From the NCBI RefSeq assembly GCF_001625445.1, contig NZ_LWHG01000030.1:124001-188000 (forward strand): a stretch of 64,000 bases of DNA, written 5' to 3'. This DNA comes from Haladaptatus sp. R4 (GTDB taxonomy: Archaea > Halobacteriota > Halobacteria > Halobacteriales > Haladaptataceae). Below, piece by piece: positions 1-64,000 of the stretch (the first letter of the stretch is position 1; every line of letters begins with the position of its first letter). The position numbers and the translations under genes were made by a program. The notes below the pieces were generated by a model. It made no database searches. It saw nothing but the letters and a program-made list of their open reading frames with translations, and had not been told where the DNA came from.

Positions 1-1362
1 CTCGACTCGACTGATGTTCACCAGGAAGGCGTGCTATTCCCCGGTACGAAAGTCTACAAGGATGGTGAGCCTGACCCGGAGATTATGGATATCATCCGGT
101 TTAACTCCCGGATGCCCGAGAAAGTCGTTGGTGACCTGAACGCGCAGGTCGCAGCGGTCCGCACCGGTGAAGAGCGCTTGCAAGAACTATACGAGAAGTA
201 TGGCGGCGAAACTGTTGAGTCGGCGGTTAACAAGGTACTCAACCATGGTGAGGAAACCGCTCGTAAGGCCGTCGAAGAACTCCCGGACGGGAGCTGGTCG
301 GCAACTGGATATGCCGACGGCGTCAACCGTGATTCTGACGACCTAATAAAACTCAAGGCGACCGTTACCATCGACGGCGATGAATTCGAAGTTGACTTCT
401 CGGGGTCGTCCGACGAAGTCGACGAGCCACTCAATATCCCGCCAGGGATGAGCGAGACGATCTGTAAGCTTTGCTTTAAGACGATTACTACACCCGAGGA
501 GGACTCGAACGGGGGACAGTACGCACCATTATCGATGACCGTTCCAAAGGGGAACATCTTCAACGCAAGTTATCCCGCCCCTACGTTCACCGTCTGGACC
601 GGGATTGTCGCTATCGACGTGGTTTACCAGGCGCTCGCAAAGGGAATGCCTGATCGCGTCCCTGCAAGTACTGGTGGTGACCTCGCTGATATCATGCTTT
701 ACGGCGAGAACCCGGAGACAGGCCGACCGTTCGTCGAAGCGAACAATGAGGCTGTTGGCTGGGGTGCAGGCATTAACCACGATGGGGAGAACGCGCTCAT
801 GCATATCAGCGAGACAATGGTCCGAAACATCCCAATTGAGGTGTTCGAGAACAAAGCCCCAATCCGATTCGACCAACTCTCACTCCGTGAGGACTCCGGT
901 GGTCCGGGGAAGCATCGTGGTGGCCTCGGCATCTGTCGTGACTTCCGCGTGCTCGAACCGGTCGGCGCGCTCTCGATTATACAGAAAACCCGAACCGAGA
1001 ACTGGGGATTGGACGGCGGCGAACCCGGTATGAAGAACGTTGTCGCACTCGACTCCGAAGAAGATGACTTCGACGAGCGAGTGCAGATTCTCGTTGATAA
1101 CGACGATCTCTACGACGATGAAGATGTAACGTATGCAGGGATGTTCCGCGGGAACTTCGTCCCGGGAGAAGTAATCTCGAACCGGACCGCAGGCGGCGGT
1201 GGATACGGCGACCCGTACGAACGTGATCCGGACGCAGTTCGCGAGGACTTCCGTGATGGCTACGTCTCACGTGAGGCTGCCCGAGAGCAGTACGGCGTCG
1301 TCGTGACCGAAGACGGTGAGATCGATCAGGAGACGACCGAGGAGCTTCGGAGCACTCGATGA
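1..1362 (+). CDS. hyuB: Hydantoinase B / oxoprolinase family subunit, 5' truncated by window edge
   Basis: The reading frame is already open at base 1, where it encodes HQEG followed by LFPGTKVY, a signature of HyuB-family proteins, so the real start lies upstream and the GTG at 31 is internal. HyuB pairs with HyuA in ATP-dependent opening of cyclic imides (N-methylhydantoin, 5-oxoproline) or forms part of acetone/acetophenone carboxylase-like enzymes. The visible portion has the family's conserved C-terminal blocks, including the RFDQLSLREDSGGPGKHRGG segment (about residues 280-300) and the TAGGGGYGDPYERDP segment near the end. The usual length is 520-580 residues, so roughly the first quarter is missing. 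The hyuA partner would be expected just upstream, outside the window. The substrate cannot be read from the sequence. Confidence 0.9.
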   Translation, partial: LDSTDVHQEGVLFPGTKVYKDGEPDPEIMDIIRFNSRMPEKVVGDLNAQVAAVRTGEERLQELYEKYGGETVESAVNKVLNHGEETARKAVEELPDGSWSATGYADGVNRDSDDLIKLKATVTIDGDEFEVDFSGSSDEVDEPLNIPPGMSETICKLCFKTITTPEEDSNGGQYAPLSMTVPKGNIFNASYPAPTFTVWTGIVAIDVVYQALAKGMPDRVPASTGGDLADIMLYGENPETGRPFVEANNEAVGWGAGINHDGENALMHISETMVRNIPIEVFENKAPIRFDQLSLREDSGGPGKHRGGLGICRDFRVLEPVGALSIIQKTRTENWGLDGGEPGMKNVVALDSEEDDFDERVQILVDNDDLYDDEDVTYAGMFRGNFVPGEVISNRTAGGGGYGDPYERDPDAVREDFRDGYVSREAAREQYGVVVTEDGEIDQETTEELRSTR

Positions 1363-1509
1363 ACGAACACCAGTCGAAGAGGTAAACTAGACAGGGCCAA
1401 TTTACCTTCTAACACATTTCTTAGAGAAGAGCGCGCTTGCTGTATCTCATTGTTAACGAACTCCAAGAAGATAATTGACGACTAGTTGTGAGTCATCCAC
1501 CGATTTCTC

Positions 1510-2066
1510 AACAGAAAGAGCAACCCGAGTTCCTTGCAGTTCGACCACGAGTCGGGCAGCTTTGTGATCGTCGCAACTGAGAAAGAACGGAGCGAATATG
1601 TTCATCCAGCAATCGAGACAGTACTCATGGCATAGATTGGTGTTGAATATCCAGTTTGCTATCGGCGGTGGTTTTGTGTGGAGTTTGTCGGTGGTTTACA
1701 ACAGGTGACTTCTCAATCCATTACATCGAAACACACGACAGTTAAAACTGGGACTCTCGGTAGGATCGCCATCCCAACTTGGATAACGACCGTCTCCACT
1801 TTCACCAACCACCAAATGGGAACGATGTTGCGGATGTCTCACTCGAATCAGTGCATCCGTTAGATGTGCTCTCGACGGTACTTGCTGCCATCGAACAACG
1901 TGGTACTCAGCAATGGGAAGCACGGTCACAAGGGTGATTACCGAGAAAAAAGCCACCCAAATCGAAGAATTCGAAACATCTGCCTCCGCAGTACAAGCCC
2001 ATCGAGAGCGCTCACAGATGCTGAACTCACCAACTTCTGTGAAGATGAGCATAAACTGATAAAATG
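1510..2066 (+). pseudogene. Decayed coding stretch of unknown identity
   Basis: No intact gene lies between 1363 and 2165. From about 1510 the plus strand has protein-like segments in changing frames: one ends at a TAG after an ETVLMA segment near 1634, another reads DVADVSLESVHPLDVLS at about 1820-1870, and a third ends near 2066 with LTDAELTNFCEDEHKL. The composition looks haloarchaeal, but stops and frame changes break it up. I do not recognise the family. Bases 1363-1509 hold nothing I can name. Confidence 0.3.
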
Positions 2067-2165
2067 ATCATCAAAAAGGATGGAGTCACCTTTCAGATCA
2101 GGAACTGGTGCTCGAAGAAGAGCAACGGTGTATAAAATAAAATCGCGTCGATGTAATGCTTCGTC

Positions 2166-2507
2166 TTACCAGGATGTCCGGTCGTGGCCGCCCTTCTGAC
2201 TTTGCGAGTTGAAGTTCTGGGCGTTCGACCAGGCTTTCTGCGAGTTCGAGTTGCTCTGGTAGTTCGACTGGATGGCTCTCGCGTCACCAGATTTCGCGTG
2301 ACCATAGAAACTCTTCGCCGACGATTTTGCGTAGTTGTCCTTCTGGTAGTTGCTGTTGCCTTGCCAGACGTGCTGGTCTTGGTCAACGTGCGAGCTTGCA
2401 TACTGCCAGTTCGATTGACTATCACTCGGTTTCTTATAATCTGCAGCGGCTGCCGAACCCGCAAAGCCGACAGCAAACAGCGAGCCGACGATCGTAACTG
2501 CGAGCAA
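2166..2507 (-). CDS. Small secreted Gln/Ser/Asn-rich protein
   Basis: The 113 residues begin with a hydrophobic signal-peptide core (LAVTIVGSLFAVGFAGSAAA) ending in an AAAAD cleavage-like site. The mature part is rich in Gln, Ser, Asn, Lys and Tyr with a motif recurring roughly as SNYQ or NSQ, and has no cysteines. The start is uncertain: the assigned start is TTG, no ATG or GTG lies in frame before the upstream stop, and the preceding in-frame codons (KTTKKALRIL) look like the positively charged n-region of a signal peptide whose ATG has been lost. It may therefore be a damaged gene. Likely exported; function unknown. Confidence 0.5.
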   Translation of the reverse strand: MLAVTIVGSLFAVGFAGSAAAADYKKPSDSQSNWQYASSHVDQDQHVWQGNSNYQKDNYAKSSAKSFYGHAKSGDARAIQSNYQSNSNSQKAWSNAQNFNSQSQKGGHDRTSW

Positions 2508-3194
2508 GATGCGAAGTGCCTTTTTCGTTGTTTTTCTCCTGGGTCTGGTCCAACTCGTCTATCCCCGACTTCTCCACGGTGATAGAAGAGCACCAGAACC
2601 CAAAGACCGATATTATGCCATTCGTATTTCAAGCCCGAGAATCATTGAGCAGTTCGCACTATTTATGAACGGATGTACTCCAGCATACGGATTACTAAGT
2701 TTGTCTCCTAGTTGTCGTTATCGGAGTCAATACGCTCTGATAGTATCGTTGGTCGGTCCATACAATATTCAATGATAAGTATCGTCCCGAACGTTCATCG
2801 AGATCGTTAAAGAATCAATCAAGGGATGATAGTATTCAAGCAGCAATGGAGTATCGACATAGAAGGTCAGCAACATTGATCGCGAGCAGAACCCGATGAT
2901 CTTACGTTCCGATCGTCGAGTTTTCAGATTATAGGTCCGAAACCAATGGTCGTGTACTGGGTACTAGAACAGGGATATTTCGAAATACCCCGTGAAAATG
3001 CGCGGGGGGAGAACTTGAAAAATGGCAGAAATTTGTCTCTGGTTCGACCGAATGACGCCAAACTTGACTCGATATACTGCCCTACCTTCTCGTCGATAGC
3101 CGATTCTCTCTGTCCAAGCGGCGACACCACACCTACTGTCACACCACCCAACAGCTCCCTGAGGACAGTATGATCAAGGACGAAATCGACTAGC
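2508..3194. other. Intergenic, no gene recognised
   Basis: About 690 bases between the small secreted protein and the nitroreductase gene. The open frames here on either strand (for example 2509-2775 and 2946-3173) lack any recognisable motif and overlap antisense frames, so I treat them as chance. No repeat, tRNA or insertion-sequence end was seen. Confidence 0.4.
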
Positions 3195-3704
3195 CTATAG
3201 CGACTCTCCAAACCGATTCTTCGAGACGACTTCTGCAATTGATCGCCGTCGTTTCGTCCCCATCCCGGACCCTTTGGGATAGCCAAAGCCGACAACAGCT
3301 CCGCTGACGAGCTCAAGTGGAATACCAAACTGTCTCTTCAGGGCCTCCTCCTCAATGCCAGTGTAGATACAAGAGCCGATGCCGTGATCCCAAGCTGCAA
3401 ATTGCATGTGGCTGACTGCACGTCCGACATCGACGCCGGAGGAGGGGTAATCGTCAGTGAAGACAACGACAGCAAAGGCAGCATCCGCGACCCACTTCCC
3501 GCTGGTGCTCACCGTAGCCAAATCGTCGAGAGCGTCGCCATCGATCAGAAGAAAGTGCCAGTCCTGGCGGTTTCGACTTGAGGGAGCCAGTCGTGCAGCC
3601 TCTAGCACAGCACGTTCGATGTCGTCTGAAACGGGCTTATCAGCGAATTCACGAACTTCGAGTCGATGTTTGACAGTCTCCGTGAGGTCCATACGTATAC
3701 TCAT
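3195..3704 (-). CDS. Nitroreductase family protein (short form)
   Basis: This is a 169-residue member of the FMN-dependent nitroreductase fold. The N-terminus has the family pattern HRLEVREFADKPV (Arg contacts FMN phosphate), then LEAARLAPSSRNRQDWHFL, the classic second FMN-contact block, at about residues 35-52, and a central GRAVSHMQFAAWDHGIGSC block that matches the dimer-interface helix. The C-terminus carries VVGFGYP. It is slightly shorter than typical 180-220 residue members but appears complete. ATG at 3704 gives MSIRMDLTE; an ATG four codons later is equally possible. Members reduce nitro compounds, quinones or flavins with NAD(P)H; the substrate here is unknown. It lies just downstream of the flavodoxin remnant, in the same orientation. 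Confidence 0.85.
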   Translation of the reverse strand: MSIRMDLTETVKHRLEVREFADKPVSDDIERAVLEAARLAPSSRNRQDWHFLLIDGDALDDLATVSTSGKWVADAAFAVVVFTDDYPSSGVDVGRAVSHMQFAAWDHGIGSCIYTGIEEEALKRQFGIPLELVSGAVVGFGYPKGSGMGTKRRRSIAEVVSKNRFGESL

Positions 3705-3739
3705 CGCCGAACATCCATAGCCATTTTTTACGTCAAAAT

Positions 3740-3903
3740 CTATGGACTTTCTCTCCCATCGTCGATATCGAGATCGGGACTGATCTCCTTCACATCCACC
3801 GTCATCGTCTCGTGACCGTTCGCGGTTAGCCTTTCGGCAATGCGGTCAGCCACCTTCACGGTTTGTCCTTCACCGGTCCGTAACAGACGAGGATGGAAGC
3901 CAT
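3740..3903 (-). pseudogene. Frameshifted N-terminal fragment of a flavodoxin-domain protein
   Basis: ATG at 3903 starts MASILVCYG. If one base is restored in the GGACCGG segment, the frame continues as TGEGQTVKVADRIAERL, the FMN-phosphate loop typical of flavodoxin and HemG-type proteins, followed by TANGHETMTVDVKEISPDL and a TAG stop at 3740-3742. Only about 55 codons survive of a roughly 170-residue family, so the gene is both frameshifted and 3' truncated. It sits directly upstream of the nitroreductase on the same strand. Confidence 0.7.
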
Positions 3904-4682
3904 GGTTGTTCAGTTCCACAGAAGATCACAGTATGGATAATCACGTGGGGTCTTTCTACAGCCGTTGAACGCGAACGCGAGCAGGTGGACATTCTCCGGC
4001 AATTCTCAAACGAGGTTTTTTCTCATTTCGGAAGATGACAGCGTCGTCAATGACAACGTAGCTCTCCCCGTCAGTACACCCATCCCGAGAGGTGTACCAA
4101 TCTACACCGAATCAAAACACTACGACACAAACCGACCTAAGCAACTATCGATTACTCTGAAGTGCATCTTGTTTCGCGATTGGTTTGCGGTTGGAGAGAG
4201 GACGGTGATGCGTGAATTGGTTCTGACGACTGTGTCAGTTGCTTCTGCTCACAAGCGAACATGAGAGATACCTAGCTACTGTTCTCTGAGTTGGCGGATG
4301 CCACGCAGTCCCGTCGTTTAGCGGATCCCGTAGGTCGGGAAACGAGTTCGGATTGTCAATCTAGTTTTGTAGATATTTTATATACTAGAGTGTTATTTGT
4401 GGAGGAAGCAAATATTTTATGCAATTCTACGTTTGGCAACAACACTAATGAGAGAAAGCTGAATGGGGGATAACACGGGGAACGATGCCTGATGAAACCG
4501 AACAAAACGTGCGGAGCGATCAAAACCAGGAGCACATTATCGGAGATTGTAGCGGACAGGAAGGTGAGCTATCCATCTCGATCGATCGAAATCGCGGAAG
4601 CTCGTGGAAGAGTATGGACGGGGACCGATACTATCCTGACTGAGAGCGAGGAAACAACAATTCCTCGAGGAGATGCAGTCAA
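3904..4682. other. Intergenic with a short coding-like remnant
   Basis: No intact gene is recognised. On the plus strand at about 3937-4038 a frame reads AVEREREQVDILRQFSNEVF and ends in TGA at 4036-4038. Its composition resembles a real haloarchaeal C-terminus or linker but it has no start. The longer open frames at 3965-4264 and 4291-4473 show no family features. The stretch 4370-4480 is AT-rich and could hold the promoter for the next gene. Confidence 0.35.
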
Positions 4683-5279
4683 ATGAGGTTTACAGCAATA
4701 GTTCGGTTCATCCGCCTCGAGAACGACGGCGATCGAAATCACCACCCCCTCTTGCAGCGACATCGGATGTCCGCCCTCGTTATCGTCTTGCAACTTCTCT
4801 TGATCGTGTGTGTCGCTCCTGGTGTCGCAACCGCCGCCACGAAAGACGAACAACAGCTTGGGACCCAGTCGAAGAACCTGGAACGGATCAATGATGGGAC
4901 ACTCGGCGCTCTTGAAACGAGGTTGGCCACCGACTGTGCGCCAACCAACGGCACGATGACGGGCAATTGCACCGCCACCAAGACGAGCACTTCCAACGAG
5001 TGTTATTCAGGTCCCAATAGAACGACGGCTACGCAACCGAATCCCAACGATACCGGTAGCAATAGCGCGCCGACCGACCACTCCACTGATTCGGGGGCCA
5101 CTGTGACTAGCTCATCGAGTACACACACGACAATGTCCGAAACAAACACGAAAGCATCGCAAAAAGCGGACCGAGCGAATGTCCGCGGGTTCGGTCTGTT
5201 GCCAGACATAAACTCACCGATTATCGCGATAATCGGAATTCTCTGTGTAGTCGGTGGACTGATCGCTCTTGCCCGATAA
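4683..5279 (+). CDS. Exported Thr/Ser-rich protein with C-terminal membrane anchor (paralogue of the 56605 gene)
   Basis: 198 residues. A hydrophobic segment (SALVIVLQLLLIVCVAPGVA, residues 30-49) acts as a signal peptide; ATG at 4767 would start just before it and gives a more normal signal peptide than the ATG at 4683. A low-complexity Thr/Ser/Asn region with several NxT/S sequons follows, then a C-terminal block LLPDINSPIIAIIGILCVVG ending LIALAR. The same C-terminal pattern (ALPNINSPIIALIGAFCV, then GLVSIAR) ends the protein at 56605-57480, so the two are paralogues in architecture. I infer a surface protein spanning the membrane once near its C-terminus with a short positive tail inside. 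Function unknown. Confidence 0.7.
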   Translation: MRFTAIVRFIRLENDGDRNHHPLLQRHRMSALVIVLQLLLIVCVAPGVATAATKDEQQLGTQSKNLERINDGTLGALETRLATDCAPTNGTMTGNCTATKTSTSNECYSGPNRTTATQPNPNDTGSNSAPTDHSTDSGATVTSSSSTHTTMSETNTKASQKADRANVRGFGLLPDINSPIIAIIGILCVVGGLIALAR

Positions 5280-5907
5280 ACTACCCCGCCCTGCTCGGTC
5301 TAATGGCCTCGCTGAGGGAGAGGTTTCCCTGCTTGTAAAACGCACTCTGCAGAAATCGGAGTGGCTCCCGGGTGTTGATTCGGGGCATGTAGCTGGGTCA
5401 AACCTGTCGATCACCGCCGAGCAAAACACTATTTCGACATTTAACGACCTCGGATTTCTGATGTTGCAGGCGCTGACTGCGAACAATAAGTTGGTCGGAT
5501 ACTACCGGTCGGCACTCAAACTAGTGGAATTCCTCTGGTTCATTCCCATCGCGCTCCAGACGAGGTTCGTTCACTTGACTTCGGAGCTGTGGTCCAATGA
5601 CCATTCCGAGAAAATCACCGAGATAGCGGCTCAAACGACGCAGTGCACGTTCCTACTCACCGGGAGATTGGCGCTGGGACTCATCGTCCTCGCATGGTTG
5701 ATCGATATACAGCCACGCGTTTTCGGGATATACCTCCTTCTGTCGGTCGTTATCGTCCCACTACCCGGACTCGCGGTCTTGGCGCTTTTCTATATTACGA
5801 CAGGAGCGCTTGAATCCGATGAAGTTATAGGATGCTCCTATCATTCTCCGACCCGCTCGGTTCACAGGCCGAAACGTTTCGAACGAAAATACAAGGTAAC
5901 ACAATGA
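5269..5907 (+). CDS. Predicted membrane protein, unknown function
   Basis: This open frame of 212 codons overlaps the end of the preceding gene by 11 bases and the start of the next by 4 (ATGA-like), an arrangement consistent with translational coupling of three genes. The first 90 residues are mostly soluble; two hydrophobic segments lie near residues 128-147 (LLTGRLALGLIVLAWLIDI) and 150-175 (IYLLLSVVIVPLPGLAVLAL). The C-terminal 30 residues are Arg/Lys-rich. I do not recognise the family. The true start may be downstream of 5269, since the first 30 codons look less constrained. Confidence 0.5.
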   Translation: MPDKLPRPARSNGLAEGEVSLLVKRTLQKSEWLPGVDSGHVAGSNLSITAEQNTISTFNDLGFLMLQALTANNKLVGYYRSALKLVEFLWFIPIALQTRFVHLTSELWSNDHSEKITEIAAQTTQCTFLLTGRLALGLIVLAWLIDIQPRVFGIYLLLSVVIVPLPGLAVLALFYITTGALESDEVIGCSYHSPTRSVHRPKRFERKYKVTQ

Positions 5908-6329
5908 GATCCGATTCGATACAAAAATTGTTGATCGTCGCCGGAATACTACTGTTCATCTCGGGTATTGGGTTTGCGTTTCTCAACTCGGGATTCGGCG
6001 ATTTCGGTGACAGTTCACCTTCGGAAAAGTCGCAGAATACAACGCAGCCACCAGCGAGTACGACACCCACGAAATCGAATGCGACGTTGACGGAAACATC
6101 GAGTACGAGTAGCACGACGACTTCAACATCATCACCAACAGCTACTACTACAACATCACCCTCGACAACTACGAGTAGCACAACGACTACAACACCTTCT
6201 TCAACAACTACGACTACAACATCATCCTCATCAGTACGAGTAGCACGACGACGCTTCAACATCATCACCAACAGCTACTACTACAACATCACCCTCGACA
6301 ACTACCACATCACCTCCAACTACGAGTAA
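5904..6329 (+). CDS. Membrane-anchored Thr/Ser-rich protein, tail out of frame after repeat expansion
   Basis: ATG at 5904 (overlapping the upstream stop) gives MRSDSIQKLLIVAGILLFIS, one transmembrane or signal-anchor helix, followed by a Ser/Thr/Pro-rich region with many ACA, ACG and TCA codons. After a second copy of an internal repeat begins near 6233, the frame changes to an unrelated tail ending at TAA 6327-6329. In the Thr/Ser frame the sequence continues cleanly to a TAA at 6391-6393 and would end TTTTSTGTGITL. The probable intended product therefore runs to 6393. Similar Thr tracts occur in the proteins at 9257 and 33039. Likely a surface protein; function unknown. Confidence 0.55.
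   Translation: MRSDSIQKLLIVAGILLFISGIGFAFLNSGFGDFGDSSPSEKSQNTTQPPASTTPTKSNATLTETSSTSSTTTSTSSPTATTTTSPSTTTSSTTTTTPSSTTTTTTSSSSVRVARRRFNIITNSYYYNITLDNYHITSNYE
6102..6304 (+). repeat. Two ~70-bp direct repeats in a Thr/Ser-coding microsatellite
   Basis: Copy 1 spans 6102-6171 and copy 2 spans 6233-6304. Both begin AGTACGAGTAGCACGACGAC and end in CACCCTCGACAACTA; copy 2 has two extra bases (GC) before TTCAAC. The repeats enter different reading frames, so the duplication shifts the reading frame of the host gene. Confidence 0.8.
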
Positions 6330-6439
6330 CGCGACGACTACAACATCATCGCCAACAACCACGACTAGCACGGGAACCGGAATTACGTTGTAAGCATCGC
6401 CAGGGAACCATCTTTCGCAGTTTTAGCGCCCTGTGAACC

Positions 6440-6462
6440 GCCTCGGGGTCACGCTCCGAGGC
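6440..6462. repeat. Hairpin GCCTCGG/CCGAGGC
   Basis: A perfect 7-bp inverted repeat (6440-6446 and 6456-6462) with a 9-base loop lies in the 390-base gene-free stretch 6394-6781. The arrangement resembles the terminal palindromes of haloarchaeal IS200/IS605-type elements, or it may be a terminator-like structure. No transposase is adjacent. The rest of this stretch holds nothing I recognise. Confidence 0.4.
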
Positions 6463-6781
6463 ACATCTTAGCGTCTGTGGTGGAAGCAGTTCCGCGAACT
6501 TGTCATCAAATGCGTCGTTTACAACTTGGAACTAGGTCTCGCTAGCTCACACGAAGACTGCAGATGGCCGTGATTCTGAGAGGAACGGACTGCTGAATAG
6601 AGAGGATATTTGCAGCAGAGCAATAATGGCAGGGGAAATAGACCTAGTTCACATAACGGCGGTCCCCTCCAGCGTCGTGGCTGTCTTCGAGAAAGCGCAC
6701 AACGTAGATCCATACCGTCTAATCAGGTTCTGCCCCTTTTTTGTCGCCATATTGAATAGTCGTGACGGTCAAGAGGATTCC

Positions 6782-7335
6782 ATGGCCGACCTCATCTACT
6801 TCATCAACTCATCACTCGACGGCTACATCGCCGACGAGAACGGGAACTTCGACTGGTCAGAGCCATCTGAGGACGCGCATGCCTTGTTCAACGATCACCA
6901 ACGATCGGTCGGCACCTCCCTTATCGGCCGTCGCATGTATGAGACGATGCGGGTGTGGGACACCTTTGACCTCGACGACCTACCCGAGGTACAACGCGAG
7001 TTCGCCGAGCGTGGGGGGATACCGACAAAGTCGTCTATTCAACCACCCTGGACACCGTGCCGGAACCGCGGACCCGCCTGGAGCAGACGTTCGACTCCGA
7101 AGTGGTACAGGCCATGAAAGACCATGCCGACTGCGACCTGTCCATCGGCGGCCCCGGTCTCGCTTCCGAGGCCATCCGCGCAGGTCTGGTCGACCGGTAT
7201 GTGCTGCGCTTGGTCCCGACGATCGTCGGTGGGGGAACCCAAGCCCTTCCCGATGCAGCGCGGGTCGACCTCGCTCTCAACACAACACGTCGTTTCGACG
7301 ACGGCTCCGTCCTCGTCGACTACAGCCTCCGATGA
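6782..7335 (+). pseudogene. RibD C-terminal / dihydrofolate-reductase-like protein, frameshifted
   Basis: ATG at 6782 starts MADLIYFINSSLDGYIADEN, the N-terminus of the RibD_C family (YyaP/YwjB-like reductases). After EFAERGG near 7017 the frame is lost at a run of six G bases; the adjacent frame continues DTDKVVYSTTLDTVPEPRTR and then DLSIGGPGLASEAIRAGLVD, the family's conserved NAD(P)-binding and C-terminal blocks, ending at 7335. Total length (about 184 residues) fits the family, so a single indel in a G run is the only lesion. Without the indel this would be a complete gene; a sequencing error cannot be excluded. Members reduce small substrates with NADPH; no specific function is assigned. 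Confidence 0.85.
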
Positions 7336-7534
7336 TCAAATCACCTCCAAACCAGGCAGCGGAATGGATCGACCGAGAAGTCACCGTCAGGAGAGCGCAA
7401 TTTGGCTCTGACAACAGTGTTCGCGTCTTCTGCTTGGGAGAGATCCACCTTTCCGTGTTCTGTATCGTTTGCATTCGTCCGGGCTGGAACCAACGTAAGT
7501 ATATTAGTCATCTCTTGCAAACACTAACCTATGA

Positions 7535-7993
7535 AGCGGACGAGCGACACGGACATCGACGGCAGACGAACTAAGCCACCAGGAGAAAATCGGCTTCTGT
7601 ATGATCCTTCTCCTCGCGGGTAATATCACAACGACGAATTTACTCACGAATGCCATCTGGTCCTTCGAGGAACAAGGCATCATAGAGAACGTCCGATCAG
7701 GCGATGTCAACCGTAAGAAAGCCATTGAAGAGGTACTCCGTTATCGATCCCCGATACAGGAAATACAGCACGTCGTGCGTGAGGATATTGAGTTGGGCGG
7801 CCAGCAAATCGAGGCCGGAGAAATCGTGAATATCTGGGTGGGCGCTGCGAACCGCGACCCAGAAGTCTTCGACGACCCAGAGTCGTTCCGCCCCGAGGCA
7901 CACGGTCTCGAACCGGTGATAATGAGGGGTAATGGGCGGCAGCGCTGGGCTGGTTTCTTTAAATATATAATTCGAGCTGGAATACTAACTTGA
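7535..7993 (+). pseudogene. Cytochrome P450 fragment (I-helix to beta region, heme loop missing)
   Basis: The frame reads LSHQEKIGFCMILLLAGNIT (I helix, with AGN for the usual AGxET) and then KKAIEEVLRYRSPIQ, the K-helix ExxR motif, and GAANRDPEVFDDPESFRPE, the conserved block ahead of the heme loop. After RPEAHGLEP the sequence diverges and the cysteine heme-ligand loop (FxxGxxxCxG) is absent. Upstream of 7535 there is an in-frame stop and no N-terminal P450 half. The fragment is therefore truncated at both ends and cannot bind heme. Intact P450s of this type are about 400 residues. Confidence 0.85.
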
Positions 7994-8051
7994 ACTGCTG
8001 TCCCGACCCGAGTTTGAGTCGTGAGGTGTTCATTGGTGAGTATCTATCAAT

Positions 8052-8269
8052 TCACAGCTTCTTCGTCGTCCGTGTGATATGGACTTCCCAGTCTGAGATA
8101 TCAGGTTGGGTGTGACGGATTTCGTACGCATCATCCCCAAGATCAACGCCATTGATACAACCTTCGTGAGAAGGACATCCAGTGCGTCGTTAAGTTCTGC
8201 TCTCGTTTGTGGCCCTGTCTCGGGGTTGCTGAACAAGTCGCGTTGTTTGTCGGTGTTGTAGTCGGTCAT
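8052..8269 (-). pseudogene. Small haloarchaeal hypothetical protein, frameshifted
   Basis: ATG at 8269 begins MTDYNTDKQRDLFSNPETGP and continues to DALDVLLTK; restoring one base there gives GCINGVDLGDDAYEIRHTQ and an end ITRTTKKL at TGA 8052-8054. The combined product of about 72 residues looks like a real acidic haloarchaeal small protein: both halves have coherent composition only in these two frames. Family not recognised. Confidence 0.55.
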
Positions 8270-8586
8270 AGTGTGGCGCGGAGCAAGTATGGACTTTGTG
8301 ATGCGCCCCATGTGAACACGATCGTCTACACGAATGATAGGCCACTGCTGGAATACCACTACCACATCGGGCAGTGGACGCACAGTGTGCAATCGCTCAA
8401 TCCGATGTACAACAGACACGCTAAGATAATAAGATTGGCGGCGTGAAAGATGCTCTGTGAATCAGTCACGAACCCACAAATCCTCGGTACGCGTAGTGTG
8501 CACTACGAACTGCGCAAAGATACCTTCGAGGGTCTAGGAATCGTCCATTTCCGCTTATACTGTCCAAAGGAAGTCAATCGCCGAAA

Positions 8587-8907
8587 TTGGACAAATTCGA
8601 AGAATCGACCTCGCTGCCGTCCCACGTTCTACTTCGGCTATCAAACCAATCGCGCATTTTGAAACGCGTCGAAACCCTAGAACGCAACTACTTTCCCTAC
8701 TATCTCGATAAATACCTGATATACGAGCGGAGATTCGATTCCCTGGAGTCAGCTGTCTGGAAAATAGGCGGCGTACCATACGAATCGTTCGTCTCTCCAT
8801 GGGCAGTCCACTCCCCCCGTATCGAAGATCTGGTAGCGTGGCAGGGGAGAGTTACGAAGGATTTCGCCGATCACGTCGTAGATTCACTTGAGACGTATCT
8901 TCAATGA
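8587..8907 (+). CDS. Hypothetical protein, start uncertain
   Basis: An open frame ending at TGA 8905-8907 encodes about 106 residues with a plausible globular composition (aromatic-rich ETLERNYFPYYLDKYLIYERR, then AVWKIGGVPYESFVSPWAVH). The only start near the N-terminus is a TTG at 8587; the frame stays open for some 25 codons upstream without an ATG, so the gene may be 5' truncated. No family recognised. It is isolated, with a gene-free stretch of about 350 bases on the far side. Confidence 0.4.
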   Translation: MDKFEESTSLPSHVLLRLSNQSRILKRVETLERNYFPYYLDKYLIYERRFDSLESAVWKIGGVPYESFVSPWAVHSPRIEDLVAWQGRVTKDFADHVVDSLETYLQ

Positions 8908-9256
8908 CGGTACACTGTCCACATAGATTCTTCTTAGGGTACCGGGAGTGATCCACTTATGAAATCCAGCGATTGGTAATATCGTAACTCAAAAGTAATG
9001 ATGAAGACACATATTAATTCATTAGTCGCGAGACTCACTACAAACAAACAACTTTTCCATCATGCATTTCGTCTAGATCAAAACGTTCACGAGCGAAGTG
9101 CGGGCACGGCTTGTGATCGTTACAAAGATCCGTTGAATTCAGGATTCGAACGACCCACACATCGTCTGAAGGACATATGATTCGTTGTCTGTAGCCACCG
9201 AAAACAAACGACCAAGGGGTAATACGATCATCGCGTTTCGGTCACAGTCCGTGGGA
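8908..9256. other. Intergenic, no gene recognised
   Basis: About 350 bases with AT-rich patches (8970-9060). The 60-codon frame at 8998-9180 has no recognisable features. Nothing else supported. Confidence 0.4.
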
Positions 9257-10441
9257 TTACTCCGACTCGCTTCGTCGGCCCAAGATGAACCCGGCGACCG
9301 CCCCCACACCACCGACAATACCGAACGACTCGAAAGTTTCGAGCATGCTCCCATCGGACGATTCAGCCGAATCCGTAGACGGAGGGTGCGTCGTCATGGT
9401 TGTCGTCGTTTTCGGCGTCGTGGATGTGGTGGTAGTATTGGTCGTCGTGGTCGTTCTTGTCGCTCCGAATCCGGCGTCTGCGAGCGCCTGTCTGAGTGTC
9501 ACGATTTCGATGTCCCTCGACTTCGCCGCTCGAATCATCCGACGGATTTTCGACTTCGTGACCTCGTCCCGTTGCGTGTGTGCGCCGAAAATGCCGAGCG
9601 CGTTGTCCTCCGCGACGGCGTCGAGTTCGTCTCGAACAGCGCTCCAATCGGTGAATTCGATGAAATAGTCGCGACGAGTCCCGTACGGGTCGATTTCCCC
9701 ACGTTGGTTGATACCGTTAGAATCGATCGCGTTTGCGACGCCGGTGTAGAACTCCTTCGTGAACTTCTCCGAATACTCGGTGAAGTGGTCGTAAGGAGCG
9801 AGGAGATTGTCGACCGTGAACCCGTACGATTCGAGCGTCCGTTTCGAATCACGGAGGATGTATCGCATCGTCTTCGGGGATAAACGCTCACGGGCGCTGT
9901 CGGCATCGAAGGACATCCCAACCGGTTTGTCGAGTTTCATGTACAGCTCGTCGTCGTCATTCCGACCCGATCCGACGATATTTCGCGTTACGGAGCTGTC
10001 TCCATCGTATATCTCCACCTCGTAGCCTGCGTGGAACGGATGTGACGCGTGAGTACCGTTCGGATATGCCCGGTCGTCGTCCGGAGCGATATCCTTCGCG
10101 AGCGGGAACGACTTCAACGATGTGTGCTCTCTGGTGTGAGACATGATTTCGAAGCCGAACGACTCCATCTCAGTTAGCTCCTTCTTGTTCAGCGCACGGT
10201 CCATACTTCCCGACCCGTCCGTACCGACCCACTCGGAAACAATCCCGATAGATGCCGGAACGCCTTCGTCCTTGTGCACAGGAAACGCCTTTTGGTAATC
10301 GGTTACCGGTCCATCGTCGTAGACGATAACGGCTTGGGCGTTCTCGGTAGTGGACTGAGCACCGACGGTCGTCGCCGTAACGGCGCCTGCAAGAGCCGTA
10401 GATGTCGATAATTTTAGAAACCCCCGACGTGACAATTCCAT
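9257..10441 (-). CDS. Tat-exported polysaccharide-deacetylase-like protein with Thr-rich stalk and C-terminal anchor
   Basis: 394 residues. The N-terminus MELSRRGFLKLSTSTALAGA is a twin-arginine signal peptide (SRRGFLK). The body resembles NodB-fold polysaccharide deacetylases: VIVYDDGPVTDYQKAFPVHK with the DD near the fold's start, EIMSHTREHTSL (SHTxxH, the metal-binding HxxxH-like motif) at about residues 100-111, and LGIFGAHTQ near the end. A Thr-rich stalk (about residues 325-355) and a C-terminal hydrophobic helix (GIVGGVGAVAGFILGRR) follow, suggesting anchoring to the outer membrane face. The gene stands alone with a 140-base divergent promoter region shared with the arsR-type gene. Carbohydrate de-N-acetylation is the family role; the substrate is unknown. 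Confidence 0.75.
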   Translation of the reverse strand: MELSRRGFLKLSTSTALAGAVTATTVGAQSTTENAQAVIVYDDGPVTDYQKAFPVHKDEGVPASIGIVSEWVGTDGSGSMDRALNKKELTEMESFGFEIMSHTREHTSLKSFPLAKDIAPDDDRAYPNGTHASHPFHAGYEVEIYDGDSSVTRNIVGSGRNDDDELYMKLDKPVGMSFDADSARERLSPKTMRYILRDSKRTLESYGFTVDNLLAPYDHFTEYSEKFTKEFYTGVANAIDSNGINQRGEIDPYGTRRDYFIEFTDWSAVRDELDAVAEDNALGIFGAHTQRDEVTKSKIRRMIRAAKSRDIEIVTLRQALADAGFGATRTTTTTNTTTTSTTPKTTTTMTTHPPSTDSAESSDGSMLETFESFGIVGGVGAVAGFILGRRSESE

Positions 10442-10561
10442 TGATCATTTGTTCTGACTTTGTGCACAGTCATATATTTTGTGTGATGGGAACGAGCTGG
10501 CTAATGAGCGAACAATTCTTGAAGAAACGCTCTCTCCGTCCGAATCGTCGAAGGCAATTTG

Positions 10562-10579
10562 TTTAACCTATAGGTTTAA
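10562..10579. promoter_or_regulatory. Palindromic operator upstream of the ArsR-type regulator
   Basis: TTTAACCTATAGGTTTAA contains a perfect 12-bp palindrome (AACCTATAGGTT, 10565-10576) and runs into an AT-rich TATA-like TTTAATATT, 28 bases before the ATG at 10607. Position and symmetry suggest autoregulation by the ArsR-family product. Confidence 0.6.
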
Positions 10580-10606
10580 TATTGAGTGTGCTGTACATTC
10601 AACTGG

Positions 10607-10945
10607 ATGGTTGAACAACAGCTGAACGACCAGGAGCTCGACGAGATTTTCAAGGCATTAGCCCATCCAATTCGCCGAGAGATCCTCGAACAACTCGCCG
10701 ATGGCCCCGAAAGCGTCGGCGATCTCGCCGAACCACACGACGTCTCGTTGGCAGCAGTCTCCAAGCATCTCCACGTGTTGGAAGATGCGGGCTTACTCGA
10801 TATCGAGAAGGACGGCCGGGTTCGACGATGTCACCTTGATGCCGCGCCGCTGAGTGAAGCCTTTGGATGGCTAACTCGGTACCGCGTGCTTTGGGAAGAC
10901 CGCTTCGACGCGTTGGCCGACCATCTGGAGCAAGAAGACCAATGA
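10607..10945 (+). CDS. ArsR-family winged-helix regulator
   Basis: 112 residues from ATG 10607 (an upstream in-frame start at 10586 would place the operator too close). The fold is clear: IFKALAHPIRREILEQLAD (helix 1-2), SVGDLAEPHDVSLAAVSKHLHVLEDAGLL (helix-turn-helix) and IEKDGRVRRCHLDAAPL (wing). No cysteine metal site is evident, so this belongs to the non-metal ArsR group found beside SRPBCC genes. It overlaps the next gene by four bases (ATGA), so the two are co-translated. The palindrome 28 bases upstream is the likely operator. Confidence 0.9.
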   Translation: MVEQQLNDQELDEIFKALAHPIRREILEQLADGPESVGDLAEPHDVSLAAVSKHLHVLEDAGLLDIEKDGRVRRCHLDAAPLSEAFGWLTRYRVLWEDRFDALADHLEQEDQ

Positions 10946-11445
10946 GAGACAATACTGATGACGGAAGAGAACCGCGAGAAGAGACCACCACGGATGAGGG
11001 GCGAAGTATTACCGTCAACCGCGTAATCGAAGCCACACCGGAGAGAGTCTACGAAGCCTTCGTCGATCCCGACGAACTCGCCGCGTGGCTCCCGCCAGAG
11101 GGCTTCTCCTGCGAAGTTCACGAGTTCGACGCCACGGAGGAGGGCACCTTCCGCATGTCGTTCACTGCTGACATCAAGGAATTGGAACCATACGCCCACA
11201 CGTTCCATGGGACATACGAGGAACTGTCCCCTGGCGAGCGGATCGTCTACACCGAGGAGTTCGAGTCCGACGACCCGGGAATGGCCGGAGAGATGACGAC
11301 CACGGTCACCTTCGAGAAAGTCACCGGTGGGACCGAAGTCACTGCTCACCAAGCAGGAATCCCCGAAAACATCCCGCCCCAGGACGCCAACGAAGGATGG
11401 AATGACTCCCTTGGAAACCTCGCGGACGTCGTCGAGGAGGCGTAG
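10942..11445 (+). CDS. SRPBCC / AHSA1-domain protein
   Basis: 167 residues. After an acidic N-terminal tail of about 22 residues, the START-like fold begins at SITVNRVIEATPERVYEAFV, with DPDELAAWLPPEGFSCEV and HTFHGTYEELSPGERIVYT, the hallmark blocks of the AHSA1 (activator of Hsp90 ATPase homologue 1-like) family; the C-terminus GWNDSLGNLADVVEEA is also typical. These proteins bind hydrophobic small molecules; the ArsR-SRPBCC pair is a very common operon whose physiological role is mostly unknown. Start ATG at 10942 overlaps the arsR stop. Confidence 0.9.
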   Translation: MRDNTDDGREPREETTTDEGRSITVNRVIEATPERVYEAFVDPDELAAWLPPEGFSCEVHEFDATEEGTFRMSFTADIKELEPYAHTFHGTYEELSPGERIVYTEEFESDDPGMAGEMTTTVTFEKVTGGTEVTAHQAGIPENIPPQDANEGWNDSLGNLADVVEEA

Positions 11446-11680
11446 CGCATAGATCGTATCGAGTCTCGTGGCGGGTCTCACTTCCGCTTATGGATTTAGT
11501 GGGAGACCACGGTTGAAGGCCACCAATATACAAAACGCTCACGGGCACAGCCAAGAGATATTATATAAATTTGACTGATCTCTTCTCACTACTCTATCAA
11601 AAAACACCGGAGGAGTCGCAGCCCAATACGACTGGGTGGAGGTGCTCAATTATTTAATATGCGGTGCTCATCTTAAAGGT

Positions 11681-11896
11681 ATGTCACGGACTAACGAACC
11701 AATCAATAGAGAGGTACTCGACCAGTTAGAGAAATACTCTACGTCTGCAATAGCAAATACGAAACACGAGGGTGTGAAAACGCTGTCCTCTGCGATTAAA
11801 CCGGTTCATACCGATTGCACCTTCGCTGGGACGGTCCGGACCGTCACGCTCGATCAAAGTGAATCATCCTCATATTTGCGAAGAATAGACAAGTAA
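11681..11896 (+). pseudogene. N-terminal fragment of an RraA-like / aldolase family protein
   Basis: From ATG 11681 the frame reads REVLDQLEKYSTSAIANT and later SAIKPVHTDCTFAGTVRTVT, matching the N-terminal region of the RraA-like family (regulator of RNase E activity A / HMG aldolase fold). It then diverges and stops at 11896, about 70 codons into a family of 200-plus residues. The rest of the gene is absent, consistent with a deletion junction just before the transporter fragment that follows. Confidence 0.55.
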
Positions 11897-11933
11897 GACA
11901 CCCATCATCGTAATTATTAACTTCCCAACATAA

Positions 11934-12101
11934 TGCTACTTCGCGTACGTCGTCGGATGGCTCGCGATTTGCTTCGTTCTCCTCGCTGGAGGCTACTCCG
12001 AGTCTTCGCTCGTCTCCGGCTTCGGGATCACATTCGGTATCGACGCGCTCGCCGCGTGGTACGTCACGGCCGCATTCGCTGTCAACGAGTCTTGGGAGTG
12101 A
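11934..12101 (+). pseudogene. C-terminal fragment of a GPR1/FUN34/YaaH-type acetate transporter
   Basis: Directly after an in-frame TAA the frame reads CYFAYVVGWLAICFVLLAGG, then GFGITFGIDALAAWYVTAAF and ends AVNESWE at TGA 12099-12101. Two hydrophobic helices and the AWYVTAAFAVN pattern match the last transmembrane helices of the YaaH acetate uptake family. No start or N-terminal part exists, so only about a quarter of the gene survives. Confidence 0.5.
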
Positions 12102-12143
12102 CCGGTCCTGCCCGTGCAGTGACCGTCGTGGAGCCGTCGCAAG

Positions 12144-13247
12144 CTAGCCGTGGTGCTCTCGAACCCGGTGACCGATTTGATCGATTGTTCGGAGAGCGTC
12201 TCGAACCATCGGCGGCGTAACCTCGAACGGCTCGTTATGAATCGTCTCCTCGGGATCACACGCGGCGTCCGCGACCGTTTCGAGCTGCGCCGTCGTCGGG
12301 TCATCGAGCCCGATGTCAGCGAGCGTCACCGGGAGGTCGAGTGCGAGTGAAAACTCGACGTAGTCCTCGACAAAAGCGTCTTCACGGCCCTCGAGTACGA
12401 GCTGAGTCAGCGTCCCGATGTTCACTTTCTCCCCGTGGGTCGCATGGTGAGTTCCTGCCAGTTGCGTCAGCCCGTTGTGTACCGAGTGCGCCGCAGCCAG
12501 ACCACCACTCTCGAATCCGAGCCCACTGAGAAGTGTATTTGCCTCCGCCACGGCCGCCACGCTTTCAGTGACGGCGTCACGTTCGATCGCGTCCACGGCG
12601 ACGATAGCGTGCTCCCGGAGAGTCTCATAGCAGAGTTTTGCGAGTCGGTGCCCGGCCCGCGTCGGGGTGCCACCAACGATATTCTCGCCGTCCGACTGGT
12701 ACGTCGCATCCGCTTCGAACCAAGTCGCAAGCCCGTCAGCGATCCCCGACCGGAAGAAGCGCGTCGGCGCGGTCGCGACGACCGCCGTATCGAGGAACAC
12801 GAGGTCGGGATGTCGCTCGTAAAACCAGTATTCACGGAACTCTCCTTCTTCACTGTAGATAACCGAGAGAGCACTCGTTGGGGAGTCGGTCGAGGCAATA
12901 GTCGGCATCGAAACCATCGCACCCCCAGTTTCTTCGCGGACGGCTTTCGCCGTATCAAGCGCCTTGCCGCCACCGGCGCCGATAACGACGTCCGCACCGC
13001 GCTCTTCCACGATGGCTCCGACACGATCGATCTCGGTTTCAGAGGCTTCGCCGTTGAACTCGACCGTACTTGCCCCGTGGCCCTCCGCTTTCAGACTTTG
13101 GATAGCCCGCTCGCCAACCAGATCGAGGACGGTCTCGTCGGCCAGAAGCAAACACTCGGTCCCGAGCGAATCGACATGCGTTCTGAACGAGTCGATGATG
13201 TCGCGGCCCTGTACATACGCTGCCGGTGATTCGAACACCTGAGGCAT
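12144..13247 (-). CDS. gldA: Glycerol-dehydrogenase-type iron/zinc alcohol dehydrogenase
   Basis: 367 residues from ATG 13247, exactly the usual GldA length; the frame is open to 13325 but MPQVFESPAAYVQG is the family N-terminus. Visible are the NAD-binding GADVVIGAGGGKALDTAK block (about residues 78-95), the MVSMPTIASTDSPTSALSV substrate/NAD loop, and the metal-binding residues: an Asp in GIADGLATWFEA, a His in GLAAAHSVHNGL and a His in THHATHGEKVNIG. The protein should oxidise glycerol or a related diol/hydroxyketone with NAD. It is the intact member of the island that also contains the VOC, MIP18, amidohydrolase and alcohol dehydrogenase genes, suggesting a small-polyol or ketone catabolic role. 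Confidence 0.92.
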   Translation of the reverse strand: MPQVFESPAAYVQGRDIIDSFRTHVDSLGTECLLLADETVLDLVGERAIQSLKAEGHGASTVEFNGEASETEIDRVGAIVEERGADVVIGAGGGKALDTAKAVREETGGAMVSMPTIASTDSPTSALSVIYSEEGEFREYWFYERHPDLVFLDTAVVATAPTRFFRSGIADGLATWFEADATYQSDGENIVGGTPTRAGHRLAKLCYETLREHAIVAVDAIERDAVTESVAAVAEANTLLSGLGFESGGLAAAHSVHNGLTQLAGTHHATHGEKVNIGTLTQLVLEGREDAFVEDYVEFSLALDLPVTLADIGLDDPTTAQLETVADAACDPEETIHNEPFEVTPPMVRDALRTIDQIGHRVREHHG

Positions 13248-13354
13248 ACCAGTGAACACCACACCAACCGTGTTAAATTTTCCCACAGTTCCGGTCGAGC
13301 GACCTTCAGGGCCGCCCAAACCCATGAATGGAAGAGGAAAATGATCTACTCACA

Positions 13355-13531
13355 GTGCTTCAACACGAGGGGGAAGACATCGTTGTCGTCGACGGCCACC
13401 CGCACACGCGGGACGCGACCACACGGAGGCTGAAAAGGACCGTCGTTTGCTGGGGCATGGCACTCGACAACTCCGACGGCGATGTTTTCGCGACCCTGCA
13501 TGCCTCACAATTCCCAATGGAGAATTTTTAG
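13355..13531 (+). pseudogene. Duplicate N-terminal scrap of the amidohydrolase gene
   Basis: From GTG 13355 the plus strand reads VLQHEGEDIVVVDGHPHTRDAT, near-identical to the first 20 residues of the amidohydrolase whose start is at 16271 (LQHQGEDIFVVDGHLHAWNAT), but on the opposite strand. After about 24 codons similarity ends; the frame stops at 13531. It is a relic of a second copy, or of an inversion/duplication. Confidence 0.7.
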
Positions 13532-14310
13532 AACGGGAAGAGATCACCTTCTATTCCGTCTCGCTCGATGAGTTCGATCTCGTGGCCGTCCCGATCCTTC
13601 GTAAATGCGTACATCTGGTCACAGGAGTCGGGGTCGCGATAGTCGGGTGCTTCACGCTGTTGGAGGGTCTCCCAATCGTCCTGTAGATCATCGAGACGAA
13701 CACAGAAATGCCCCCATCCATCTTTTTGTTCGTACGAACGTCCGTCGTAGTTGTAGGTGAGTTCGACCGCCATCGCCTCCTCGGCGGCGTCCTCGGGTTT
13801 CATGAAGTAGTTGGCGAACGAATCCGATTCCCAACGACCGGTGTGCTCGTACTCGAATTTTCGCGTCCAGAATCCGAGCGCCTCGTCGGCATCCTCGACG
13901 CGAATCATGGTGTGGTCGATGCTCCATCGCGCGCCGTGGTCGCGTTGGACGATTTCGATTTCGTGCCCATCGGGATCCGTTACAAATGCATAGCTTCCAC
14001 CGCAGGAATCGGGGTCGCGGTAGTCCTCGACACCTTCCTTGATCAATTCTTCGTACGCGTCATCCACGTCTTCGACACGCACGGCGATGTGACCCCACGC
14101 ATCACCGATTTCAGGAGACTCCCCCTCGTTGTGTGTCAGTTCAAGCATCGCCCCGTCTTCGTGCATCCCTTCGGGACCGAGGTAGACGATAGTGAATCCG
14201 TCTCCCTCGTAACGATCTTTCTCTTCGTACTCGAGATGTGTCTGATACCAATCGAGTGACGCTTCCAAATCACCGACACGCATCATCGTGTGGTCAAGGA
14301 TTCCGGTCAT
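13528..14310 (-). CDS. Two-domain VOC protein (glyoxalase/dioxygenase superfamily)
   Basis: 260 residues made of two similar vicinal-oxygen-chelate modules: residues 1-130 (LDHTMMRVGDLEASLDWYQ ... DAWGHIAVRVEDVDDAYEEL ... FVTDPDGHEIEIVQ) and 131-255 (IDHTMIRVEDADEALGFWT ... DGWGHFCVRLDDLQDDWETL ... FTKDRDGHEIELIE). Each carries the His (IDHTM / GWGH) and Glu (HEIE) expected for metal binding. The modules resemble glyoxalase I more than extradiol dioxygenases, so isomerisation or cleavage of an aldehyde or ring intermediate is possible. Within the island it is downstream of the amidohydrolase-MIP18 pair on the same strand, separated by a short gap. Substrate unknown. Confidence 0.9.
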   Translation of the reverse strand: MTGILDHTMMRVGDLEASLDWYQTHLEYEEKDRYEGDGFTIVYLGPEGMHEDGAMLELTHNEGESPEIGDAWGHIAVRVEDVDDAYEELIKEGVEDYRDPDSCGGSYAFVTDPDGHEIEIVQRDHGARWSIDHTMIRVEDADEALGFWTRKFEYEHTGRWESDSFANYFMKPEDAAEEAMAVELTYNYDGRSYEQKDGWGHFCVRLDDLQDDWETLQQREAPDYRDPDSCDQMYAFTKDRDGHEIELIERDGIEGDLFPF

Positions 14311-14468
14311 GGAGTATGCTACACTGGCTCTCTAAAAAAACCATTTGGTTACTGCCGAGTTAAAGTCGATGAGAAAACGGGACAAGCGGTCGGAGACACC
14401 GGGCGAAGAATCGTTTCGTCCGGCGGAGTGACAGCTATCGCCGCGAGCAGTCGATACCGGAATGCTCC

Positions 14469-15219
14469 TCAGTCACTGGCAAGTTCGGGGTTCCGCGCAG
14501 CATGGAGGCTGGCACAAACACCACCCTGTCCACCCATGTTTGTCTTCGCGAGTCGAGAAGCGCTCCGCGCGGTCTGCACGTCCTCGGTAGCAAGCGGGTC
14601 ACCGTCGCGAGACACGAACAATCGGTCACAGTCCCCTCGACGACTCCGACACTCGTGGCTTTCTCCAGATACCGTTTGAGCGGGTCTGCATCCACCTCGA
14701 CGTAGAACTCGTCGAGATCGACATCGCGCGACCGCCTTCGAAACCGAGATCCTCCCGCCGTAACGCCGCGAGTTGAGCGTCGTCGAGTCCGGCGTCGGCA
14801 AGTTCCTTGATGGCGTCGTATTGACGGGCGAGACGGGCCTTTCGGTCGAGCGTCGCGAGCGTCTCGGCGATATCACCGTCCGCAGTTTCGAAGGCGTCCG
14901 AGAACGCCATCCCTTCGTTGACGCCCCGGGTAACTTCGGTCGCGTGCATGTGATCTCGGAGCACGATGCGGACATCGCCCACGCCGTCGAGTTCTGAAAC
15001 CGCGTCGCGAGCGTCCGTCGCCATCATCCACGCGAACGTCGGGGAGCACCACGCCGTCGGGAGCGCGAACGCGACAGTGACGGTTCCATCCTCTATTTCG
15101 AGGTCCTCGATGTAGTCGAGTTCGACTATCGACCGGTCGAGTTCCGGATCGGTGACGCTCCGAAGTGCGGACCGGATGGCGTCTCTGGTCGGGTCTGTCC
15201 CTTCTATCGCTGGCGTCAT
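14469..15219 (-). pseudogene. MIP18/DUF59 metal-sulfur cluster assembly factor with frameshifted C-terminus
   Basis: The first 165 codons from ATG 15219 are intact: ALRSVTDPELDRSIVELDYI is the DUF59 signature, and LPTAWCSPTFAWMMATDARD supplies its conserved Cys. The C-terminal extension then moves through all three frames: DVDLDEFYVEVDADPLKRYL in one, LFVSRDGDPLATEDVQTARS and TNMGGQGGVCASLHAARNPE in another, ending at 14469-14471. Joined, the protein would be about 250 residues, longer than simple MIP18 proteins but matching long forms found beside amidohydrolases in propane/acetone monooxygenase clusters. It starts two bases after the amidohydrolase stop, so the two form an operon. The DUF59 domain itself could still be made. 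Confidence 0.8.
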
Positions 15220-15221
15220 GG

Positions 15222-16271
15222 TCAGTCCGCCGCTCCTTCGTACTGCGCACCCGTGTCGAAGCGTTGGGAGACATCGTCATCCTGAAGCGATTTCTTGCGC
15301 TCCTCGATGTCGATATCGTACAGGTCCGCGGCGTTTTCACCCAACACCTTCTTCTTCGTTTCGAGTCGAACTCGACGCCGTACTCGCGACGTTCCTCCTC
15401 GGTGAACTCGGTATCGAGGATGGCCTCCAGTATCCAATCGGGTTCCCAGATCGCGTAGTCACTACCGAAGAGGATGCGGTCCTCGCCGAGCCAATAGAGT
15501 AACTCGCCAAGCACCTCGCGGAATTTCGCCGGTCGCCCTCGTGCCATCGGGGCGACGACCGCGAGCCCGCCGTACACGTTCGGTTCCTGCGTCCCGATCC
15601 AGCAGAAGTCGTCGAGTCGCGGCATCCCGACGTGCTCGACGACGAGAGTTGAGTTCGGGGAACGAGGTTGCCGCATCGTCGATATCCGCGACGTCGAAGG
15701 CGTCGCGGTTCAGCGGGCGAATCGTCGGTCCCTTGTGCGGATGGATGTTCCGAATGCCGAGGTCGACACACTTCTGGAGGAACTCGAAGGACTCTTCGGA
15801 ATCGAGGCGCCATCCCTTCGAGTCGCCGCGCCACTCTGCGGTGTACACCTTCGCTCCCTGGATGTCGTACTCCTCTTTCTGTCGTTCGAGATCATCGAGC
15901 CCCTCTTGGCCTTCCCGAGGGTCGAAGCGTCCGTTCGTGATGAGCCGATCACTGTATTCGTCGGCGAGCGCACCGCAATCGTCGATGGTGTTGAAGCCAT
16001 CGGCGTAAAATTCCTTTAAGTAGGTCGGTTGGAAGATACCCACATCGACGTCACCGGTCCCGAAAACACTCGTCAGGAGTTGCTCATCACTGTAGGTACG
16101 GAACTCGTCGAGCGAGCGTTGTCGTTCTTCCGGCGCGAATCCCGTGTGATAGTCGTGAAAGCACTGGATAAACTGTTCGCCTCCCTCATGGATGATGTTC
16201 TCCTTCGTCGCGTTCCACGCGTGAAGGTGACCATCAACGACGAAGATATCTTCGCCTTGGTGCTGAAGCAT
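15222..16271 (-). pseudogene. Amidohydrolase family 2 protein, two frameshifts
   Basis: ATG 16271 begins MLQHQGEDIFVVDGHLHAWN, with the HxH metal motif (HLH) at residues 14-16. The chain continues through FNTIDDCGALADEYSDRLI, GAKVYTAEW and GIRNIHPHKGPTIRPLNRDA (metal His), then loses frame after SFPELN near 15655. The adjacent frame gives LVVEHVGMPRLDDFCWIGTQ and DRILFGSDYAIWEPDWILEA, with the catalytic Asp (GSD). A second shift near 15355 leads to KKVLGENAADLYDIDIEERK, the family C-terminus, ending at 15222. The total (about 350 residues) is full length. Proteins of this kind accompany propane 2-monooxygenase-type clusters, where their role is unsettled. Both indels would have to be errors for the gene to function. 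Confidence 0.85.
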
Positions 16272-16456
16272 TGCATGCAAATAACAACCACACACAGTAA
16301 TAATTGTTATGGACCGCCAACAGGGTACAGTCGGGATTTTGTGTCGTAGCTTTCCCATCGTGATGCAACAACCCGCGAGCCCGTTGCGTTTAGTCGGCAG
16401 TCGCTGCCGGTACCACTGAATTTACTACCAGCTGGAGAGGTGCTATCAGTCGCATC

Positions 16457-17493
16457 ATGCAAGCTGCGCGACTACACGAGTATACGGACGATATGAGCGA
16501 GGCACTTACGGTCGAAGATGTCGAGAAGCCGGAAATCTCGACATCGGGGCAAATAATCGTCGAGGTGGAGGGCGCCGGATGGTGCCAGACGGACAACCAC
16601 ATCATCGAGGGGATGTGGGAACCCTACGCAGAGCAGAATCTCCCGATGACTCTGGGCCACGAGAATGCCGGTTCAGTCGTCGAAGTCGGTGACGAAGTAA
16701 CCACCGTCGAAGTCGGTGATTCGGTCATCTGTCATCCCGTTCGTACCTGTGGGCAGTGTCGCGCTTGCCGATTAGGTAACGATATGTACTGTGAGAACAG
16801 CGCGTTCTCCGGACTCGACACGGATGGCGGATTTGCGGAGTACCTCCTCACCTCCGAGCGATCCGCGATCAAACTCGACGACATCGACCCCGTCGATATC
16901 GCACCGCACGCCGATGCTGGGATCACAGCCTACCACGCGTCGAAGAAAGCGGTCGATGAATTGGTCCCGGGGAACTACTGCGTCCTCATCGGTATCGGGG
17001 GGCTCGGTCACATCGGTCTGCAAGCCGTCGAAGCGATGAGTGCGGCACGGACTATCGCCGTCGACATCAAAGACGACGCGCTCGAACTCGCCGAGCGATT
17101 GGGCGCCGATTTTACCGTCAACTCCGGGGACGAGAACGTCGCAGACGCGTCGCCGACATCACCGACGGTGCGGGTGGGACACAAGTCCTGGACTTCGTCG
17201 GCGCCGACAGCACCACTAACCTCGCGCCCGATATCGTCGCACCCGGTGGCGACCACCACATCGTCGGCTACGGCGGGCACGTCCATCGACCCTCCCAGGA
17301 CCTCGTCGACGGCGAGTTCTCCTATCAGGGCAACCTGGTCGGAACCTACACCGAACTCCAGGAACTCATCGCGCTCGTTGAACAAGGGGAGATGCACCTC
17401 ACCACCACGCAGTACGACCTCGACGAAATCAATAAAGTAGCCGAAAAACTCGAGCGGAACGAAATCGAGGGTCGCGCCGTCATCCGACCGTAG
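16457..17493 (+). pseudogene. adh: Zinc-dependent alcohol dehydrogenase (MDR), one frameshift
   Basis: From ATG 16457 the protein has WCQTDNHIIEGMW (catalytic Zn Cys), LGHENAGSVVEVGDEV (GHE motif), the structural zinc cysteines in TCGQCRACRLGNDMYC, and the NAD fold GIGGLGHIGLQAVEA. Near 17143 the frame is lost after ENVADA; the next frame continues DITDGAGGTQVLDFVGADST and ends NEIEGRAVIRP at TAG 17491-17493. Full length would be about 345 residues, normal for the family. It is divergent from the amidohydrolase-MIP18 operon across a 185-base gap. The likely role is NAD-dependent oxidation of an alcohol in the same pathway. A single indel separates it from a working gene. Confidence 0.88.
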
Positions 17494-17849
17494 ACTCGAC
17501 CATCCGGTTCAATGCTGTTGAACCAGGGCACTCAGTGGTCATTCTTTGTCTCGGAAAGACGTATTGACTGGGTACGACATCATCATATCGGTGAAACGGA
17601 TTCAACAGGAGTGAATTGGATCAATTCGACGAGTAGCATTACAGTCTTAGTGTCGTAATCCCGGTCGCCCCATATTCTCTCTAATCGTTGCAAGTGGAGA
17701 ACGAGGAAGTTCGGACCTCAAGCAGATATTTCCATCGGAGACAGCTACTCCAGAAACCTACACAAGCGCATCGTGATCGTTCACTCACCTGACCAAGAGA
17801 GTGATGGGGGTTTCAGTGATTCACCACCGTTGATTTCTCGAGATCGAGA
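17494..17849. other. Intergenic, nothing recognised
   Basis: 356 bases between the convergent alcohol dehydrogenase and IclR genes. No open frame with protein-like features, no repeat or hairpin of note. Confidence 0.4.
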
Positions 17850-18626
17850 TCAGTAGTCCCTCATTTCGAGTTCGATGAGATTGGCAGTATCGGAGACTGC
17901 CATCGCGAGGTTCTCGGTGAAGTAGTCACCCTTCATTCGACTTGCCGGACCTGCGATCGAGATTGATCCGTAGACGCCTTTAGAGCCGTCTTCATTCGAA
18001 GGCTGGATCGCAGTGGCCACACAACAAAGGCCTTCGAGTTGTTCTTCCCGATCGAATGCGATGTCCCGTTCACGAATCGTCTCCAGTTCTGCTTCCAGTT
18101 TGGATCGATCCGTGATTGTGTGGGGCGTCGTCGCTGGAAGTCCGTGGTGATCGATGATCTTGTCGATCCGTTCCGCAGGGAGGTGTGCTAAAACTGACTT
18201 ACCGAGCGCGTTATCGTGGAGGTATTTTTGGCTTCCCGTCGTATCGAAGTTGACCGCGTTCGTACCCTGTGCATCGTAAACATAATAGCCGTACCCCCGT
18301 TCTTCGATCATCAGAATACAGAGTTCGCCAGTCTCTTTGGCCAACTGATCGATTTTATGCTTTCCGACTTGGTAAATATCTAGTTGGTCAATAGTGCTAT
18401 GTCCCATATTGAGAAATCGCATGCTTAATCGATAGTCTGCCCCTTCTTTGACGACGAACTCGTGAGAAGCTAACGTGGTTAGGTGATAGTGCGTCGTGCT
18501 CTTCGCCATATCGAGGTGCTCCGAAATTTCAGTTTCCGAGGCCTGACCAAGTGTCATGAGCGCCTCTAGGACGGAGAGCGATCGGGCACTCGCTTTGATC
18601 CGTTTCGGCTTGTTTTTCCCTTTCAT
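17850..18626 (-). CDS. IclR-family transcriptional regulator
   Basis: 258 residues. The N-terminal winged helix (SLSVLEALMTLGQASETEIS, then AKSTTHYHLTTLASHEFV) is followed by the IclR effector domain: ELCILMIEERGYGYYVYDAQ, YLHDNALGKSVLAHLPAERI and the C-terminal GSISIAGPASRMKGDYFTEN. ATG 18626 is preceded by a purine-rich stretch. IclR regulators in haloarchaea commonly control the adjacent catabolic genes in response to a pathway intermediate; the neighbouring dehydrogenase/amidohydrolase island is the obvious candidate target. No clear palindromic operator was seen upstream. Confidence 0.92.
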   Translation of the reverse strand: MKGKNKPKRIKASARSLSVLEALMTLGQASETEISEHLDMAKSTTHYHLTTLASHEFVVKEGADYRLSMRFLNMGHSTIDQLDIYQVGKHKIDQLAKETGELCILMIEERGYGYYVYDAQGTNAVNFDTTGSQKYLHDNALGKSVLAHLPAERIDKIIDHHGLPATTPHTITDRSKLEAELETIRERDIAFDREEQLEGLCCVATAIQPSNEDGSKGVYGSISIAGPASRMKGDYFTENLAMAVSDTANLIELEMRDY

Positions 18627-18952
18627 AGACTACCCTTTCTTCAGAACCCTCATTAAGGTTCACCATCATTGAATCGAGCTACAATGTATACTTCGGAGGT
18701 TCCGACCCCGTGATGATTGCCGAAGTCGCGTTTCTGGGTGTCTGGGGAAGTCAGATCGGCCGGTGGTACTCCCACGTGAAGTTTATGACCTTCGAGGAGA
18801 TAGAATCGGCCCAAAATGGTCGAAAACGACATACTCGTCGGCTGATGGCCACTATAACAACGGTCTAATGTCGATTCACTCACGAAAGACAAAATTCCAA
18901 GACCAGTTGATCGCCACAAGAAATTTATTTCTCGAGAGAGAGATTATCACAT

Positions 18953-19123
18953 ATGGATACTAACGATGAGAATCAACCGCGCCTCTCGGAGAGTACATCA
19001 CCTAATACGACTCTCTGTCAGAACTGCGATCAGGAGTTCGATTGGCAGCAGACGGAGTGTCCTCACTGCGGGTGGGAGAAGAACGAATGGGTCGAAAAAG
19101 GTCGTTACGGGTTAGAGAAATAG
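18953..19123 (+). CDS. Small zinc-finger protein (56 aa)
   Basis: ATG 18953 to TAG 19121-19123. The chain has two CxxC knuckles, LCQNCDQEF at about residues 26-34 and ECPHCGWE at about residues 40-47, in the style of the many haloarchaeal CPxCG-type zinc-finger microproteins. The N-terminal 20 residues are acidic and polar, and the C-terminus is charged (EWVEKGRYGLEK). An AT-rich stretch (AAATTTATTT, 18921-18930) 20-30 bases upstream is a good TATA box for a leaderless transcript. Function unknown; proteins of this class often act as regulators. Confidence 0.75.
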   Translation: MDTNDENQPRLSESTSPNTTLCQNCDQEFDWQQTECPHCGWEKNEWVEKGRYGLEK

Positions 19124-20013
19124 TTACTATCTCGAATGTATATATAACGAATTGAACGTCCTTCCTTCCGATCGTAACTACATTCGGCAGCGGACAGTCG
19201 ACTTTGATGTCCCTGCTACGTCATCTCGAATCGCTCGAAATCCGTTCGTCACGTACAGAGACAGCCGGAGCAAACCGAGGATCGACAATTGATTAGTCGT
19301 TTGTTTTGTTACTTTGAGGAACCTAATCGATGGGAATTCCGGTAGATTTTTAGCGTGACATTTACGCCAACACATCCGTGAGTAGAACATTCGAATCCTG
19401 ATGACCGCAGGTGGGTGCTCAATATAGACTACGAACCCTGCATAGAACAAGCGGGGGGTCCCGGGGGTAGTGCACTTCCGCTTACTTCCCTAAGCGGCAG
19501 TATAGGAGACACCACCACGTATTGTGTAGACCAGGGATACAGTGCTTCTATTGTACGGAAATGGCCCCTTAGAAATTCATAAACTACATAGCGCTACATC
19601 AAAATCGATCGTCGAGGTTTTGAGATTACAGTGAGTTTAGCGGGGCTGTGATGCGTGGTTTAGACGAATCGAGTCGCTAAAATCGAATTAAATTGTTCTC
19701 AGGGGCGGGAGAACGCGAGGAAGATTCTCGAAGGCAGGCGTTGCCGCGCTCGGAGTCGCTGGACCGATGGATGTCGGAGATGTGCAAATCCTTCGTCGTG
19801 GAGTACACACGGGTGGCGTCAACGACGAGGCAGCATCAGATATGATCAGTCGATGACGATGAGGTATGAACGTCGCGGCATCCCTTCGAACGGTTCAGCA
19901 GTGACGGCGATAGTTCCGCGCTCATACAATGTTTATCGGCGAGTCCGATGACGAGGAGTTGCCTGAGCAGCCGTGACTGCTCTCCAAACCGGAGTTCTCC
20001 GACGTAAGTTGTG
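19124..20013. other. Gene-poor region with one coding-like remnant
   Basis: About 890 bases. At 19704-19856 the plus strand encodes a start-less segment reading KAGVAALGVAGPMDVGDVQI and LRRGVHTGGVNDEAASDMIS before TGA; its composition is coding-like but unrecognised. The rest, including the open frame 19178-19450 on the minus strand, shows nothing I can support. Confidence 0.35.
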
Positions 20014-20984
20014 CTACTTGCTCAAGCCGACTTCTCGGGCCTCGATCAGAGCTTCGACCGCCTCTCGAGTGGCTTCGAGCGAGGTGTATCGCGGTTCGTA
20101 TCCGAGTTTTTCCCGCGCCTTCTCGATACTCGCATTTGGGCTGTAGCTGATGTGGTCCTTGGTCATCTCGACGTCCTCTTCGTCGTATTCGGGGCGATCG
20201 GCCCACTCGTCGAACGGTAGGTACGTGAGGTCGGCGTCTCGTCCGAACCACCCGGCAACGGCCTCGGCGTAGCCGCGGAGGGTAAGCGCTCGCGGCGAGA
20301 CGACGTGGAAGCTTTCGCCAACGGCCGCCGACCAGTTCTCTAGCGCACGCTGGAAGCCCTGTGCTACGTCGTCGGCGTGGACGTGATGAACGGTTTCGAG
20401 ACCGAAGTTGGGGAGCGCGACTTCTTCACCCTGCGCGAGTCGCGAGAACACGTCGGGGTCGAAGTTGCCCGCCGGATTGACGGGCTCCCAACCGGGGCCC
20501 ACGATGTGTCCGGGGTGGAGAACGGTCGCCGGGAAGTCGTTCCGTCGCGCCTCATCAAGCAGGTACGCCTCAATTTCGGCTTTCTTTCGCCCGTACTCGC
20601 CGAGTGGCCGGCGCGTGCGAGGGGAGTCCTCAGTCGTGGGCACGACGTCGCTGGGACCGTGGACCCAAATCGTCCCACAGTGTAGTAGGTGTTGAACCTC
20701 CCCGCGTAGCGACGCGACGAGCGCTTCGGCGCTCTCCGGCCCAAAGCAGATCAGGTCGATAACGACGTCCGGGTCGGTGGCCGCAATCTCTTCGCCGAAC
20801 TCGCCGCGTTCCTCGGCGGTTTCGCGGTCAAGCTCGACCATCTCGACGCGGTCCACACGCTATCGTCTTGGTAGGGATCGCGCTTGCCCCGGCTGACTGC
20901 GACGACCTCGTGGCCGGCCCGTACCAGTCGTGGCACCAGGTAGGAACCGATGTGTCCGGTAGCTCCGATGACGGTGACTCGCAT
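20014..20984 (-). pseudogene. NAD-dependent epimerase/dehydratase (extended SDR), one frameshift
   Basis: ATG 20984 begins MRVTVIGATGHIGSYLVPRL, the GxxGxxG dinucleotide motif of atypical/extended short-chain dehydrogenases. Near 20857, after YQDDSVW, the frame shifts by one; the next frame carries DRVEMVELDRETAEERGEFG, DVVIDLICFGPESAEALVAS, TIWVHGP, and GEYGRKKAEIEAYL (YxxxK-like catalytic motif), ending EVGLSK at 20014. Total length is about 320 residues, normal for the family. Haloarchaeal members of this group act on unknown small molecules. A single indel is the only lesion. Confidence 0.85.
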
Positions 20985-21064
20985 AGTTAGCGCTATGACT
21001 AGTGTTCACGAAAAGGTATGGATACCGGACTAATTGGGCGGGAGATAATCCCACACGTGAGTAT

Positions 21065-21334
21065 ATGAAAATAGAAGACGATGTGTTGACGGAGGGGACA
21101 GTACTCCCAGATGAACGTGTAACGATGTTCGAACAACTATTGGATGGGAAATCTGAGTTGGGGCTCACGGAGACTATGGCCACGGTCTGTGGAGTACATA
21201 TAGCAGCATTTCGTGTATACTTCACTGTTCTCGATCATCAACACAGTACGATAGCTGGAATAGCCGAGATTCTCGATCGCGATCAGGGAAGTCCCTCTGA
21301 AGAGACTCAGTCTCCCATATCAGATCTAGAGTAG
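21065..21334 (+). pseudogene. N-terminal part of a helix-turn-helix regulator, truncated
   Basis: ATG 21065 begins MKIEDDVLTEGTVLPDERVT and leads to AAFRVYFTVLDHQHSTIAGI and AEILDRD, the start of a winged-helix domain like that of haloarchaeal MarR/TrmB-type regulators, where RDRSNVNRSLxxL would normally follow. Here it ends in an unrelated tail at 21334, so the recognition helix is missing. It lies immediately upstream of one copy of the 19-bp palindrome. Confidence 0.5.
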
Positions 21335-21391
21335 ATCGCCGCCACTGCTTCGGCGCAACGAATCTATCTTTGGCACAGAAAGGCGACGGTT

Positions 21392-21410
21392 GTTAGCATT
21401 GTATACTAAC
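21392..21410. promoter_or_regulatory. 19-bp palindromic site, copy 1
   Basis: GTTAGCATTGTATACTAAC; one mismatch to the consensus GTTAGTATNNNATACTAAC shared by six sites in this window. It lies downstream of the truncated regulator and upstream of an unsupported 64-codon frame (21532-21726, GTG start). Confidence 0.65.
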
Positions 21411-21815
21411 AATACCACGAAAAAGTTGGCTAGTCGTTACCACAATAGAGAGTGGGCATCTTAGAGGGGTTAGAGACGTATGATAGCTATGACAGCGCAG
21501 GGCCATAGGAGAGTCTCTTCTCACCCAAGTTGTGGAACACCCTAACGAAGAAAATGGGATCGAGAGTCCCAGTGAGGTAAGAGAGCATTCCCATCATATC
21601 TTTCTAAACCATCTAAGAGAGGTTAGACCTACGCTATATCAGATGACATTCTTCTCGGGTCTCGAAGCTAAACCAATACTAGAATATGCTGTCTCAACCA
21701 TCATAACCATCTTAGAAACAGTCTGAAACTCTGTTCAGTGCGGGTGAATCGTATAATAAAAAGTGATTCAAAAAGACCTCTATGACCTCATAGACAGATA
21801 TTCTCTCTAAGATAA

Positions 21816-22244
21816 TCAACGCTGATTCAGACGAGTAAGCAATTCATCGTCGTCTATCTCCTGAGTCCTCTCCATTGCGAGTTCGATAAGAATGGGGTAG
21901 TAGTCGCGGTTTTTCTGGAGTGATTCACCGTATTCACGTTTGTATTTCGCGTTGATCTCGTCGAATCGGATATCTAGTTCGGTGTGTTGCTCTTCGGGAA
22001 GATACATCAGGACTGACGGTCGGTCCTTCACAGATGTCTTCTCGTTCTGTTTTGTCTTTTTGTTCTGTTCTGGTTCATCGGTCTTAGAAGTCATAGACGT
22101 ATTATCTGTCTTCCCCGTCTTAGACAGGCTATCCGATTTTTCTGTCGTAGACAGATTGTCTTGAGTTTCTGTTTCAGATGGCTCTTCGTTCTGAGCGTAC
22201 CGACTTCCAAATGGGTCGCGGTTCTGTGTCTTATCTCTCGCCAT
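21816..22244 (-). CDS. Partition-linked protein downstream of parA
   Basis: 142 residues from ATG 22244, overlapping the parA stop by 14 bases, so the two are co-transcribed. The N-terminal half is a highly charged, Thr/Lys/Glu-rich low-complexity region with repeated KTDxxS-like units (STTEKSDSLSKTGKTDN). The C-terminal half is compact: DRPSVLMYLPEEQHTELDIR followed by FDEINAKYKREYGESLQKNR and a helical end IDDDELLTRLNQR. Its position suggests a centromere-binding or ParA-stimulating partner, as often found after parA on haloarchaeal plasmids, but no ParB motif is visible. Confidence 0.75.
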   Translation of the reverse strand: MARDKTQNRDPFGSRYAQNEEPSETETQDNLSTTEKSDSLSKTGKTDNTSMTSKTDEPEQNKKTKQNEKTSVKDRPSVLMYLPEEQHTELDIRFDEINAKYKREYGESLQKNRDYYPILIELAMERTQEIDDDELLTRLNQR

Positions 22245-23004
22245 TGATTCCCTCCAACGACTCGGCAATTTGTAGATAGGCCTCTTCCATGTCACAGTCT
22301 TCCTCGTGTTCGAAAATCGAGACCCCCGCGTTCCACGCTCGCTGTAATGCAACTCGCTTTCGGATCTCCCACACTGGTGCCCTTTCCTCGAATACTTCTT
22401 CGAACCACTCCATCATCTCGGTCGCTTCGTTGTCCGTCCCAACTTCGTTCGCGACGAGCCCCACTTCATGAATCTCCGTGCCAAAAGCAGCTTCAAGGGC
22501 GTTGATTTGTTTGAACAACAATTCAAGCGCACGAATGCTCGTCGTCTTTGTCTGGGCCGGAATAAGCACGTTTTCACACGCGAGAAGGGCATTGTCGGTC
22601 AGGACGCCCAAGTTTGGTGGACAGTCGATGACGATATACTCGTACCCATCGAGGTTATCAAGCGCCATATTAAGGCGATTTTCACGGTTTGGCACTCCAG
22701 CTAACGCATCTTCGATGTTGATCATATCCTGATGACTAGGTATGACATCCATCTCAGAATGCTCGTAAACCAGTTGCGCCGTTTCGTCTATGATGTCTAA
22801 ATCAGGTAAGACATCATAGAAGCTTATGACGTCTGCATCGTATTTGTCTTCTAAGCCGACCCCTTCGGTTGCATGTCCCTGGGGATCCAGATCAATTAGA
22901 AGAACGTCGTATCCTAGCTGATTGAGTGCTCCTGCGACGTTGATCGACGTTGTCGTTTTTCCAGCACCGCCTTTTTGATTACTCACAGCGATCTTAGTCG
23001 TCAT
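22231..23004 (-). CDS. parA: ParA-family partition ATPase
   Basis: 257 residues. The deviant Walker A motif KGGAGKTTTSINVAGAL (signature Lys at residue 11) starts the protein; DVLLIDLDPQGHATEGVGL is the switch-I/Walker A' region, and DGYEYIVIDCPPNLGVLTDN the Walker B. EVGLVANEVGTDNEATEMM and IRKRVALQRAWNAGVSIFEH complete the fold. It is a small ParA (type Ib-like, without N-terminal helix-turn-helix). It segregates the replicon together with the overlapping downstream gene and reads away from the origin region at 23-23.7 kb. Confidence 0.95.
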   Translation of the reverse strand: MTTKIAVSNQKGGAGKTTTSINVAGALNQLGYDVLLIDLDPQGHATEGVGLEDKYDADVISFYDVLPDLDIIDETAQLVYEHSEMDVIPSHQDMINIEDALAGVPNRENRLNMALDNLDGYEYIVIDCPPNLGVLTDNALLACENVLIPAQTKTTSIRALELLFKQINALEAAFGTEIHEVGLVANEVGTDNEATEMMEWFEEVFEERAPVWEIRKRVALQRAWNAGVSIFEHEEDCDMEEAYLQIAESLEGINGER

Positions 23005-23166
23005 ACTTCTCTACTCTAGTTATGCCTTCTAAGATGGGATAAAAGTATGTCAGACAAATTCTTTGTGTCGTGAATGAACCCAGCTAACCAATAGAGCTCT
23101 AGTGCTATTCGAGAGCGTGTTGAAATGACGAATTGGATGAATCGAGTACGGACAGACACACCTTGG

Positions 23167-23700
23167 TCGCGGATGTAAGTGGAAGACGAATGTGTAGGTC
23201 ATTCAAATCGATTGGAGGAGACACACCACCCTCGCGGATGTAACTCACAATGGTCTCCATCTATTTGACGAAGTGATATTAGGTACACATATTATATCCC
23301 AAAGTTATTTGTGTAGTAGCAGCGTATAGCTCATTAAGTTAATTTCAGCTTTTAATAAGAGTAGTCGATTTTTTCGACTACTCTTCACCCTTTTCTTCTC
23401 TCGATCTCGGTGAGTATCGACAGTCTCTCGCCCTTTCATTGAATCAGTTACATCCGCGACAGAGGTGTGTGCGCATCAACTTGTATTCCACACCGGGATA
23501 ATTCATCACCAATCGACTTGAGTCTTCTATCGCTGATATATCGTGAGTTTACATCCGCGACGTAGGTGTCCGACATCAAAATCAGCAATCATTTCTTGGT
23601 ACTACATCCGCGACACTACTTGTTATCCCACAGATTCTCAAATACCTACTTTGGCGGCTAGAAGTTGCGATTTTTGCTGACTTACATCCGCGACTCCCCC
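23167..23700. repeat. Iteron / origin-recognition-box array TTACATCCGCGAC (six copies)
   Basis: Copies: 23167-23178 and 23232-23243 (reverse orientation), 23448-23460, 23549-23561, 23602-23614 (first base changed) and 23682-23694 (forward). Four are followed or preceded at fixed distance by GGTGT-like bases (AGAGGTGTGT at 23461, GTAGGTGTC at 23562, and ACACACC before both reverse copies), so the full element is about 22 bp with a G-rich end, like the G-string of haloarchaeal origin boxes. The last copy abuts the orc gene promoter (CTTTATTA, near 23704), implying autoregulation. Confidence 0.85.
23357..23385. repeat. 12-bp perfect hairpin with T5 loop in origin 1
   Basis: AAGAGTAGTCGA (23357-23368) pairs with TCGACTACTCTT (23374-23385) across five T bases. 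It lies between the two iteron groups beside the AT-rich segment; it could be part of the unwinding element or a terminator insulating the divergent genes. Confidence 0.7.
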
Positions 23701-23740
23701 GCCCTTTATTACGATTGAAGAATATGTAGTAGTCAATCGC

Positions 23741-24979
23741 ATGGTATCCGATGAGTCAGATGATCGTGATCCACTCTTCCGATACGATGATCCCATTTTC
23801 GCTCGGGAAGAACTTTTGAAAATCAAGCATATACCTGGATCGGACCGGATCGTCGGCCGAGATAAGCATATGAAGCAGGTTGCAGAGGCACTTAACCCTG
23901 CAATTTTTGGCCGTGAACCGACTCATCTCCTCATCTTCGGTGAAACCGGCACGGGAAAAAGTTTGATCTCGCGAAGTGTGACCGAACGCGTTATCAACGA
24001 AGCTCAGCGAGACGATATCACGGTGAAAGCTGCCTACGTGGATTGCGGTGAGCAAAACACCGAAGCTGGTGTCGTCAAAACCATTGGGCGCGAACTTAAC
24101 GAGCCAACACAAAGCAATATCACGATTCCTGAACGAGGACTTGCAACTGGAGATTACTATCGTCGTCTTTGGGATGTTCTCGACAGATGTTGTGACGTCG
24201 CGATTCTCATTCTTGATGAAATCGACCTTCTCGAGGATGATGAGGTCCTTCGAAAACTATCGCGAGCAGGTGAAAATCAACAGATATCTGATTCCAATAT
24301 CGGTATTGTCGGCATCTCTAACAAGATCAACTTTGCAGATGAGCTCGGTGAGCGCGTTAAATCCAGTTTTGCACGCGACGAACTAGTTTTTCCTGCATAC
24401 GATGCAACTCAACTCGTCGATATCCTCGAGAATCGTCGTGATGCCTTCCGTGAGGACGTCCTCGAAGGTGACGTCATTCCCCTGACCGCAGCACTCGCAG
24501 CTCAGGAACATGGGGACGCCCGCAAAGCAATCGATATTCTTCGAAATGCTGGCCGGATCGCTACTCAATCGGATACTGTGCCCGTAACTGACGAGCACGT
24601 TCGCCAAGCGAAGAAAAAGACCGAAGCCGACCGATTTGCCGAGTTGATCGCTGGCGCTCCAACGCAAGCAAAGACGATTCTGTTGGCACTTACTACCCTT
24701 ACCGAATCCGAACAAGCAGACGAATTCTCTACGAAGGAGATTTATCGACGATATCAACAGATTGCGCGTGGTACCGGTCTTGATATGCTCTCTGAACGCC
24801 GTACACAAGAAATTCTGAAAGAGCATGATTTCCTGAATGTGATTCAATCAGAACGTCGGGGACGTGGGCGTGGTCAAGGGGTTCACGCAAAGCACCGTCT
24901 CCTCGAAGAACCCGATATAGTCAAATCTGTACTCGAACAAGATTCCCGCATTAGCGATTTTCTCTCGTCGATTGATTGA
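23741..24979 (+). CDS. orc1: Orc1/Cdc6 replication initiator 1
   Basis: 412 residues. The AAA+ domain contains DRIVGRDKHMKQVAEAL (initiator-specific entry), Walker A GETGTGKSL (about residues 67-75), Walker B AILILDEIDLL (about 148-158), and sensor region IGIVGISNKINFADELGERV followed by the Arg-finger region RDELVFPAYDATQLVDIL. The C-terminal third is the winged-helix domain that binds origin boxes (FSTKEIYRRYQQIARGTGLD). Translation starts at ATG 23741 just after the iteron array, with a TATA-like element about 30 bases upstream, consistent with leaderless transcription. It should bind the TTACATCCGCGAC set and load the replicative helicase. It is oriented towards the second orc gene, with which it converges. 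Confidence 0.97.
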   Translation: MVSDESDDRDPLFRYDDPIFAREELLKIKHIPGSDRIVGRDKHMKQVAEALNPAIFGREPTHLLIFGETGTGKSLISRSVTERVINEAQRDDITVKAAYVDCGEQNTEAGVVKTIGRELNEPTQSNITIPERGLATGDYYRRLWDVLDRCCDVAILILDEIDLLEDDEVLRKLSRAGENQQISDSNIGIVGISNKINFADELGERVKSSFARDELVFPAYDATQLVDILENRRDAFREDVLEGDVIPLTAALAAQEHGDARKAIDILRNAGRIATQSDTVPVTDEHVRQAKKKTEADRFAELIAGAPTQAKTILLALTTLTESEQADEFSTKEIYRRYQQIARGTGLDMLSERRTQEILKEHDFLNVIQSERRGRGRGQGVHAKHRLLEEPDIVKSVLEQDSRISDFLSSID

Positions 24980-25106
24980 TACTGATCAGCCTGCACCTCG
25001 CCTTGAGCGCTAACGTACTTCTAGTGAGTTTTCGAAGCTATGGACGAATTGCTGGCCAAAAATCGTTGGCTGAAACGTATCTGAAAGCACTAGTCCCGGA
25101 GAAAAG

Positions 25107-26486
25107 TCAGCGTTCCACGAGGCTAACAATCTGTTGGCGCATTTGAGCGTCAATCGGGATACGAGAACACTGATCATCAAGTCCGATCGACTGAAGCAGA
25201 AGACTTGCTTCATCCAGCAGGGAAAGTTCCAGGTATGTTCCTTCACGGTATCCATCACTCGTCCGAGTCATATCGATGATTTTCAGCGTTTCATACTCAC
25301 GGAGTTGATCGGTGATACGCTTTTGACCAAGGACATTCGTGCCAATCGATTTCGCGAATACACGGTAGATTTGGTACATCTGGGTCGCCTTGAAATGAGA
25401 TTGGTTTGTGAATTCATCCATGGCAGCAAGCGCGGCAATCGCGATCTTTGCCTGGGTTGGACAGCCCCGGATCAAATCCTGCACACGTGTAACTTCAGCG
25501 TCGTCGTTCGCAGCTCGGACGTGTTCTTCACGAACCTGATCGCTATCGGCATCACGAGCGACTTCGCCAGCAAGTCGAAAGAGATCAAGAGCACGTCGTG
25601 CATCCCCGTGTTCCTGTGCAGAAAATGCAGAACACAACGGGACAACGTCCTCCGAAAGGACGCCTTTGTGATAGGCATCGCGACGTCGGTATAGAATATC
25701 TCCGAGTTGGTTTGCGTCGTACGCTGGGAATACAATCTCATCGGGAGCAAACGAACTCTCCACGCGGGTGTCCAATCGGTCGCCGTATTTGAGATCGTTG
25801 CTGATGCCGACGACGGTGATACTGGCGTCAACGTCGTTTTCCTCACCAGCTCGGGAAAGCTGCATGAGTAGTTTGCTGTCGTCCGCTTCTTCAGGTGGGA
25901 TGTTTCGAGCGTCATCTGACGGTGCGAGCCGATCGATTTCGTCGAGGACGACGATGATCGCATCGTAGAGTTTGTCGATGACCATCCACAAGCGGTCGTA
26001 GTACGCTCCCGTCGCAATCCCCGAGTGTGGAATTGTAATTCCTGTTTTCTGCGGGTCGTTCAGGCTTTTCGAGAGATGAATAACGGTCTGAACTTCCGAA
26101 CGACGCTGTGCACAGTCGATAATAGCCCGGCCGATCCGGGTATCGTTCGCTTCACCACGCTCTTCGACTTCCCGACTTACGTATCGAGTGACAAGTGTCT
26201 TTCCAGAACCAGACTTGCCGAGAAGGAGCGTTCCTTTTCCGGATCCGCCAGTGATCGTCGGTTTGAGTCGCCGAGCGACGGTTTCAATCTGGTCGTTTCG
26301 ACCAACGATTTTGTCATGCTCGGGAATGTGGTCGATACGAAGCAAATCTTCGTTGGCGAAGATCGGATCATCCTCGTCAAGCACGGAAAGAGGATCATCA
26401 CGAGCCTTAGAGCGAGAATGGGCAACAGCCCCATGCTCGGCTGCATACTCACCGAGTGTTTTCACCTGTGCTGTGCCTGAATCCAT
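25107..26486 (-). CDS. orc2: Orc1/Cdc6 replication initiator 2
   Basis: About 459 residues from ATG 26486. The frame extends 15 codons further upstream, but that extension (NSFEIRC) is just the translation of an iteron, so the start is placed at the ATG beside it. Motifs: KIVGRNDQIETVARRL, Walker A GKSGSGKTLVTRYV, Walker B AIIVVLDEIDRLAPSDD, sensor VVGISNDLKYGDRLDTRVES, and a C-terminal winged helix (FKATQMYQIYRVFAKSIGTN). It is related to but clearly distinct from initiator 1. Its own iterons overlap the start codon region, so it is probably autoregulated. The two orc genes converge with a 127-base gap. Confidence 0.96.
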   Translation of the reverse strand: MDSGTAQVKTLGEYAAEHGAVAHSRSKARDDPLSVLDEDDPIFANEDLLRIDHIPEHDKIVGRNDQIETVARRLKPTITGGSGKGTLLLGKSGSGKTLVTRYVSREVEERGEANDTRIGRAIIDCAQRRSEVQTVIHLSKSLNDPQKTGITIPHSGIATGAYYDRLWMVIDKLYDAIIVVLDEIDRLAPSDDARNIPPEEADDSKLLMQLSRAGEENDVDASITVVGISNDLKYGDRLDTRVESSFAPDEIVFPAYDANQLGDILYRRRDAYHKGVLSEDVVPLCSAFSAQEHGDARRALDLFRLAGEVARDADSDQVREEHVRAANDDAEVTRVQDLIRGCPTQAKIAIAALAAMDEFTNQSHFKATQMYQIYRVFAKSIGTNVLGQKRITDQLREYETLKIIDMTRTSDGYREGTYLELSLLDEASLLLQSIGLDDQCSRIPIDAQMRQQIVSLVER

Positions 26487-27238
26487 ACACCGGATTTCAA
26501 ATGAATTCACCTTAGTTCTTTCCCCAGGCACCTCAGTTGCATCGATTCGTGTCGAAAGCTGGTTGCTGTTGTTGGAGTTTTACGAGTTGAACAGAACTGT
26601 CGGACGAACGGATGACACCGGATTTCAAATGAATTTCTTATAAAAGAGGGAGTGGTAAAGCAGTTGGCTACCCCCTTTCCCACACCTGATTTCAAATGAA
26701 TTCTCGGTAGGGCATAGCAAGCCAGGCGAGACTCGGCACCCCCACACCGGATTTCAAATGAATTCAGGGAAGATCTGGGCAGGGACGGAACAAGGGGGAG
26801 AAAGAGAAACACATTTGAACTCCCGTTAAACAGGTAAGAGAAGCGTCGTCTCGGGGAAATCAATTGAAATCCGGTGTCGTTTGATGGGATACGACTGAGA
26901 AGATGAGCGCGTCTGCTCAAAAGGGCGGTTCAACACTCGATATATAAATGAGATAGTCGTAGAAGTTGGGTCTTCTTCAGAGTGGTTGCTTCATTAGAAA
27001 TCCGATTATTTGCACTGAGCTACTACTACTATATTACCGTTATAGTAATATATATAATAACGCGATTTGAGAATACTGGTCTCCAAATGAAATCTATTTC
27101 CGGTGATAAATCTATTTCCGGTGATTCATGCGGAAGAACCACTGTAGTGCTTGTTTCTTTCTCCTGAGTTTTCTCGTCAGTCCGTACTCTCAGAACGCCC
27201 ACTTTCCCTTGGAACGGAATTCATTTGAAATCCGGTGT
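26487..27238. other. oriC2: Replication origin 2 with six iterons of a different sequence
   Basis: The gap upstream of initiator 2 holds the iteron GGATTTCAAATGAATTC preceded by CACC: at 26487-26508, 26615-26636, 26682-26703 and 26744-26765 in one orientation, and 26862-26877 (partial) and 27217-27238 in the other. Several carry a pyrimidine/G string (CCCCCTTTCC or GGGGGTG) next to the CACC end. Between the two orientations lies an AT-rich segment (26930-27070, with ATATATAATAA) suited to unwinding. A weaker relative is at about 27080-27125. The set shares no sequence with origin 1. Confidence 0.85.
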
Positions 27239-27302
27239 GGGGGTGTTCTCCTGAGGCCGACTATTGGTGTCCACTCGAGTGGACAGTTACATTCGTCTCT
27301 CT

Positions 27303-27321
27303 GTTAGTATATTATACTAAC
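27303..27321. promoter_or_regulatory. 19-bp palindromic site, copy 2
   Basis: GTTAGTATATTATACTAAC, arms perfect. It lies at the 3' side of the small gene 27337-27597, which copy 3 flanks on the other side. Confidence 0.7.
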
Positions 27322-27336
27322 AAAGAACGGGCCAAC

Positions 27337-27597
27337 TTACATCTGTTCTTTCCGAATCGTCACCATATCCGCTGCAATCACGAGCATATTCGGTAAAGGT
27401 GTGCAGGATGCTCGATCACCGACGTGAAACCTAGCATCGGCAGCACCTGGCAGTTGGACTTGATAGCCATTCCCTGCGATTTGCAACGAAGCGTTTGCAA
27501 CTCGGTGGATCGAGACGGTGTCAAGCGCGGTCGTCGTCGGTATCTTAGACGAGTCCAGCGGCTCGGGCAGGCTTTGTGACCTGGAGAACGAGGCCAT
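27337..27597 (-). CDS. Small hypothetical protein between two palindromic sites
   Basis: 86 residues. The middle reads DTVSIHRVANASLQIAGNGY and QVQLPGAADARFHVGDRASC, a compact beta-rich pattern that resembles conserved short haloarchaeal proteins of unknown function (possibly AbrB-like beta folds; not certain). ATG 27597 follows the palindrome at 27631-27649 by 33 bases, so that site overlaps its promoter region. The gene is therefore a likely direct target of whatever regulator binds the palindrome. Confidence 0.55.
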   Translation of the reverse strand: MASFSRSQSLPEPLDSSKIPTTTALDTVSIHRVANASLQIAGNGYQVQLPGAADARFHVGDRASCTPLPNMLVIAADMVTIRKEQM

Positions 27598-27630
27598 CGC
27601 CGGACCGTTTGATTTTGTTGGGTATCGATG

Positions 27631-27649
27631 GTTAGTATTCTATACTAAC
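27631..27649. promoter_or_regulatory. 19-bp palindromic site, copy 3
   Basis: GTTAGTATTCTATACTAAC, perfect arms, 33 bases upstream of the minus-strand start at 27597. Best candidate for a promoter-overlapping operator in the set. Confidence 0.75.
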
Positions 27650-27951
27650 TCAAGACTATTTGCCTTGGCGGTTGTGTTCTCGACTCTGCGTTGTTGGTGA
27701 GAAGCGTCGAGGTCGCGAATCCTCCCGTGTCTTCAGTTCCACTTCCGCTCTGGTTGGCTGAAGTCTTTACCTATCGGGTACTAATCGTTAATTGCAGTCA
27801 GTGTACCCAAGCAGGCGATGTGGGTTCTCGTACTCATCCCAACCCAAGTTCCCGTGTTGTCTGCTTTTCGCCTTGTCACGATGAGCTAGGTAGTGTCACG
27901 AGGAGACTCTGTCCGAGGGTTTACCTATCCCGTGCTCGAATTTGCATACCA

Positions 27952-28179
27952 ATGGTCTCGAATGGGACGTCGCCACTCTCCCCACTTGCCCAAGAAGCGC
28001 TTGATGCGCTCACGAATGCACTTCCGGATGAAGGAGAGCTCACGTATGAGCAAGCATATGCGATTTTGAAGGAAGAAGAAAGTCTTGGGCGGCCCGCTGC
28101 CGAGGATATCGTCGAACGGCTCTACATGAAAGGCTATCTCTACGAAGTCGAGGGGAAACTCCGGCTCACTGATTCGTAG
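27952..28179 (+). CDS. Small winged-helix-like protein
   Basis: 75 residues from ATG 27952; the longer frame from 27691 has a cysteine-rich, non-haloarchaeal N-terminus and is rejected. The protein reads LPDEGELTYEQAYAILKEEE, RPAAEDIVERLYMKGYLYEV and EGKLRLTDS, a helix-helix-wing outline similar to short haloarchaeal winged-helix proteins. Possible DNA-binding or adaptor role. Not linked to an operon. Confidence 0.6.
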   Translation: MVSNGTSPLSPLAQEALDALTNALPDEGELTYEQAYAILKEEESLGRPAAEDIVERLYMKGYLYEVEGKLRLTDS

Positions 28180-28231
28180 TCCCTATCACAGTACTTGCCA
28201 CCGCGCGATCGAAATGACCCGAGAGTGAGTG

Positions 28232-28399
28232 CTACGATTGATGAACAAGCTCTATTCGTTCAAGTTTTCCTCCGCACTCGGGACAGACGATGTGTGATGT
28301 CACTGCAGATGCTGTTTCACCACAGATAGTGCATTCATAGAGTGGTTCTTCTGGTTTCGGCGAGCGGTACCGCTTGATTATCGTGTCGAAAATGGACAT
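28232..28399 (-). CDS. Zinc-ribbon microprotein (55 aa)
   Basis: From ATG 28399 (an upstream ATG at 28414 is possible): a basic N-terminus IFDTIIKRYRSPKPEEP, then CTICGETASAVTSHIVCPEC, a CxxC-x(13)-CxxC zinc ribbon. It resembles the many small rubredoxin-like zinc proteins of haloarchaea. Convergent with the gene at 27952. Function unknown. Confidence 0.7.
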   Translation of the reverse strand: MSIFDTIIKRYRSPKPEEPLYECTICGETASAVTSHIVCPECGGKLERIELVHQS

Positions 28400-28504
28400 T
28401 CTCCTTCCCCACAACCAAGACTTCGAGAACCTATCTATAATAATTATTGGCCATGTTAATGGCTAGCGGGGAAAATCGATTCTAATCAGCGCAAGACTGT
28501 TCTG

Positions 28505-28807
28505 TCACTCACTACTCTTCATCGCGGTGAGTCTTGTTCTGATATCGTCGATCTGTCCACCAAAGCTCTCAATGAATGATTCCGTCTCATCAGTTGTGAT
28601 TGCACCCTGCTGCGTGGGCTCGATCAGGTTCTCTTCTTCGAGTATTCGAAGCGAATAGCGTATCTCGTGATGGTCATAGCCTGATTCATTCGCCATTTTC
28701 ACTATCCCGATCGGTTCGTTGCTAACAACCATCTGAAGAACCTCCAGATGCCGGTCAAGCATATCTACTTCTTCTGCGACACCATCAATCATCGTATCTG
28801 GTCGCAT
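28505..28807 (-). CDS. Winged-helix regulator, haloarchaeal
   Basis: 100 residues from ATG 28807. It has a leading coiled helix (AEEVDMLDRHLEVLQMVVSN), then PIGIVKMANESGYDHHEIRY and SLRILEEENLIEPTQQGAIT, a helix-turn-helix plus wing, and a helical C-terminus. This matches a common family of about 100-residue haloarchaeal winged-helix proteins of unknown target. It could be a regulator for the surrounding efflux genes, but nothing in the sequence links it to the palindromes. Confidence 0.7.
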   Translation of the reverse strand: MRPDTMIDGVAEEVDMLDRHLEVLQMVVSNEPIGIVKMANESGYDHHEIRYSLRILEEENLIEPTQQGAITTDETESFIESFGGQIDDIRTRLTAMKSSE

Positions 28808-28890
28808 GGAGCACGACGAGATAACTGTTCTCACATGTCCGTGTTTCACTTGCAAATCCTGTCATAGCGATTTAAATTGAGATTTCCCCG

Positions 28891-29118
28891 TTATTGTCGG
28901 GGGGCAACCGCTTCATAGATTAGGATGGTATTGTTACTGCAAACGGTGACAAGATAGTCTTCAACCGTGAATCGCACCTCAACATCGGCCTTTCTCGACG
29001 CACTTGCTTCGATGTATGTCTTTGAGCGCACCTGGGGTTACGTACTTGTACGGAGAGACCGTGGTTTGGCTGTCTGTCGTCTCCTCCGACGGGTCTAGTT
29101 GTTGCCGCTCGTCAAGGA
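28891..29118 (-). pseudogene. Small haloarchaeal protein, frameshifted
   Basis: On the minus strand one frame reads NVLDERQQLDPSEETTDSQT and VSPYKYVTPGALKD, and after removal of one A near 29012 another continues YIEASASRKADVEVRFTVED and YLVTVCSNNTILIYEA to TAA 28891-28893. The joined chain of about 80 residues looks like a HalOD1-sized acidic protein; both halves make sense only if joined. Start not found. Confidence 0.45.
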
Positions 29119-29188
29119 CGTTGACCGGGCACAAGCAGTTGGTATATTCCAAACAACGCTATATGCAGGTGGGCCAAACAGTGGACGT

Positions 29189-29965
29189 ATGCGTGAGTTC
29201 GTCTTCACGGTCGAATACGAGAAGGGTGCCGACGAGGTGATGGATCTGTTCATCGACAATCCGAAGCTCAAAGCGAAGACAATGGCGGTCCACGCGACGA
29301 CGGAGTCGATGTGGCGGCTCGACCGCATCACCGGTCCGTCCGAAGTACTGGAGCAGTTCGACTCGGTGATTGGTCGCGTGTCCGTCTGTAACGAGGTCAT
29401 CGGGATGTGTGGTGCGCCTGTGTTCGAGTGGAACTACGAAATTCTCTCCAGTTCGGCGGAGAGCCGCATTGTCTACTCTTGTCGCAAAGAAGGTGAGGGC
29501 GTTCAATCGATTCCGTACGTCGCTGCGAAACATATCGGGGAGGGGGTGTTGATGCAGGCGGTCCGTCGGGGGTCGCAGTACCAGTGGCGGTTACTTATCG
29601 ACGACGACGACACCGTCCGAGCAATCTACGAAGAGGTGGACGACGGCTTGGACGAGGGACTCACGCTCAGTGTCCAACGGCTCAGCGAACCAAAGTGCTG
29701 GTTTGACGACAGGGAGGCTGATCTCGACGGACTGTCTCCGGAACAACAGGCAGCGCTGGAAGCCGCCGTCGAATACGGTTACTACGAGTCACCACGTCGA
29801 AACACCGTTCAGGATATCTCCAAGAAAATCGGTATTCCGAACTCGACGCTTCAGTATCGGATCACTCGCGCGGAGGCATGGTTGGCTCAGCAGTTCGTCA
29901 CCGAGACGCTCGGAACCGAGGTTGACCAGCGAGTTGACCCGGTCGACCTTGAACTTAGTGCGTAG
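29189..29965 (+). CDS. Bat-like HTH_10 transcriptional regulator
   Basis: 258 residues from ATG 29189 (MREFVFTVEYEKGADEVMDL); the frame upstream of it is spurious. The N-terminal two thirds are the haloarchaeal Bat-associated sensor-like domain, and the C-terminus has LSPEQQAALEAAVEYGYYES and ISKKIGIPNSTLQYRITRAE, the HTH_10 DNA-binding domain typical of bacterioopsin-activator-like proteins. Such regulators respond to unknown ligands and frequently control neighbouring transport or catabolic genes. It is divergent from no close gene and lies 180 bases before the convergent MFS gene. Confidence 0.9.
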   Translation: MREFVFTVEYEKGADEVMDLFIDNPKLKAKTMAVHATTESMWRLDRITGPSEVLEQFDSVIGRVSVCNEVIGMCGAPVFEWNYEILSSSAESRIVYSCRKEGEGVQSIPYVAAKHIGEGVLMQAVRRGSQYQWRLLIDDDDTVRAIYEEVDDGLDEGLTLSVQRLSEPKCWFDDREADLDGLSPEQQAALEAAVEYGYYESPRRNTVQDISKKIGIPNSTLQYRITRAEAWLAQQFVTETLGTEVDQRVDPVDLELSA

Positions 29966-30146
29966 CGTCGGAACAGAATCAGCAAATAACGAACTGACCG
30001 AGACTATTCATCCACTGAAACAAGGCTGCAATTGTAACGGCGACAGGAAGGGGTATCGAAGAGGCGTACACCCGGAAACTAAATAACGAGGATACACGCA
30101 AGTTCTCTTCTCGAATCTCTACCGAGACAGTGGTACTACTACTTGA

Positions 30147-31490
30147 TTAGTCGGCGGTAACGGCAGCCGACGACTTCGAGGCAGACTGTTGGCGGTCAAG
30201 TAGCCAACTGACGATGGTCAGCGCGAGACCACCGACTACGAATAATGCCCCGATCCACGGCGTATCGATGAGTCCGAGACCGTTGTTGAACCCGGTGACC
30301 CAACCACCGACGTACGCGCCGACGGCGATACCAACGTTGAACGCGCCGATGTTGAGCCCGGAGACGACGTTTACCGCTTCGGGGGCGAGCCGTTCGGCTT
30401 TATTGACGATATACGTCTGGAGCGGCGGGACGTTCGCGAAGCCGACGACCCCAAGGAAGAACACCGTGACGATGCTCCACGTCGGGTCACTAGCGGTGAA
30501 CGTGAACGCTGCGAGGACGACTGCTTGCACGGCGAACAGTCCGACGAGTGTCTGCACCGCGCCGAAGCGGTCAGAGAGACGGCCGCCACTGAGGTTGCCG
30601 ACGAAAACGCCAGCGCCATAGAGGACAAGCAAGGCACTCACGGTGGTGGGTTCGAACCCCGAGATTTCACGGAGTATCGGTTCGAGGTAGGTGAACGCGA
30701 CGAACGTGCCACCGTAGCCAATGGCGGTCATCGCGAGCACGAGCAGGATTTGGCCTTCGGTGAGTGCCGAAATTTGATCGACAAACGAGCCCTGCTCCTT
30801 ATGTTCGAGATCGCGCGGGACGAGTATCCAGCTGGAAACGAAGCCGACTACGCCGAGGAGGACGATAGCCCAGAAGGTCGTTTGCCACCCGAAATTCTGA
30901 CCAATGTAGGTCCCGAACGGAACTCCCGTCGCAGTGGCAACGGTGAGACCGGCGAACATGATCGCGATGGCGCTGGATTCGCGTTCCTCCCTAACGATAT
31001 CGACAGCGATGGTTGACCCAATGGCGAAGAACACACCGTGGGCGAAGCCCGTGAGGATGCGAGCAAGTACGAGCAGTTCGTAAGTTGGGGCGAACGCCGC
31101 GACGACGTTCCCTGCCACGAACAACCCCATCAAGCTCAGCAGCAGCGTCCGCCGACCGATTCGGCTCGTTAAGCCAGTAATGACTGGTGCACCGAACGCG
31201 ACAGCGAGCGCGTATAGACTCACGAGAAGGCCCGCCGTCGCAACGCTGACACCGAGGTCGGTGCCGATGGGCGTCAGGAGGCCAACGATGATGAATTCGT
31301 TCGTCCCGATGGCAAAGGCACTAATCGTCAGCGCGAGCAGTGCTGCCGGATATGGGAAGAAGCGCGATATGTTCTCACTCTTCGGTGATCCATCACCGGA
31401 CGAGTCGTCGTGTGTTAGTTCAGATTGGTTCGACTGCACAGTTCGTCCGAGGAACGGAACCCGATTTAGCCCTCGTTCGGAATATTCCAA
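30147..31490 (-). CDS. MFS transporter, AraJ/YdhP-type exporter (12 TM)
   Basis: 447 residues. After a polar N-terminus of about 45 residues, 12 hydrophobic segments follow; SAFAIGTNEFIIVGLLTPIG is the hallmark first helix of AraJ/YdeA/YdhP-like drug or sugar efflux MFS proteins, and TSRIGRRTLLLSLMGLFVAG carries the inter-helix 2-3 basic motif. The central loop is acidic. The gene's start is 254 bases from a palindromic site (31744), with the intervening 31491-31936 stretch otherwise gene-free. Likely role: proton-driven export of small toxic compounds or sugars; substrate unknown. Confidence 0.9.
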   Translation of the reverse strand: MEYSERGLNRVPFLGRTVQSNQSELTHDDSSGDGSPKSENISRFFPYPAALLALTISAFAIGTNEFIIVGLLTPIGTDLGVSVATAGLLVSLYALAVAFGAPVITGLTSRIGRRTLLLSLMGLFVAGNVVAAFAPTYELLVLARILTGFAHGVFFAIGSTIAVDIVREERESSAIAIMFAGLTVATATGVPFGTYIGQNFGWQTTFWAIVLLGVVGFVSSWILVPRDLEHKEQGSFVDQISALTEGQILLVLAMTAIGYGGTFVAFTYLEPILREISGFEPTTVSALLVLYGAGVFVGNLSGGRLSDRFGAVQTLVGLFAVQAVVLAAFTFTASDPTWSIVTVFFLGVVGFANVPPLQTYIVNKAERLAPEAVNVVSGLNIGAFNVGIAVGAYVGGWVTGFNNGLGLIDTPWIGALFVVGGLALTIVSWLLDRQQSASKSSAAVTAD

Positions 31491-31743
31491 TCGACGGTTG
31501 GGGACTGTAAACCACTAATATAGATACTTGCTGTATACAACCGTTCTCTTTGTTCTGTGTCGGCTGGTAGTCGTCAGCTTTTCCATTGCTAAGATTGGGG
31601 GAGGTTTCACTTCGATTGTCCAGAAACACTGTGGAAGTCCACCCATAGACGCGTTAAACGGCTAATTCGGCATTTGGACTAGCATACAGGCGTCTTGTTC
31701 ATTCTGTATTGGTCCTCCTTTTCGAGAACCAAGCAGTACTGTG

Positions 31744-31762
31744 GTTAGTATATCATGCTAAC
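31744..31762. promoter_or_regulatory. 19-bp palindromic site, copy 4
   Basis: GTTAGTATATCATGCTAAC, one mismatch. It lies in the 446-base gap between the MFS gene and the hydrolase gene, both read leftward; the MFS gene is downstream of it. Confidence 0.6.
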
Positions 31763-31936
31763 TATGTCCCGTTCGATGCCTTGTCTGTTTTGAGCCAGTG
31801 TTTCGGAAATCCGAATCGGAAACCGATAGAACCTGTCGAGTCCTTCTTGGGCTGTTCGGGATTTTTCGACGGTGCATGCTGCACTTCGTGATCATCTTGC
31901 CGTTGTGTAGGTTGCTGTCGTTGATGAACTCGTGAA

Positions 31937-32812
31937 CTATCCGGCACGACCCCGAGCAAAGTACCCAGCCCGAATTTCATGAACGAGATGTCGATTCTTG
32001 GTCGTAAGATATGGCTCCCGAATACGCAGCGACGGCGGTTGAGTAAGTCGATTTTCGGTCCATGGGACGATGACGTCTGCCAATCGATCGTGGGCTGTTC
32101 GATATCCAATTGGTGCCGGTTGGTCGCCACGCTGGCCAGTGTAGGAGCCGAACTCTGAATGATTCATCCCCTGAATTTCGACCACCGTTGCATTTGCCGG
32201 GAGATTTCTGCGGCGGGCAGCGTACTTCTTCCGGTTGAGCACCGTGTCAGCGCTCCCGGTGACGCTCAATGTGGGCACGTTCGGCGTGACGTCTGCCTCA
32301 CAGTAAGAGGCGAAGAGGACGAGTCCCTCGACCCGACTGCGATGCTTGCTTGCGTAGCGACACGCCATCACCCCGCCGAGTGAGTGGCCACCAACGAACC
32401 AGCGGTCGATATTCGGGTGGCCGGCGACAACGCCATTGGCCGCGCTGGGATCGAACACTGCGAAACCCAATGGCATTCGTGGAACGTATACCGCGATGCC
32501 GGCCTGCGAAACGAGCGGTGCGAGCGAAGCGAGATACGCGTCTGGAGAGACATGGGCACCGGGATAAAATACGAATCCAGCTTTCGGTTCGACATCGGTT
32601 GGCACGAGTGCATACGTCCCGTCATGATAGCTGAGAGAAACGTTCTCATCGGCACGTACTGTCGCGAGTGACGCGTCACTTCCGGAAAGTGGATTTGTCA
32701 CGTACCACCCGAGTCCGATCCCAGCGACGATGAGTAGAATGAGACCCCACACTGCGACTCGTTCAGCGTTCGACCGAGCGAGTTCGACAACTGCCGACCA
32801 CGAGACATCCAT
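31937..32812 (-). CDS. Membrane-anchored alpha/beta hydrolase
   Basis: 291 residues from ATG 32812 (MDVSWSAVVELARSNAERVA). One N-terminal transmembrane helix (VWGLILLIVAGIGLGWYV) is followed by an alpha/beta hydrolase domain: AGFVFYPGAHVSPDAYLASL, VAGHPNIDRWFVGGHSLGG with the GHSLGG nucleophile elbow (about residues 145-150), LSVTGSADTVLN (acid) and QGMNHSEFG (catalytic His). The gene resembles the YqiA-like family of membrane-tethered hydrolases; the catalytic side probably faces outward. The C-terminal 45 residues are unusually basic for a halophile and may be out-of-family sequence after a frameshift. A palindromic site lies 150 bases upstream. Confidence 0.85.
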   Translation of the reverse strand: MDVSWSAVVELARSNAERVAVWGLILLIVAGIGLGWYVTNPLSGSDASLATVRADENVSLSYHDGTYALVPTDVEPKAGFVFYPGAHVSPDAYLASLAPLVSQAGIAVYVPRMPLGFAVFDPSAANGVVAGHPNIDRWFVGGHSLGGVMACRYASKHRSRVEGLVLFASYCEADVTPNVPTLSVTGSADTVLNRKKYAARRRNLPANATVVEIQGMNHSEFGSYTGQRGDQPAPIGYRTAHDRLADVIVPWTENRLTQPPSLRIREPYLTTKNRHLVHEIRAGYFARGRAG

Positions 32813-32963
32813 GGGCCGTATACCGTGACTCAGCTGAAAAGTCCGCCGTTGAGGCAACCGTTCTTGGACAACGGATGCACAGCACGAGTCATAATCGTGC
32901 AGGGACGATCCAGGGGACGAGTGATCCGGTTAAGAGTGTGTGTCTACAATCGGTCGCTCAAGA

Positions 32964-32982
32964 GTTACTATATAATACTAAC
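32964..32982. promoter_or_regulatory. 19-bp palindromic site, copy 5
   Basis: GTTACTATATAATACTAAC, one mismatch, 152 bases upstream of the hydrolase start and 57 bases beyond the end of the lipoprotein gene. Confidence 0.6.
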
Positions 32983-33038
32983 CTACATCGCCCACCGATT
33001 GAAAGTCGTGAGTCCTAAAAGTGGGAGTGGCCGTATCG

Positions 33039-33956
33039 CTACTCACCCGACGAGTAGTCGACGGTGACAAATTTCACGCCGTAAATATCATCCCAGTCAG
33101 TGTCTCTGTCCATCAACAGGATCATGAACGTCACTTTACCGTCTTCGACACCTGACTGCTTGAGGGCTGCAGGGTTGATAGAGAGGGTGTACTCGCCGTT
33201 CGTATCCTGGCTGACGTCCGACCGTTCAATAAGCGTACCGTCAGTTCGGGTGAACTTCGATCCGTTATCGAGCGACCCATCGGCGTAGACGAGGAAGAAA
33301 GGCTCACCGTCTACAGTTCCGTGTTCTGCGGGGTCGATCCGCTCCATCTTCGTGTCGGCAGTCACCTTTAGATCAAAATCCGAGTAGCCACCAGTACCAG
33401 CCTTTTGCTCGTTTGTGACTGTGACACTCTTGATGCGGTGACGATCCTCCTCCGTGTCCATCTTGTTTTGGAGCGGCGTATTCGGTTGCTTTGGTTCGTC
33501 CCAAGACTCTGTTTTGGTCGTGGTCGTCGTCTGCGTTGTCGTCATCTGTGTTGTAGTGGTTACTGTCGTGGTCGGTGTCGTTTGTGATGACGTAGTATCA
33601 GCTGTCGAACTCGCTTCGCTAGTCGTTGACGTGGTCCTCGTCGAGGACTGTGCGGACGTTTGTGGTTGCTGTGTTGTGGTCGTTGGTTGTGCTGCTGTTG
33701 TGGTGATCGATGTCGTGGTAGATGGTGTTGCTGACTGACCTGTCGTGGTGGGTTCCGTGGTCGATGACGATGGTTCCGAGCTTGCTGTTGGTTCACTCGT
33801 TTGTGTCGTGGGTGGTGCTGTCGTCGATGCGGCTGTGGTCGAATCGTGCGTTGTCGTGGCCTCGCTCGTTGTTTGTGTGGTGTCTCCGGTAAGTGACGCA
33901 CATCCCGAAACCATCAAACAAACGACTAACAGAATTGTTACAGATGTCTTTTTCAT
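33039..33956 (-). CDS. Exported lipoprotein with Thr/Ser-rich stalk
   Basis: 305 residues. The N-terminus MKKTSVTILLVVCLMVSGCA contains a lipobox (VSGC), so it should be lipid-anchored. A very long Thr/Ser/Gln/Ala-rich stalk (residues 25-150) precedes a folded domain (residues 165-305) with RHRIKSVTVTNEQKAGTGGY, GYSDFDLKVTADTKMERIDP and GKVTFMILLMDRDTDWDDIY. I do not recognise the C-terminal domain; similar stalked domains are common on haloarchaeal surfaces. It lies divergent from the DHA2 exporter gene across a 490-base gap containing a palindrome and a TetR-type operator. Confidence 0.75.
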   Translation of the reverse strand: MKKTSVTILLVVCLMVSGCASLTGDTTQTTSEATTTHDSTTAASTTAPPTTQTSEPTASSEPSSSTTEPTTTGQSATPSTTTSITTTAAQPTTTTQQPQTSAQSSTRTTSTTSEASSTADTTSSQTTPTTTVTTTTQMTTTQTTTTTKTESWDEPKQPNTPLQNKMDTEEDRHRIKSVTVTNEQKAGTGGYSDFDLKVTADTKMERIDPAEHGTVDGEPFFLVYADGSLDNGSKFTRTDGTLIERSDVSQDTNGEYTLSINPAALKQSGVEDGKVTFMILLMDRDTDWDDIYGVKFVTVDYSSGE

Positions 33957-34223
33957 GGATTTCTACGTTCTAGAACAAACGATTTTCTTACGAATCGCTT
34001 AAATCTATGTCATTTACGGCTGATGTCCCTGTTCAATGAGAACACACCGAATGATCAGATCACAGGGAGATTCGATGATAGTCGTGGAGAAATCGAGGTG
34101 CCTGTTGTCAGGGAGGCGAACATCGGAGCTCGAACAGTGATGGAGACAGTCGCTTCGGTTTGCTTTGTAAATCCCCTCAAAGGACGGGTTGAGTCGCGTA
34201 CTCCCGTTTTTCAGTAGTCGTTG

Positions 34224-34242
34224 GTTAGTATTGAATACTAAC
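34224..34242. promoter_or_regulatory. 19-bp palindromic site, copy 6
   Basis: GTTAGTATTGAATACTAAC, perfect arms, in the divergent region between the lipoprotein and the DHA2 exporter, about 200 bases from the latter's start. The rest of 33957-34447 holds the TetR-type operator described separately. Confidence 0.65.
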
Positions 34243-34385
34243 GTAGGCGAGTTTTATTTCTTAACAGGTCTCCCCCTTTCGAGTGTCTATCGTCCCATTC
34301 ATGGGTGTTTCAAGCTCCCTCCGGCATACACCGAGTAAACAGGACTGTTATTTCGGCTAATCTCATTCCAAAACTGTTTTATATT

Positions 34386-34426
34386 GACTGAACATACATT
34401 CAGTCCGTGTTCATTGAACGTTCATT
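34386..34426. promoter_or_regulatory. Tandem TetR-type operators overlapping the exporter promoter
   Basis: GACTGAACATACATTCAGTC (34386-34405) has perfect 7-base arms, and ATTGAACGTTCATT (34413-34426) contains the palindrome TGAACGTTCA. They start right after a TATA box (TTTTATATT, 34377-34385) and lie 22-62 bases before the exporter ATG, so a bound repressor would block the promoter. The tetR gene sits immediately downstream of the exporter. Confidence 0.75.
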
Positions 34427-34447
34427 CAGTCTCGTGGGGTACCCCCT

Positions 34448-36883
34448 ATGAGTGAGACTGTAAGTGATAGCAAGGACGGTTTCCTCGGTGATCTCGGACG
34501 CGAGCGCGCCGTCATCCTCGGCGGTCTCATGCTCGGAATGCTCCTCGGTAGTATCGATCAGTCAATCGTTTCTACCGCCTTACCGACCATCGTTGGCGAC
34601 CTTGGAGGCTCCGGGAGTCTCTCGTGGATTGTAACCGCCTACCTTATCACGACTGCGGTGACGACGCCGCTCTACGGGAAGCTCTCTGACCTCTACGGTC
34701 GAAGCATCATCTATGAGTTCTCGATTGCCGTATTCCTCATTGGAAGCGCGCTTTCCGGGCTCGCGGGCGACATTCCTGTCCTCGATCAGCACGTCAGCGG
34801 GATGGCGCAACTCGCCATTTTCCGCGCGATTCAAGGTATCGGTGCAGGCGGACTCATCGCTATGGCGACGACCATCCTCGGTGACATTTTCAGCCCGCGT
34901 GAACGCGGTCAGTACATGAGCTACATGATGCTTATCTTCGGAGCATCGACCATCGGCGGTCCACTCCTCGGTGGCTGGCTCACCGATAACGCCACCTGGC
35001 GCTGGATCTTTTATATCAACATCCCGATTGGGCTCGCCGCGATCACCATCATCCACACACAGCTTGATCTCCCCGTACCTGGGGAGAACCACGACATTGA
35101 CTACCTTGGTGCAGTTCTCCTCACTATCGCTGTTGGCTCCCTCATGCTGGTCACCTCGTGGGGGGGGTCGAAGTATGCCTGGGATTCCAACCAGATTTAC
35201 GGGCTCGCCGCTGTTGCCATTCTTGGAACCGTACTCTTCGTTGTACAGGAGCTACGCGCGAACGAGCCCATCTTCCCCGTAAACCTTCTTACGCGGCGGA
35301 CTGTTGCGGGCGTCGATATCCTGAGTTTCTGTGTTGGGGTCGGGATGCTCGGCGGTACCACTTACCTCCCCGTCTTCCTCCAGGTCGTTCTCGGGCAGTC
35401 TGCAACGAACTCCGGACTGTTGTTGCTTCCGCTTGTCGGTGGACTCATGATCACGAGTGCTCTGACCGGCCAGCTCATGACTCGTCTCGGGTATTACAAG
35501 CCCTTCACGGCCTTCGGCGCCGCGCTGGCCGCGTGCGGATACTACCTCCTCTCGACGATGGGTCCGAGCACCACCCAACTCTGGTCGAGCACTTTCATGT
35601 TCGTCACCGGACTCGGCCTCGGCTTCGTCATGCCGACGCTCACCGTCGCCGTTCAGAACGTCGTTGACCACAAGAACCTCGGCGTCGCCACGACGTCTGT
35701 GACCTTCAGCCGGAGTCTCGGGAGTGCTATCGGCGTCTCCGTCTTCGGCGCAATCCTCACGAACCAGCTCTCGGATCGTATCACTGACGCGGTTAAATCT
35801 GGCAGTCTCAGTCCACAGTCTGCGCAGGCCCTTTCTGGCGCGGGCTCGAACCTCAGCCCAGAAGCCCTGAAGCAACTACCGGACGCTGCCATCCCTGTCG
35901 TGAAGATGGCTGTGGCGAACAGCATCGACCAGCTTTTCCTCACTGGCTCAGTGATCATCGGATTCGCATTCCTCGTCGCACTCGTCCTCCCTAGCATTGA
36001 CCTCAGCGAAGAGGCGAACGTTGAGATGGGCGGAGAGATGGGTACCGAGGTGCCCGAGAGTGCGGGCACTAGTACCGACGGCGGAAACGACGTTGCCGAC
36101 ATGAACGACGGAAGTGAAATTGCCAAGATGAACGGCGGAAGCGACATAGACGACATGAATGACAGAAGTGAAAGTGTCGAGATAGACGACGAAAGTAAAA
36201 CCACCGACATGAACGACAGGAGTGACGTTGCGAGTACCAATGGTGGCATGGACGCTACCAGCGCCCACAGTAGCAGCGACATCGCCAGTACTGACGACAA
36301 ATCTGACGTCACCAACGACGCCACCTCCCTCTCTGACGATGAGAAGGTAGTCGATAAGAACCTCGATGGAGCGGATACCGAGAATGTCGCGCGTGACATC
36401 GACGCGGTCCGGACGGTCACACCGCCGGTCCTCCAGCCAGAACAGACAGCGAGCGTTCGGCTCGACATCCCCAACGCGACCGGACGCTTCCTCGTCCGAG
36501 AGACGGCAATGGCCAGTACGCCCCTCGTCGTCGAAACTAACCCCAGACCCATTCGCACTGCTCTTACCGACGGCACGCTCTACACTGTGTGGGAGTTAGA
36601 TGAACCGACTGACGTCTCACTTACCTACGAGACGACGGTACCCGACACACTCGGAGACGGTGACAGCGTCCACTTCGACGGCACGCTCGTCACTGCTGCA
36701 GACTCGATGACAATAAACGGATCTGAGACGATCCCTGTCGTCGATGATCTCTTCGAGCGTCTCGTCGTTCAGGACGAAGCCACAAATCAGGACGTGACAC
36801 TCGCTGCCGACCTTCTCGAACGCGATGACCTGACAGCCAACCAGTTCGAACACATCGTCGACAAATGGCTCAAGGACCAATGA
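34448..36883 (+). CDS. DHA2-family MFS exporter (14 TM) with a long C-terminal extension
   Basis: 811 residues. Residues 1-520 form a 14-helix EmrB/QacA-type proton antiporter: ILGGLMLGMLLGSIDQSIVS (helix 1 with the D), TALPTIVGDLGGSGSLSWIV, GKLSDLYGRSIIYEFSI (motif A), and QGIGAGGLIAMATTILGDIF (motif B, RxxQGxGA). Residues 520-625 are an acidic linker with imperfect 10-residue units of the type MNDGSE, MNGGSD, MNDRSE. Residues 650-811 form a beta-rich domain (VRLDIPNATGRFLVRETAMA; YTVWELDEPTDVSLTYETTV) not found in ordinary exporters. Followed after 31 bases by tetR; controlled by the TetR-type operators upstream. Likely multidrug or antibiotic efflux. Confidence 0.92.
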   Translation: MSETVSDSKDGFLGDLGRERAVILGGLMLGMLLGSIDQSIVSTALPTIVGDLGGSGSLSWIVTAYLITTAVTTPLYGKLSDLYGRSIIYEFSIAVFLIGSALSGLAGDIPVLDQHVSGMAQLAIFRAIQGIGAGGLIAMATTILGDIFSPRERGQYMSYMMLIFGASTIGGPLLGGWLTDNATWRWIFYINIPIGLAAITIIHTQLDLPVPGENHDIDYLGAVLLTIAVGSLMLVTSWGGSKYAWDSNQIYGLAAVAILGTVLFVVQELRANEPIFPVNLLTRRTVAGVDILSFCVGVGMLGGTTYLPVFLQVVLGQSATNSGLLLLPLVGGLMITSALTGQLMTRLGYYKPFTAFGAALAACGYYLLSTMGPSTTQLWSSTFMFVTGLGLGFVMPTLTVAVQNVVDHKNLGVATTSVTFSRSLGSAIGVSVFGAILTNQLSDRITDAVKSGSLSPQSAQALSGAGSNLSPEALKQLPDAAIPVVKMAVANSIDQLFLTGSVIIGFAFLVALVLPSIDLSEEANVEMGGEMGTEVPESAGTSTDGGNDVADMNDGSEIAKMNGGSDIDDMNDRSESVEIDDESKTTDMNDRSDVASTNGGMDATSAHSSSDIASTDDKSDVTNDATSLSDDEKVVDKNLDGADTENVARDIDAVRTVTPPVLQPEQTASVRLDIPNATGRFLVRETAMASTPLVVETNPRPIRTALTDGTLYTVWELDEPTDVSLTYETTVPDTLGDGDSVHFDGTLVTAADSMTINGSETIPVVDDLFERLVVQDEATNQDVTLAADLLERDDLTANQFEHIVDKWLKDQ

Positions 36884-36914
36884 TATCAGAGACATTGTGG
36901 CAAGAAGAGGAGTA

Positions 36915-37553
36915 ATGATGTCCGGGAAACACACCGACGCGGATGATGACTCCCCGTTTCCGGAGGACCCCTCAGACACTCGAACGGCGATCATGAAAGC
37001 GACGTTTAAGGCACTCTGCAAGCACGGATACGCCGATCTCACGATCAAACGGATTAGTGAGGAGTTCCCAATGTCGAAGTCGCTGCTCTACCACCACTAC
37101 GACGGGAAGGACGAACTCCTCCTCGAATTTCTCGGCTATCTGCTTGAACGGTCCGAAGAACAGGATTTTCCCGTGACAACCGAGGACGACCCGGAGGCAC
37201 GTCTCTACTCGTTCATCGAGCATACCACTACTATGTCCGAAAAGGCGCAGAAATCGAGCTTCAGGAACGCCCTCGTCGAAATGCGGGCGCAGGCTGCCCA
37301 CGATGAGAACTACCGCACACACTTTACGCGCACACGCGTTCATTTAGTAGAACACCTCACTGAGATTCTCGTTGAAGGTATCGAAGTGGGTGTTTTCCGT
37401 GAGGACATCACCCCCGACTCGGTCGCCGAATTCTTGGTAACCGTTGCGCACGGTTCGAAGTTCGACCAAGCGACAACGGACGACCCAATACTGGAGATGA
37501 CGCATGCTGAAGTCGAACGCTACATAGAGTCCTGTCTCCTTCGAACTCCATAG
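36915..37553 (+). CDS. TetR-family repressor
   Basis: 212 residues from ATG 36915 (a second ATG follows at 36918), preceded by GGAG at a good ribosome-binding distance. The N-terminal helix-turn-helix is clear: TRTAIMKATFKALCKHGYAD, LTIKRISEEFPMSKSLLYHH and YDGKDELLLEFLGYL, the TetR consensus. The C-terminal ligand domain is all-helical. It forms an operon with the exporter (31-base gap) and most likely represses it through the tandem operators at 34386-34426, giving substrate-inducible efflux. Confidence 0.93.
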   Translation: MMSGKHTDADDDSPFPEDPSDTRTAIMKATFKALCKHGYADLTIKRISEEFPMSKSLLYHHYDGKDELLLEFLGYLLERSEEQDFPVTTEDDPEARLYSFIEHTTTMSEKAQKSSFRNALVEMRAQAAHDENYRTHFTRTRVHLVEHLTEILVEGIEVGVFREDITPDSVAEFLVTVAHGSKFDQATTDDPILEMTHAEVERYIESCLLRTP

Positions 37554-37725
37554 CTCGATTTCCTACCCTGTCGTCGGACTTACCCAAGTGTGGCTAGTAT
37601 ACCTACGTTGATTTCATCTCTATCGACTGACTCGCAGTCACTGACACTGCCGTCTGACTCACTTCTCACTTCACTGACGGCGACTATCTTGATTCCAATC
37701 GTGAGAAATATCCTCGAACCGCTTG

Positions 37726-37962
37726 TCAGGTATGAAGATCCCCGATGAATCGGAAAGCGTTCACGAAGGTGACCGCATCGCCGTACCCGTGCAATGCAAG
37801 TACGATTTCGGTACCTTCCCCTGGAGCAATGTCGGTCGTGTAAACGTATGCCTGTGTAGCTGCTCCTGTGCTGAGATGTTGTGCTGTGAGTGCGGCAAGC
37901 GCAGCATCTGCTCGTTCGACTTCATCAGCGGGTCGGTCATCGGCATTCGCGATGTATCGCTA
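37726..37962 (-). pseudogene. C-terminal remnant of an unidentified protein
   Basis: An uninterrupted frame without a start reads DEVERADAALAALTAQHLST, YVYTTDIAPGEGTEIVLALH and GDAVTFVNAFRFIGDL before TGA 37726-37728. It is clearly coding-like (acidic, regular) but begins right after a stop and has no ATG, so only about 75 C-terminal codons remain. Unrecognised. It abuts the 3' end of the aldo/keto reductase gene. Confidence 0.45.
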
Positions 37963-37970
37963 GGGAGGCA

Positions 37971-38939
37971 CTATTCGCGCTGCCTGGCCTCGAAATATGC
38001 GTCTGAGATGCGGTCACGTTGGTTGTCGGTGAGTGTGCAGGTAACGGCCTGTAAGTTTTCTTCGATCTGCTCACGAGTTCGTGCACCAAGGATAGGGGTA
38101 GTGACTCTGTTGTGATCTGCAAGCCAACGAAGTGCCACGACGGCAGGATCAGTATCACACTCCTCGGCTACTGCTTTCACGGTGTCAAGTACGGCCCATT
38201 GACGCTTCTCGAACCCATCCCACTCGGAGATTGCACCGCGTGATCCTTCCGGTGCGTCCTGATCGCGTTCATATTTTCCGGTGAGGAACCCTCCTTCGAG
38301 GGGAGAGTATGGAACCACTGCGAGGGTTTGGTCGACCGTTACATCAAGATAGCTTTGGACGTCCTCTCGATACGCTGCGTTGAACTTCGGTTGAGCCACC
38401 TCGAAGCGCTCAAGCCCTTCAACGTCGCTCGTCCAGAGGGCTTTCGTGAGTTTCCACGCCGCCGCAGTCGAGATACCGAGATAGTTGACTTTCCCTTCGT
38501 GTACGAAGTCATCCAGTGTCGAGAGGGTTTCCGCAATAGGCGTGTCGTCGTCCCAGCGATGGATGTAGTAGATATCGAGATACGACGTATCGAGTCGGTC
38601 GAGCGTCCCCTCAAGTTCAGTTCGGAGTGCGGGTCGGGAGAGATTCTCGTTCAGTGGGCTGATCCGGTTCCAGTATGCTTTCGATGCGATGACGAACTCT
38701 TCGCGGTCTCGTTCGTTGAGCCATTCACCAATGATCTCCTCACTTCGCCCATCTGCATACGTATTCGCCGTATCGATGAAATTCCCACCAGCATCGGCGA
38801 ATGCATCCAGAATCGCATGTGATTCCTCGGGTGTCGCAGCGAGATGATCGCCCATCTCCCGGCCGAACATTGCGGTTCCCAAGCAAAACTCAGACACACG
38901 GAGCCCTGTGGATCCCAATCGGACGCTATCCATCTCCAT
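37971..38939 (-). CDS. Aldo/keto reductase
   Basis: 322 residues from ATG 38939 (MEMDSVRLGSTGLRVSEFCL); the frame is open further up but the family N-terminus is here. Conserved elements: FIDTANTYADGRSEEIIGEW (DTAxxYxxGxSE, catalytic Asp and Tyr), EEFVIASKAYWN (catalytic Lys), IYYIHRWDDDTPI (catalytic His region), and the C-terminal NADPH loop PILGARTREQIEENL. It belongs to the bacterial/archaeal AKR group that includes YajO/Gpr-like enzymes, which reduce aldehydes and ketones. Substrate unknown. It lies alone. Confidence 0.92.
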   Translation of the reverse strand: MEMDSVRLGSTGLRVSEFCLGTAMFGREMGDHLAATPEESHAILDAFADAGGNFIDTANTYADGRSEEIIGEWLNERDREEFVIASKAYWNRISPLNENLSRPALRTELEGTLDRLDTSYLDIYYIHRWDDDTPIAETLSTLDDFVHEGKVNYLGISTAAAWKLTKALWTSDVEGLERFEVAQPKFNAAYREDVQSYLDVTVDQTLAVVPYSPLEGGFLTGKYERDQDAPEGSRGAISEWDGFEKRQWAVLDTVKAVAEECDTDPAVVALRWLADHNRVTTPILGARTREQIEENLQAVTCTLTDNQRDRISDAYFEARQRE

Positions 38940-39190
38940 AGTATATTCATATGCTCTGCGTGTAAAATATTCACGGGCACTTGGAGAACTTCTGCACAAT
39001 CGATCGAGACTCTGATGGCCACCAGCGCCCATCACGTCGTCGATCGTGTTCGGATCGGAGATAGACTCAATAAACACTACTCGTTCGGAACATCAGAACT
39101 ACCCTGTACAAGCAGTACTTTTCGATCAATCTATCGAACCCGCTTCTGGCTGCCAATAGTTTGATGCCACTCTCTGGGCTAGCAGGCAGT

Positions 39191-39346
39191 ATGCCACGAC
39201 AATTCAGTTGTGTGGTCGAGGGATGTGACTTCACCGCGGAAGGAGTCACTGAAGAAGAGGTGCTTGAGCAAGTCCAAGAACATGCGAATGCTGAACATCC
39301 GGACGTCGACGTGGAAGAAAGCATGGTTCGAGAAAACATAGAGTAG
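39191..39346 (+). CDS. DUF1059-family small protein (51 aa)
   Basis: From ATG 39191: MPRQFSCVVEGCDFTAEGVT and EEEVLEQVQEHANAEHPDVD. The C-x(4)-CxF...EE...H...H pattern is the DUF1059 signature (predicted small zinc-binding protein), and the length is typical. The frame extends 10 codons upstream but the family starts here. Function unknown; found widely in haloarchaea. Confidence 0.8.
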   Translation: MPRQFSCVVEGCDFTAEGVTEEEVLEQVQEHANAEHPDVDVEESMVRENIE

Positions 39347-39923
39347 TCATAGAACCGCCGTCCGCTAAACAATACCTCTTGTACTGCTTCGGGCCAAAAT
39401 TCCGACCCTGGAGATCTACTCCGTGAGCATGATGACGGCACTCACGATTGGGCTGGAATTCGAGATGATGCGGGTTAAATGCCAAGCGGGTAGCCGATGG
39501 TGAACTGATTTCACCGTTTAGGGTCCTGTCGAGTCGTGCCTCTGACTTCACTTAGACAGGCGTGGTGGCCGAGTTTCCCCGAGCCAACTCAACCAACGAG
39601 CGTATCGGAAAAAGAAATTCTGACCAATTTCTCAAAACCAAATCACAACGGCAATTCACTACGACACCAATCGATTCGCTCATCCCCCATCTCCGACAGC
39701 ATAGGTAACTAACAATGTAGTTACGTTCTGTTTGTTCTTTCTCTACCGTCAGGCACCCAATAACAATACTCGAAGCGCCCGATAGAAAAATTGCGAGCGT
39801 CGCACTACACCAGTCAGGTTGTCGTGTCCTGCGACGCTTGGTATCGTCAACGAAAAAACACCACGCCTGATGCCCAACGTCCGCTGTGTGGTTGTGCTGG
39901 CACGACCACACATTGTTTCACGA
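39347..39923. other. Intergenic, nothing recognised
   Basis: 577 bases between the DUF1059 gene and the tRNA-like element. Open frames on either strand (for example 39552-39911) lack haloarchaeal composition or motifs. No IS end or iteron was seen. Confidence 0.35.
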
Positions 39924-40013
39924 GAACGGGTTGCTTGTTGGTAGAAGCACCATCGACGCCACGTCGATGGCGGCCACTTTGTGGCCCCGGTGGTTCGATT
40001 CCACCCCCGTTCG
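39924..40013 (+). tRNA. tRNA-like element with cloverleaf but abnormal anticodon arm
   Basis: Acceptor arm GAACGGG (39924-39930) pairs with CCCGTTC (40006-40012), followed by G. D-arm GCTT-GTTGGTAG-AAGC (39933-39948) has the invariant GG. T-arm GGTGG-TTCGATT-CCACC (39989-40005) is a textbook T-loop. Between them are a stem CCATCGA/TCGATGG (39950-39956 and 39964-39970) with a 7-base loop CGCCACG, and a 6-bp variable-arm hairpin GGCCAC-TTT-GTGGCC (39972-39986). The anticodon stem is 7 bp instead of 5, position 33 would be G instead of U, and a class II-like variable arm goes with a formal CCA (Trp) anticodon, which is unheard-of for tRNA-Trp. So it is either a degenerate or novel tRNA-like gene, not an ordinary tRNA. 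Confidence 0.55.
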
Positions 40014-40376
40014 TCGCACACGAACCCTCGCTTCAGATTTTTCCCCCTGGTACATCGAATGACGTTCACGGACCGCACTGTTCAGCGAACATTCATGGAA
40101 CGTACGGATGCAACGACCGAGAAGCAGAAATTCAGAGATTGGTTTCCTGCCTGTCCACGCATCTGCCGAAAATCGCCGGAATATTGGTTGATGTATTGGA
40201 ACTTATCGACGAAAATCTCCTCGTCAACCATTTACACGTCACCACTCGCAAGACGGTTGCTGAATTCCTGACGTTCCCGCTTTCGATCCTTTGCGATAGG
40301 GTCAATCACTTCCTGGTGATGACGTGGTTGATCAGACCCAATGCCACGTCGTTTAGGGTGAGGTAACCGCCGTGAA
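40014..40376. other. Intergenic, nothing firmly recognised
   Basis: 363 bases between the tRNA-like element and the transporter gene. Two overlapping open frames (40079-40271 and through 40366) have no family features. Confidence 0.35.
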
Positions 40377-41630
40377 TCAGGGAAGAAGCTCGGCGACCTG
40401 TACCACCATCAACGCCATAAAGAGGAGCGCACTGATGATCAACATCGAATTGGAGAGCCAATGGTTTCGTTCACCGGACTTGGTCTTGTCCGAGTTGAGG
40501 AGCAACAAGAGAACGATAGCAAGGAACGGCATGAATATCGCGCCTAGAGCGCCGTACAGGACGATGAGGAAGACCGGCTTCCCGTAGAAATACAGCACCA
40601 TCGGCGGGAACGTCAGCCACAGCACGTAGAATTTGTACCACTTAGTCTGACGAAGCGACACCTCATTCACCGCGTTCGCCGAGTCAGTCGTTACTGTCTC
40701 GACGAAGTCAGCAAACAAGTATGAAACGCCGTGCCAAACCCCGAGGAGCGAGGTAAACGAGGCGGCCCAGAAGCCGACCAAAAACCCAGTCCGAGCCAGC
40801 GGATTCAACTCATTACCGAGATTGGTCGCAAGGACGATCAGTCCGTCCTTGCCCGAGACAGACGCACCCGTTCCGTACAGGAGTGCTGCGCTCATCATGA
40901 TCAATGCGATCGAAAAGATACCCGTGATGGCGTATGCCGATGAAGCGTCGAGTCGCATCGTGCGGATGTGATTGGCGGAGTCCCAGTCTTTTTCCGCGAG
41001 CCAGTAGCCATACGATGCCATCGTGATCGTTCCACCAGCACCGCCGATCAGCCCCAGTGCATAGACAACCGACCCTTTGGGAAGCGCGGGGATCCCAGTC
41101 GCGAGGATTTCGTCAAGTTGCGGAATCACGAGAATCGCGGAGCCGATAACGCTCACGAACATGAGCGCGACCAAGGCGGTAATCAGGTTCTCGAACGTTT
41201 CGTACTGATTGAACAACACCAGTATACAACCGAGAATCGGATGGGCGACAATGTATACCCAGAACGGAATTCCCGGGAACAGTGCGTTCGCAGCGAGTGA
41301 ACACGAGGCAGCGACGGCAGCACCGTACACGAATCCCCAAATCACCGTGTAGCCGCCGAAAAACCCGGATGCCCACCGTCCAAGTGAGTCGATTCCTTCG
41401 AGAATGGTCTCGTTGCTCGCCAGATGATATCGTCCTACACCCTCGTTCAACGAGAATTTGACTGCCACTCCAAGTACGATCGCCCACACGAAGTTCAATC
41501 CATAACTGCTCCCAGCGACGAGGGCGGCGACGAGATCCCCAGCGCCAACACCGGTGGCGGCGACGATGAGACCCGGCCCGATCAACGACCAATTCGTCGT
41601 CTCCTCCCCACTGTTTCTTTGTTCAGCCAT
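40377..41630 (-). CDS. NRAMP-family-like divalent metal transporter, non-canonical metal site
   Basis: 417 residues with 11-12 hydrophobic segments and the LeuT-fold layout of NRAMP proteins. Helix 1 reads LIGPGLIVAATGVGAGDLVA in place of the canonical DPGN metal-binding motif, and helix 6 (LIGGAGGTITMASYGYWLAE) lacks the MPH motif. These are the residues that bind Mn2+ or Fe2+ in MntH, so a different substrate (such as Mg2+) or mechanism is likely, as in NRAMP-related transporters with altered sites. The protein is otherwise complete. The upstream region (41631-41783) is AT-rich with a likely promoter near 41660-41700. Confidence 0.85.
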   Translation of the reverse strand: MAEQRNSGEETTNWSLIGPGLIVAATGVGAGDLVAALVAGSSYGLNFVWAIVLGVAVKFSLNEGVGRYHLASNETILEGIDSLGRWASGFFGGYTVIWGFVYGAAVAASCSLAANALFPGIPFWVYIVAHPILGCILVLFNQYETFENLITALVALMFVSVIGSAILVIPQLDEILATGIPALPKGSVVYALGLIGGAGGTITMASYGYWLAEKDWDSANHIRTMRLDASSAYAITGIFSIALIMMSAALLYGTGASVSGKDGLIVLATNLGNELNPLARTGFLVGFWAASFTSLLGVWHGVSYLFADFVETVTTDSANAVNEVSLRQTKWYKFYVLWLTFPPMVLYFYGKPVFLIVLYGALGAIFMPFLAIVLLLLLNSDKTKSGERNHWLSNSMLIISALLFMALMVVQVAELLP

Positions 41631-41783
41631 AGCCGTCAGATAGCAGTTAACATTGAATAAAGGTTCCTTTAATTACAAACTATACCGCATCTTAATTGTC
41701 ATTGTGATAAGGTAATATAAATAATAGCCTGAAGAATTTCCATCTCTTACCCAAAATCCATACAGTATTCTAATCCTTTTCTG

Positions 41784-42070
41784 TTGTACTATGCGTCCTC
41801 TCTCGATTGTTTGGTTGTCGATACCGTCGACATTGATGCGCCGCGAGCTATTACGAACCTTCTTGAACTCGTTCCTATCGTCCCAGAAATTCACGAAGAT
41901 GTGATTCTCGCAGCTGCAACGTATATCGACGAGTATCATATGACGCCATTCAATGCTCTCTACGCTGGTCTTGTCGCGACGAAGGGCGAGCAGGCACTCT
42001 CAACGAACTAGATTACGATACTGTTGGTCTTGATCGGGTACCGATTGCTCCGTCCGAAGTGGATAACTGA
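41784..42070 (+). pseudogene. PIN-domain (VapC-type) toxin fragment
   Basis: The frame reads DIDAPRAITNLLELVPIVPE, then IHEDVILAAATYIDEYHMTP and FNALYAGLVATKGEQALSTN, the second half of a PIN nuclease with the conserved D in the TPFNAL region altered (usually TPxDAL). After a 2-base deletion the neighbouring frame gives ELDYDTVGLDRVPIAPSEVD and a TGA at 42068-42070, the family C-terminus. The N-terminal acidic residues are missing, so it is inactive. Confidence 0.65.
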
Positions 42071-42866
42071 TTCTACGGTCGATTCTCGATTGACCGGTTG
42101 TTATGACATTCCTTCCAGAAAATTGAGTAACAGAATCTCACATTAGAATTTAATAAACTGAATGAGATCAGCATTAGATATTAATCTAATGAATGTTCTT
42201 CACTCCTTAGTTGAGTTATATAATAAAATCGGGCTATGTCTGACGAACTTATTTCCTCGTTCGGACCATTAGTCGAGATACGCTCTCACAACCCGGTACG
42301 ACGCCATCGTTTGGCGCCATCAGCTGACAATGTCGCCGTGTCTGGTTGTGAGAGTTCCTTCTTACCCTCTTCATAGACAGGGGCTAGAACCCGGCGTACA
42401 ACATCTTCGTTCACAGTCTAAAGAAAGTAGGAGCGGGATGCTTCGAATCAACGTCACCAGAAATCATCGATTTCTGGTTTGTGAACGAGTCGCTCCGTGA
42501 TTCTTCAATGCCCTCAGAAACACAACGCGTTTCTGATGTGCGGACGAGAGTTTTGCTCTCGTCAACGTCACCAGAGGCTGTAGGCTTCTGGTATGCAGTC
42601 GAGATCGTTCACATTCCCCTTGTCGCTCAGCCTCGTCCACCCATCTCGGTTGGGATTGCTTCATCATTCATCAGTCCAACTTGACTTACAAAAATTATAT
42701 TAATCTTACATTATATCCAATTCTACCTGTGGATTTATTTTTCACTTTAAAAACCTGATGACGAAAAACCGTTTATACCGTTCATGACGTTTAAAACAGT
42801 GAAAAAACGAGGGAAATAGAACTAAGCACCAGATAATTAATAAGGGGTGGTGAGACTTCACTTTTG
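42071..42866. other. Gene-poor region with a cluster of hairpins
   Basis: The first 340 and last 170 bases are AT-rich with nothing recognisable. At 42450-42600 several inverted repeats cluster: CCAGAAATC/GATTTCTGG (42458-42478), CAGAAAC/GTTTCTG (about 42515-42537), GACGAGAG/CTCTCGTC (42543-42563) and CCAGAGGC/GCTTCTGG (42571-42591). The first and last are each preceded by TCAACGTCA, so the module is repeated. On the minus strand upstream of this cluster is a short coding-like scrap (NRDGWTRLSDKGNVNDLDCI, about 42650-42592). See findings. Confidence 0.45.
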
Positions 42867-44725
42867 ATGGTGTCAGACAGGCAAAATCAAAATATTGCAA
42901 GCCGTAGAACCTATCTCAAACTAACTGGAGCAGTCCTCGCATCGTCTGCAATCATGGGAACTGCCTCTTCATCCCAATCTGATTACAGTGATCAGTACGG
43001 CAACGTCATTGATGTGACGGAGGCCGGAGCGGACAACGACGGAAACGAATCCATCACGCCGGTACTCGAAGACAACGCGGACGACGATACGCTCCTTTAC
43101 TTCCCTGAGGGAGAGTATTATATGGATTCGCAATTCCGCTTTACTGGCTTCACAAATTTCGGGATGGTTGGCCAGAACGCGACACTCATCCCGGCGAACT
43201 ACAACGACTTCGACGGTGGCGGTGACAATAACTACCGGCTCTTCCGACTCGGCGTCGTGGATCAGCCCGGAAAAGACCTGCGAGTCGAGAATTTCACCGT
43301 CGATCAGACCGAAGATAACACCGGTATCCGCGTCATCGAGGCCGAGGTAACCGACGGGTTGACCATCCGCGATATCGAGGTCAAAGGCACACACGACAGT
43401 GGAACGTGGGGGCCGCTCCGAGCTCCGTCGTGCACAACTCGGACGGTAGCGGTCTCGTCGAACGATTCGAGGCACCTGACGGTGCCGTAGTGGAACAACA
43501 CGCCCCGAGCGATTCCCTGTGGCGTGGACCGACCGGTATCCTCTGCAACGAAGCGAACAAGGGGACGATGACATTTCGCAACTGTGTACTCGGAAGCTAC
43601 CCGGACAACGGACTGTACGCTTCTAACGGGACCGGTGCCATCCAGGTCGAAGGTGGTCACTTCGAGAACAGTCTGAGTTCGAACGTCCGTATCGGTGGCA
43701 AGGACAGTTACGTCGAGGACGCCACTATCATCGTCGACAAAGAAAGCAACAACGACATCGCCCAGCGTGGTCTCCGCATGGAGAAAGGCGCCAGTATCGT
43801 CGCACGGAACGTCGACATACGGACGACCATCGATAATAGTCCCGGAATTTGGGTTACGAGCGATGCGGACGACGTAACCGTTGTCGACTCCACTATCACG
43901 GCTCGAACCGATGGCACGACGAATGCAATTTATATTCAGGAATCTTCGGGCCGGACGAGTATCAAGCGAACGACCGTCGACCACGAATCTGGCGGTGCGG
44001 AGGCTATCAAAATCAAAGAGGGTAAACAGCCAGTTTCCCTCGAAAACGTCACCGTTACCGGGAACGCGGCGACCAATGGCAGCCGGAGCGCCATCCAGAA
44101 CAACCGCGACGGTAGCGAGTTCCGCAATCTGAAGGTCCATCACGGCGGGGAAGAGGGTCGACGGGCACTGACGAACACGGGGAACAACGTCGTGATCTCC
44201 GAAGGCGATTACGTCTCCGAAGAAAACGCGCTCGTTGAGAGCGGGACCGGAACGACGATAGAGAGCGTCTCGGCACTCGCACAGAGCGGGAACGAGGCGC
44301 TTCGCATCACGAGCAATGCCGAAGGAGTCGCCGTCACGGATTCCCACATCGAGAACGGCATCGACGACAACAGCCCGGACGGATACGAGGGCAGCAATAA
44401 CAGCTGGGAGTACGACGGCGGCGACAAGGACGACGGCGACTCTGGTGGTGACTCCGGCGGAGATTCAGGAGGGGACTCGGGAGGCGACTCTGGTGGCGAT
44501 TCCGGAGGCAGTTCTGGTGGAGACTCCGGTGGCAGCTCTGGTGGTGACTCCAGTGGCGATTCCAGCGGGAACTCCAGTAGAGACTCCAGTGGCGATTCTG
44601 GTGGAGACTCAGGAGGGGACTCCGGTGGCGATTCCGGCGGAAACTCCGGTGGTGACTCGGATGGTAATTCCGGTGGAAACCCCGATAATAACGCCGGGAA
44701 CGACCAGAACGACGACCGCTGTTGA
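42867..44725 (+). pseudogene. Tat-type exported right-handed beta-helix protein with GGDS repeat tail, one frameshift
   Basis: From ATG 42867, a signal peptide (RRTYLKLTGAVLASSAIMGT, RR near residue 13) leads into a pectate-lyase-like beta-helix: VTEAGADNDGNESITPVLED, DDTLLYFPEGEYYMDSQFRF and GLTIRDIEVKGTHDSGTWG. At 43410 a run of five G appears to have lost one base; the next frame continues GAAPSSVVHNSDGSGLVERF and the helix repeats (NVDIRTTIDNSPGIWVTSDA, TSIKRTTVDHESGGAEAIKI) to about residue 510. The C-terminus is a tail of GGDSGGDS-type repeats (44430-44660), ending DDRC. Full length about 620 residues. Probably a surface glycan-active or adhesive protein. It could be intact if the G run is a read error. 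Confidence 0.8.
44440..44665 (+). repeat. Gly-Gly-Asp-Ser coding repeat tract
   Basis: About 225 bases of degenerate 12-base units (GGTGGTGACTCC and variants such as GGAGGGGACTCG) encode GGDS, with GGSS and SGDS variants. Codon-level variation shows it is not a recent pure microsatellite. Confidence 0.8.
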
Positions 44726-44734
44726 TCCTCTTGA

Positions 44735-44890
44735 TATCCTCCCGACCCTGAAGGGCGAAATCCCTCACGTTGGGGTTTCACCTACCAGTCCACGGAGGTA
44801 ACGTGCAGGTTCGTGTACAGTTCTGTGGGACTTTCGTCAGGGTGAGATTTCCCCAACCAATCGTGGACGTCCCACTTGAACCGCACGGGC
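44735..44890 (-). mobile_element. Probable insertion-sequence end plus start-less C-terminal remnant
   Basis: GATATCCTCCCGACCCTGAA followed by GGGCGAAATCC (44741-44763) resembles the right ends of haloarchaeal IS200/IS605-family elements, which carry CCTCCC-GC stem-loops. Next to it, on the minus strand at about 44782-44880, is a start-less frame [32 protein letters not shown] ending at TAG 44782-44784. No transposase gene remains. Identity uncertain. Confidence 0.35.
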
Positions 44891-45074
44891 CATACTTGTA
44901 CCGAATATAAACATGGCTTACATTTCTAATATACCAATATATGGCATTTTCGTGCGGTTTTGAGCAACCGATAGGCCTTTCGGAGCTGAATGAACGCCCG
45001 TCGGACACGTCCAGTAAGGTTGGGCTTCGATGACCCAAATGATGATGGCATGGCCGAGCAATAACCTAGAAGTA

Positions 45075-45620
45075 ATGCTCAAAGATTCGCTCGAGGAGGC
45101 ATTGAACGAACAGATCAACGCTGAACTCTACTCGGAGTACTTGTACCTCTCGATGGCAGCCTACTACGAGGATGAAGGTCTGCCCGGGTTCGCGTCGTGG
45201 ATGCGGGCTCAGGCCGACGAGGAGAGTGCTCACGCGATGCGAATTTATGACTTCATCATCGAGCGCGACGGACGGGTTACTCTGGATACTATTGACAGTC
45301 CGCCAAAGGAGTGGTCCGGTCCGTCTGATGCCTTCGAGGCAGCCTACGAACACGAGGTCGAAATAACTGAGATGATCAACGACCTCGTCGCACTCGCCCG
45401 TGAAGAGAACGACAACGCGACCGAGAACATGCTCCAGTGGTTCGTTGCGGAGCAGGTAGAAGAAGAGGCGACAGCACAGGCCGTTCTGGATAAACTCAAG
45501 CACGTCGGTGACGACGGTCCTGGCCTCCTGATGGTTGATCAGGAACTCGGCCAGCGTAGTGGCGCCGGAGGGGACTCGGGCGGAAACGGAGATTCCACAC
45601 CTGAGCCAATGGGCGAATAG
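45075..45620 (+). CDS. ftn: Ferritin
   Basis: 181 residues from ATG 45075 (MLKDSLEEALNEQINAELYS); the frame extends upstream with unrelated residues. Four-helix bundle with ferroxidase ligands: NEQINAELYSEYLYLSMAAY (Glu in helix A), FASWMRAQADEESAHAMRIY (ExxH in helix B), AAYEHEVEITEMINDLVALA (helix C) and EEATAQAVLDKL (helix D). This is the non-heme ferritin seen in haloarchaea, with a C-terminal Gly/Ser-rich tail of about 25 residues. It stores iron and protects from oxidative stress. Regulation by the local sequence is not evident, though metal-linked genes (CDF, NRAMP-like) are near. Confidence 0.95.
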   Translation: MLKDSLEEALNEQINAELYSEYLYLSMAAYYEDEGLPGFASWMRAQADEESAHAMRIYDFIIERDGRVTLDTIDSPPKEWSGPSDAFEAAYEHEVEITEMINDLVALAREENDNATENMLQWFVAEQVEEEATAQAVLDKLKHVGDDGPGLLMVDQELGQRSGAGGDSGGNGDSTPEPMGE

Positions 45621-45634
45621 TCAGAGAACAATCG

Positions 45635-45762
45635 TCACGCGTCGAGACCCCAGTCGGTATCCGCTTCAACGACTGCTGCTTCACGGTCGGCTCGCTGGAC
45701 GTTTTCGAGTCCAACTAATTAGACCGCCTCTTCGCGAGATAGCTCACCGTGGATGTGTCCCT
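45635..45762 (-). pseudogene. C-terminal fragment of an antitoxin gene, copy of the one at 61741
   Basis: The minus strand reads GELSREEAV, a stop (TAA) where the intact gene has ATCGAA, then LVGLENVQRADREAAVVEAD and TDWGLDA to TGA 45635-45637. It is nearly identical to the C-terminus of the 61741-61992 product (GELSREEAIELVGLENVQRA). The upstream part is missing. Confidence 0.75.
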
Positions 45763-45789
45763 CTCGGGATGGGTGTGCTGACGGGGTGC

Positions 45790-46116
45790 CTATGTGGCCA
45801 CTGACGACGCTGTCATTCCTGCATTCGTGATCTGAGTGGACGAGAACGATTGGTCCTGCTTGAGCATCCAGCCGTGTTTGCCGTGCTGGAAGAACGTGAG
45901 CCGTCCCTGCAATAGCGGTTCGATACGGCGGCAAGCGCGATACACCTGCTTCCAATCGAGATGCTCGTCGGTTGCTGTGGAGAGAAGCGACTTGAGGCTG
46001 TCACTCGTCTTGAGGAGGTTTCCCTGCGGTGTCTTGGTTGACCACTCTTCCCAATGTTCAAAGACTGTTACAGCGCGTCTGTCGCGGGCAGAGACGTGAT
46101 CATCGAGTGCATCTAC
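45790..46116 (-). pseudogene. Start-less remnant of an unidentified plasmid protein
   Basis: An uninterrupted 108-codon frame reads VDALDDHVSARDRRAVTVFE, HWEEWSTKTPQGNLLKTSDS, LKSLLSTATDEHLDWKQVYR and FFQHGKHGWMLKQDQSFSST to TAG 45790-45792, just downstream of the antitoxin remnant. A stop precedes it at 46117-46119. The composition is coding-like. I do not recognise the family. Confidence 0.45.
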
Positions 46117-46861
46117 TCAAATCTCTCAGAGGCGTTCAAGTGGCGCCCAGTTGTCCGTGGGTGTCTGTTAGTCGTCACTGTGGTTGCTGTTCACGGCGTC
46201 GATGTTTTAGTATGATCATCGCTGACTGCCATCGAAACGCCAGGGGAAACAACCAGTAGTACTACACTCAGCATAAGCAGCGCTCGTCCGATTTGTCTCC
46301 AGTTCTGGTTCACAGGTGGCGATTACCAGTCCGGGGGCATAGTTCCCTACGAGCGTTTTCATCCGGTGAAACCCCCTGATGAAATCCTCACCCACCTTCG
46401 TAAGCGAGAAGATTGCCACTCGATGGAATGTTGAGTGTTATCAGAATTTAGGCCTATTTTTTACCCGCTCAAGCCTCCTGGTGTTCTAGTTTCTATCGTC
46501 CGGTCGTCGAAATCGATAATAAGTCCGCACACTGGGCAGGAAGCGGACTCTGATGACCGCTGAATTGAAAATCTAATGACCAGATGATTTGTCCCATTCG
46601 ATTTTAATCGATAGACGGCTCCGACTATCTTCGGATATTCGACTGAGCTACTAATTTCGATATATGTGATTAGACTATCGTAGATAGCCCAAAATCAGCG
46701 AAAATAAATTTATAGGATAAATCGATACAGGGTTTAGTTTAGTTCAGCTAAATCTGAGATCTGTCTATTTTGGTGATCTAACGGCATAATTCGACGCTTA
46801 ACACTAAAATCTGAACGGCCAATACATTCATATAATCATCGTGCTTGAACTCATCGCAATC
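46117..46861. other. Gene-poor, AT-rich stretch
   Basis: About 745 bases. A start-less minus-strand frame of about 78 codons (46461-46697) contains a CPVCG knuckle (SASCPVCGLIIDFDDRTIET) and might be a remnant of a small zinc protein. The rest, especially 46600-46800, is AT-rich with no gene. Confidence 0.35.
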
Positions 46862-47524
46862 ATGAGCGCATCTCCCAACACGGCCGACTCCGTTGGTGAT
46901 ACCACCTCGACCCCGCAAGACACTTCGGCGTCCCAACCATTGTCGAAGGATACGATTTTTCATATTTTACAGGTAGAGCGCCGTCGCTTGATCTTACAGT
47001 ACCTCCAAGAGCGAACAGACACCGTTTCGTTACGCGATCTCGCCGAGCAGGTAGCAGCTTGGGAGAACGAGCTGTCGGTCGTGGAGATAACTTCGAAAGA
47101 ACGCCAACGCGCCTATATCTCTCTGTATCAAACTCACCTTCCGACGCTCGATACGGAGGGTATCATCGAGTACAACAAAGATCGCGGAACAATTAAACGA
47201 ACGTCCCGCGCTGACCAATTTGATCCATATCTGGATGACTCCGTTCCACACGATCCATCCGAATCTTCGACGGGTAGTGCGGTGAATCGTCGATGGGAAC
47301 GGTATTATCTCGGTGGGACGCTTTTCAGCACGAGTCTGTTGGGTGCTAAATTGCTTCAGCTTCCATTTGTGTCACAAGTGGCATCTCAATTAATCATTCC
47401 AATTATTTTGTTCGTCTTCTCTATCCCCGCGGCGAGCCACTACTATACTCGATCTGTACTCCCAGAGTCCGTTTCGATTGAGAAAGTCACCCAGTTATTC
47501 TCCCGGCGCGGACAACGTAACTAG
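46862..47524 (+). CDS. DUF7344-like winged-helix protein with two membrane segments
   Basis: 220 residues from ATG 46862. After a Ser/Thr-rich N-terminus, DTIFHILQVERRRLILQYLQ, LRDLAEQVAAWENELSVVEI and KERQRAYISLYQTHLPTLDT form the helix-rich DNA-binding-like domain of the haloarchaeal DUF7344 family (also present at 58898). The C-terminal third adds two hydrophobic stretches (LGGTLFSTSLLGAKLLQLPF; LIIPIILFVFSIPAASHYY). Membrane-tethered versions of this domain are common in haloarchaea and presumed regulatory. A TATA-like AAATTTATA (46705-46713) lies upstream. No target known. Confidence 0.75.
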   Translation: MSASPNTADSVGDTTSTPQDTSASQPLSKDTIFHILQVERRRLILQYLQERTDTVSLRDLAEQVAAWENELSVVEITSKERQRAYISLYQTHLPTLDTEGIIEYNKDRGTIKRTSRADQFDPYLDDSVPHDPSESSTGSAVNRRWERYYLGGTLFSTSLLGAKLLQLPFVSQVASQLIIPIILFVFSIPAASHYYTRSVLPESVSIEKVTQLFSRRGQRN

Positions 47525-47852
47525 TTGGATATCTGTTGTTTCTCTGGCACAGCGGAGATGTTGTGTCTGAAGAGCTGATGTTGATCTTTCGACTAGCATT
47601 CGGTATAACCGCGGGTTTACGTTTGTCCCGTTGCATGATTCGACTGGTAGTACAATCACTCTGCCCCATCATTACTGAACACGGGTAGCAACGCCAGCGC
47701 GTTCAGGGTTATTGTCATCAAATGCAGGTGTGTCTACTAGGAACTCGGCTCATCAGCACTTTCGATATAAATATTTGAGAATTAGATTGAGTCAAAAAAT
47801 CGGTTATACGCGACTAATGAGGTCTCTTATCAGTGAGTAGCGATGAGACAAG

Positions 47853-48719
47853 ATGATGGACGAGCATGTGGACAAGTTTCGACGGGCAACCTGGGCCAAT
47901 CTCCTCGCCAATACACTCAAAATCGTTATCGAAGGGTTGGTCGGGGTAACATTTGGAAGTACTGCTCTGATAGCGAATGCTGGGCATTCAATCGCCGATT
48001 TGGCTGCAAGTGTCGTCGTCCATATTTGGGGTCCGACTGCGTTTGATCCGCCTGACGATATCCATCAACATGGTCACGATCGATTTGAGCCACTCACTGC
48101 GCTCATCGCTGGTGGTGTACTTGTCCCACTCGGTGGACTTCTCCTCTACGAAAGCGTCCAAAAATATCTCCACGGAAATGAAGCAACGTTCAGTATCTTC
48201 CTCGTTGGTGCCCTTCTCTTCTCGATGATCGATATGTATGGTACCTACCGGTATACCGAGCGTCTCAATCAGATCGTGAACTCATCGAGTCTCCATTCAC
48301 TTGCGCGAGATTGTCTCAACGATTTCTATACAATTATCGCTGCACTCGTCGGAGTAATCGGAGTGTGGGCGGGATACCCGGTTCTCGATCCGGTTGCTGG
48401 CGCACTCATCAGTCTGGTCGTTATGCATGAAGGCGTTAAGTTGGCACGCGAAAATATTTCGTACCTTCTCGATCGTGCGCCACCGAAAGAGACCCAGGAA
48501 CAGATTCTCGCAACGATTAGGGACCACTCCGACGTTCATGGTGTGCACGATGTCGCGATGTACTACTCGGGAACTGACATCGAAGTCGAATTCCATGCGG
48601 AGATTAATGCCGATCGGACCTTTGAGGATGCCCATGCCCTTGAAACGGATCTCATCCAAACGCTTCAGCGGGAGAATGATGTCAGCGATGTCCATGTTCA
48701 TCTTGACCCATCCTCATAG
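47853..48719 (+). CDS. Cation diffusion facilitator (zinc/iron/manganese efflux)
   Basis: 288 residues, six predicted helices: ATWANLLANTLKIVIEGLVG, LIANAGHSIADLAASVVVHI (HSIAD holds the HxxxD metal site), ALIAGGVLVPLGGLLLYESV, and the helix with CLNDFYTIIAALVGVIGVWA. A His-rich loop HQHGHDRFE sits between helices 2 and 3. The cytoplasmic C-terminal domain (HDVAMYYSGTDIEVEFHAEI, VHVHLDPSS) has the CDF beta fold with metal-binding His. One site in helix 5 departs from the usual HxxxD (ND present). A proton-driven exporter of divalent metal. ATG 47853 is followed by a second ATG at 47856. Confidence 0.93.
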   Translation: MMDEHVDKFRRATWANLLANTLKIVIEGLVGVTFGSTALIANAGHSIADLAASVVVHIWGPTAFDPPDDIHQHGHDRFEPLTALIAGGVLVPLGGLLLYESVQKYLHGNEATFSIFLVGALLFSMIDMYGTYRYTERLNQIVNSSSLHSLARDCLNDFYTIIAALVGVIGVWAGYPVLDPVAGALISLVVMHEGVKLARENISYLLDRAPPKETQEQILATIRDHSDVHGVHDVAMYYSGTDIEVEFHAEINADRTFEDAHALETDLIQTLQRENDVSDVHVHLDPSS

Positions 48720-48796
48720 AAGCAGATCCGTTCGCACCACCGTACAGTGCAATCCACAGGCAAACTATTATCACTTTTAGTGGGAAATAATCTCGT

Positions 48797-49105
48797 ATGA
48801 CAGAGTTTGTGGCGGTAGCAACGACCGACGAACTCGACGACGGCGAAGGGACTGTCGTCGAGGCAAGTGGCCACACGATTGCCCTATTTAGAGTCGATGG
48901 CGACTTCTACGCTATTGGCAACGATTGTACTCACCAAGGTGGACCACTCGGAGAAGGAGACCTTGACGGAACGACCGTTACTTGTCCATGGCATGGCGCG
49001 CAGTTTGATATCTCCTCTGGGGAGGTTCTCGGACCACCCGCAGATGAACCTGAACCGGAGTATGAGGTCCGCGTCGATGGGGATGAGGTACAGGTCTGCG
49101 TTTGA
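48797..49105 (+). CDS. Rieske [2Fe-2S] ferredoxin-type protein
   Basis: 102 residues. The Rieske cluster motifs CTHQGGPLGEGD and CPWHGAQFDISSGE supply the two Cys and two His ligands (CxH ... CxxH). The rest is the typical small NirD/BphF-like ferredoxin fold (EASGHTIALFRVDGDFYAIG). Such soluble Rieske proteins donate electrons to oxygenases or nitrite reductases; none is intact nearby, so the partner is probably elsewhere. Promoter-like AT-rich bases (ACTATTATCAC) lie about 30 bases upstream of ATG 48797. Confidence 0.95.
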   Translation: MTEFVAVATTDELDDGEGTVVEASGHTIALFRVDGDFYAIGNDCTHQGGPLGEGDLDGTTVTCPWHGAQFDISSGEVLGPPADEPEPEYEVRVDGDEVQVCV

Positions 49106-49253
49106 CCACACTTCGGAAACTTCAGCACACATTCTCATTATGCTGTTCTCGTCTCTCGTCAGTGGCAGCCATCGATTATATCGTTGTAATAGAGGGGAAT
49201 CGTGAACGCAACTCCCACAATTTCGCAGAAATAGACGCAGAAAACAACGCTGA

Positions 49254-49340
49254 TCCGACGTAAATCGGTGTGAGCTCATTGATCTCGTCCATGATCTCAG
49301 TTGGGTTCTGGAATCCCCAGTCGTAGTTGCGACGCCAATT
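49254..49340 (-). pseudogene. Short remnant of a formate-dehydrogenase-type molybdopterin oxidoreductase
   Basis: About 28 codons read WRRNYDWGFQNPTEIMDEIN then ELTPIYVG, which matches the NPTEIMDEIxxLTPxY block of formate dehydrogenase alpha subunits. Flanking sequence on both sides is unrelated and out of frame. The rest of 49106-49591 is gene-free. Confidence 0.55.
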
Positions 49341-49591
49341 GGGGGACAGTCGGACAGCATCTGTGGCTCTTGGAGCCGCCGGAGACAAGAATTTCCGTAA
49401 AACTAGAAGTATGGCTTCGGTAGAAGCCATGGTTCGTTCTGGCGGATTGGGTGCTCTTTCTCTGCAGAACTAACCAATTGGTTGAATAACTACCTCCTCT
49501 TGGCACTCATGAACATATGTCTAAATATTCTCCGAATTTATAAAATGAATTCGGAAGTCTTAACCGTGTGTTGGCTCTGTGTTTGGTTGCA

Positions 49592-49786
49592 ATGGCAAAC
49601 GGAAAGGTTGATTTCTTCAACGACACTGGCGGCTACGGTTTTATCACGACGGACGACTCTGACGACGACGTATTCTTCCACATGGAGGACGTTGGCGGTG
49701 AAGATCTGACTGAAGGGACCGAGATCGACTTCGAAATAGAACAAGCCCCCAAGGGCCCGCGCGCAACGAACATCGTTCGCGCATAA
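49592..49786 (+). CDS. cspA: Cold-shock protein (CspA family)
   Basis: 64 residues: MANGKVDFFNDTGGYGFITT with the RNP-1-like motif GGYGFI, then DDDVFFHMEDVGG (RNP-2, VFFH) and a C-terminal GPRATNIVRA. This is the standard single-domain haloarchaeal Csp, an RNA chaperone. ATG 49592 is preceded by a TATA-like TTTATAAAATG at 49536-49546, giving a leader of roughly 25-30 bases. Confidence 0.95.
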   Translation: MANGKVDFFNDTGGYGFITTDDSDDDVFFHMEDVGGEDLTEGTEIDFEIEQAPKGPRATNIVRA

Positions 49787-49890
49787 TTTACGCACATAGT
49801 CGCCATCAGGCGACGCTGTACGCTGTGTACTTTGTTTCATTTTTAGGTGACGGTTTATTCAGAGCAGTAGCCTTCGAACTGCCCTATACT

Positions 49891-49921
49891 TGACATTCTC
49901 CCCGTGCTAGAGCGCAGGGTT
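49891..49921. mobile_element. Probable IS200/IS605-type terminal palindrome
   Basis: TGACATTCTCCCCGTGCTAG continuing to AGCGCAGGGTTTTGC resembles the TGACATTCTCCCCGC stem-loop found at the ends of haloarchaeal IS200/IS605-family elements; the stem here is imperfect. No transposase follows within the gap 49787-50076. Confidence 0.45.
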
Positions 49922-50076
49922 TTGCTTCAAATATTCCGTAACAATACCCCTCAAGAAGAGATAGAGCAATTTGTTGAGCCTCGCTTGGCATTGTTCGCTA
50001 AATATGATGTGGCAGAGAAATGCAACCACATCTACCTCTTGATGATTTCGTGGTGGACTGTATGTACAGACAGAAA

Positions 50077-50463
50077 TCACGCTATGTCTGCATCAGTTGT
50101 CCCTGTTAATGGATCAACGCGGAACACATAGTCCGCATAGACGCCATCAAGATTCGTGGGACTTTCTTCAGCAGTATGCCTTTGACAAAGACGAGCCTCT
50201 GCCTCAACACTCCCGTGACCCGTTTCTTCTTGATAACGTTCGAGAACGACAAACTTCGCTGGCTCGTCGCACCCACGACGGTGACACGTCGGATGCGAGT
50301 CCGAATTTTCTTCTCTCGCGTATCGAGATTCATCTGCTTCGTTCTGGTTGTCACGTGGTTCGGTTTCGTCCATTCGCTCACGCGCCTGTTCAACTTCCCA
50401 CGCTCGCTGGCGGTTCTCTTCGTCACGGGCTTGCTTGTTTCGGCTCTTTTTGTTGTCCGCCAT
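50077..50463 (-). CDS. Conserved-looking haloarchaeal hypothetical protein
   Basis: 128 residues from ATG 50463. The N-terminal 55 residues are highly charged and helical (KSRNKQARDEENRQRAWEVE). The C-terminal part has HPTCHRRGCDEPAKFVVLER and EAEARLCQRHTAEES, a CxxxxxC...CxxH pattern suggesting a small zinc-binding domain, and ends YADYVFRVDPLTGTTDADIA. The frame extends upstream of 50463 with unrelated residues. Unknown function, but the zinc pattern is credible. Confidence 0.65.
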   Translation of the reverse strand: MADNKKSRNKQARDEENRQRAWEVEQARERMDETEPRDNQNEADESRYAREENSDSHPTCHRRGCDEPAKFVVLERYQEETGHGSVEAEARLCQRHTAEESPTNLDGVYADYVFRVDPLTGTTDADIA

Positions 50464-50719
50464 ATCATATCTAGGTGAACGAAGGGGATAACGCTGTGGC
50501 CGACACTCGGAACCTGTTTTCTCTGGTAAACATCCCACCGAACTGAATTGCAAAACTCACACAGCCTCATAGAAGATACCGATGAAATCAGAGAGACAAT
50601 ACCAACCCGAATGAGTCGAATAATTTACATTTTCCTTGATAACATGACTCTGTCAAATCTAATTACTCTCCTGTAAAGATATGTAGTGGTATTAAGATAG
50701 GCTACTATCTATATTCAGT

Positions 50720-52620
50720 ATGGTAATACATGTATCTCTAGCACAAGCTGGGGGAATCCCACCAGTTACAACTGGTATGCTTGTCGTATTCGGGATTATC
50801 GCGTTGGCACTCTTTCTTTTCGTGACGGAATTATTGCCGATAGATGTCACTGCAATTCTCGTAATGGTGCTCCTGATGTTCCTAAGCCCGTGGACCCAGG
50901 TTTCTATCACTGAAGGGATTTCGGGGTTTTCAAGCACTGCAACCGTCGCCGTGCTCGCGATGCTTATCCTCTCGACAGGGATTAGCCAGACGGGACTCGT
51001 GCAGATCATTGGAAAACAGATGGCCGCCTTTGCTGGCAATGACCAACTGAAACAACTTGTTGCGACTATCAGCGTTGCTGGTCCTGTGTCTGGATTCATT
51101 AACAACACTCCAGTGGTTGCTATCCTCGTTCCGGTCATCTCCGACCTCGCCCACGAGGGGAATACATCTCCCTCGAAACTCCTCATTCCTCTTTCGTATG
51201 CTTCGATGTTCGGTGGAATGCTCACTCTCATTGGGACCTCAACCAACTTACTCGCATCCAGTGTTTCCGAACGGTTGATTGGGCGGCCATTCTCGATGTT
51301 CACCTTTACTGGACTTGGAGTCATCGTGCTTCTCACGGGCAGTCTCTATCTGCTGACTATCGGCCATAAGCTCATTCCGAAACGCGTCCCTGCACGTGAG
51401 GATTACATCGAGGAGTACGATCTACAGGGCTATGTGTTCGAAGTCGTCGTCCGGGACGAATCCCCTATCGTCGGGAAAACTGTTCAAACTGCGATCGACG
51501 AATCACAATTCGATACGGAAATCGTCCAACTTTCCCGCGACGATGAACAGTATTTCGAAGGTATCGCCAGCAAGCGGATTCGTGTGGGGGATATTCTCAC
51601 TGTTCGTACTGACCGTGGAACGCTCAACGTACTTCGTGAGCAAGAAGGTCTTGACCTTGTTGGGACACGATACTCCGATTCGGCACTCGAACCGGCGGAG
51701 GAAGAAACACAGACACTCATCGAAATCGTCATTCAATCAGGCTCCTCACTACTCGGTGAGACGATTGCAACCTCAGCCTTTCGTGAGCGGTACGACGCAA
51801 GCGTCCTTGCATTCCGGTCCGGTGGGAAAACGATACGGAGTCGCTCAACGAACTCCCACTACGGGTCGGTGACACGCTCCTTGTCCAAGCACCGAGTGAT
51901 AGCATCGATCGATTGAGCCGTAATCCTGAATTTATTGTCGCTCACGAATCTGAATCGCCCGATTATCGAACGGAAAAGATACCGTGGGCGCTCGGGATTA
52001 TTATCGCTGTCGTCGGTCTTGTTGGAATGCCATGGGCCACCCTCGCGAATATAACCGGCATTGAGATGTTTGCAGGTGTCGAATTCAACATCGTCCAGAC
52101 AGCACTTGCAGGTGTCGTACTGATGGTTGTCGCTGATGTGATCAAGCCCGGAGAGATATACGAGGGCGTCGACTGGAGTGTCATTTTCCTGCTTGCGGGT
52201 GTTATTCCACTAGGCGTTGCCCTAGAGCAGACGGGTGCAGCAAACCTCCTCGGTTCGCTCGTCGCTGCAACTGCGAATTTCTTGCCGCTGATCGGTGTTC
52301 TGTGGGTGTTCTACATCGCAACGGGGCTCATTACAAGCATCATCAGCAACAACGCGAGCGTCGTCTTGATGATTCCAGTTGCTGTCGAAGCGGCTCGAGA
52401 TATTGGTGGCAATCCGTTCGCGTTTATTCTTGCAGTCACTTTTGCTGCTTCAACGGCGTTCATTACGCCTGTTGGATATCAAACAAACCTATTTGTGTAT
52501 GGTCCTGGTGGATACAAATTCACGGATTATGCCAGAGTGGGTGCGCCGCTGCAGCTTCTACTCTCTGTTGTGACCACTCTCGGAATTGCATTCTTCTGGG
52601 GCATTAGTGCGCCAGCTTAA
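50720..52620 (+). pseudogene. DASS/ArsB-like anion permease with two TrkA-C domains, one frameshift
   Basis: From ATG 50720, residues 1-210 form the first transmembrane half (VTGMLVVFGIIALALFLFVT; SGFINNTPVVAILVPVISDL with the INNTP signature; LIGTSTNLLAS). Two TrkA-C regulatory domains (DLQGYVFEVVVRDESPIVGK; TLIEIVIQSGSSLLGETIAT) follow. At about 51840 one G seems missing (CGG-AGT for CGG-GAG); the adjacent frame resumes LNELPLRVGDTLLVQAPSDS and continues through the second transmembrane half (IISNNASVVLMIPVAVEAAR, a second NN signature) to TAA 52618-52620. Complete length would be about 633 residues, as in SLC13-type sulfate/dicarboxylate permeases. It is otherwise intact; the frameshift may be a read error. 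Confidence 0.88.
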
Positions 52621-52691
52621 ACTCTTCTCCCGTGTTCGCATCTGTTGCATGAAGAAGGGGTGATCGATTGCTTCCAACTGCAGTGGATATC

Positions 52692-53654
52692 TTATTCGAT
52701 GTCCATCGCATCGATCTGTTCCGGATATCGGTTGCGAATCGTTACTTCGGTCACCTGTGCAACTGAAGCGACCGTATCCTGTGTTTGTTTCTCATTACAA
52801 AGCAGTGAAGCAGCGTAAATCGCCGCCGCAGCATACCCAGTGGGTGACTTTCCTGAAAGCAGGCCCTTTGCTATCGAAACATCAAGAATTTCGTTTGTTT
52901 TCGCTTCAACGGCGTCACTGCACCCGAGTTCTGAACAAAATCGAGGGACATACTGTTTCGGGTCAACTGGTTCGATCTCGAGTCCAAGTTCCCGCCCAAC
53001 ATATGTGTATGAGCGACCGATCTCCTTTCGTTTCACACGGGATACATCCGAAACCTCCTCGAGGCTGCGAGGAATATTCTCGCTGCGGCATGCCGCATAC
53101 AGACAACTTGTCGCGACTCCTTCGATCGACCGGCCTTGAATCAGGTCGTCTTCTAAGGCACGGCGGTACAGTACACATGCGATCTCGCGAACCGAACGCG
53201 GAATACCGAGTGCGCTCGCCATTCGGTCAATCTCGCTCAGAGCGAATTGGAGGTTACGCTCGCCTGCGTCTTTTATTCGGATTCGCTTTTGCCACTTGCG
53301 TAATCGATGCATTTGATGACGTTTGTTGACGGAGAGCGAGTTGCCTGCCGCGTCCGTGTTTTTCCAATCAATGGTTGTTGTGAGACCTTTATCGTGCATC
53401 GTTTGGGTGATTGGTGCGCCGACCCGAGATTTGTTCTGATGCTCTCGATGTGTGTAGGCCCGCCACTCTGGCCCACGGTCGATTGATTTTTCTTCAACAA
53501 TTAAGCCACAGTTCTCACAAGCGACTTCGTTTCCATCTGCGCTCCTATGGAGTGTGTTTGATTTACACTCGGGACAATCTTGTACGCCCTCTTGTTCATC
53601 TGTGCTACATTCCGTCGACGTATCTCGCTCATCCCGACGGGTAGGGCGTAACAT
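52692..53654 (-). CDS. tfb: Transcription initiation factor TFB (TFIIB homologue)
   Basis: 320 residues. An N-terminal zinc ribbon (DCPECKSNTLHRSADGNEVA, then CENCGLIVEE) is followed by the B-finger/linker (DRGPEWRAYTHREHQNKSRV) and two cyclin repeats: FALSEIDRMASALGIPRSVR ... LYAACRSENIPRSLEEVSDV and FCSELGCSDAVEAKTNEILD ... SPTGYAAAAIYAASLLCNEK. Haloarchaea carry many TFBs, including plasmid ones, that tune gene expression for stress. A TATA-like TATATAAATAA lies only about 5-15 bases before ATG 53654, unusually close; a leaderless transcript would have to start within the coding region. Confidence 0.96.
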   Translation of the reverse strand: MLRPTRRDERDTSTECSTDEQEGVQDCPECKSNTLHRSADGNEVACENCGLIVEEKSIDRGPEWRAYTHREHQNKSRVGAPITQTMHDKGLTTTIDWKNTDAAGNSLSVNKRHQMHRLRKWQKRIRIKDAGERNLQFALSEIDRMASALGIPRSVREIACVLYRRALEDDLIQGRSIEGVATSCLYAACRSENIPRSLEEVSDVSRVKRKEIGRSYTYVGRELGLEIEPVDPKQYVPRFCSELGCSDAVEAKTNEILDVSIAKGLLSGKSPTGYAAAAIYAASLLCNEKQTQDTVASVAQVTEVTIRNRYPEQIDAMDIE

Positions 53655-53768
53655 GTCTTTATTTATATACTGGTCCTACCCGGTTAAGTTCTCTGTATGA
53701 TTAGCTGTCCTTTCGTGGGGAAGTACGGCTCTGAGAGTCGAGTGGAAACTCTTCGGTCGCTCGGTGTT

Positions 53769-53912
53769 TCATACTTCCCGACCACAAACACGGTGGCCGG
53801 TATCAGTTCTCCCCTTCACGCTGGCTCCTAGCCGATAGACGTCGGTACAATTGCCGTACTCACAAGTAACCGTACCACGTCTGTCCCGAATTGTGTCAAT
53901 CGGGGCGTCCAT
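53769..53912 (-). CDS. Possible zinc-finger microprotein (47 aa)
   Basis: ATG 53912 to TGA 53769-53771 encodes TIRDRRGTVTCEYGNCTDVY and GRTDTGHRVCGREV, with C-x(4)-C and HxxC spacing that could bind zinc. It is short, unsupported by neighbours, and could be chance; the surrounding 53655-53980 region is otherwise empty. Confidence 0.35.
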   Translation of the reverse strand: MDAPIDTIRDRRGTVTCEYGNCTDVYRLGASVKGRTDTGHRVCGREV

Positions 53913-53980
53913 GACCGCGGTTGTACTTGGTTTCGTGGAAGAGTTGTTACTCTCTCGGGCGTGTCTTCGTCCCGACCACG

Positions 53981-54640
53981 CTACTCTCCGGCAACCTCGT
54001 CTGTGGTTGGATTGTCGTCCGTGTCGCTGTTCGTCACCTCACCGGGGAGCTCCACATCGACCTTGAGGATGAGATACGTCTCCTGGTAGCTCAACCCCTC
54101 CTTGGATCGCTGGCGCTTGCTCTCACCAAGACGTCCATTTGAGAGTTCGTGCATCGCGTCCATTGTTCGGCGAGCAAGCTCCTGTGAGTATTTTTTACTC
54201 ACACCAGATTCATTCGGGCGAATCCATTCGGCGAGGTCTGAAGCGTCTAAGTAGGAACGTATCTCGCCAATGCCGGTCGACCAGAGTGAGTAGTGACCTG
54301 CCTCATTGCGCTCGCGTCGTACACTTCGCCTGCAAGTTCGTCGGGTTTGCGGTTGGTTACAGAAGCGAGCATCTCGCCGTCATGGCGGAAAAGTCGCTGA
54401 ATCGGTAAGAGATTCGCTGTTGAACGCGCAACTGCACCACCACGACCAAGCGCATCTTCTTCACCGGGAAGACGGAAGTAGGTCTTCCAGTCGTCTTTCG
54501 TGATGCGTTCGAGTTTGTTTTCTTCGACGAAGATCTGGTCTTCATTAACGTTGTCGGCAAGAAGATGGGCACCTTTCTCAAATTCACGGGCTTGCAACTC
54601 ATCGATCCGCTCGTCACGTGTATTGGGAAGGCGCTCGTGA
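53981..54640 (-). pseudogene. Plasmid hypothetical protein, copy A, frameshifted
   Basis: One frame reads RDERIDELQAREFEKGAHLL, VEENKLERITKDDWKTYFRL, GGAVARSTANLLPIQRLFRH and TNRKPDELAGEVYDASAMRQ; a shift near 54295 leads into AGHYSLWSTGIGEIRSYLDA, EWIRPNESGVSKKYSQELAR, MHELSNGRLGESKRQRSKEG and ETYLILKVDVELPGEV to the stop at 53981. The C-terminal half is repeated at 62094-62457 (GVSKKYSQEFARRTINAMHG). I do not recognise the family, but the duplication shows it is a real mobile or plasmid gene. It overlaps the truncated start of the phosphate permease. Confidence 0.6.
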
Positions 54641-55178
54641 TTGTAATTGCCTGTTATATGGGATTCTTGGCGAGGCCTCCAACGTGGCAAATGCGATTGC
54701 ACCACTCGTCGGTGTAGGTGTTTTGGACATGACACCCGGAATCATTTTGGGAGGGAGTGTGATGGCCATTGGTGCGTTTCTCATCGATCCTCGCACGATC
54801 GAGACCATTGGAAACGAGCTAACTGTTCTCTCGTTGGAGGGTACATTGATCGTCGAAATCACCGCTGCAACAATCATCACACTCCTCAGTTGGGCCGGTA
54901 TTCCAGCTAGTCTGGCGATTACAGCGATTACATGTGTGATTGGACTTGGTTGGGGACGGGCCTCTCGTCACGTTGAGATCTCTCAGCGGCTTCAACTTAC
55001 GAATCAGGCCCAATCAGATGGTGGAGACGGATCAAAATATGAGCATCCCAGTAATCTTTTCAGCGAAGAGATGACCCGACACGTGGTAACGACATGGTTC
55101 ATCTCTCCGCTTGTTGCCTCAGTGCTCTCCTTTGTTTGCTTCAAAGTAGCTGTGGTCGCCGGATTCATTTCTCTGTGA
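54628..55178 (+). pseudogene. PiT-family phosphate/sulfate permease, 5' truncated
   Basis: Near 54640 one frame reads KALVIVIACYMGF and the next GEASNVANAIAPLVGVGVL, the PiT signature (GASNVANAIAPLVG) split by a frameshift. The C-terminal half is intact: GIILGGSVMAIGAFLIDPRT, IVEITAATIITLLSWAGIPA (S-x-A-G-IPAS conserved), WGRASRHVEISQRLQLTNQA and a final membrane pair WFISPLVASVLSFVCFKVAV. The N-terminal helix and everything upstream are replaced by the unknown plasmid gene, so a recombination joint lies at about 54628. Confidence 0.75.
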
Positions 55179-55194
55179 GACCTACCTACCCTAC

Positions 55195-55575
55195 ATGACT
55201 ATTATTTCTCAATACTGTCACTTTGAATTCAACGTGCTCACTATCGATACTGAGCCAAAGGAGTATTCTGCCTGTGGTCTCAACAATCTGATAGTGGAAC
55301 AAGGTATTCCAACTTCTACCGACAGCACGTGCTCAGGAGCCAATTCCGAGATCGAGATACTCGCTGAGTTGCCACCAAGCGCAAAACTGGTCGCAAAAGT
55401 CCTTGATGACACTCCCATGTTGACGCAGTCGCAGCTTGAGGAAGAAGCCCTTCTTCCATTGCGGACGGTCCGTTCCGCTGTGCGCATGCTGGAGGACGAT
55501 GATCTCGTTGAGTCACGCCCTTCTCCCCTCGATGCTCGAAAACACTGCTATTCACTCGTTTTTAACTGGAAGTAA
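55195..55575 (+). CDS. Winged-helix (MarR-like) protein, paralogue 1
   Basis: 126 codons. The core ELPPSAKLVAKVLDDTPMLT, EEALLPLRTVRSAVRMLEDD and LVESRPSPLDARKHCYSLVF is a winged-helix domain in the haloarchaeal ELPPSAKLVAKVL family; the N-terminal 45 residues are unrelated to the paralogue and the true start may be later. The paralogue at 57689 is about 2.1 kb away on the same strand, and the surface-protein gene 56605 lies between them. Probable DNA-binding regulator, target unknown. Confidence 0.75.
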   Translation: MTIISQYCHFEFNVLTIDTEPKEYSACGLNNLIVEQGIPTSTDSTCSGANSEIEILAELPPSAKLVAKVLDDTPMLTQSQLEEEALLPLRTVRSAVRMLEDDDLVESRPSPLDARKHCYSLVFNWK

Positions 55576-55594
55576 TGTGGGCCGATTGATTGAA

Positions 55595-55837
55595 CTACTC
55601 TTGAGAAGGATGATGACCGATAGTGGGTATCAGCGGTTTTGATTCGACGTCTTGTCGTCGCTCTTGGGCATATTGTTCCCAGGAGTGCAGGTATGAAATT
55701 GACTCTCGGAGTTCCACATTGATCGGGGCCGTCAGGTCATGCTGTGGGGCTCCATATACAGTTCGCTCATCAAGGTGAGCGGTATTGAGTTCGTGTTGCG
55801 GGTCCCCGTACTTCCAGAAATCGATAGTGGCGATCAT
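55595..55837 (-). CDS. Hypothetical protein (80 aa)
   Basis: From ATG 55837: IDFWKYGDPQHELNTAHLDE, RTVYGAPQHDLTAPINVELR and ESISYLHSWEQYAQERRQDV. An acidic, aromatic small protein with haloarchaeal composition; the frame extends 13 codons upstream but the purine-rich GAGAGAGAGCATG favours this start. Family not recognised. Convergent with the winged-helix gene. Confidence 0.5.
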   Translation of the reverse strand: MIATIDFWKYGDPQHELNTAHLDERTVYGAPQHDLTAPINVELRESISYLHSWEQYAQERRQDVESKPLIPTIGHHPSQE

Positions 55838-56085
55838 GCTCTCTCTCCTGTGGCGGACAACTACTATTGTCTTCAATTCTCAATCTGCAGTAGATTTCAT
55901 CCGTATCCTTTCCTATGGGGTCTAGGGTAATAAATAGTGTTACAAATCCACCAACAGTAGCTATTGAAATCCTAATTGTGTAATTCTCTTATTATCTATA
56001 TAGGTTTTCAACTTGTGTTAGCTCCCAGAAAAGCCGCTGTTCTCTGAAACTACATATCCCTGTTGTTTTTTTGAGTTCAACTGGT

Positions 56086-56502
56086 CTATCTGCGAGAGAG
56101 AATCAGATCAGACTCGTATGAAGAGAAATTGGAGTAGTGGCCACCACGAACCCAGTCAATCCCAATAAGCATGAGTGACATGGTGCCACCGATAGCTGCA
56201 ATCGCAAAAAACAGCTGAATACTACTTTCGTACGCCGATGTGTTCCAGAGGGGGAATATAACGCCGAGTACAAACAGTAGACCAAGGAGGAAATCGGCTG
56301 CTCCAACGAACTGGTTCCAGGTCAGCTCCTTGAATTGTCTTTCTGTTCCACCGATCACGAATAGAATCCCTGCACAGCAGGTGGTCAAGAACGTTATTAT
56401 CGTACTAAGTTCGGACGATACTGGAATCCCATATGCTACGAGAGCTGCGAGTTGACCGATGATGAGGAAAATTCCGAGTACTAGAAACCAGCGACGTCCC
56501 AT
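56086..56502 (-). CDS. Small integral membrane protein (4 TM)
   Basis: 138 residues with four hydrophobic segments: FLVLGIFLIIGQLAALVAYG, ELSTIITFLTTCCAGILFVI, GAADFLLGLLFVLGVIFPLW and IQLFFAIAAIGGTMSLMLIG. The loop between segments 2 and 3 is charged (GGTERQFKELTWNQF). No family motif recognised; it may be related to small haloarchaeal membrane proteins of unknown role. The gene-free stretch 55838-56085 upstream is AT-rich. Confidence 0.65.
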   Translation of the reverse strand: MGRRWFLVLGIFLIIGQLAALVAYGIPVSSELSTIITFLTTCCAGILFVIGGTERQFKELTWNQFVGAADFLLGLLFVLGVIFPLWNTSAYESSIQLFFAIAAIGGTMSLMLIGIDWVRGGHYSNFSSYESDLILSRR

Positions 56503-56604
56503 ATATTCCCTATTTAGTGAGACCGTAAAGTAATTTTGTTTATTTTAATGATGGTTGATAATCTATATCTCTTACTTACTGGACGAATTCCTGAAAAAGA
56601 ACAG

Positions 56605-57480
56605 CTAGTTTAGGCGACGAGCAATGGATACCAACCCACTGATCACACAAAATGCCCCAATCAATGCAATAATCGGTGAATTGATGTTTGGAAGCGCGTC
56701 AGCCTCAGGAATATTTGACTCAAATTTCGACCCTTGTGACGGTCCAGAATTGACTCCGCTTGTCGTCTCGTCTGGTGATTCGTTACCCATTTCATGTGTC
56801 GAGTGGGTGGTACTCACCGTGTGTTTTCCACCAGTACGCGACGTAGTACTGTGTTTGTGAGTGGTGTCAGTACTGTTGACACCACTATCCCCCTCGTGCC
56901 GACTTGTTGTCTCGCCCTCGTTGGTGTGTTCATCTTGATCGTTTGGACTCGAATCACTCGTGCCGTCACTGGTGGTTGTTCGATTATTAGTCGTGGTTGT
57001 TTTTTCACCATCTGTCCCACTACAGTCTGTACTATCGTTTCCGGCAGTATCGACGGATCTCTTGCTCGTTTTCGATGTCTCGGTGTGATTTGGATGACAA
57101 CCACGATCATTCGGCGTTTTGTCGTCGTCCGAATCAACCACATCTCGATCTGAATCGGGTTGTTGTTCGTCGTCCGAATCAACCACATCTCGATCTGAAT
57201 CGGGTTGTTGTTCGTCGTCAGTACCGTTGTCGCCACTAAGAGAGAGCTCCTCGATAGCTACACTTACCACATTCTTTACTGCCTCTGTCTGCTGGCTAAT
57301 CGTTGATTCTATCCAACTAACTAATTCAGAGATTGTGATTGTCGTTCCATTGTCTGCGGTCTCTTCGGTTGCACCAACTGGAGCAATGAACGCAGCGGAC
57401 ACGATTTGAAGGAGAAGAAAGAGAGTAAATATCTGTCGTCGACTTAGAGGACCTGGCAGGGTATACTCTTTAGTTCCCAT
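56605..57480 (-). CDS. Exported Thr/Asp-rich protein with C-terminal membrane anchor (paralogue of the 4683 gene)
   Basis: 291 residues from ATG 57480 (MGTKEYTLPGPLSRRQIFTL); upstream codons are unrelated. A signal sequence (TLFLLLQIVSAAFIAPVGA) precedes a helix (TITISELVSWIESTISQQTE, VKNVVSVAIEEL) and a long Asp/Ser/Thr-rich stalk with two exact 15-residue repeats (DEQQPDSDRDVVDSD). The end, EADALPNINSPIIALIGAFC then VISGLVSIARRLN, is the same anchor as in the 4683-5279 protein. Likely a surface protein facing outward with a positive cytosolic tail. Function unknown; flanked by the two paralogous winged-helix genes. Confidence 0.75.
   Translation of the reverse strand: MGTKEYTLPGPLSRRQIFTLFLLLQIVSAAFIAPVGATEETADNGTTITISELVSWIESTISQQTEAVKNVVSVAIEELSLSGDNGTDDEQQPDSDRDVVDSDDEQQPDSDRDVVDSDDDKTPNDRGCHPNHTETSKTSKRSVDTAGNDSTDCSGTDGEKTTTTNNRTTTSDGTSDSSPNDQDEHTNEGETTSRHEGDSGVNSTDTTHKHSTTSRTGGKHTVSTTHSTHEMGNESPDETTSGVNSGPSQGSKFESNIPEADALPNINSPIIALIGAFCVISGLVSIARRLN
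57124..57213 (-). repeat. 45-bp tandem duplication in the stalk-coding region
   Basis: Two exact 45-base copies (57124-57168 and 57169-57213) encode the repeated 15-residue unit; a partial third follows. In-frame, so it lengthens the stalk without breaking the gene. Confidence 0.85.
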
Positions 57481-57688
57481 ACAAAGTACCAGGGAACAAT
57501 CTGCCTTAGTTTCTCCGACAATGAGTAACAATCCAATTTCTAAGAAGGAGCTCAGCAATCATCGTAGCTACCTCGAACACAGATTGACACACCGTCCATA
57601 TCCGCGTCTGTGGATATTCAGTATCAATCCGACAGACGCTTCTGCTATATCAGGGGTGTCTTCACATACTACTCTCATTTGTTATCCA

Positions 57689-57976
57689 ATGCAACAACGT
57701 GTGCAAGCTTCAGACGACACGATTCATCCAGAAAGGATCACGCCGACTGTCGTTCTTTCGGAGCTTCCACCAAGTGCAAAATTGGTTGCGAAAGTCCTCG
57801 AATATAATGACGATGCGCTTAGGCAGGCTGAACTTGTCGATAAAACTCTTCTCCCAGCACGCACAGTTCGCTACGCGCTCAGTCGTCTCAACGACCACGA
57901 TCTCGTCGATTCACGCTTCTCATTTGCCGATGCACGAAAACGCTGTTACTCACTTACATATGAATCGGTGGCCTAA
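57689..57976 (+). CDS. Winged-helix (MarR-like) protein, paralogue 2
   Basis: 95 residues from ATG 57689 (MQQRVQASDDTIHPERITPT); upstream codons look unrelated. The core VVLSELPPSAKLVAKVLEYN, VDKTLLPARTVRYALSRLND and DLVDSRFSFADARKRCYSLT aligns residue for residue with the gene at 55195. Start at 57689 gives the shortest credible domain. Probable regulator; the pair brackets the surface-protein gene. Confidence 0.8.
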   Translation: MQQRVQASDDTIHPERITPTVVLSELPPSAKLVAKVLEYNDDALRQAELVDKTLLPARTVRYALSRLNDHDLVDSRFSFADARKRCYSLTYESVA

Positions 57977-58107
57977 TCGCGATTCGTCAGAAAGACCAGT
58001 GGTTTCTCCTGCAGGTCATGCATCTATGCTAGTCGGCAATTTGTTTTCAATCGGTAGTACTTGATTATTCGCTAGAGATAAATATCTGGGTTGTGATCAA
58101 ATACGTA

Positions 58108-58584
58108 ATGACCTATGAAACGTTAGATACAGAATTAATCAACATCTTACTGGATGATGGCCGAGCAAATCTCCGTAGCATTGCCGATGAACTGGATGTT
58201 TCGGTGACGACTGTCTCAAACCATCTCGAAAACTTACAAGAGACAGATGTCGTTACAGGCTACACTCCGACGCTGGATTATAGCACGCTAGGCTACGATG
58301 TAACCGCTGTAATCCAACTCAAAGTAGATGGAACGGCACTCCCGGAAGTCATTGCTCGTCTCCAAGACCAATCCCAGATGATCAGCGTGTACGAAGTCAC
58401 TGGGGACCATGATATTATTGCGATCGGGAAATATTCAGACACCGATCAAATGAATCAACAGATCAAAACGCTCCTTAGCGATGCGGAAATTAATGAAAGC
58501 AACACTAGTGTAGTCCTAAATGCGGCTAGCGAACACGAACAGTTCAAAATTACAGAGGAGAGCGAAGGTTCTCGCACTACTTGA
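58108..58584 (+). CDS. lrp: Lrp/AsnC-family regulator
   Basis: 158 residues from ATG 58108 ([20 protein letters not shown]). An N-terminal helix-turn-helix ([20 protein letters not shown]) and the RAM ligand-binding domain ([40 protein letters not shown]) are complete, with the VTGDHD metabolite-binding loop. The leading IKYV codons of the longer frame are dropped. An Lrp regulator for amino-acid or nitrogen metabolism genes; no local target is evident. A TATA-like TTATTCGCTAGAGATAAATA lies upstream. Confidence 0.93.
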
Positions 58585-58897
58585 ATAGAGATCTATTTAT
58601 ATATTATTTACGTTCCTATTTGGGCTTTCCATGGAGCTGGGACAGACTTGGCGTGTAGAACAACAGCAGCAATACGAACGTCAGGTGTCTAACGAGGTGC
58701 CTATCTGTGACTTGTGATACCATTCAATATATTTATATACTATCAACAAAAACATAAGTTCTAATTATTAACTAATGCTCACTCTTCGAAAGAATAGTAT
58801 AGATCTCCTCCGGTTCAACTGTTGGTTCCATCTATGTCGTTCCGGAGTGTCATATTGCAGCGACCACGCGTGCCAACCAAAAACACACCGACCATCA

Positions 58898-59245
58898 ATG
58901 AATGTATCACCAAATGCCGACGACCCATTAACTCCAGACCTCTCGCTCAGTATTGCTTGTAAATTGCTTGCCAAACCCACGCGACGAGCTACCATTCGAT
59001 ATTTTATGGCCACAGAGACGACGACCGCTGAGCTCACCGAATTGGCTGCATATATTCACGAAACAGTCGAGACTGTCTCTCGCCCTAAACAAGCGCGGAT
59101 CACACTTGTTCATATCCACCTGCCGAAACTCGCCGAGCATGAAATCATTGACTACGATGAGCGCAGTGAAATCATCCGGTATCGAGATGGCAAACGCCTT
59201 GAACATCTCCTCGAAATTATTGACTCGTATACGGCCACAAACTAA
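58898..59245 (+). CDS. DUF7344-like protein (soluble)
   Basis: 115 residues from ATG 58898; the first 41 codons of the open frame are unrelated. LSLSIACKLLAKPTRRATIR, LAAYIHETVETVSRPKQARI and LVHIHLPKLAEHEIIDYDER form a winged-helix-like fold like that at 46862, with the HLPKLAEHEIIDYDERSEII signature of the family. No membrane segment. Likely DNA-binding regulator of unknown target; 270 bases downstream is the convergent HalOD1 gene. Confidence 0.8.
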   Translation: MNVSPNADDPLTPDLSLSIACKLLAKPTRRATIRYFMATETTTAELTELAAYIHETVETVSRPKQARITLVHIHLPKLAEHEIIDYDERSEIIRYRDGKRLEHLLEIIDSYTATN

Positions 59246-59322
59246 GTCATTTTGTGTCTTCGGTATCGATACTGGAATTGAGAGCTAAGCTTGAGAGTAC
59301 TCTATTTTGCTTTCACGCCTGT

Positions 59323-59652
59323 TCAATCGTCGATTTCTGGATCAGACTGATATACCGTAATCTGACCATCGTCTTTGACTCTCACATAATACGCATCGTA
59401 CTTAATCAGGATATACCCATTCGTGTTGCGTGGAACTCCGCAAGCTTTCGGTGCGAAGATCGAATCAAGTGCATCAGGATCAACAACGTCCCAGAGGAGT
59501 GCGAATTCGCCGAGATCCGCATCGTTTAGTTTTCTAACGACTCTAATCACTGCTTCGCTGACGTTGTCCGTTGTTGGATCGAACTTTGTCTGGTAGACAA
59601 TTGTATCGCTCTGCTCGTTTTCATCATCAGACGGAGGGATGCGTCCAGTCAT
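59323..59652 (-). CDS. HalOD1-domain protein
   Basis: 109 residues from ATG 59652. The chain QSDTIVYQTKFDPTTDNVSE, AVIRVVRKLNDADLGEFALL, DVVDPDALDSIFAP and an end ILIKYDAYYVRVKDDGQITV is the haloarchaeal output domain 1 (HalOD1), almost always a stand-alone 90-100 residue protein or a signalling output domain. The role is unknown but presumed regulatory. ATG 59652 is 39 bases downstream of the open frame's earlier start. Confidence 0.92.
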   Translation of the reverse strand: MTGRIPPSDDENEQSDTIVYQTKFDPTTDNVSEAVIRVVRKLNDADLGEFALLWDVVDPDALDSIFAPKACGVPRNTNGYILIKYDAYYVRVKDDGQITVYQSDPEIDD

Positions 59653-60089
59653 AATCTGTGGCGAGAAGCTTTGACTTTCGAATGTACCCACACCCCGGTG
59701 TGTGTTCTCGTCATATTATCGAGGCAGTTTGTTTTTGCTGCCTAACAATCGATACACAGTATGTTCTCCCTTCTCTATACTAGTGATTAATACAAAGTCA
59801 CATAAAATTATAGCTAAGGGTAAGGTATATTTGTGGATTATTGACAATTCTCTATTCCTACGGCTACTACACGCTCCGAAATATGTCTGGGGTTGATCAC
59901 GAAATATGTAGCCCTGCCACCGTTTCAGTCAGATTAAATGGATTGTTCTAGAAGATTTTGCAGGCCAGAGACGCCTGCAGGGGCCGACCAGATGGCATTG
60001 TCCACACTGTCTAGTTGACGGCTGTGGTCGATTGTTAGGGAAATAATTCATTTTCAAGCGACTCGAGCAGTGGCAGCGGACGCGCGAGA
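59653..60089. other. Intergenic, AT-rich, no gene recognised
   Basis: About 435 bases. The plus-strand frame 59702-59896 is AT-rich and basic, unlike a haloarchaeal protein. An inverted repeat GCCTGCAG-GGGCC lies near 59970-59985 (CCAGAGACGCCTGCAGGGGC) without a clear role. Confidence 0.4.
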
Positions 60090-60725
60090 TCAATCACAAT
60101 AGGTATTCTGCTCAGTTACATGGTTCGCGAGCCATTGGGCAACGTCGGTTGCTGTTTCCTCAATGGTCATGTTGGTCGTATCAAGTAGGTCGATGCCTTC
60201 TTCGACTGCGTAATCTTTGAACCAATTGTTGAACTCGACCTGTTTGTCCACGTCGGCCCAGTAATCACTGCCCTCCCACCGTGGCCGAGCGCGGAGTCGG
60301 TCGGCCTGCACGTCGTCGTCACAGACGAGCGCCAGATAGTGGGAGTCCGCAAAATACCGGCGATTAACGAGTCCCTCAACGTTCTCTGGGACGCCGAGTC
60401 CGGTCGTGAACAGGACGGGAGGCACGTTCGATTGGGCAACATCACGACATAACCGGAGGACGTACTCGTTGAACGTTTCTTCCGAACTGAACTCGCACTC
60501 GTCGGGTACGATGCTATCGTCTTCCAGAAACACAGCGTCGACTCTTCCGGCGAGCGTACGTCGAATCGTCGTCTTACCGGTACCAGCGGCACCCGTAACA
60601 ATACATAGCGAGGGCTGGACAAACGAGCGTTCGTGTCCACACTCCGGACAAACCACGAGGGACTCGTCGGTTCTCACGTCCATGTCTTCTCGTTTTGTTC
60701 GGCACACTGGACATGTATGTAGCAT
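60090..60725 (-). CDS. P-loop kinase with N-terminal zinc ribbon
   Basis: 211 residues. The N-terminal CPVCRTKREDMDVRTDESLV and VVCPECGHE form a rubredoxin-like zinc ribbon (CxxC ... CxxC); LCIVTGAAGTGKTTIRRTLA is a Walker A motif (GAAGTGKTT) and AVFLEDDSIV the Walker B/DxD region. The rest resembles small nucleoside/shikimate-type kinases or ATP-dependent adenylate-kinase-like domains (FTTGLGVPENVEGLVNRRYF; LRARPRWEGSDYW). The substrate is unknown; such zinc-ribbon kinases are typical orphan genes of haloarchaea. Start ATG 60725. Confidence 0.85.
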   Translation of the reverse strand: MLHTCPVCRTKREDMDVRTDESLVVCPECGHERSFVQPSLCIVTGAAGTGKTTIRRTLAGRVDAVFLEDDSIVPDECEFSSEETFNEYVLRLCRDVAQSNVPPVLFTTGLGVPENVEGLVNRRYFADSHYLALVCDDDVQADRLRARPRWEGSDYWADVDKQVEFNNWFKDYAVEEGIDLLDTTNMTIEETATDVAQWLANHVTEQNTYCD

Positions 60726-61192
60726 ACCACTACTTAGTAGGCCACTGAAAAAACTACTACGGTCGTGCGTGTTCAGTTCGCCATCCTACTGAGCGGTTGG
60801 TTCGCCCTAAATTGGCGGGAAGAAACGCTGGTGGCTTGCTGCATATACCCCTTGAGTCGGTCACGGCATTTCTGACAGCCTCCGAGTTGCTTCGCTCCGC
60901 CCTACTGTATACACAGCACAAGTTGGTTAGAAGGGTCGTAAAAGGATTGGTGACACGGCTCCTAGACGGGGAACTATTTGACGTACCTAGAAGGGGCTGA
61001 GAGGGCAAATTCGTCGGCTGTTCCCGCTGAGATTCTCTTTGCGGGTAGATATCTGGTTTGTAGTATAGCTCGTGAGTAATGTCGTGTTCGTCTTGGAGAT
61101 GTTCCCGGACCCAGGTAACATCGTGACGCTCGAAATAGTTGGGTTTATTTCGAGAGTGAGTTCTGCGAACCCCCATGATTACAACGCTATAA
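60726..61192. other. Gene-poor stretch with a short N-terminal remnant
   Basis: About 470 bases. On the minus strand, from ATG 61176, about 45 codons read HSRNKPNYFERHDVTWVREH and LQDEHDITHELYYKPDIYP, which look like a real protein N-terminus, but the continuation is Ser/Thr-rich and off-composition. Unrecognised. The rest has nothing. Confidence 0.35.
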
Positions 61193-61744
61193 TTAGCGTC
61201 TTCCCTCTATCTCCGCGTTGGCTTCGTGTACTCGCATCCACCCCGCGAGGTCGGGATGGGCGAACGTGATCTCGATGTGGTGACCACCGATGCCTATTGC
61301 GTCGTCCACACACAGCGTTCGAGATTCCTTGTCGGTCACGCCGGGAACACACTCGGCTATCTCTTCGATTATCCGATAGCCGTCGTTTGTGTACGCACAG
61401 CCGTAGTGGGTCGCAACTTCCCGATAGCCTAACCGCGCGACCATCATGTCGTTCGTCTTGGCGACGTTCTTCGCGTGCTCGAGGACATTCAGGTACTTCT
61501 CTTGGACTTGCTGACTCTCGGCACGCTCACCTGCGTCCAGTTCAGCACCGCGCTCGACCGGTTGTGCAACCTTGATTCGTTCCCATTCCAGGTCTGAGAA
61601 CTCCGGTGGAACTCCTCCTTCTTCGAATTCTGCATACACTGTTTCAGGAATCAGTAGCTCGTCGATTGCCGTCAGCAAATCGAGGGCGTCGATTTCTGCA
61701 AGATGAATCAGTGGGCCTGTATCTGCGACCGCAACGATCGTCAC
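61193..61744 (-). CDS. PIN-domain (DUF3368) toxin fused to an unrelated C-terminus
   Basis: 183 residues from GTG 61744, which overlaps the antitoxin stop by four bases. Residues 1-75 are a DUF3368-type PIN module: MTIVAVADTGPLIHLAEIDA (first acidic residue D in ADTGP), LLIPETVYAEFEE and the acidic DLEWERIKVAQPVERGAELD region with GERA. After about residue 77 the expected PIN residues (acidic D with a DDxxAR motif) are missing; instead comes ESQQVQEKYLNVLEHAKNVA, GYREVATHYGCAYTNDGYRI, CVDDAIGIGGHHIEITFAHP and DLAGWMRVHEANAEIEGRR, whose composition is coding-like but unrelated. The reading frame is continuous, so it is a chimeric protein, probably inactive as a nuclease. Confidence 0.7.
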   Translation of the reverse strand: MTIVAVADTGPLIHLAEIDALDLLTAIDELLIPETVYAEFEEGGVPPEFSDLEWERIKVAQPVERGAELDAGERAESQQVQEKYLNVLEHAKNVAKTNDMMVARLGYREVATHYGCAYTNDGYRIIEEIAECVPGVTDKESRTLCVDDAIGIGGHHIEITFAHPDLAGWMRVHEANAEIEGRR

Positions 61745-61992
61745 GCGTTGAGACCCCAGTCGACATCCGCTTCAACGGCTGCTGCTTCGCGGTCGGCTCG
61801 CTGGACGTTTTCGAGTCCAACCAATTCGATCGCCTCTTCGCGAGATAGCTCGCCATCCACGTATTTCCCGAGGACGACGTTCTCCCACAGATCTGCAATT
61901 CTTAGTTCAAGGGCTTGCTCGAAAACCTCCCCCTCACGAACTCCTCGTGCGTCGGCGATTTCACGGACACGATCGGAGATTTCAGCTGCCAT
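61741..61992 (-). CDS. Antitoxin-like partner of the PIN protein
   Basis: 83 residues from ATG 61992 (MAAEISDRVREIADARGVRE). An N-terminal helical segment with GVREGEVFEQALELRIADLW and a C-terminal GELSREEAIELVGLENVQRA followed by DREAAAVEADVDWGL fit a UPF0175/ribbon-helix-type antitoxin upstream of a PIN toxin, with GTGA overlap of the two genes. A fragment with nearly the same C-terminus is at 45635-45762. The start at 62016 in the frame would add eight residues. It most likely binds its partner and its own promoter. Confidence 0.75.
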   Translation of the reverse strand: MAAEISDRVREIADARGVREGEVFEQALELRIADLWENVVLGKYVDGELSREEAIELVGLENVQRADREAAAVEADVDWGLNA

Positions 61993-62093
61993 AGTAGAAA
62001 ATATGCGTCGCGTCATTTAAGCATCATCGTCATTCTTGATTCGACGGTCACTTTCTCGGTTGACTCAATCACGCGGTTCCGACCACGCTACTT

Positions 62094-62457
62094 TCCGGCA
62101 ACCCCGTCTGTGGTCGGGCTAGCCTCCATGTCGTTGCTACCAACCTCTCCAAGAAGTGTCCACACCGGCCTTGAGCATGAGACGCGTCTCTTGGTAGCTC
62201 AATCCGTCCTTCGATCATTGGCGCTTGATCTTCCCCAGGCGGCCTTTCGAGAGTCCATGCATTGCGTTTATCGTCCGCCGGGCAAATTCTTGCGAGTATT
62301 TCTTGCTCACACCGGATTCTTTTAGGCGAATCCACTCAGCTAGCTCTGACGCATCAAGGTAGGCTCGGATCTCTCCACTGCTCTTGGACCACAGTGAGTA
62401 GCGACCGGCATCATCCAAGTCACCAACGAGAGCCACGAGAACCCCGCAGCCCACCAA
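62094..62457 (-). pseudogene. Plasmid hypothetical protein, copy B, truncated
   Basis: The minus strand reads DDAGRYSLWSKSSGEIRAYL, DASELAEWIRLKESGVSKKY and SQEFARRTINAMHGLSKGRL, closely matching copy A (53981-54640). The coding frame is broken after GKIKRQ. Its 5' end at about 62420 meets the SWIM remnant, so another recombination joint lies there. Confidence 0.6.
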
Positions 62458-62694
62458 AACACCGTCTCCATCGACAGCGTGACCGAGGATCCTGCACGTG
62501 CCCGCATCACGTCCACCGCAACGCTTACTGCAAGCACATAGCCACCGTCCGCAACCGACGACGGAACGTTCGGGGCCTTCTCGTCGGAGAACAACGAAGA
62601 CGATGCTGAACTAGACGACTGTGACAGTGACGGTTTCGACGGTTTCCAGTGCTGGCCGTACGTGCGAACGGGACGAAGAGAACTGCCGAACTAA
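62413..62694 (+). pseudogene. SWIM zinc-finger protein remnant, frameshifted
   Basis: The plus strand reads VTNESHENPAAHQNTVSIDS, then after a frame change CTCPHHVHRNAYCKHIATV (the SWIM motif CxC...CxH), and after another change DDGTFGAFSSENNEDDAELD with the typical end FQCWPYVRTGRRELPN at TAA 62692-62694. These are the middle and C-terminal parts of the haloarchaeal SWIM zinc-finger family; the N-terminus is replaced by copy B of the unknown gene. At least two indels and one joint are needed, so it is decayed. Confidence 0.75.
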
Positions 62695-62799
62695 CTATGC
62701 CCTAGCTTTCTATCTTAGCTGAATTGCAGGCGCTAAGCCCCCTTCCTCAGCGAGCGCCGAATGGCGCGAACAGGAAGGGGATACAGCGCTGTCATTGGG

Positions 62800-64000
62800 C
62801 TACTGCAGATCACGAGCGGTCTCGAAGACAGTCGTCATCCACGCCGAGAGGTCGTTTGCCCGAACGCGGTGGCGAAGCGTCTCCATTCGGTCGCGCCGTT
62901 CGCTCTCCTTCATTGTTAGAGCGGTCGTGATAGCAGCCGCAAAGGTGTCCGTTTCGTGTGGGTTGATAGTGACCGCTTGGTCACCGAGTTCCTCGTGCGC
63001 ACCGGTTTGGTTACTCAACACAAGAACACCGGGATCACCGGTCTGGGCAGCGACGTATTCCTTAGCGACGAGGTTCATGCCATCACGAACCGCACTGACG
63101 AGCAATGCGTCGCTATGGCGGTACAATCCTGCGAGTTCCTCGTCTGTCATCCAGTCTTCGATGTACACCACCGGCTGCCAGTCGTTAGTCCCGAATCGGT
63201 CGTTGATGCGAGTGACTGCGTCCTCGACGTCCTGCTGGAGATCCTGATAGTCTGGGATAAGTGATCGACTCTCGTTGGCTTTCTGGACGTATGTGAACTC
63301 TTCACGCCAGTCCGGGTTCGTTGTCCACAGCCGCTCTAAAGCGTTGAGACGGTCGACGATGCCTTTCGTGTAATCGAGTCGGTCGACTCCTGCCACGACA
63401 CGGGTACTTGGTGTGATGCTGTGATCTCGCTGGAACGACTGCCAAAAGCTCCCATCTATACTCTCACTCGCCGCTTGAATATCGTCGGCGTTGATGCCTA
63501 ATGGAAACGCGCGGACTGTTGTGGTCCGGCCGTCGTAGCGTACCTGTCCGTCCTCGCGGTCGATGAACGCATCGTCCAGACATCGATCTACGCATGTGAG
63601 AAAGTTTTCACAATAGCGCTCGATATGAAATCCTAACAAGTCGTTCCCCAAGAGACCATCAAGCAGCTCCCGTTGCTGCGGACAGGCTTGGAATGTTTCC
63701 CAACTCGGCCATGGGATGTGCCAGAAGTGCATGATGAATGCGCTGTCGTCACCATTACGAAGTTGTCGCGGTGCAAGCGCGAAATGGTAATCCTGGAACC
63801 AGACGAGTGAGTTGCTCGCCGCGTGCTCGGCTACCGCCGATGCAAATCGCTCGTTGATCTGTTGATAACGTGCCCAATGGCGACTTTCGTACTCAGGTTT
63901 CCAGACACCGCCATGACAGAGTGGCCAAAGCGTTTGATTGCTGTAGCCATAGTAGTAGCCATCAACCTCCTCCTCGGAGAGCCAGATGCGTTTGAGGGTA
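62800..64000 (-). CDS. otsA: Trehalose-6-phosphate synthase, 5' end outside window
   Basis: The frame is open to the window end at 64000 and reads WLSEEEVDGYYYGYSNQTLW, WFQDYHFALAPRQLRNGDDS, AFIMHFWHIPWPSWETFQAC, VRAFPLGINADDIQAASESI, GVDRLDYTKGIVDRLNALER and YRHSDALLVSAVRDGMNLVA with KEYVAAQTGD: all diagnostic blocks of GT20 trehalose-6-phosphate synthases (UDP-glucose plus glucose 6-phosphate). About 400 residues are visible of a usual 480-500, so roughly 90 N-terminal residues lie beyond the edge. It ends at ARDLQ, 62800. It makes the compatible solute trehalose, fitting a halophile; an otsB phosphatase may lie further upstream or downstream outside the window. Confidence 0.95.
   Translation of the reverse strand, partial: TLKRIWLSEEEVDGYYYGYSNQTLWPLCHGGVWKPEYESRHWARYQQINERFASAVAEHAASNSLVWFQDYHFALAPRQLRNGDDSAFIMHFWHIPWPSWETFQACPQQRELLDGLLGNDLLGFHIERYCENFLTCVDRCLDDAFIDREDGQVRYDGRTTTVRAFPLGINADDIQAASESIDGSFWQSFQRDHSITPSTRVVAGVDRLDYTKGIVDRLNALERLWTTNPDWREEFTYVQKANESRSLIPDYQDLQQDVEDAVTRINDRFGTNDWQPVVYIEDWMTDEELAGLYRHSDALLVSAVRDGMNLVAKEYVAAQTGDPGVLVLSNQTGAHEELGDQAVTINPHETDTFAAAITTALTMKESERRDRMETLRHRVRANDLSAWMTTVFETARDLQ

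Follow-up and report, generated by a model that had tools for sequence, protein, structure and literature searches.

A family of tRNA-like RNAs without a decoding arm in the Halobacteriales, with leader-bearing plasmid copies in Haladaptatus

RNAs that mimic a tRNA but do not decode have been known from isolated examples in mammals and bacteria. The bacterial YrlA Y RNAs are non-coding RNAs with a tRNA-like module. In the haloarchaea, the known natural tRNA-like element of Haloferax volcanii is a processing signal beside the 5S rRNA; Holzle 2012 reportedly used the name t-elements for such elements. RNase P and tRNase Z of H. volcanii also process tRNA-like elements that flank a crRNA (PMC4946936). 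In mammals, mascRNA possesses a longer stem with a compact loop instead of an anticodon arm and is cut by RNase P and RNase Z (PMC11693755). The Bacillus cereus tRNAOther has no function in translation, is expressed within a larger RNA and has been proposed to work inside a larger regulatory RNA (PMC3399842). Here we describe a tRNA-like RNA gene of Haladaptatus sp. R4 and its relatives which, as far as we found, form a previously undescribed, order-wide family of non-decoding tRNA-like RNAs.

The gene lies in a stretch of 64,000 nucleotides that was analysed as a whole (hereafter the window). At positions 39924-40013 the original prediction, made from the letters alone, had placed a tRNA-like cloverleaf, and this cloverleaf is real: ARAGORN calls a tRNA-Trp(cca) with identical coordinates, in line with the formal Trp anticodon that had been read there, the minimum-energy RNA fold of the segment is the same cloverleaf, and homologues exist. 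Its folding energy is -48.7 kcal/mol compared to -29.5 (sd 3.2) for dinucleotide shuffles (z = -6.1), none of the 200 shuffles being as low. All the elements that had been pointed out are present in this fold, namely a 7-bp acceptor (GAACGGG/CCCGTTC), a D stem (GCTT/AAGC) with GG in the D loop, a 6-bp variable arm (GGCCAC-TTT-GTGGCC) and a T arm (GGTGG-TTCGATT-CCACC). The acceptor length, the D arm with GG and the T arm with a TTCRANY-type loop are traits of canonical tRNAs. The base preceding the CCA is indeed a G, as stated for position 33. The 7-bp anticodon stem was right as far as a stem with a 7-nt loop can be drawn, but the central arm closes beyond it into an 8-9-bp rod, CCATCGACG/CGTCGATGG, that leaves just CCA (or GCCAC) as a loop. 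Since the arm is shut in this way, there is no 7-nt decoding loop and no usable anticodon loop. We infer that the tRNA-like domain forms the 3' module of a longer RNA, about 235 nt in length. The parts of the locus are the following.

39751 to 39769, plus strand: conserved promoter-like box AGGCACCCAATAACAATAC, with the invariant core ATAACAAT at 39760-39767
39794 to 39840, plus strand: leader hairpin 1, CGAGCGTCGCA ... TGCGACGCTTG, from the fold of the window
39885 to 39912, plus strand: leader hairpin 2, TGTGTGGTTGTG-CTGG-CACGACCACACA, from the fold of the window
39924 to 40013, plus strand: tRNA-like domain including the discriminator G at 40013, from ARAGORN, the fold and homologues
39924 to 39930, plus strand: 5' strand of the acceptor, its 3' strand being at 40006-40012
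39933 to 39948, plus strand: D arm GCTT-GTTGGTAG-AAGC, from the fold and the pair count of the alignment
39950 to 39970, plus strand: sealed hairpin of 8-9 bp with the loop CCA that replaces the anticodon arm, from the fold and the lack of a canonical arm throughout the family
39972 to 39986, plus strand: long variable arm, from the fold and the pair count of the alignment
39989 to 40005, plus strand: T arm, from the fold and the pair count of the alignment

As had been noted, the setting is gene-free: the stretch with the RNA gene is bounded by a DUF1059 gene at 39191-39346 and, on the other side, by a minus-strand Nramp gene at 40377-41630. Stretches at 39124-39388 (including the DUF1059 gene), 39397-39675 and 40131-40288 recur with 70-91% identity at unrelated sites in other Haladaptatus genomes and are repeated pieces flanking the RNA gene. 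The window also encodes a replication initiator of the Cdc6/Orc1 type (23741-24979, plus strand) and a transcription factor of the TFIIB type (52692-53654, minus strand), both as on a large secondary replicon.

To judge decoding ability, a canonical anticodon arm was defined as a 5-bp stem and a 7-nt loop with Y32, U33 and R37. Such an arm is found in 42 of the 43 Haladaptatus sp. R4 genes called tRNA, the sole failure being the chromosomal mimic described below, compared to none of 92 family members. The central-arm loops mostly count 3-6 nt across the family, two members (L163 and L169) carry a TTCG tetraloop, and on relatives ARAGORN returns Cys, Glu, Gly, Arg, His or no call. As judged from these sequences, family members cannot decode in the usual way, which agrees with the earlier statements that the locus is not a normal tRNA-Trp and could be a tRNA-like RNA, and contradicts its reading as a suppressor. 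For the cloverleaf locus there is no Rfam match at gathering thresholds; the top match below threshold is tRNA-Sec (RF01852). The ARAGORN label Trp(cca) and this sub-threshold match would favour a genuine decoding tRNA of unusual form (Trp, Sec-like or suppressor), but we consider this highly improbable in view of the missing canonical arm in all members, the variation of the three loop bases between copies and the lack of SepSecS in the Haladaptatus sp. R4 genome. tRNA-Sec itself was rejected: RF01852 scores 36.5 bits where 47 are required, the branch is 7 + 5 bp instead of 13, and SepSecS has no match in the genome. The family resembles tRNA-Sec and the Sec-like allo-tRNAs in that its variable arm is long and its anticodon stem extended. 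The acceptor branch of tRNA-Sec, however, has 13 bp (8/5 or 9/4, PMC7609411) compared to 7/5 in the RNA of the window, and tRNA-Sec and allo-tRNAs decode whereas the family is without a decoding loop.

Haladaptatus sp. R4 holds three copies of the gene, that of the window included, and eight of nine Haladaptatus genomes together hold 34, fragments and duplicated segments counted. They are situated mostly on megaplasmids and large plasmids; named carriers are H. halobius, H. pallidirubidus, H. salinisoli, H. litoreus, H. caseinilyticus and Haladaptatus strain DYF46. On the 21,460-bp H. halobius plasmid NZ_CP085343.1 (L138) there is one tRNA-like gene per ~10.7-kb unit, and the plasmid seems to consist of two such units joined head to tail. 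On the chromosome of H. pallidirubidus YIM 93656 (NZ_CP085301.1; G190:C1) three copies are repeated at an offset of exactly 551,849 bases (pairs 1611767/2163616, 1679917/2231766 and 1683506/2235355), which is either a large duplication or an assembly artefact.

In an alignment of the 26 full Haladaptatus copies, mean pairwise identity amounts to 92% in the acceptor, D and T parts, 58% in the two variable arms, 45% in the leader and 26%, about chance, in the downstream flank. The conserved region extends ~165 nt upstream of the tRNA-like domain and comprises the ATAACAAT box and the two hairpins. Six of the seven acceptor pairs are invariant and the remaining one is G-C or G-U, the D and T arms are near-invariant, and the discriminator G and the variable arm occur in all 26 copies. 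In the variable arm 99.3% of the cells are paired and three of six pairs have changed on both sides; leader hairpin 1 reaches 96.8% with five of six consensus pairs changed on both sides, and leader hairpin 2 reaches 92.3% with four of six. The compensatory changes exceed those of all 500 shuffles and of all slid controls, for the tRNA-like part and likewise for the whole RNA. The original prediction had counted a lack of compensatory changes in homologues as a refutation, and such changes are there; because copies elsewhere bear them, chance is excluded as the source of the cloverleaf. By this pattern of substitutions, the Haladaptatus copies are under purifying selection on the RNA and not in decay. 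A decaying tRNA pseudogene might be suspected from a cloverleaf without a decoding loop and from the fact that some copies in the genus are truly broken, but it is scarcely credible given the 92% core identity and the compensatory changes in the 26 copies and the conservation across the order; the suggestion of a degenerate tRNA falls with it. The broken copies are a 3' half of the tRNA-like part alone (G186:C6:175681-175732) and a copy on an H. caseinilyticus plasmid (L134:6001-6120) in which the leader is kept, the box is damaged and the tRNA-like part is absent.

Another explanation concerns the central arm and the leader. Central arms range from 8-bp rods to long hairpins among the 26 copies and, like the leader loops, differ between paralogues in recurring types, as might be expected if the RNA regulated mRNAs by base pairing through its leader or central loop, while the tRNA-like part stabilised it and fixed its end. 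The precedent of tRNAOther, a proposed part of a larger regulatory RNA (PMC3399842), points the same way, but central loops of mostly 3-6 nt are too short for a seed, and we regard such base pairing as improbable.

The genomic surroundings were examined by clustering the open reading frames around 31 copies and 30 chromosomal relatives, which yielded no conserved partner gene and merely local synteny within groups and scattered repeats. Similarity between pairs of copies mostly begins in or upstream of the RNA and stops a few bases from its 3' end. The presence of copies mainly on plasmids in unrelated contexts, and a half copy (the 3' half on G186:C6) that resembles an integration scar, could suggest an attachment site or a part of a mobile element. 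No integrase, however, was found within 20 kb around that half copy, pairwise similarity is mostly bounded by the RNA ends and selection acts on RNA pairing, which leaves this origin a slim chance and does not sustain the integration target that had been proposed. The supposed link to plasmids and viruses stood for its first half, given the Haladaptatus megaplasmids, but not for its second: the Haladaptatus gene has no match in the viral contigs and the viral and phage collections searched, and a viral or phage origin was rejected.

Haladaptatus sp. R4 also carries, on another contig, an odd 'tRNA-Ser(act)' (G000:C28:138459-138543) that emerged from the tRNA listing and has the same architecture as the RNA of the window, with a box CATAACAA at about -33. 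The acceptor of this chromosomal relative is GGAAGGG/CCCTTCC. By BLAST it was found in 38 of 117 Halobacteriales genomes, and a covariance model of the chromosomal relatives matched 159 of 293, or 141 of 293 when matches were kept at E up to 2e-8, among them all nine Haladaptatus genomes. The weaker matches within the order were dropped because weak matches outside the Halobacteriales look like ordinary tRNAs; the latter reach at most 54 bits with a length of about 72 or 82 nt, and were taken to be ordinary tRNAs by score and length. As about half of the sampled genomes are without a strong match, the RNA is not essential to the Halobacteriales. Conversely, a search of 99 genomes with the plasmid-type model at E < 1e-6 yields, outside Haladaptatus, just two matches (53-55 bits): the relative carried by a Halorientalis plasmid and another in an f8 genome. 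Such reciprocal model matches support a common origin of the plasmid and chromosomal types. Between the acceptors of the window and of the chromosomal type, two pairs are double-compensated (G2-C71 to A-U and A4-U69 to C-G). A GAAAGGG-type relative is located 5 nt upstream of a tRNA-Gly(UCC) in L215 and again in L217, genomes that belong to different families; this spacing is consistent with tRNA-type processing.

All 26 aligned Haladaptatus plasmid-type copies possess the core ATAACAAT, and the related CATAACAA lies ~33 bp upstream of all four chromosomal Haladaptatus relatives read. The box is absent upstream of each of the 26 tRNA genes checked in the Haladaptatus sp. R4 genome. It probably acts as a promoter, and one idea is that the TFIIB-type factor of the window might read this unusual box.

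Seryl-tRNA synthetase (SerRS) recognises its substrates by the variable arm and G73 (review, PMC7609411), and the long variable arm with a G discriminator in 26 of 26 Haladaptatus plasmid-type copies would fit an RNA charged by SerRS. In the wider family, however, the discriminator is A in 16 of 91 analysed members, several members (f5, f15) have no separate variable arm, and many relatives, read directly, show a bulged base in the T stem; moreover, the clustering of neighbourhoods links no acceptor enzyme to the RNA gene. A SerRS substrate is in our view rather unlikely. A Y RNA partner of Ro60, like YrlA, which the RNA resembles in a general way, is still harder to defend and was rejected on the distribution of TROVE proteins. 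Above the curated cut-off, such Ro60-like proteins occur in six of 117 genomes of the order (including L238 and L239), but the four Haladaptatus genomes of this sample, sp. R4 among them, have none, so that, unlike the YrlA case, the RNA of sp. R4 exists in a genome without Ro60; the chromosomal RNA is present in nine of nine Haladaptatus genomes despite the absence of TROVE in the four sampled.

The members of this family thus share with known non-decoding tRNA-like RNAs a tRNA-like top half, no functional anticodon loop and being under selection, and we are confident that they are conserved, non-decoding RNA genes. The closest resemblance is to mascRNA and menRNA, the 3' modules of MALAT1 and MEN-beta (PMC11693755), which have a tRNA-like acceptor and T arm with an elbow, carry a longer stem with a compact loop where a tRNA has its anticodon arm, and, as in the window, sit downstream of another RNA part. 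Unlike the family, they are mammalian, ~60 nt long, with a small D arm and without a long variable arm, and no sequence relation is claimed; cutting by RNase P and RNase Z is a feature of theirs that would have to be extended to the haloarchaeal RNAs. tRNAOther is likewise a non-translational tRNA-like element within a larger RNA (PMC3399842), as proposed here, but it is a single bacterial case, whereas the haloarchaeal family comprises multiple copies, extends across an order and has its central arm sealed. The t-elements have in common with the family that they are tRNA-like elements in haloarchaea; by description they are set apart, as the t-element adjoins the 5S rRNA whereas most family genes are solitary and have an upstream box of their own.

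Our best explanation is that of a non-decoding tRNA mimic that is processed and acts in trans, and as a whole we give it an even chance. Transcription would begin downstream of the ATAACAAT box and produce a precursor of ~235 nt in which the two-hairpin leader precedes the tRNA-like domain. Recognising the tRNA elbow, RNase P and tRNase Z would excise this domain, by which the 3' end of the leader RNA would be set as well, and CCA would possibly be added to the excised domain. Maturation by these two enzymes is a finely balanced matter; indirect support comes from the 5-nt spacing to tRNA-Gly(UCC) in L215 and L217, from RNase P RNA, which was found in the Haladaptatus sp. R4 genome, and from the precedents of the crRNA-flanking elements in H. 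volcanii (PMC4946936) and of mascRNA (PMC11693755). In trans, the excised domain would occupy a protein that recognises tRNAs by their elbow or acceptor, an action that can be likened to the tRNA-like modules of mascRNA/MALAT1 and of Bacillus tRNAOther, and that we put forward tentatively, with the balance somewhat against it. A regulatory role of the tRNA-like RNA is plausible. Since the leader is restricted to the Haladaptatus plasmid type, its function cannot account for the order-wide family; the single-copy chromosomal gene would have come first, and its leader-bearing plasmid counterparts would have multiplied within Haladaptatus. In another reading, the RNA is a dedicated haloarchaeal tRNA without an anticodon, which is charged and supplies a pathway outside the ribosome, or else titrates a factor that binds tRNA; the Haladaptatus plasmids would then have leader-bearing versions of their own. 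We think this unlikely.

A published description of the family was not found in the open-licence literature, and to our knowledge no archaeal order-wide family of such anatomy has been known. Gene finders mislabel these RNAs as ordinary tRNAs of arbitrary isotype (Trp in the window; Ser, Arg, His, Gly, Cys or Glu elsewhere) or miss them. A family that spans the order, present on the chromosome and expanded on plasmids, provides dozens of natural variants for study, which could reveal the tRNA features that are needed by RNase P, tRNase Z, the CCA enzyme and synthetases, and it raises the question of what use a cell has for a tRNA that is unable to decode.
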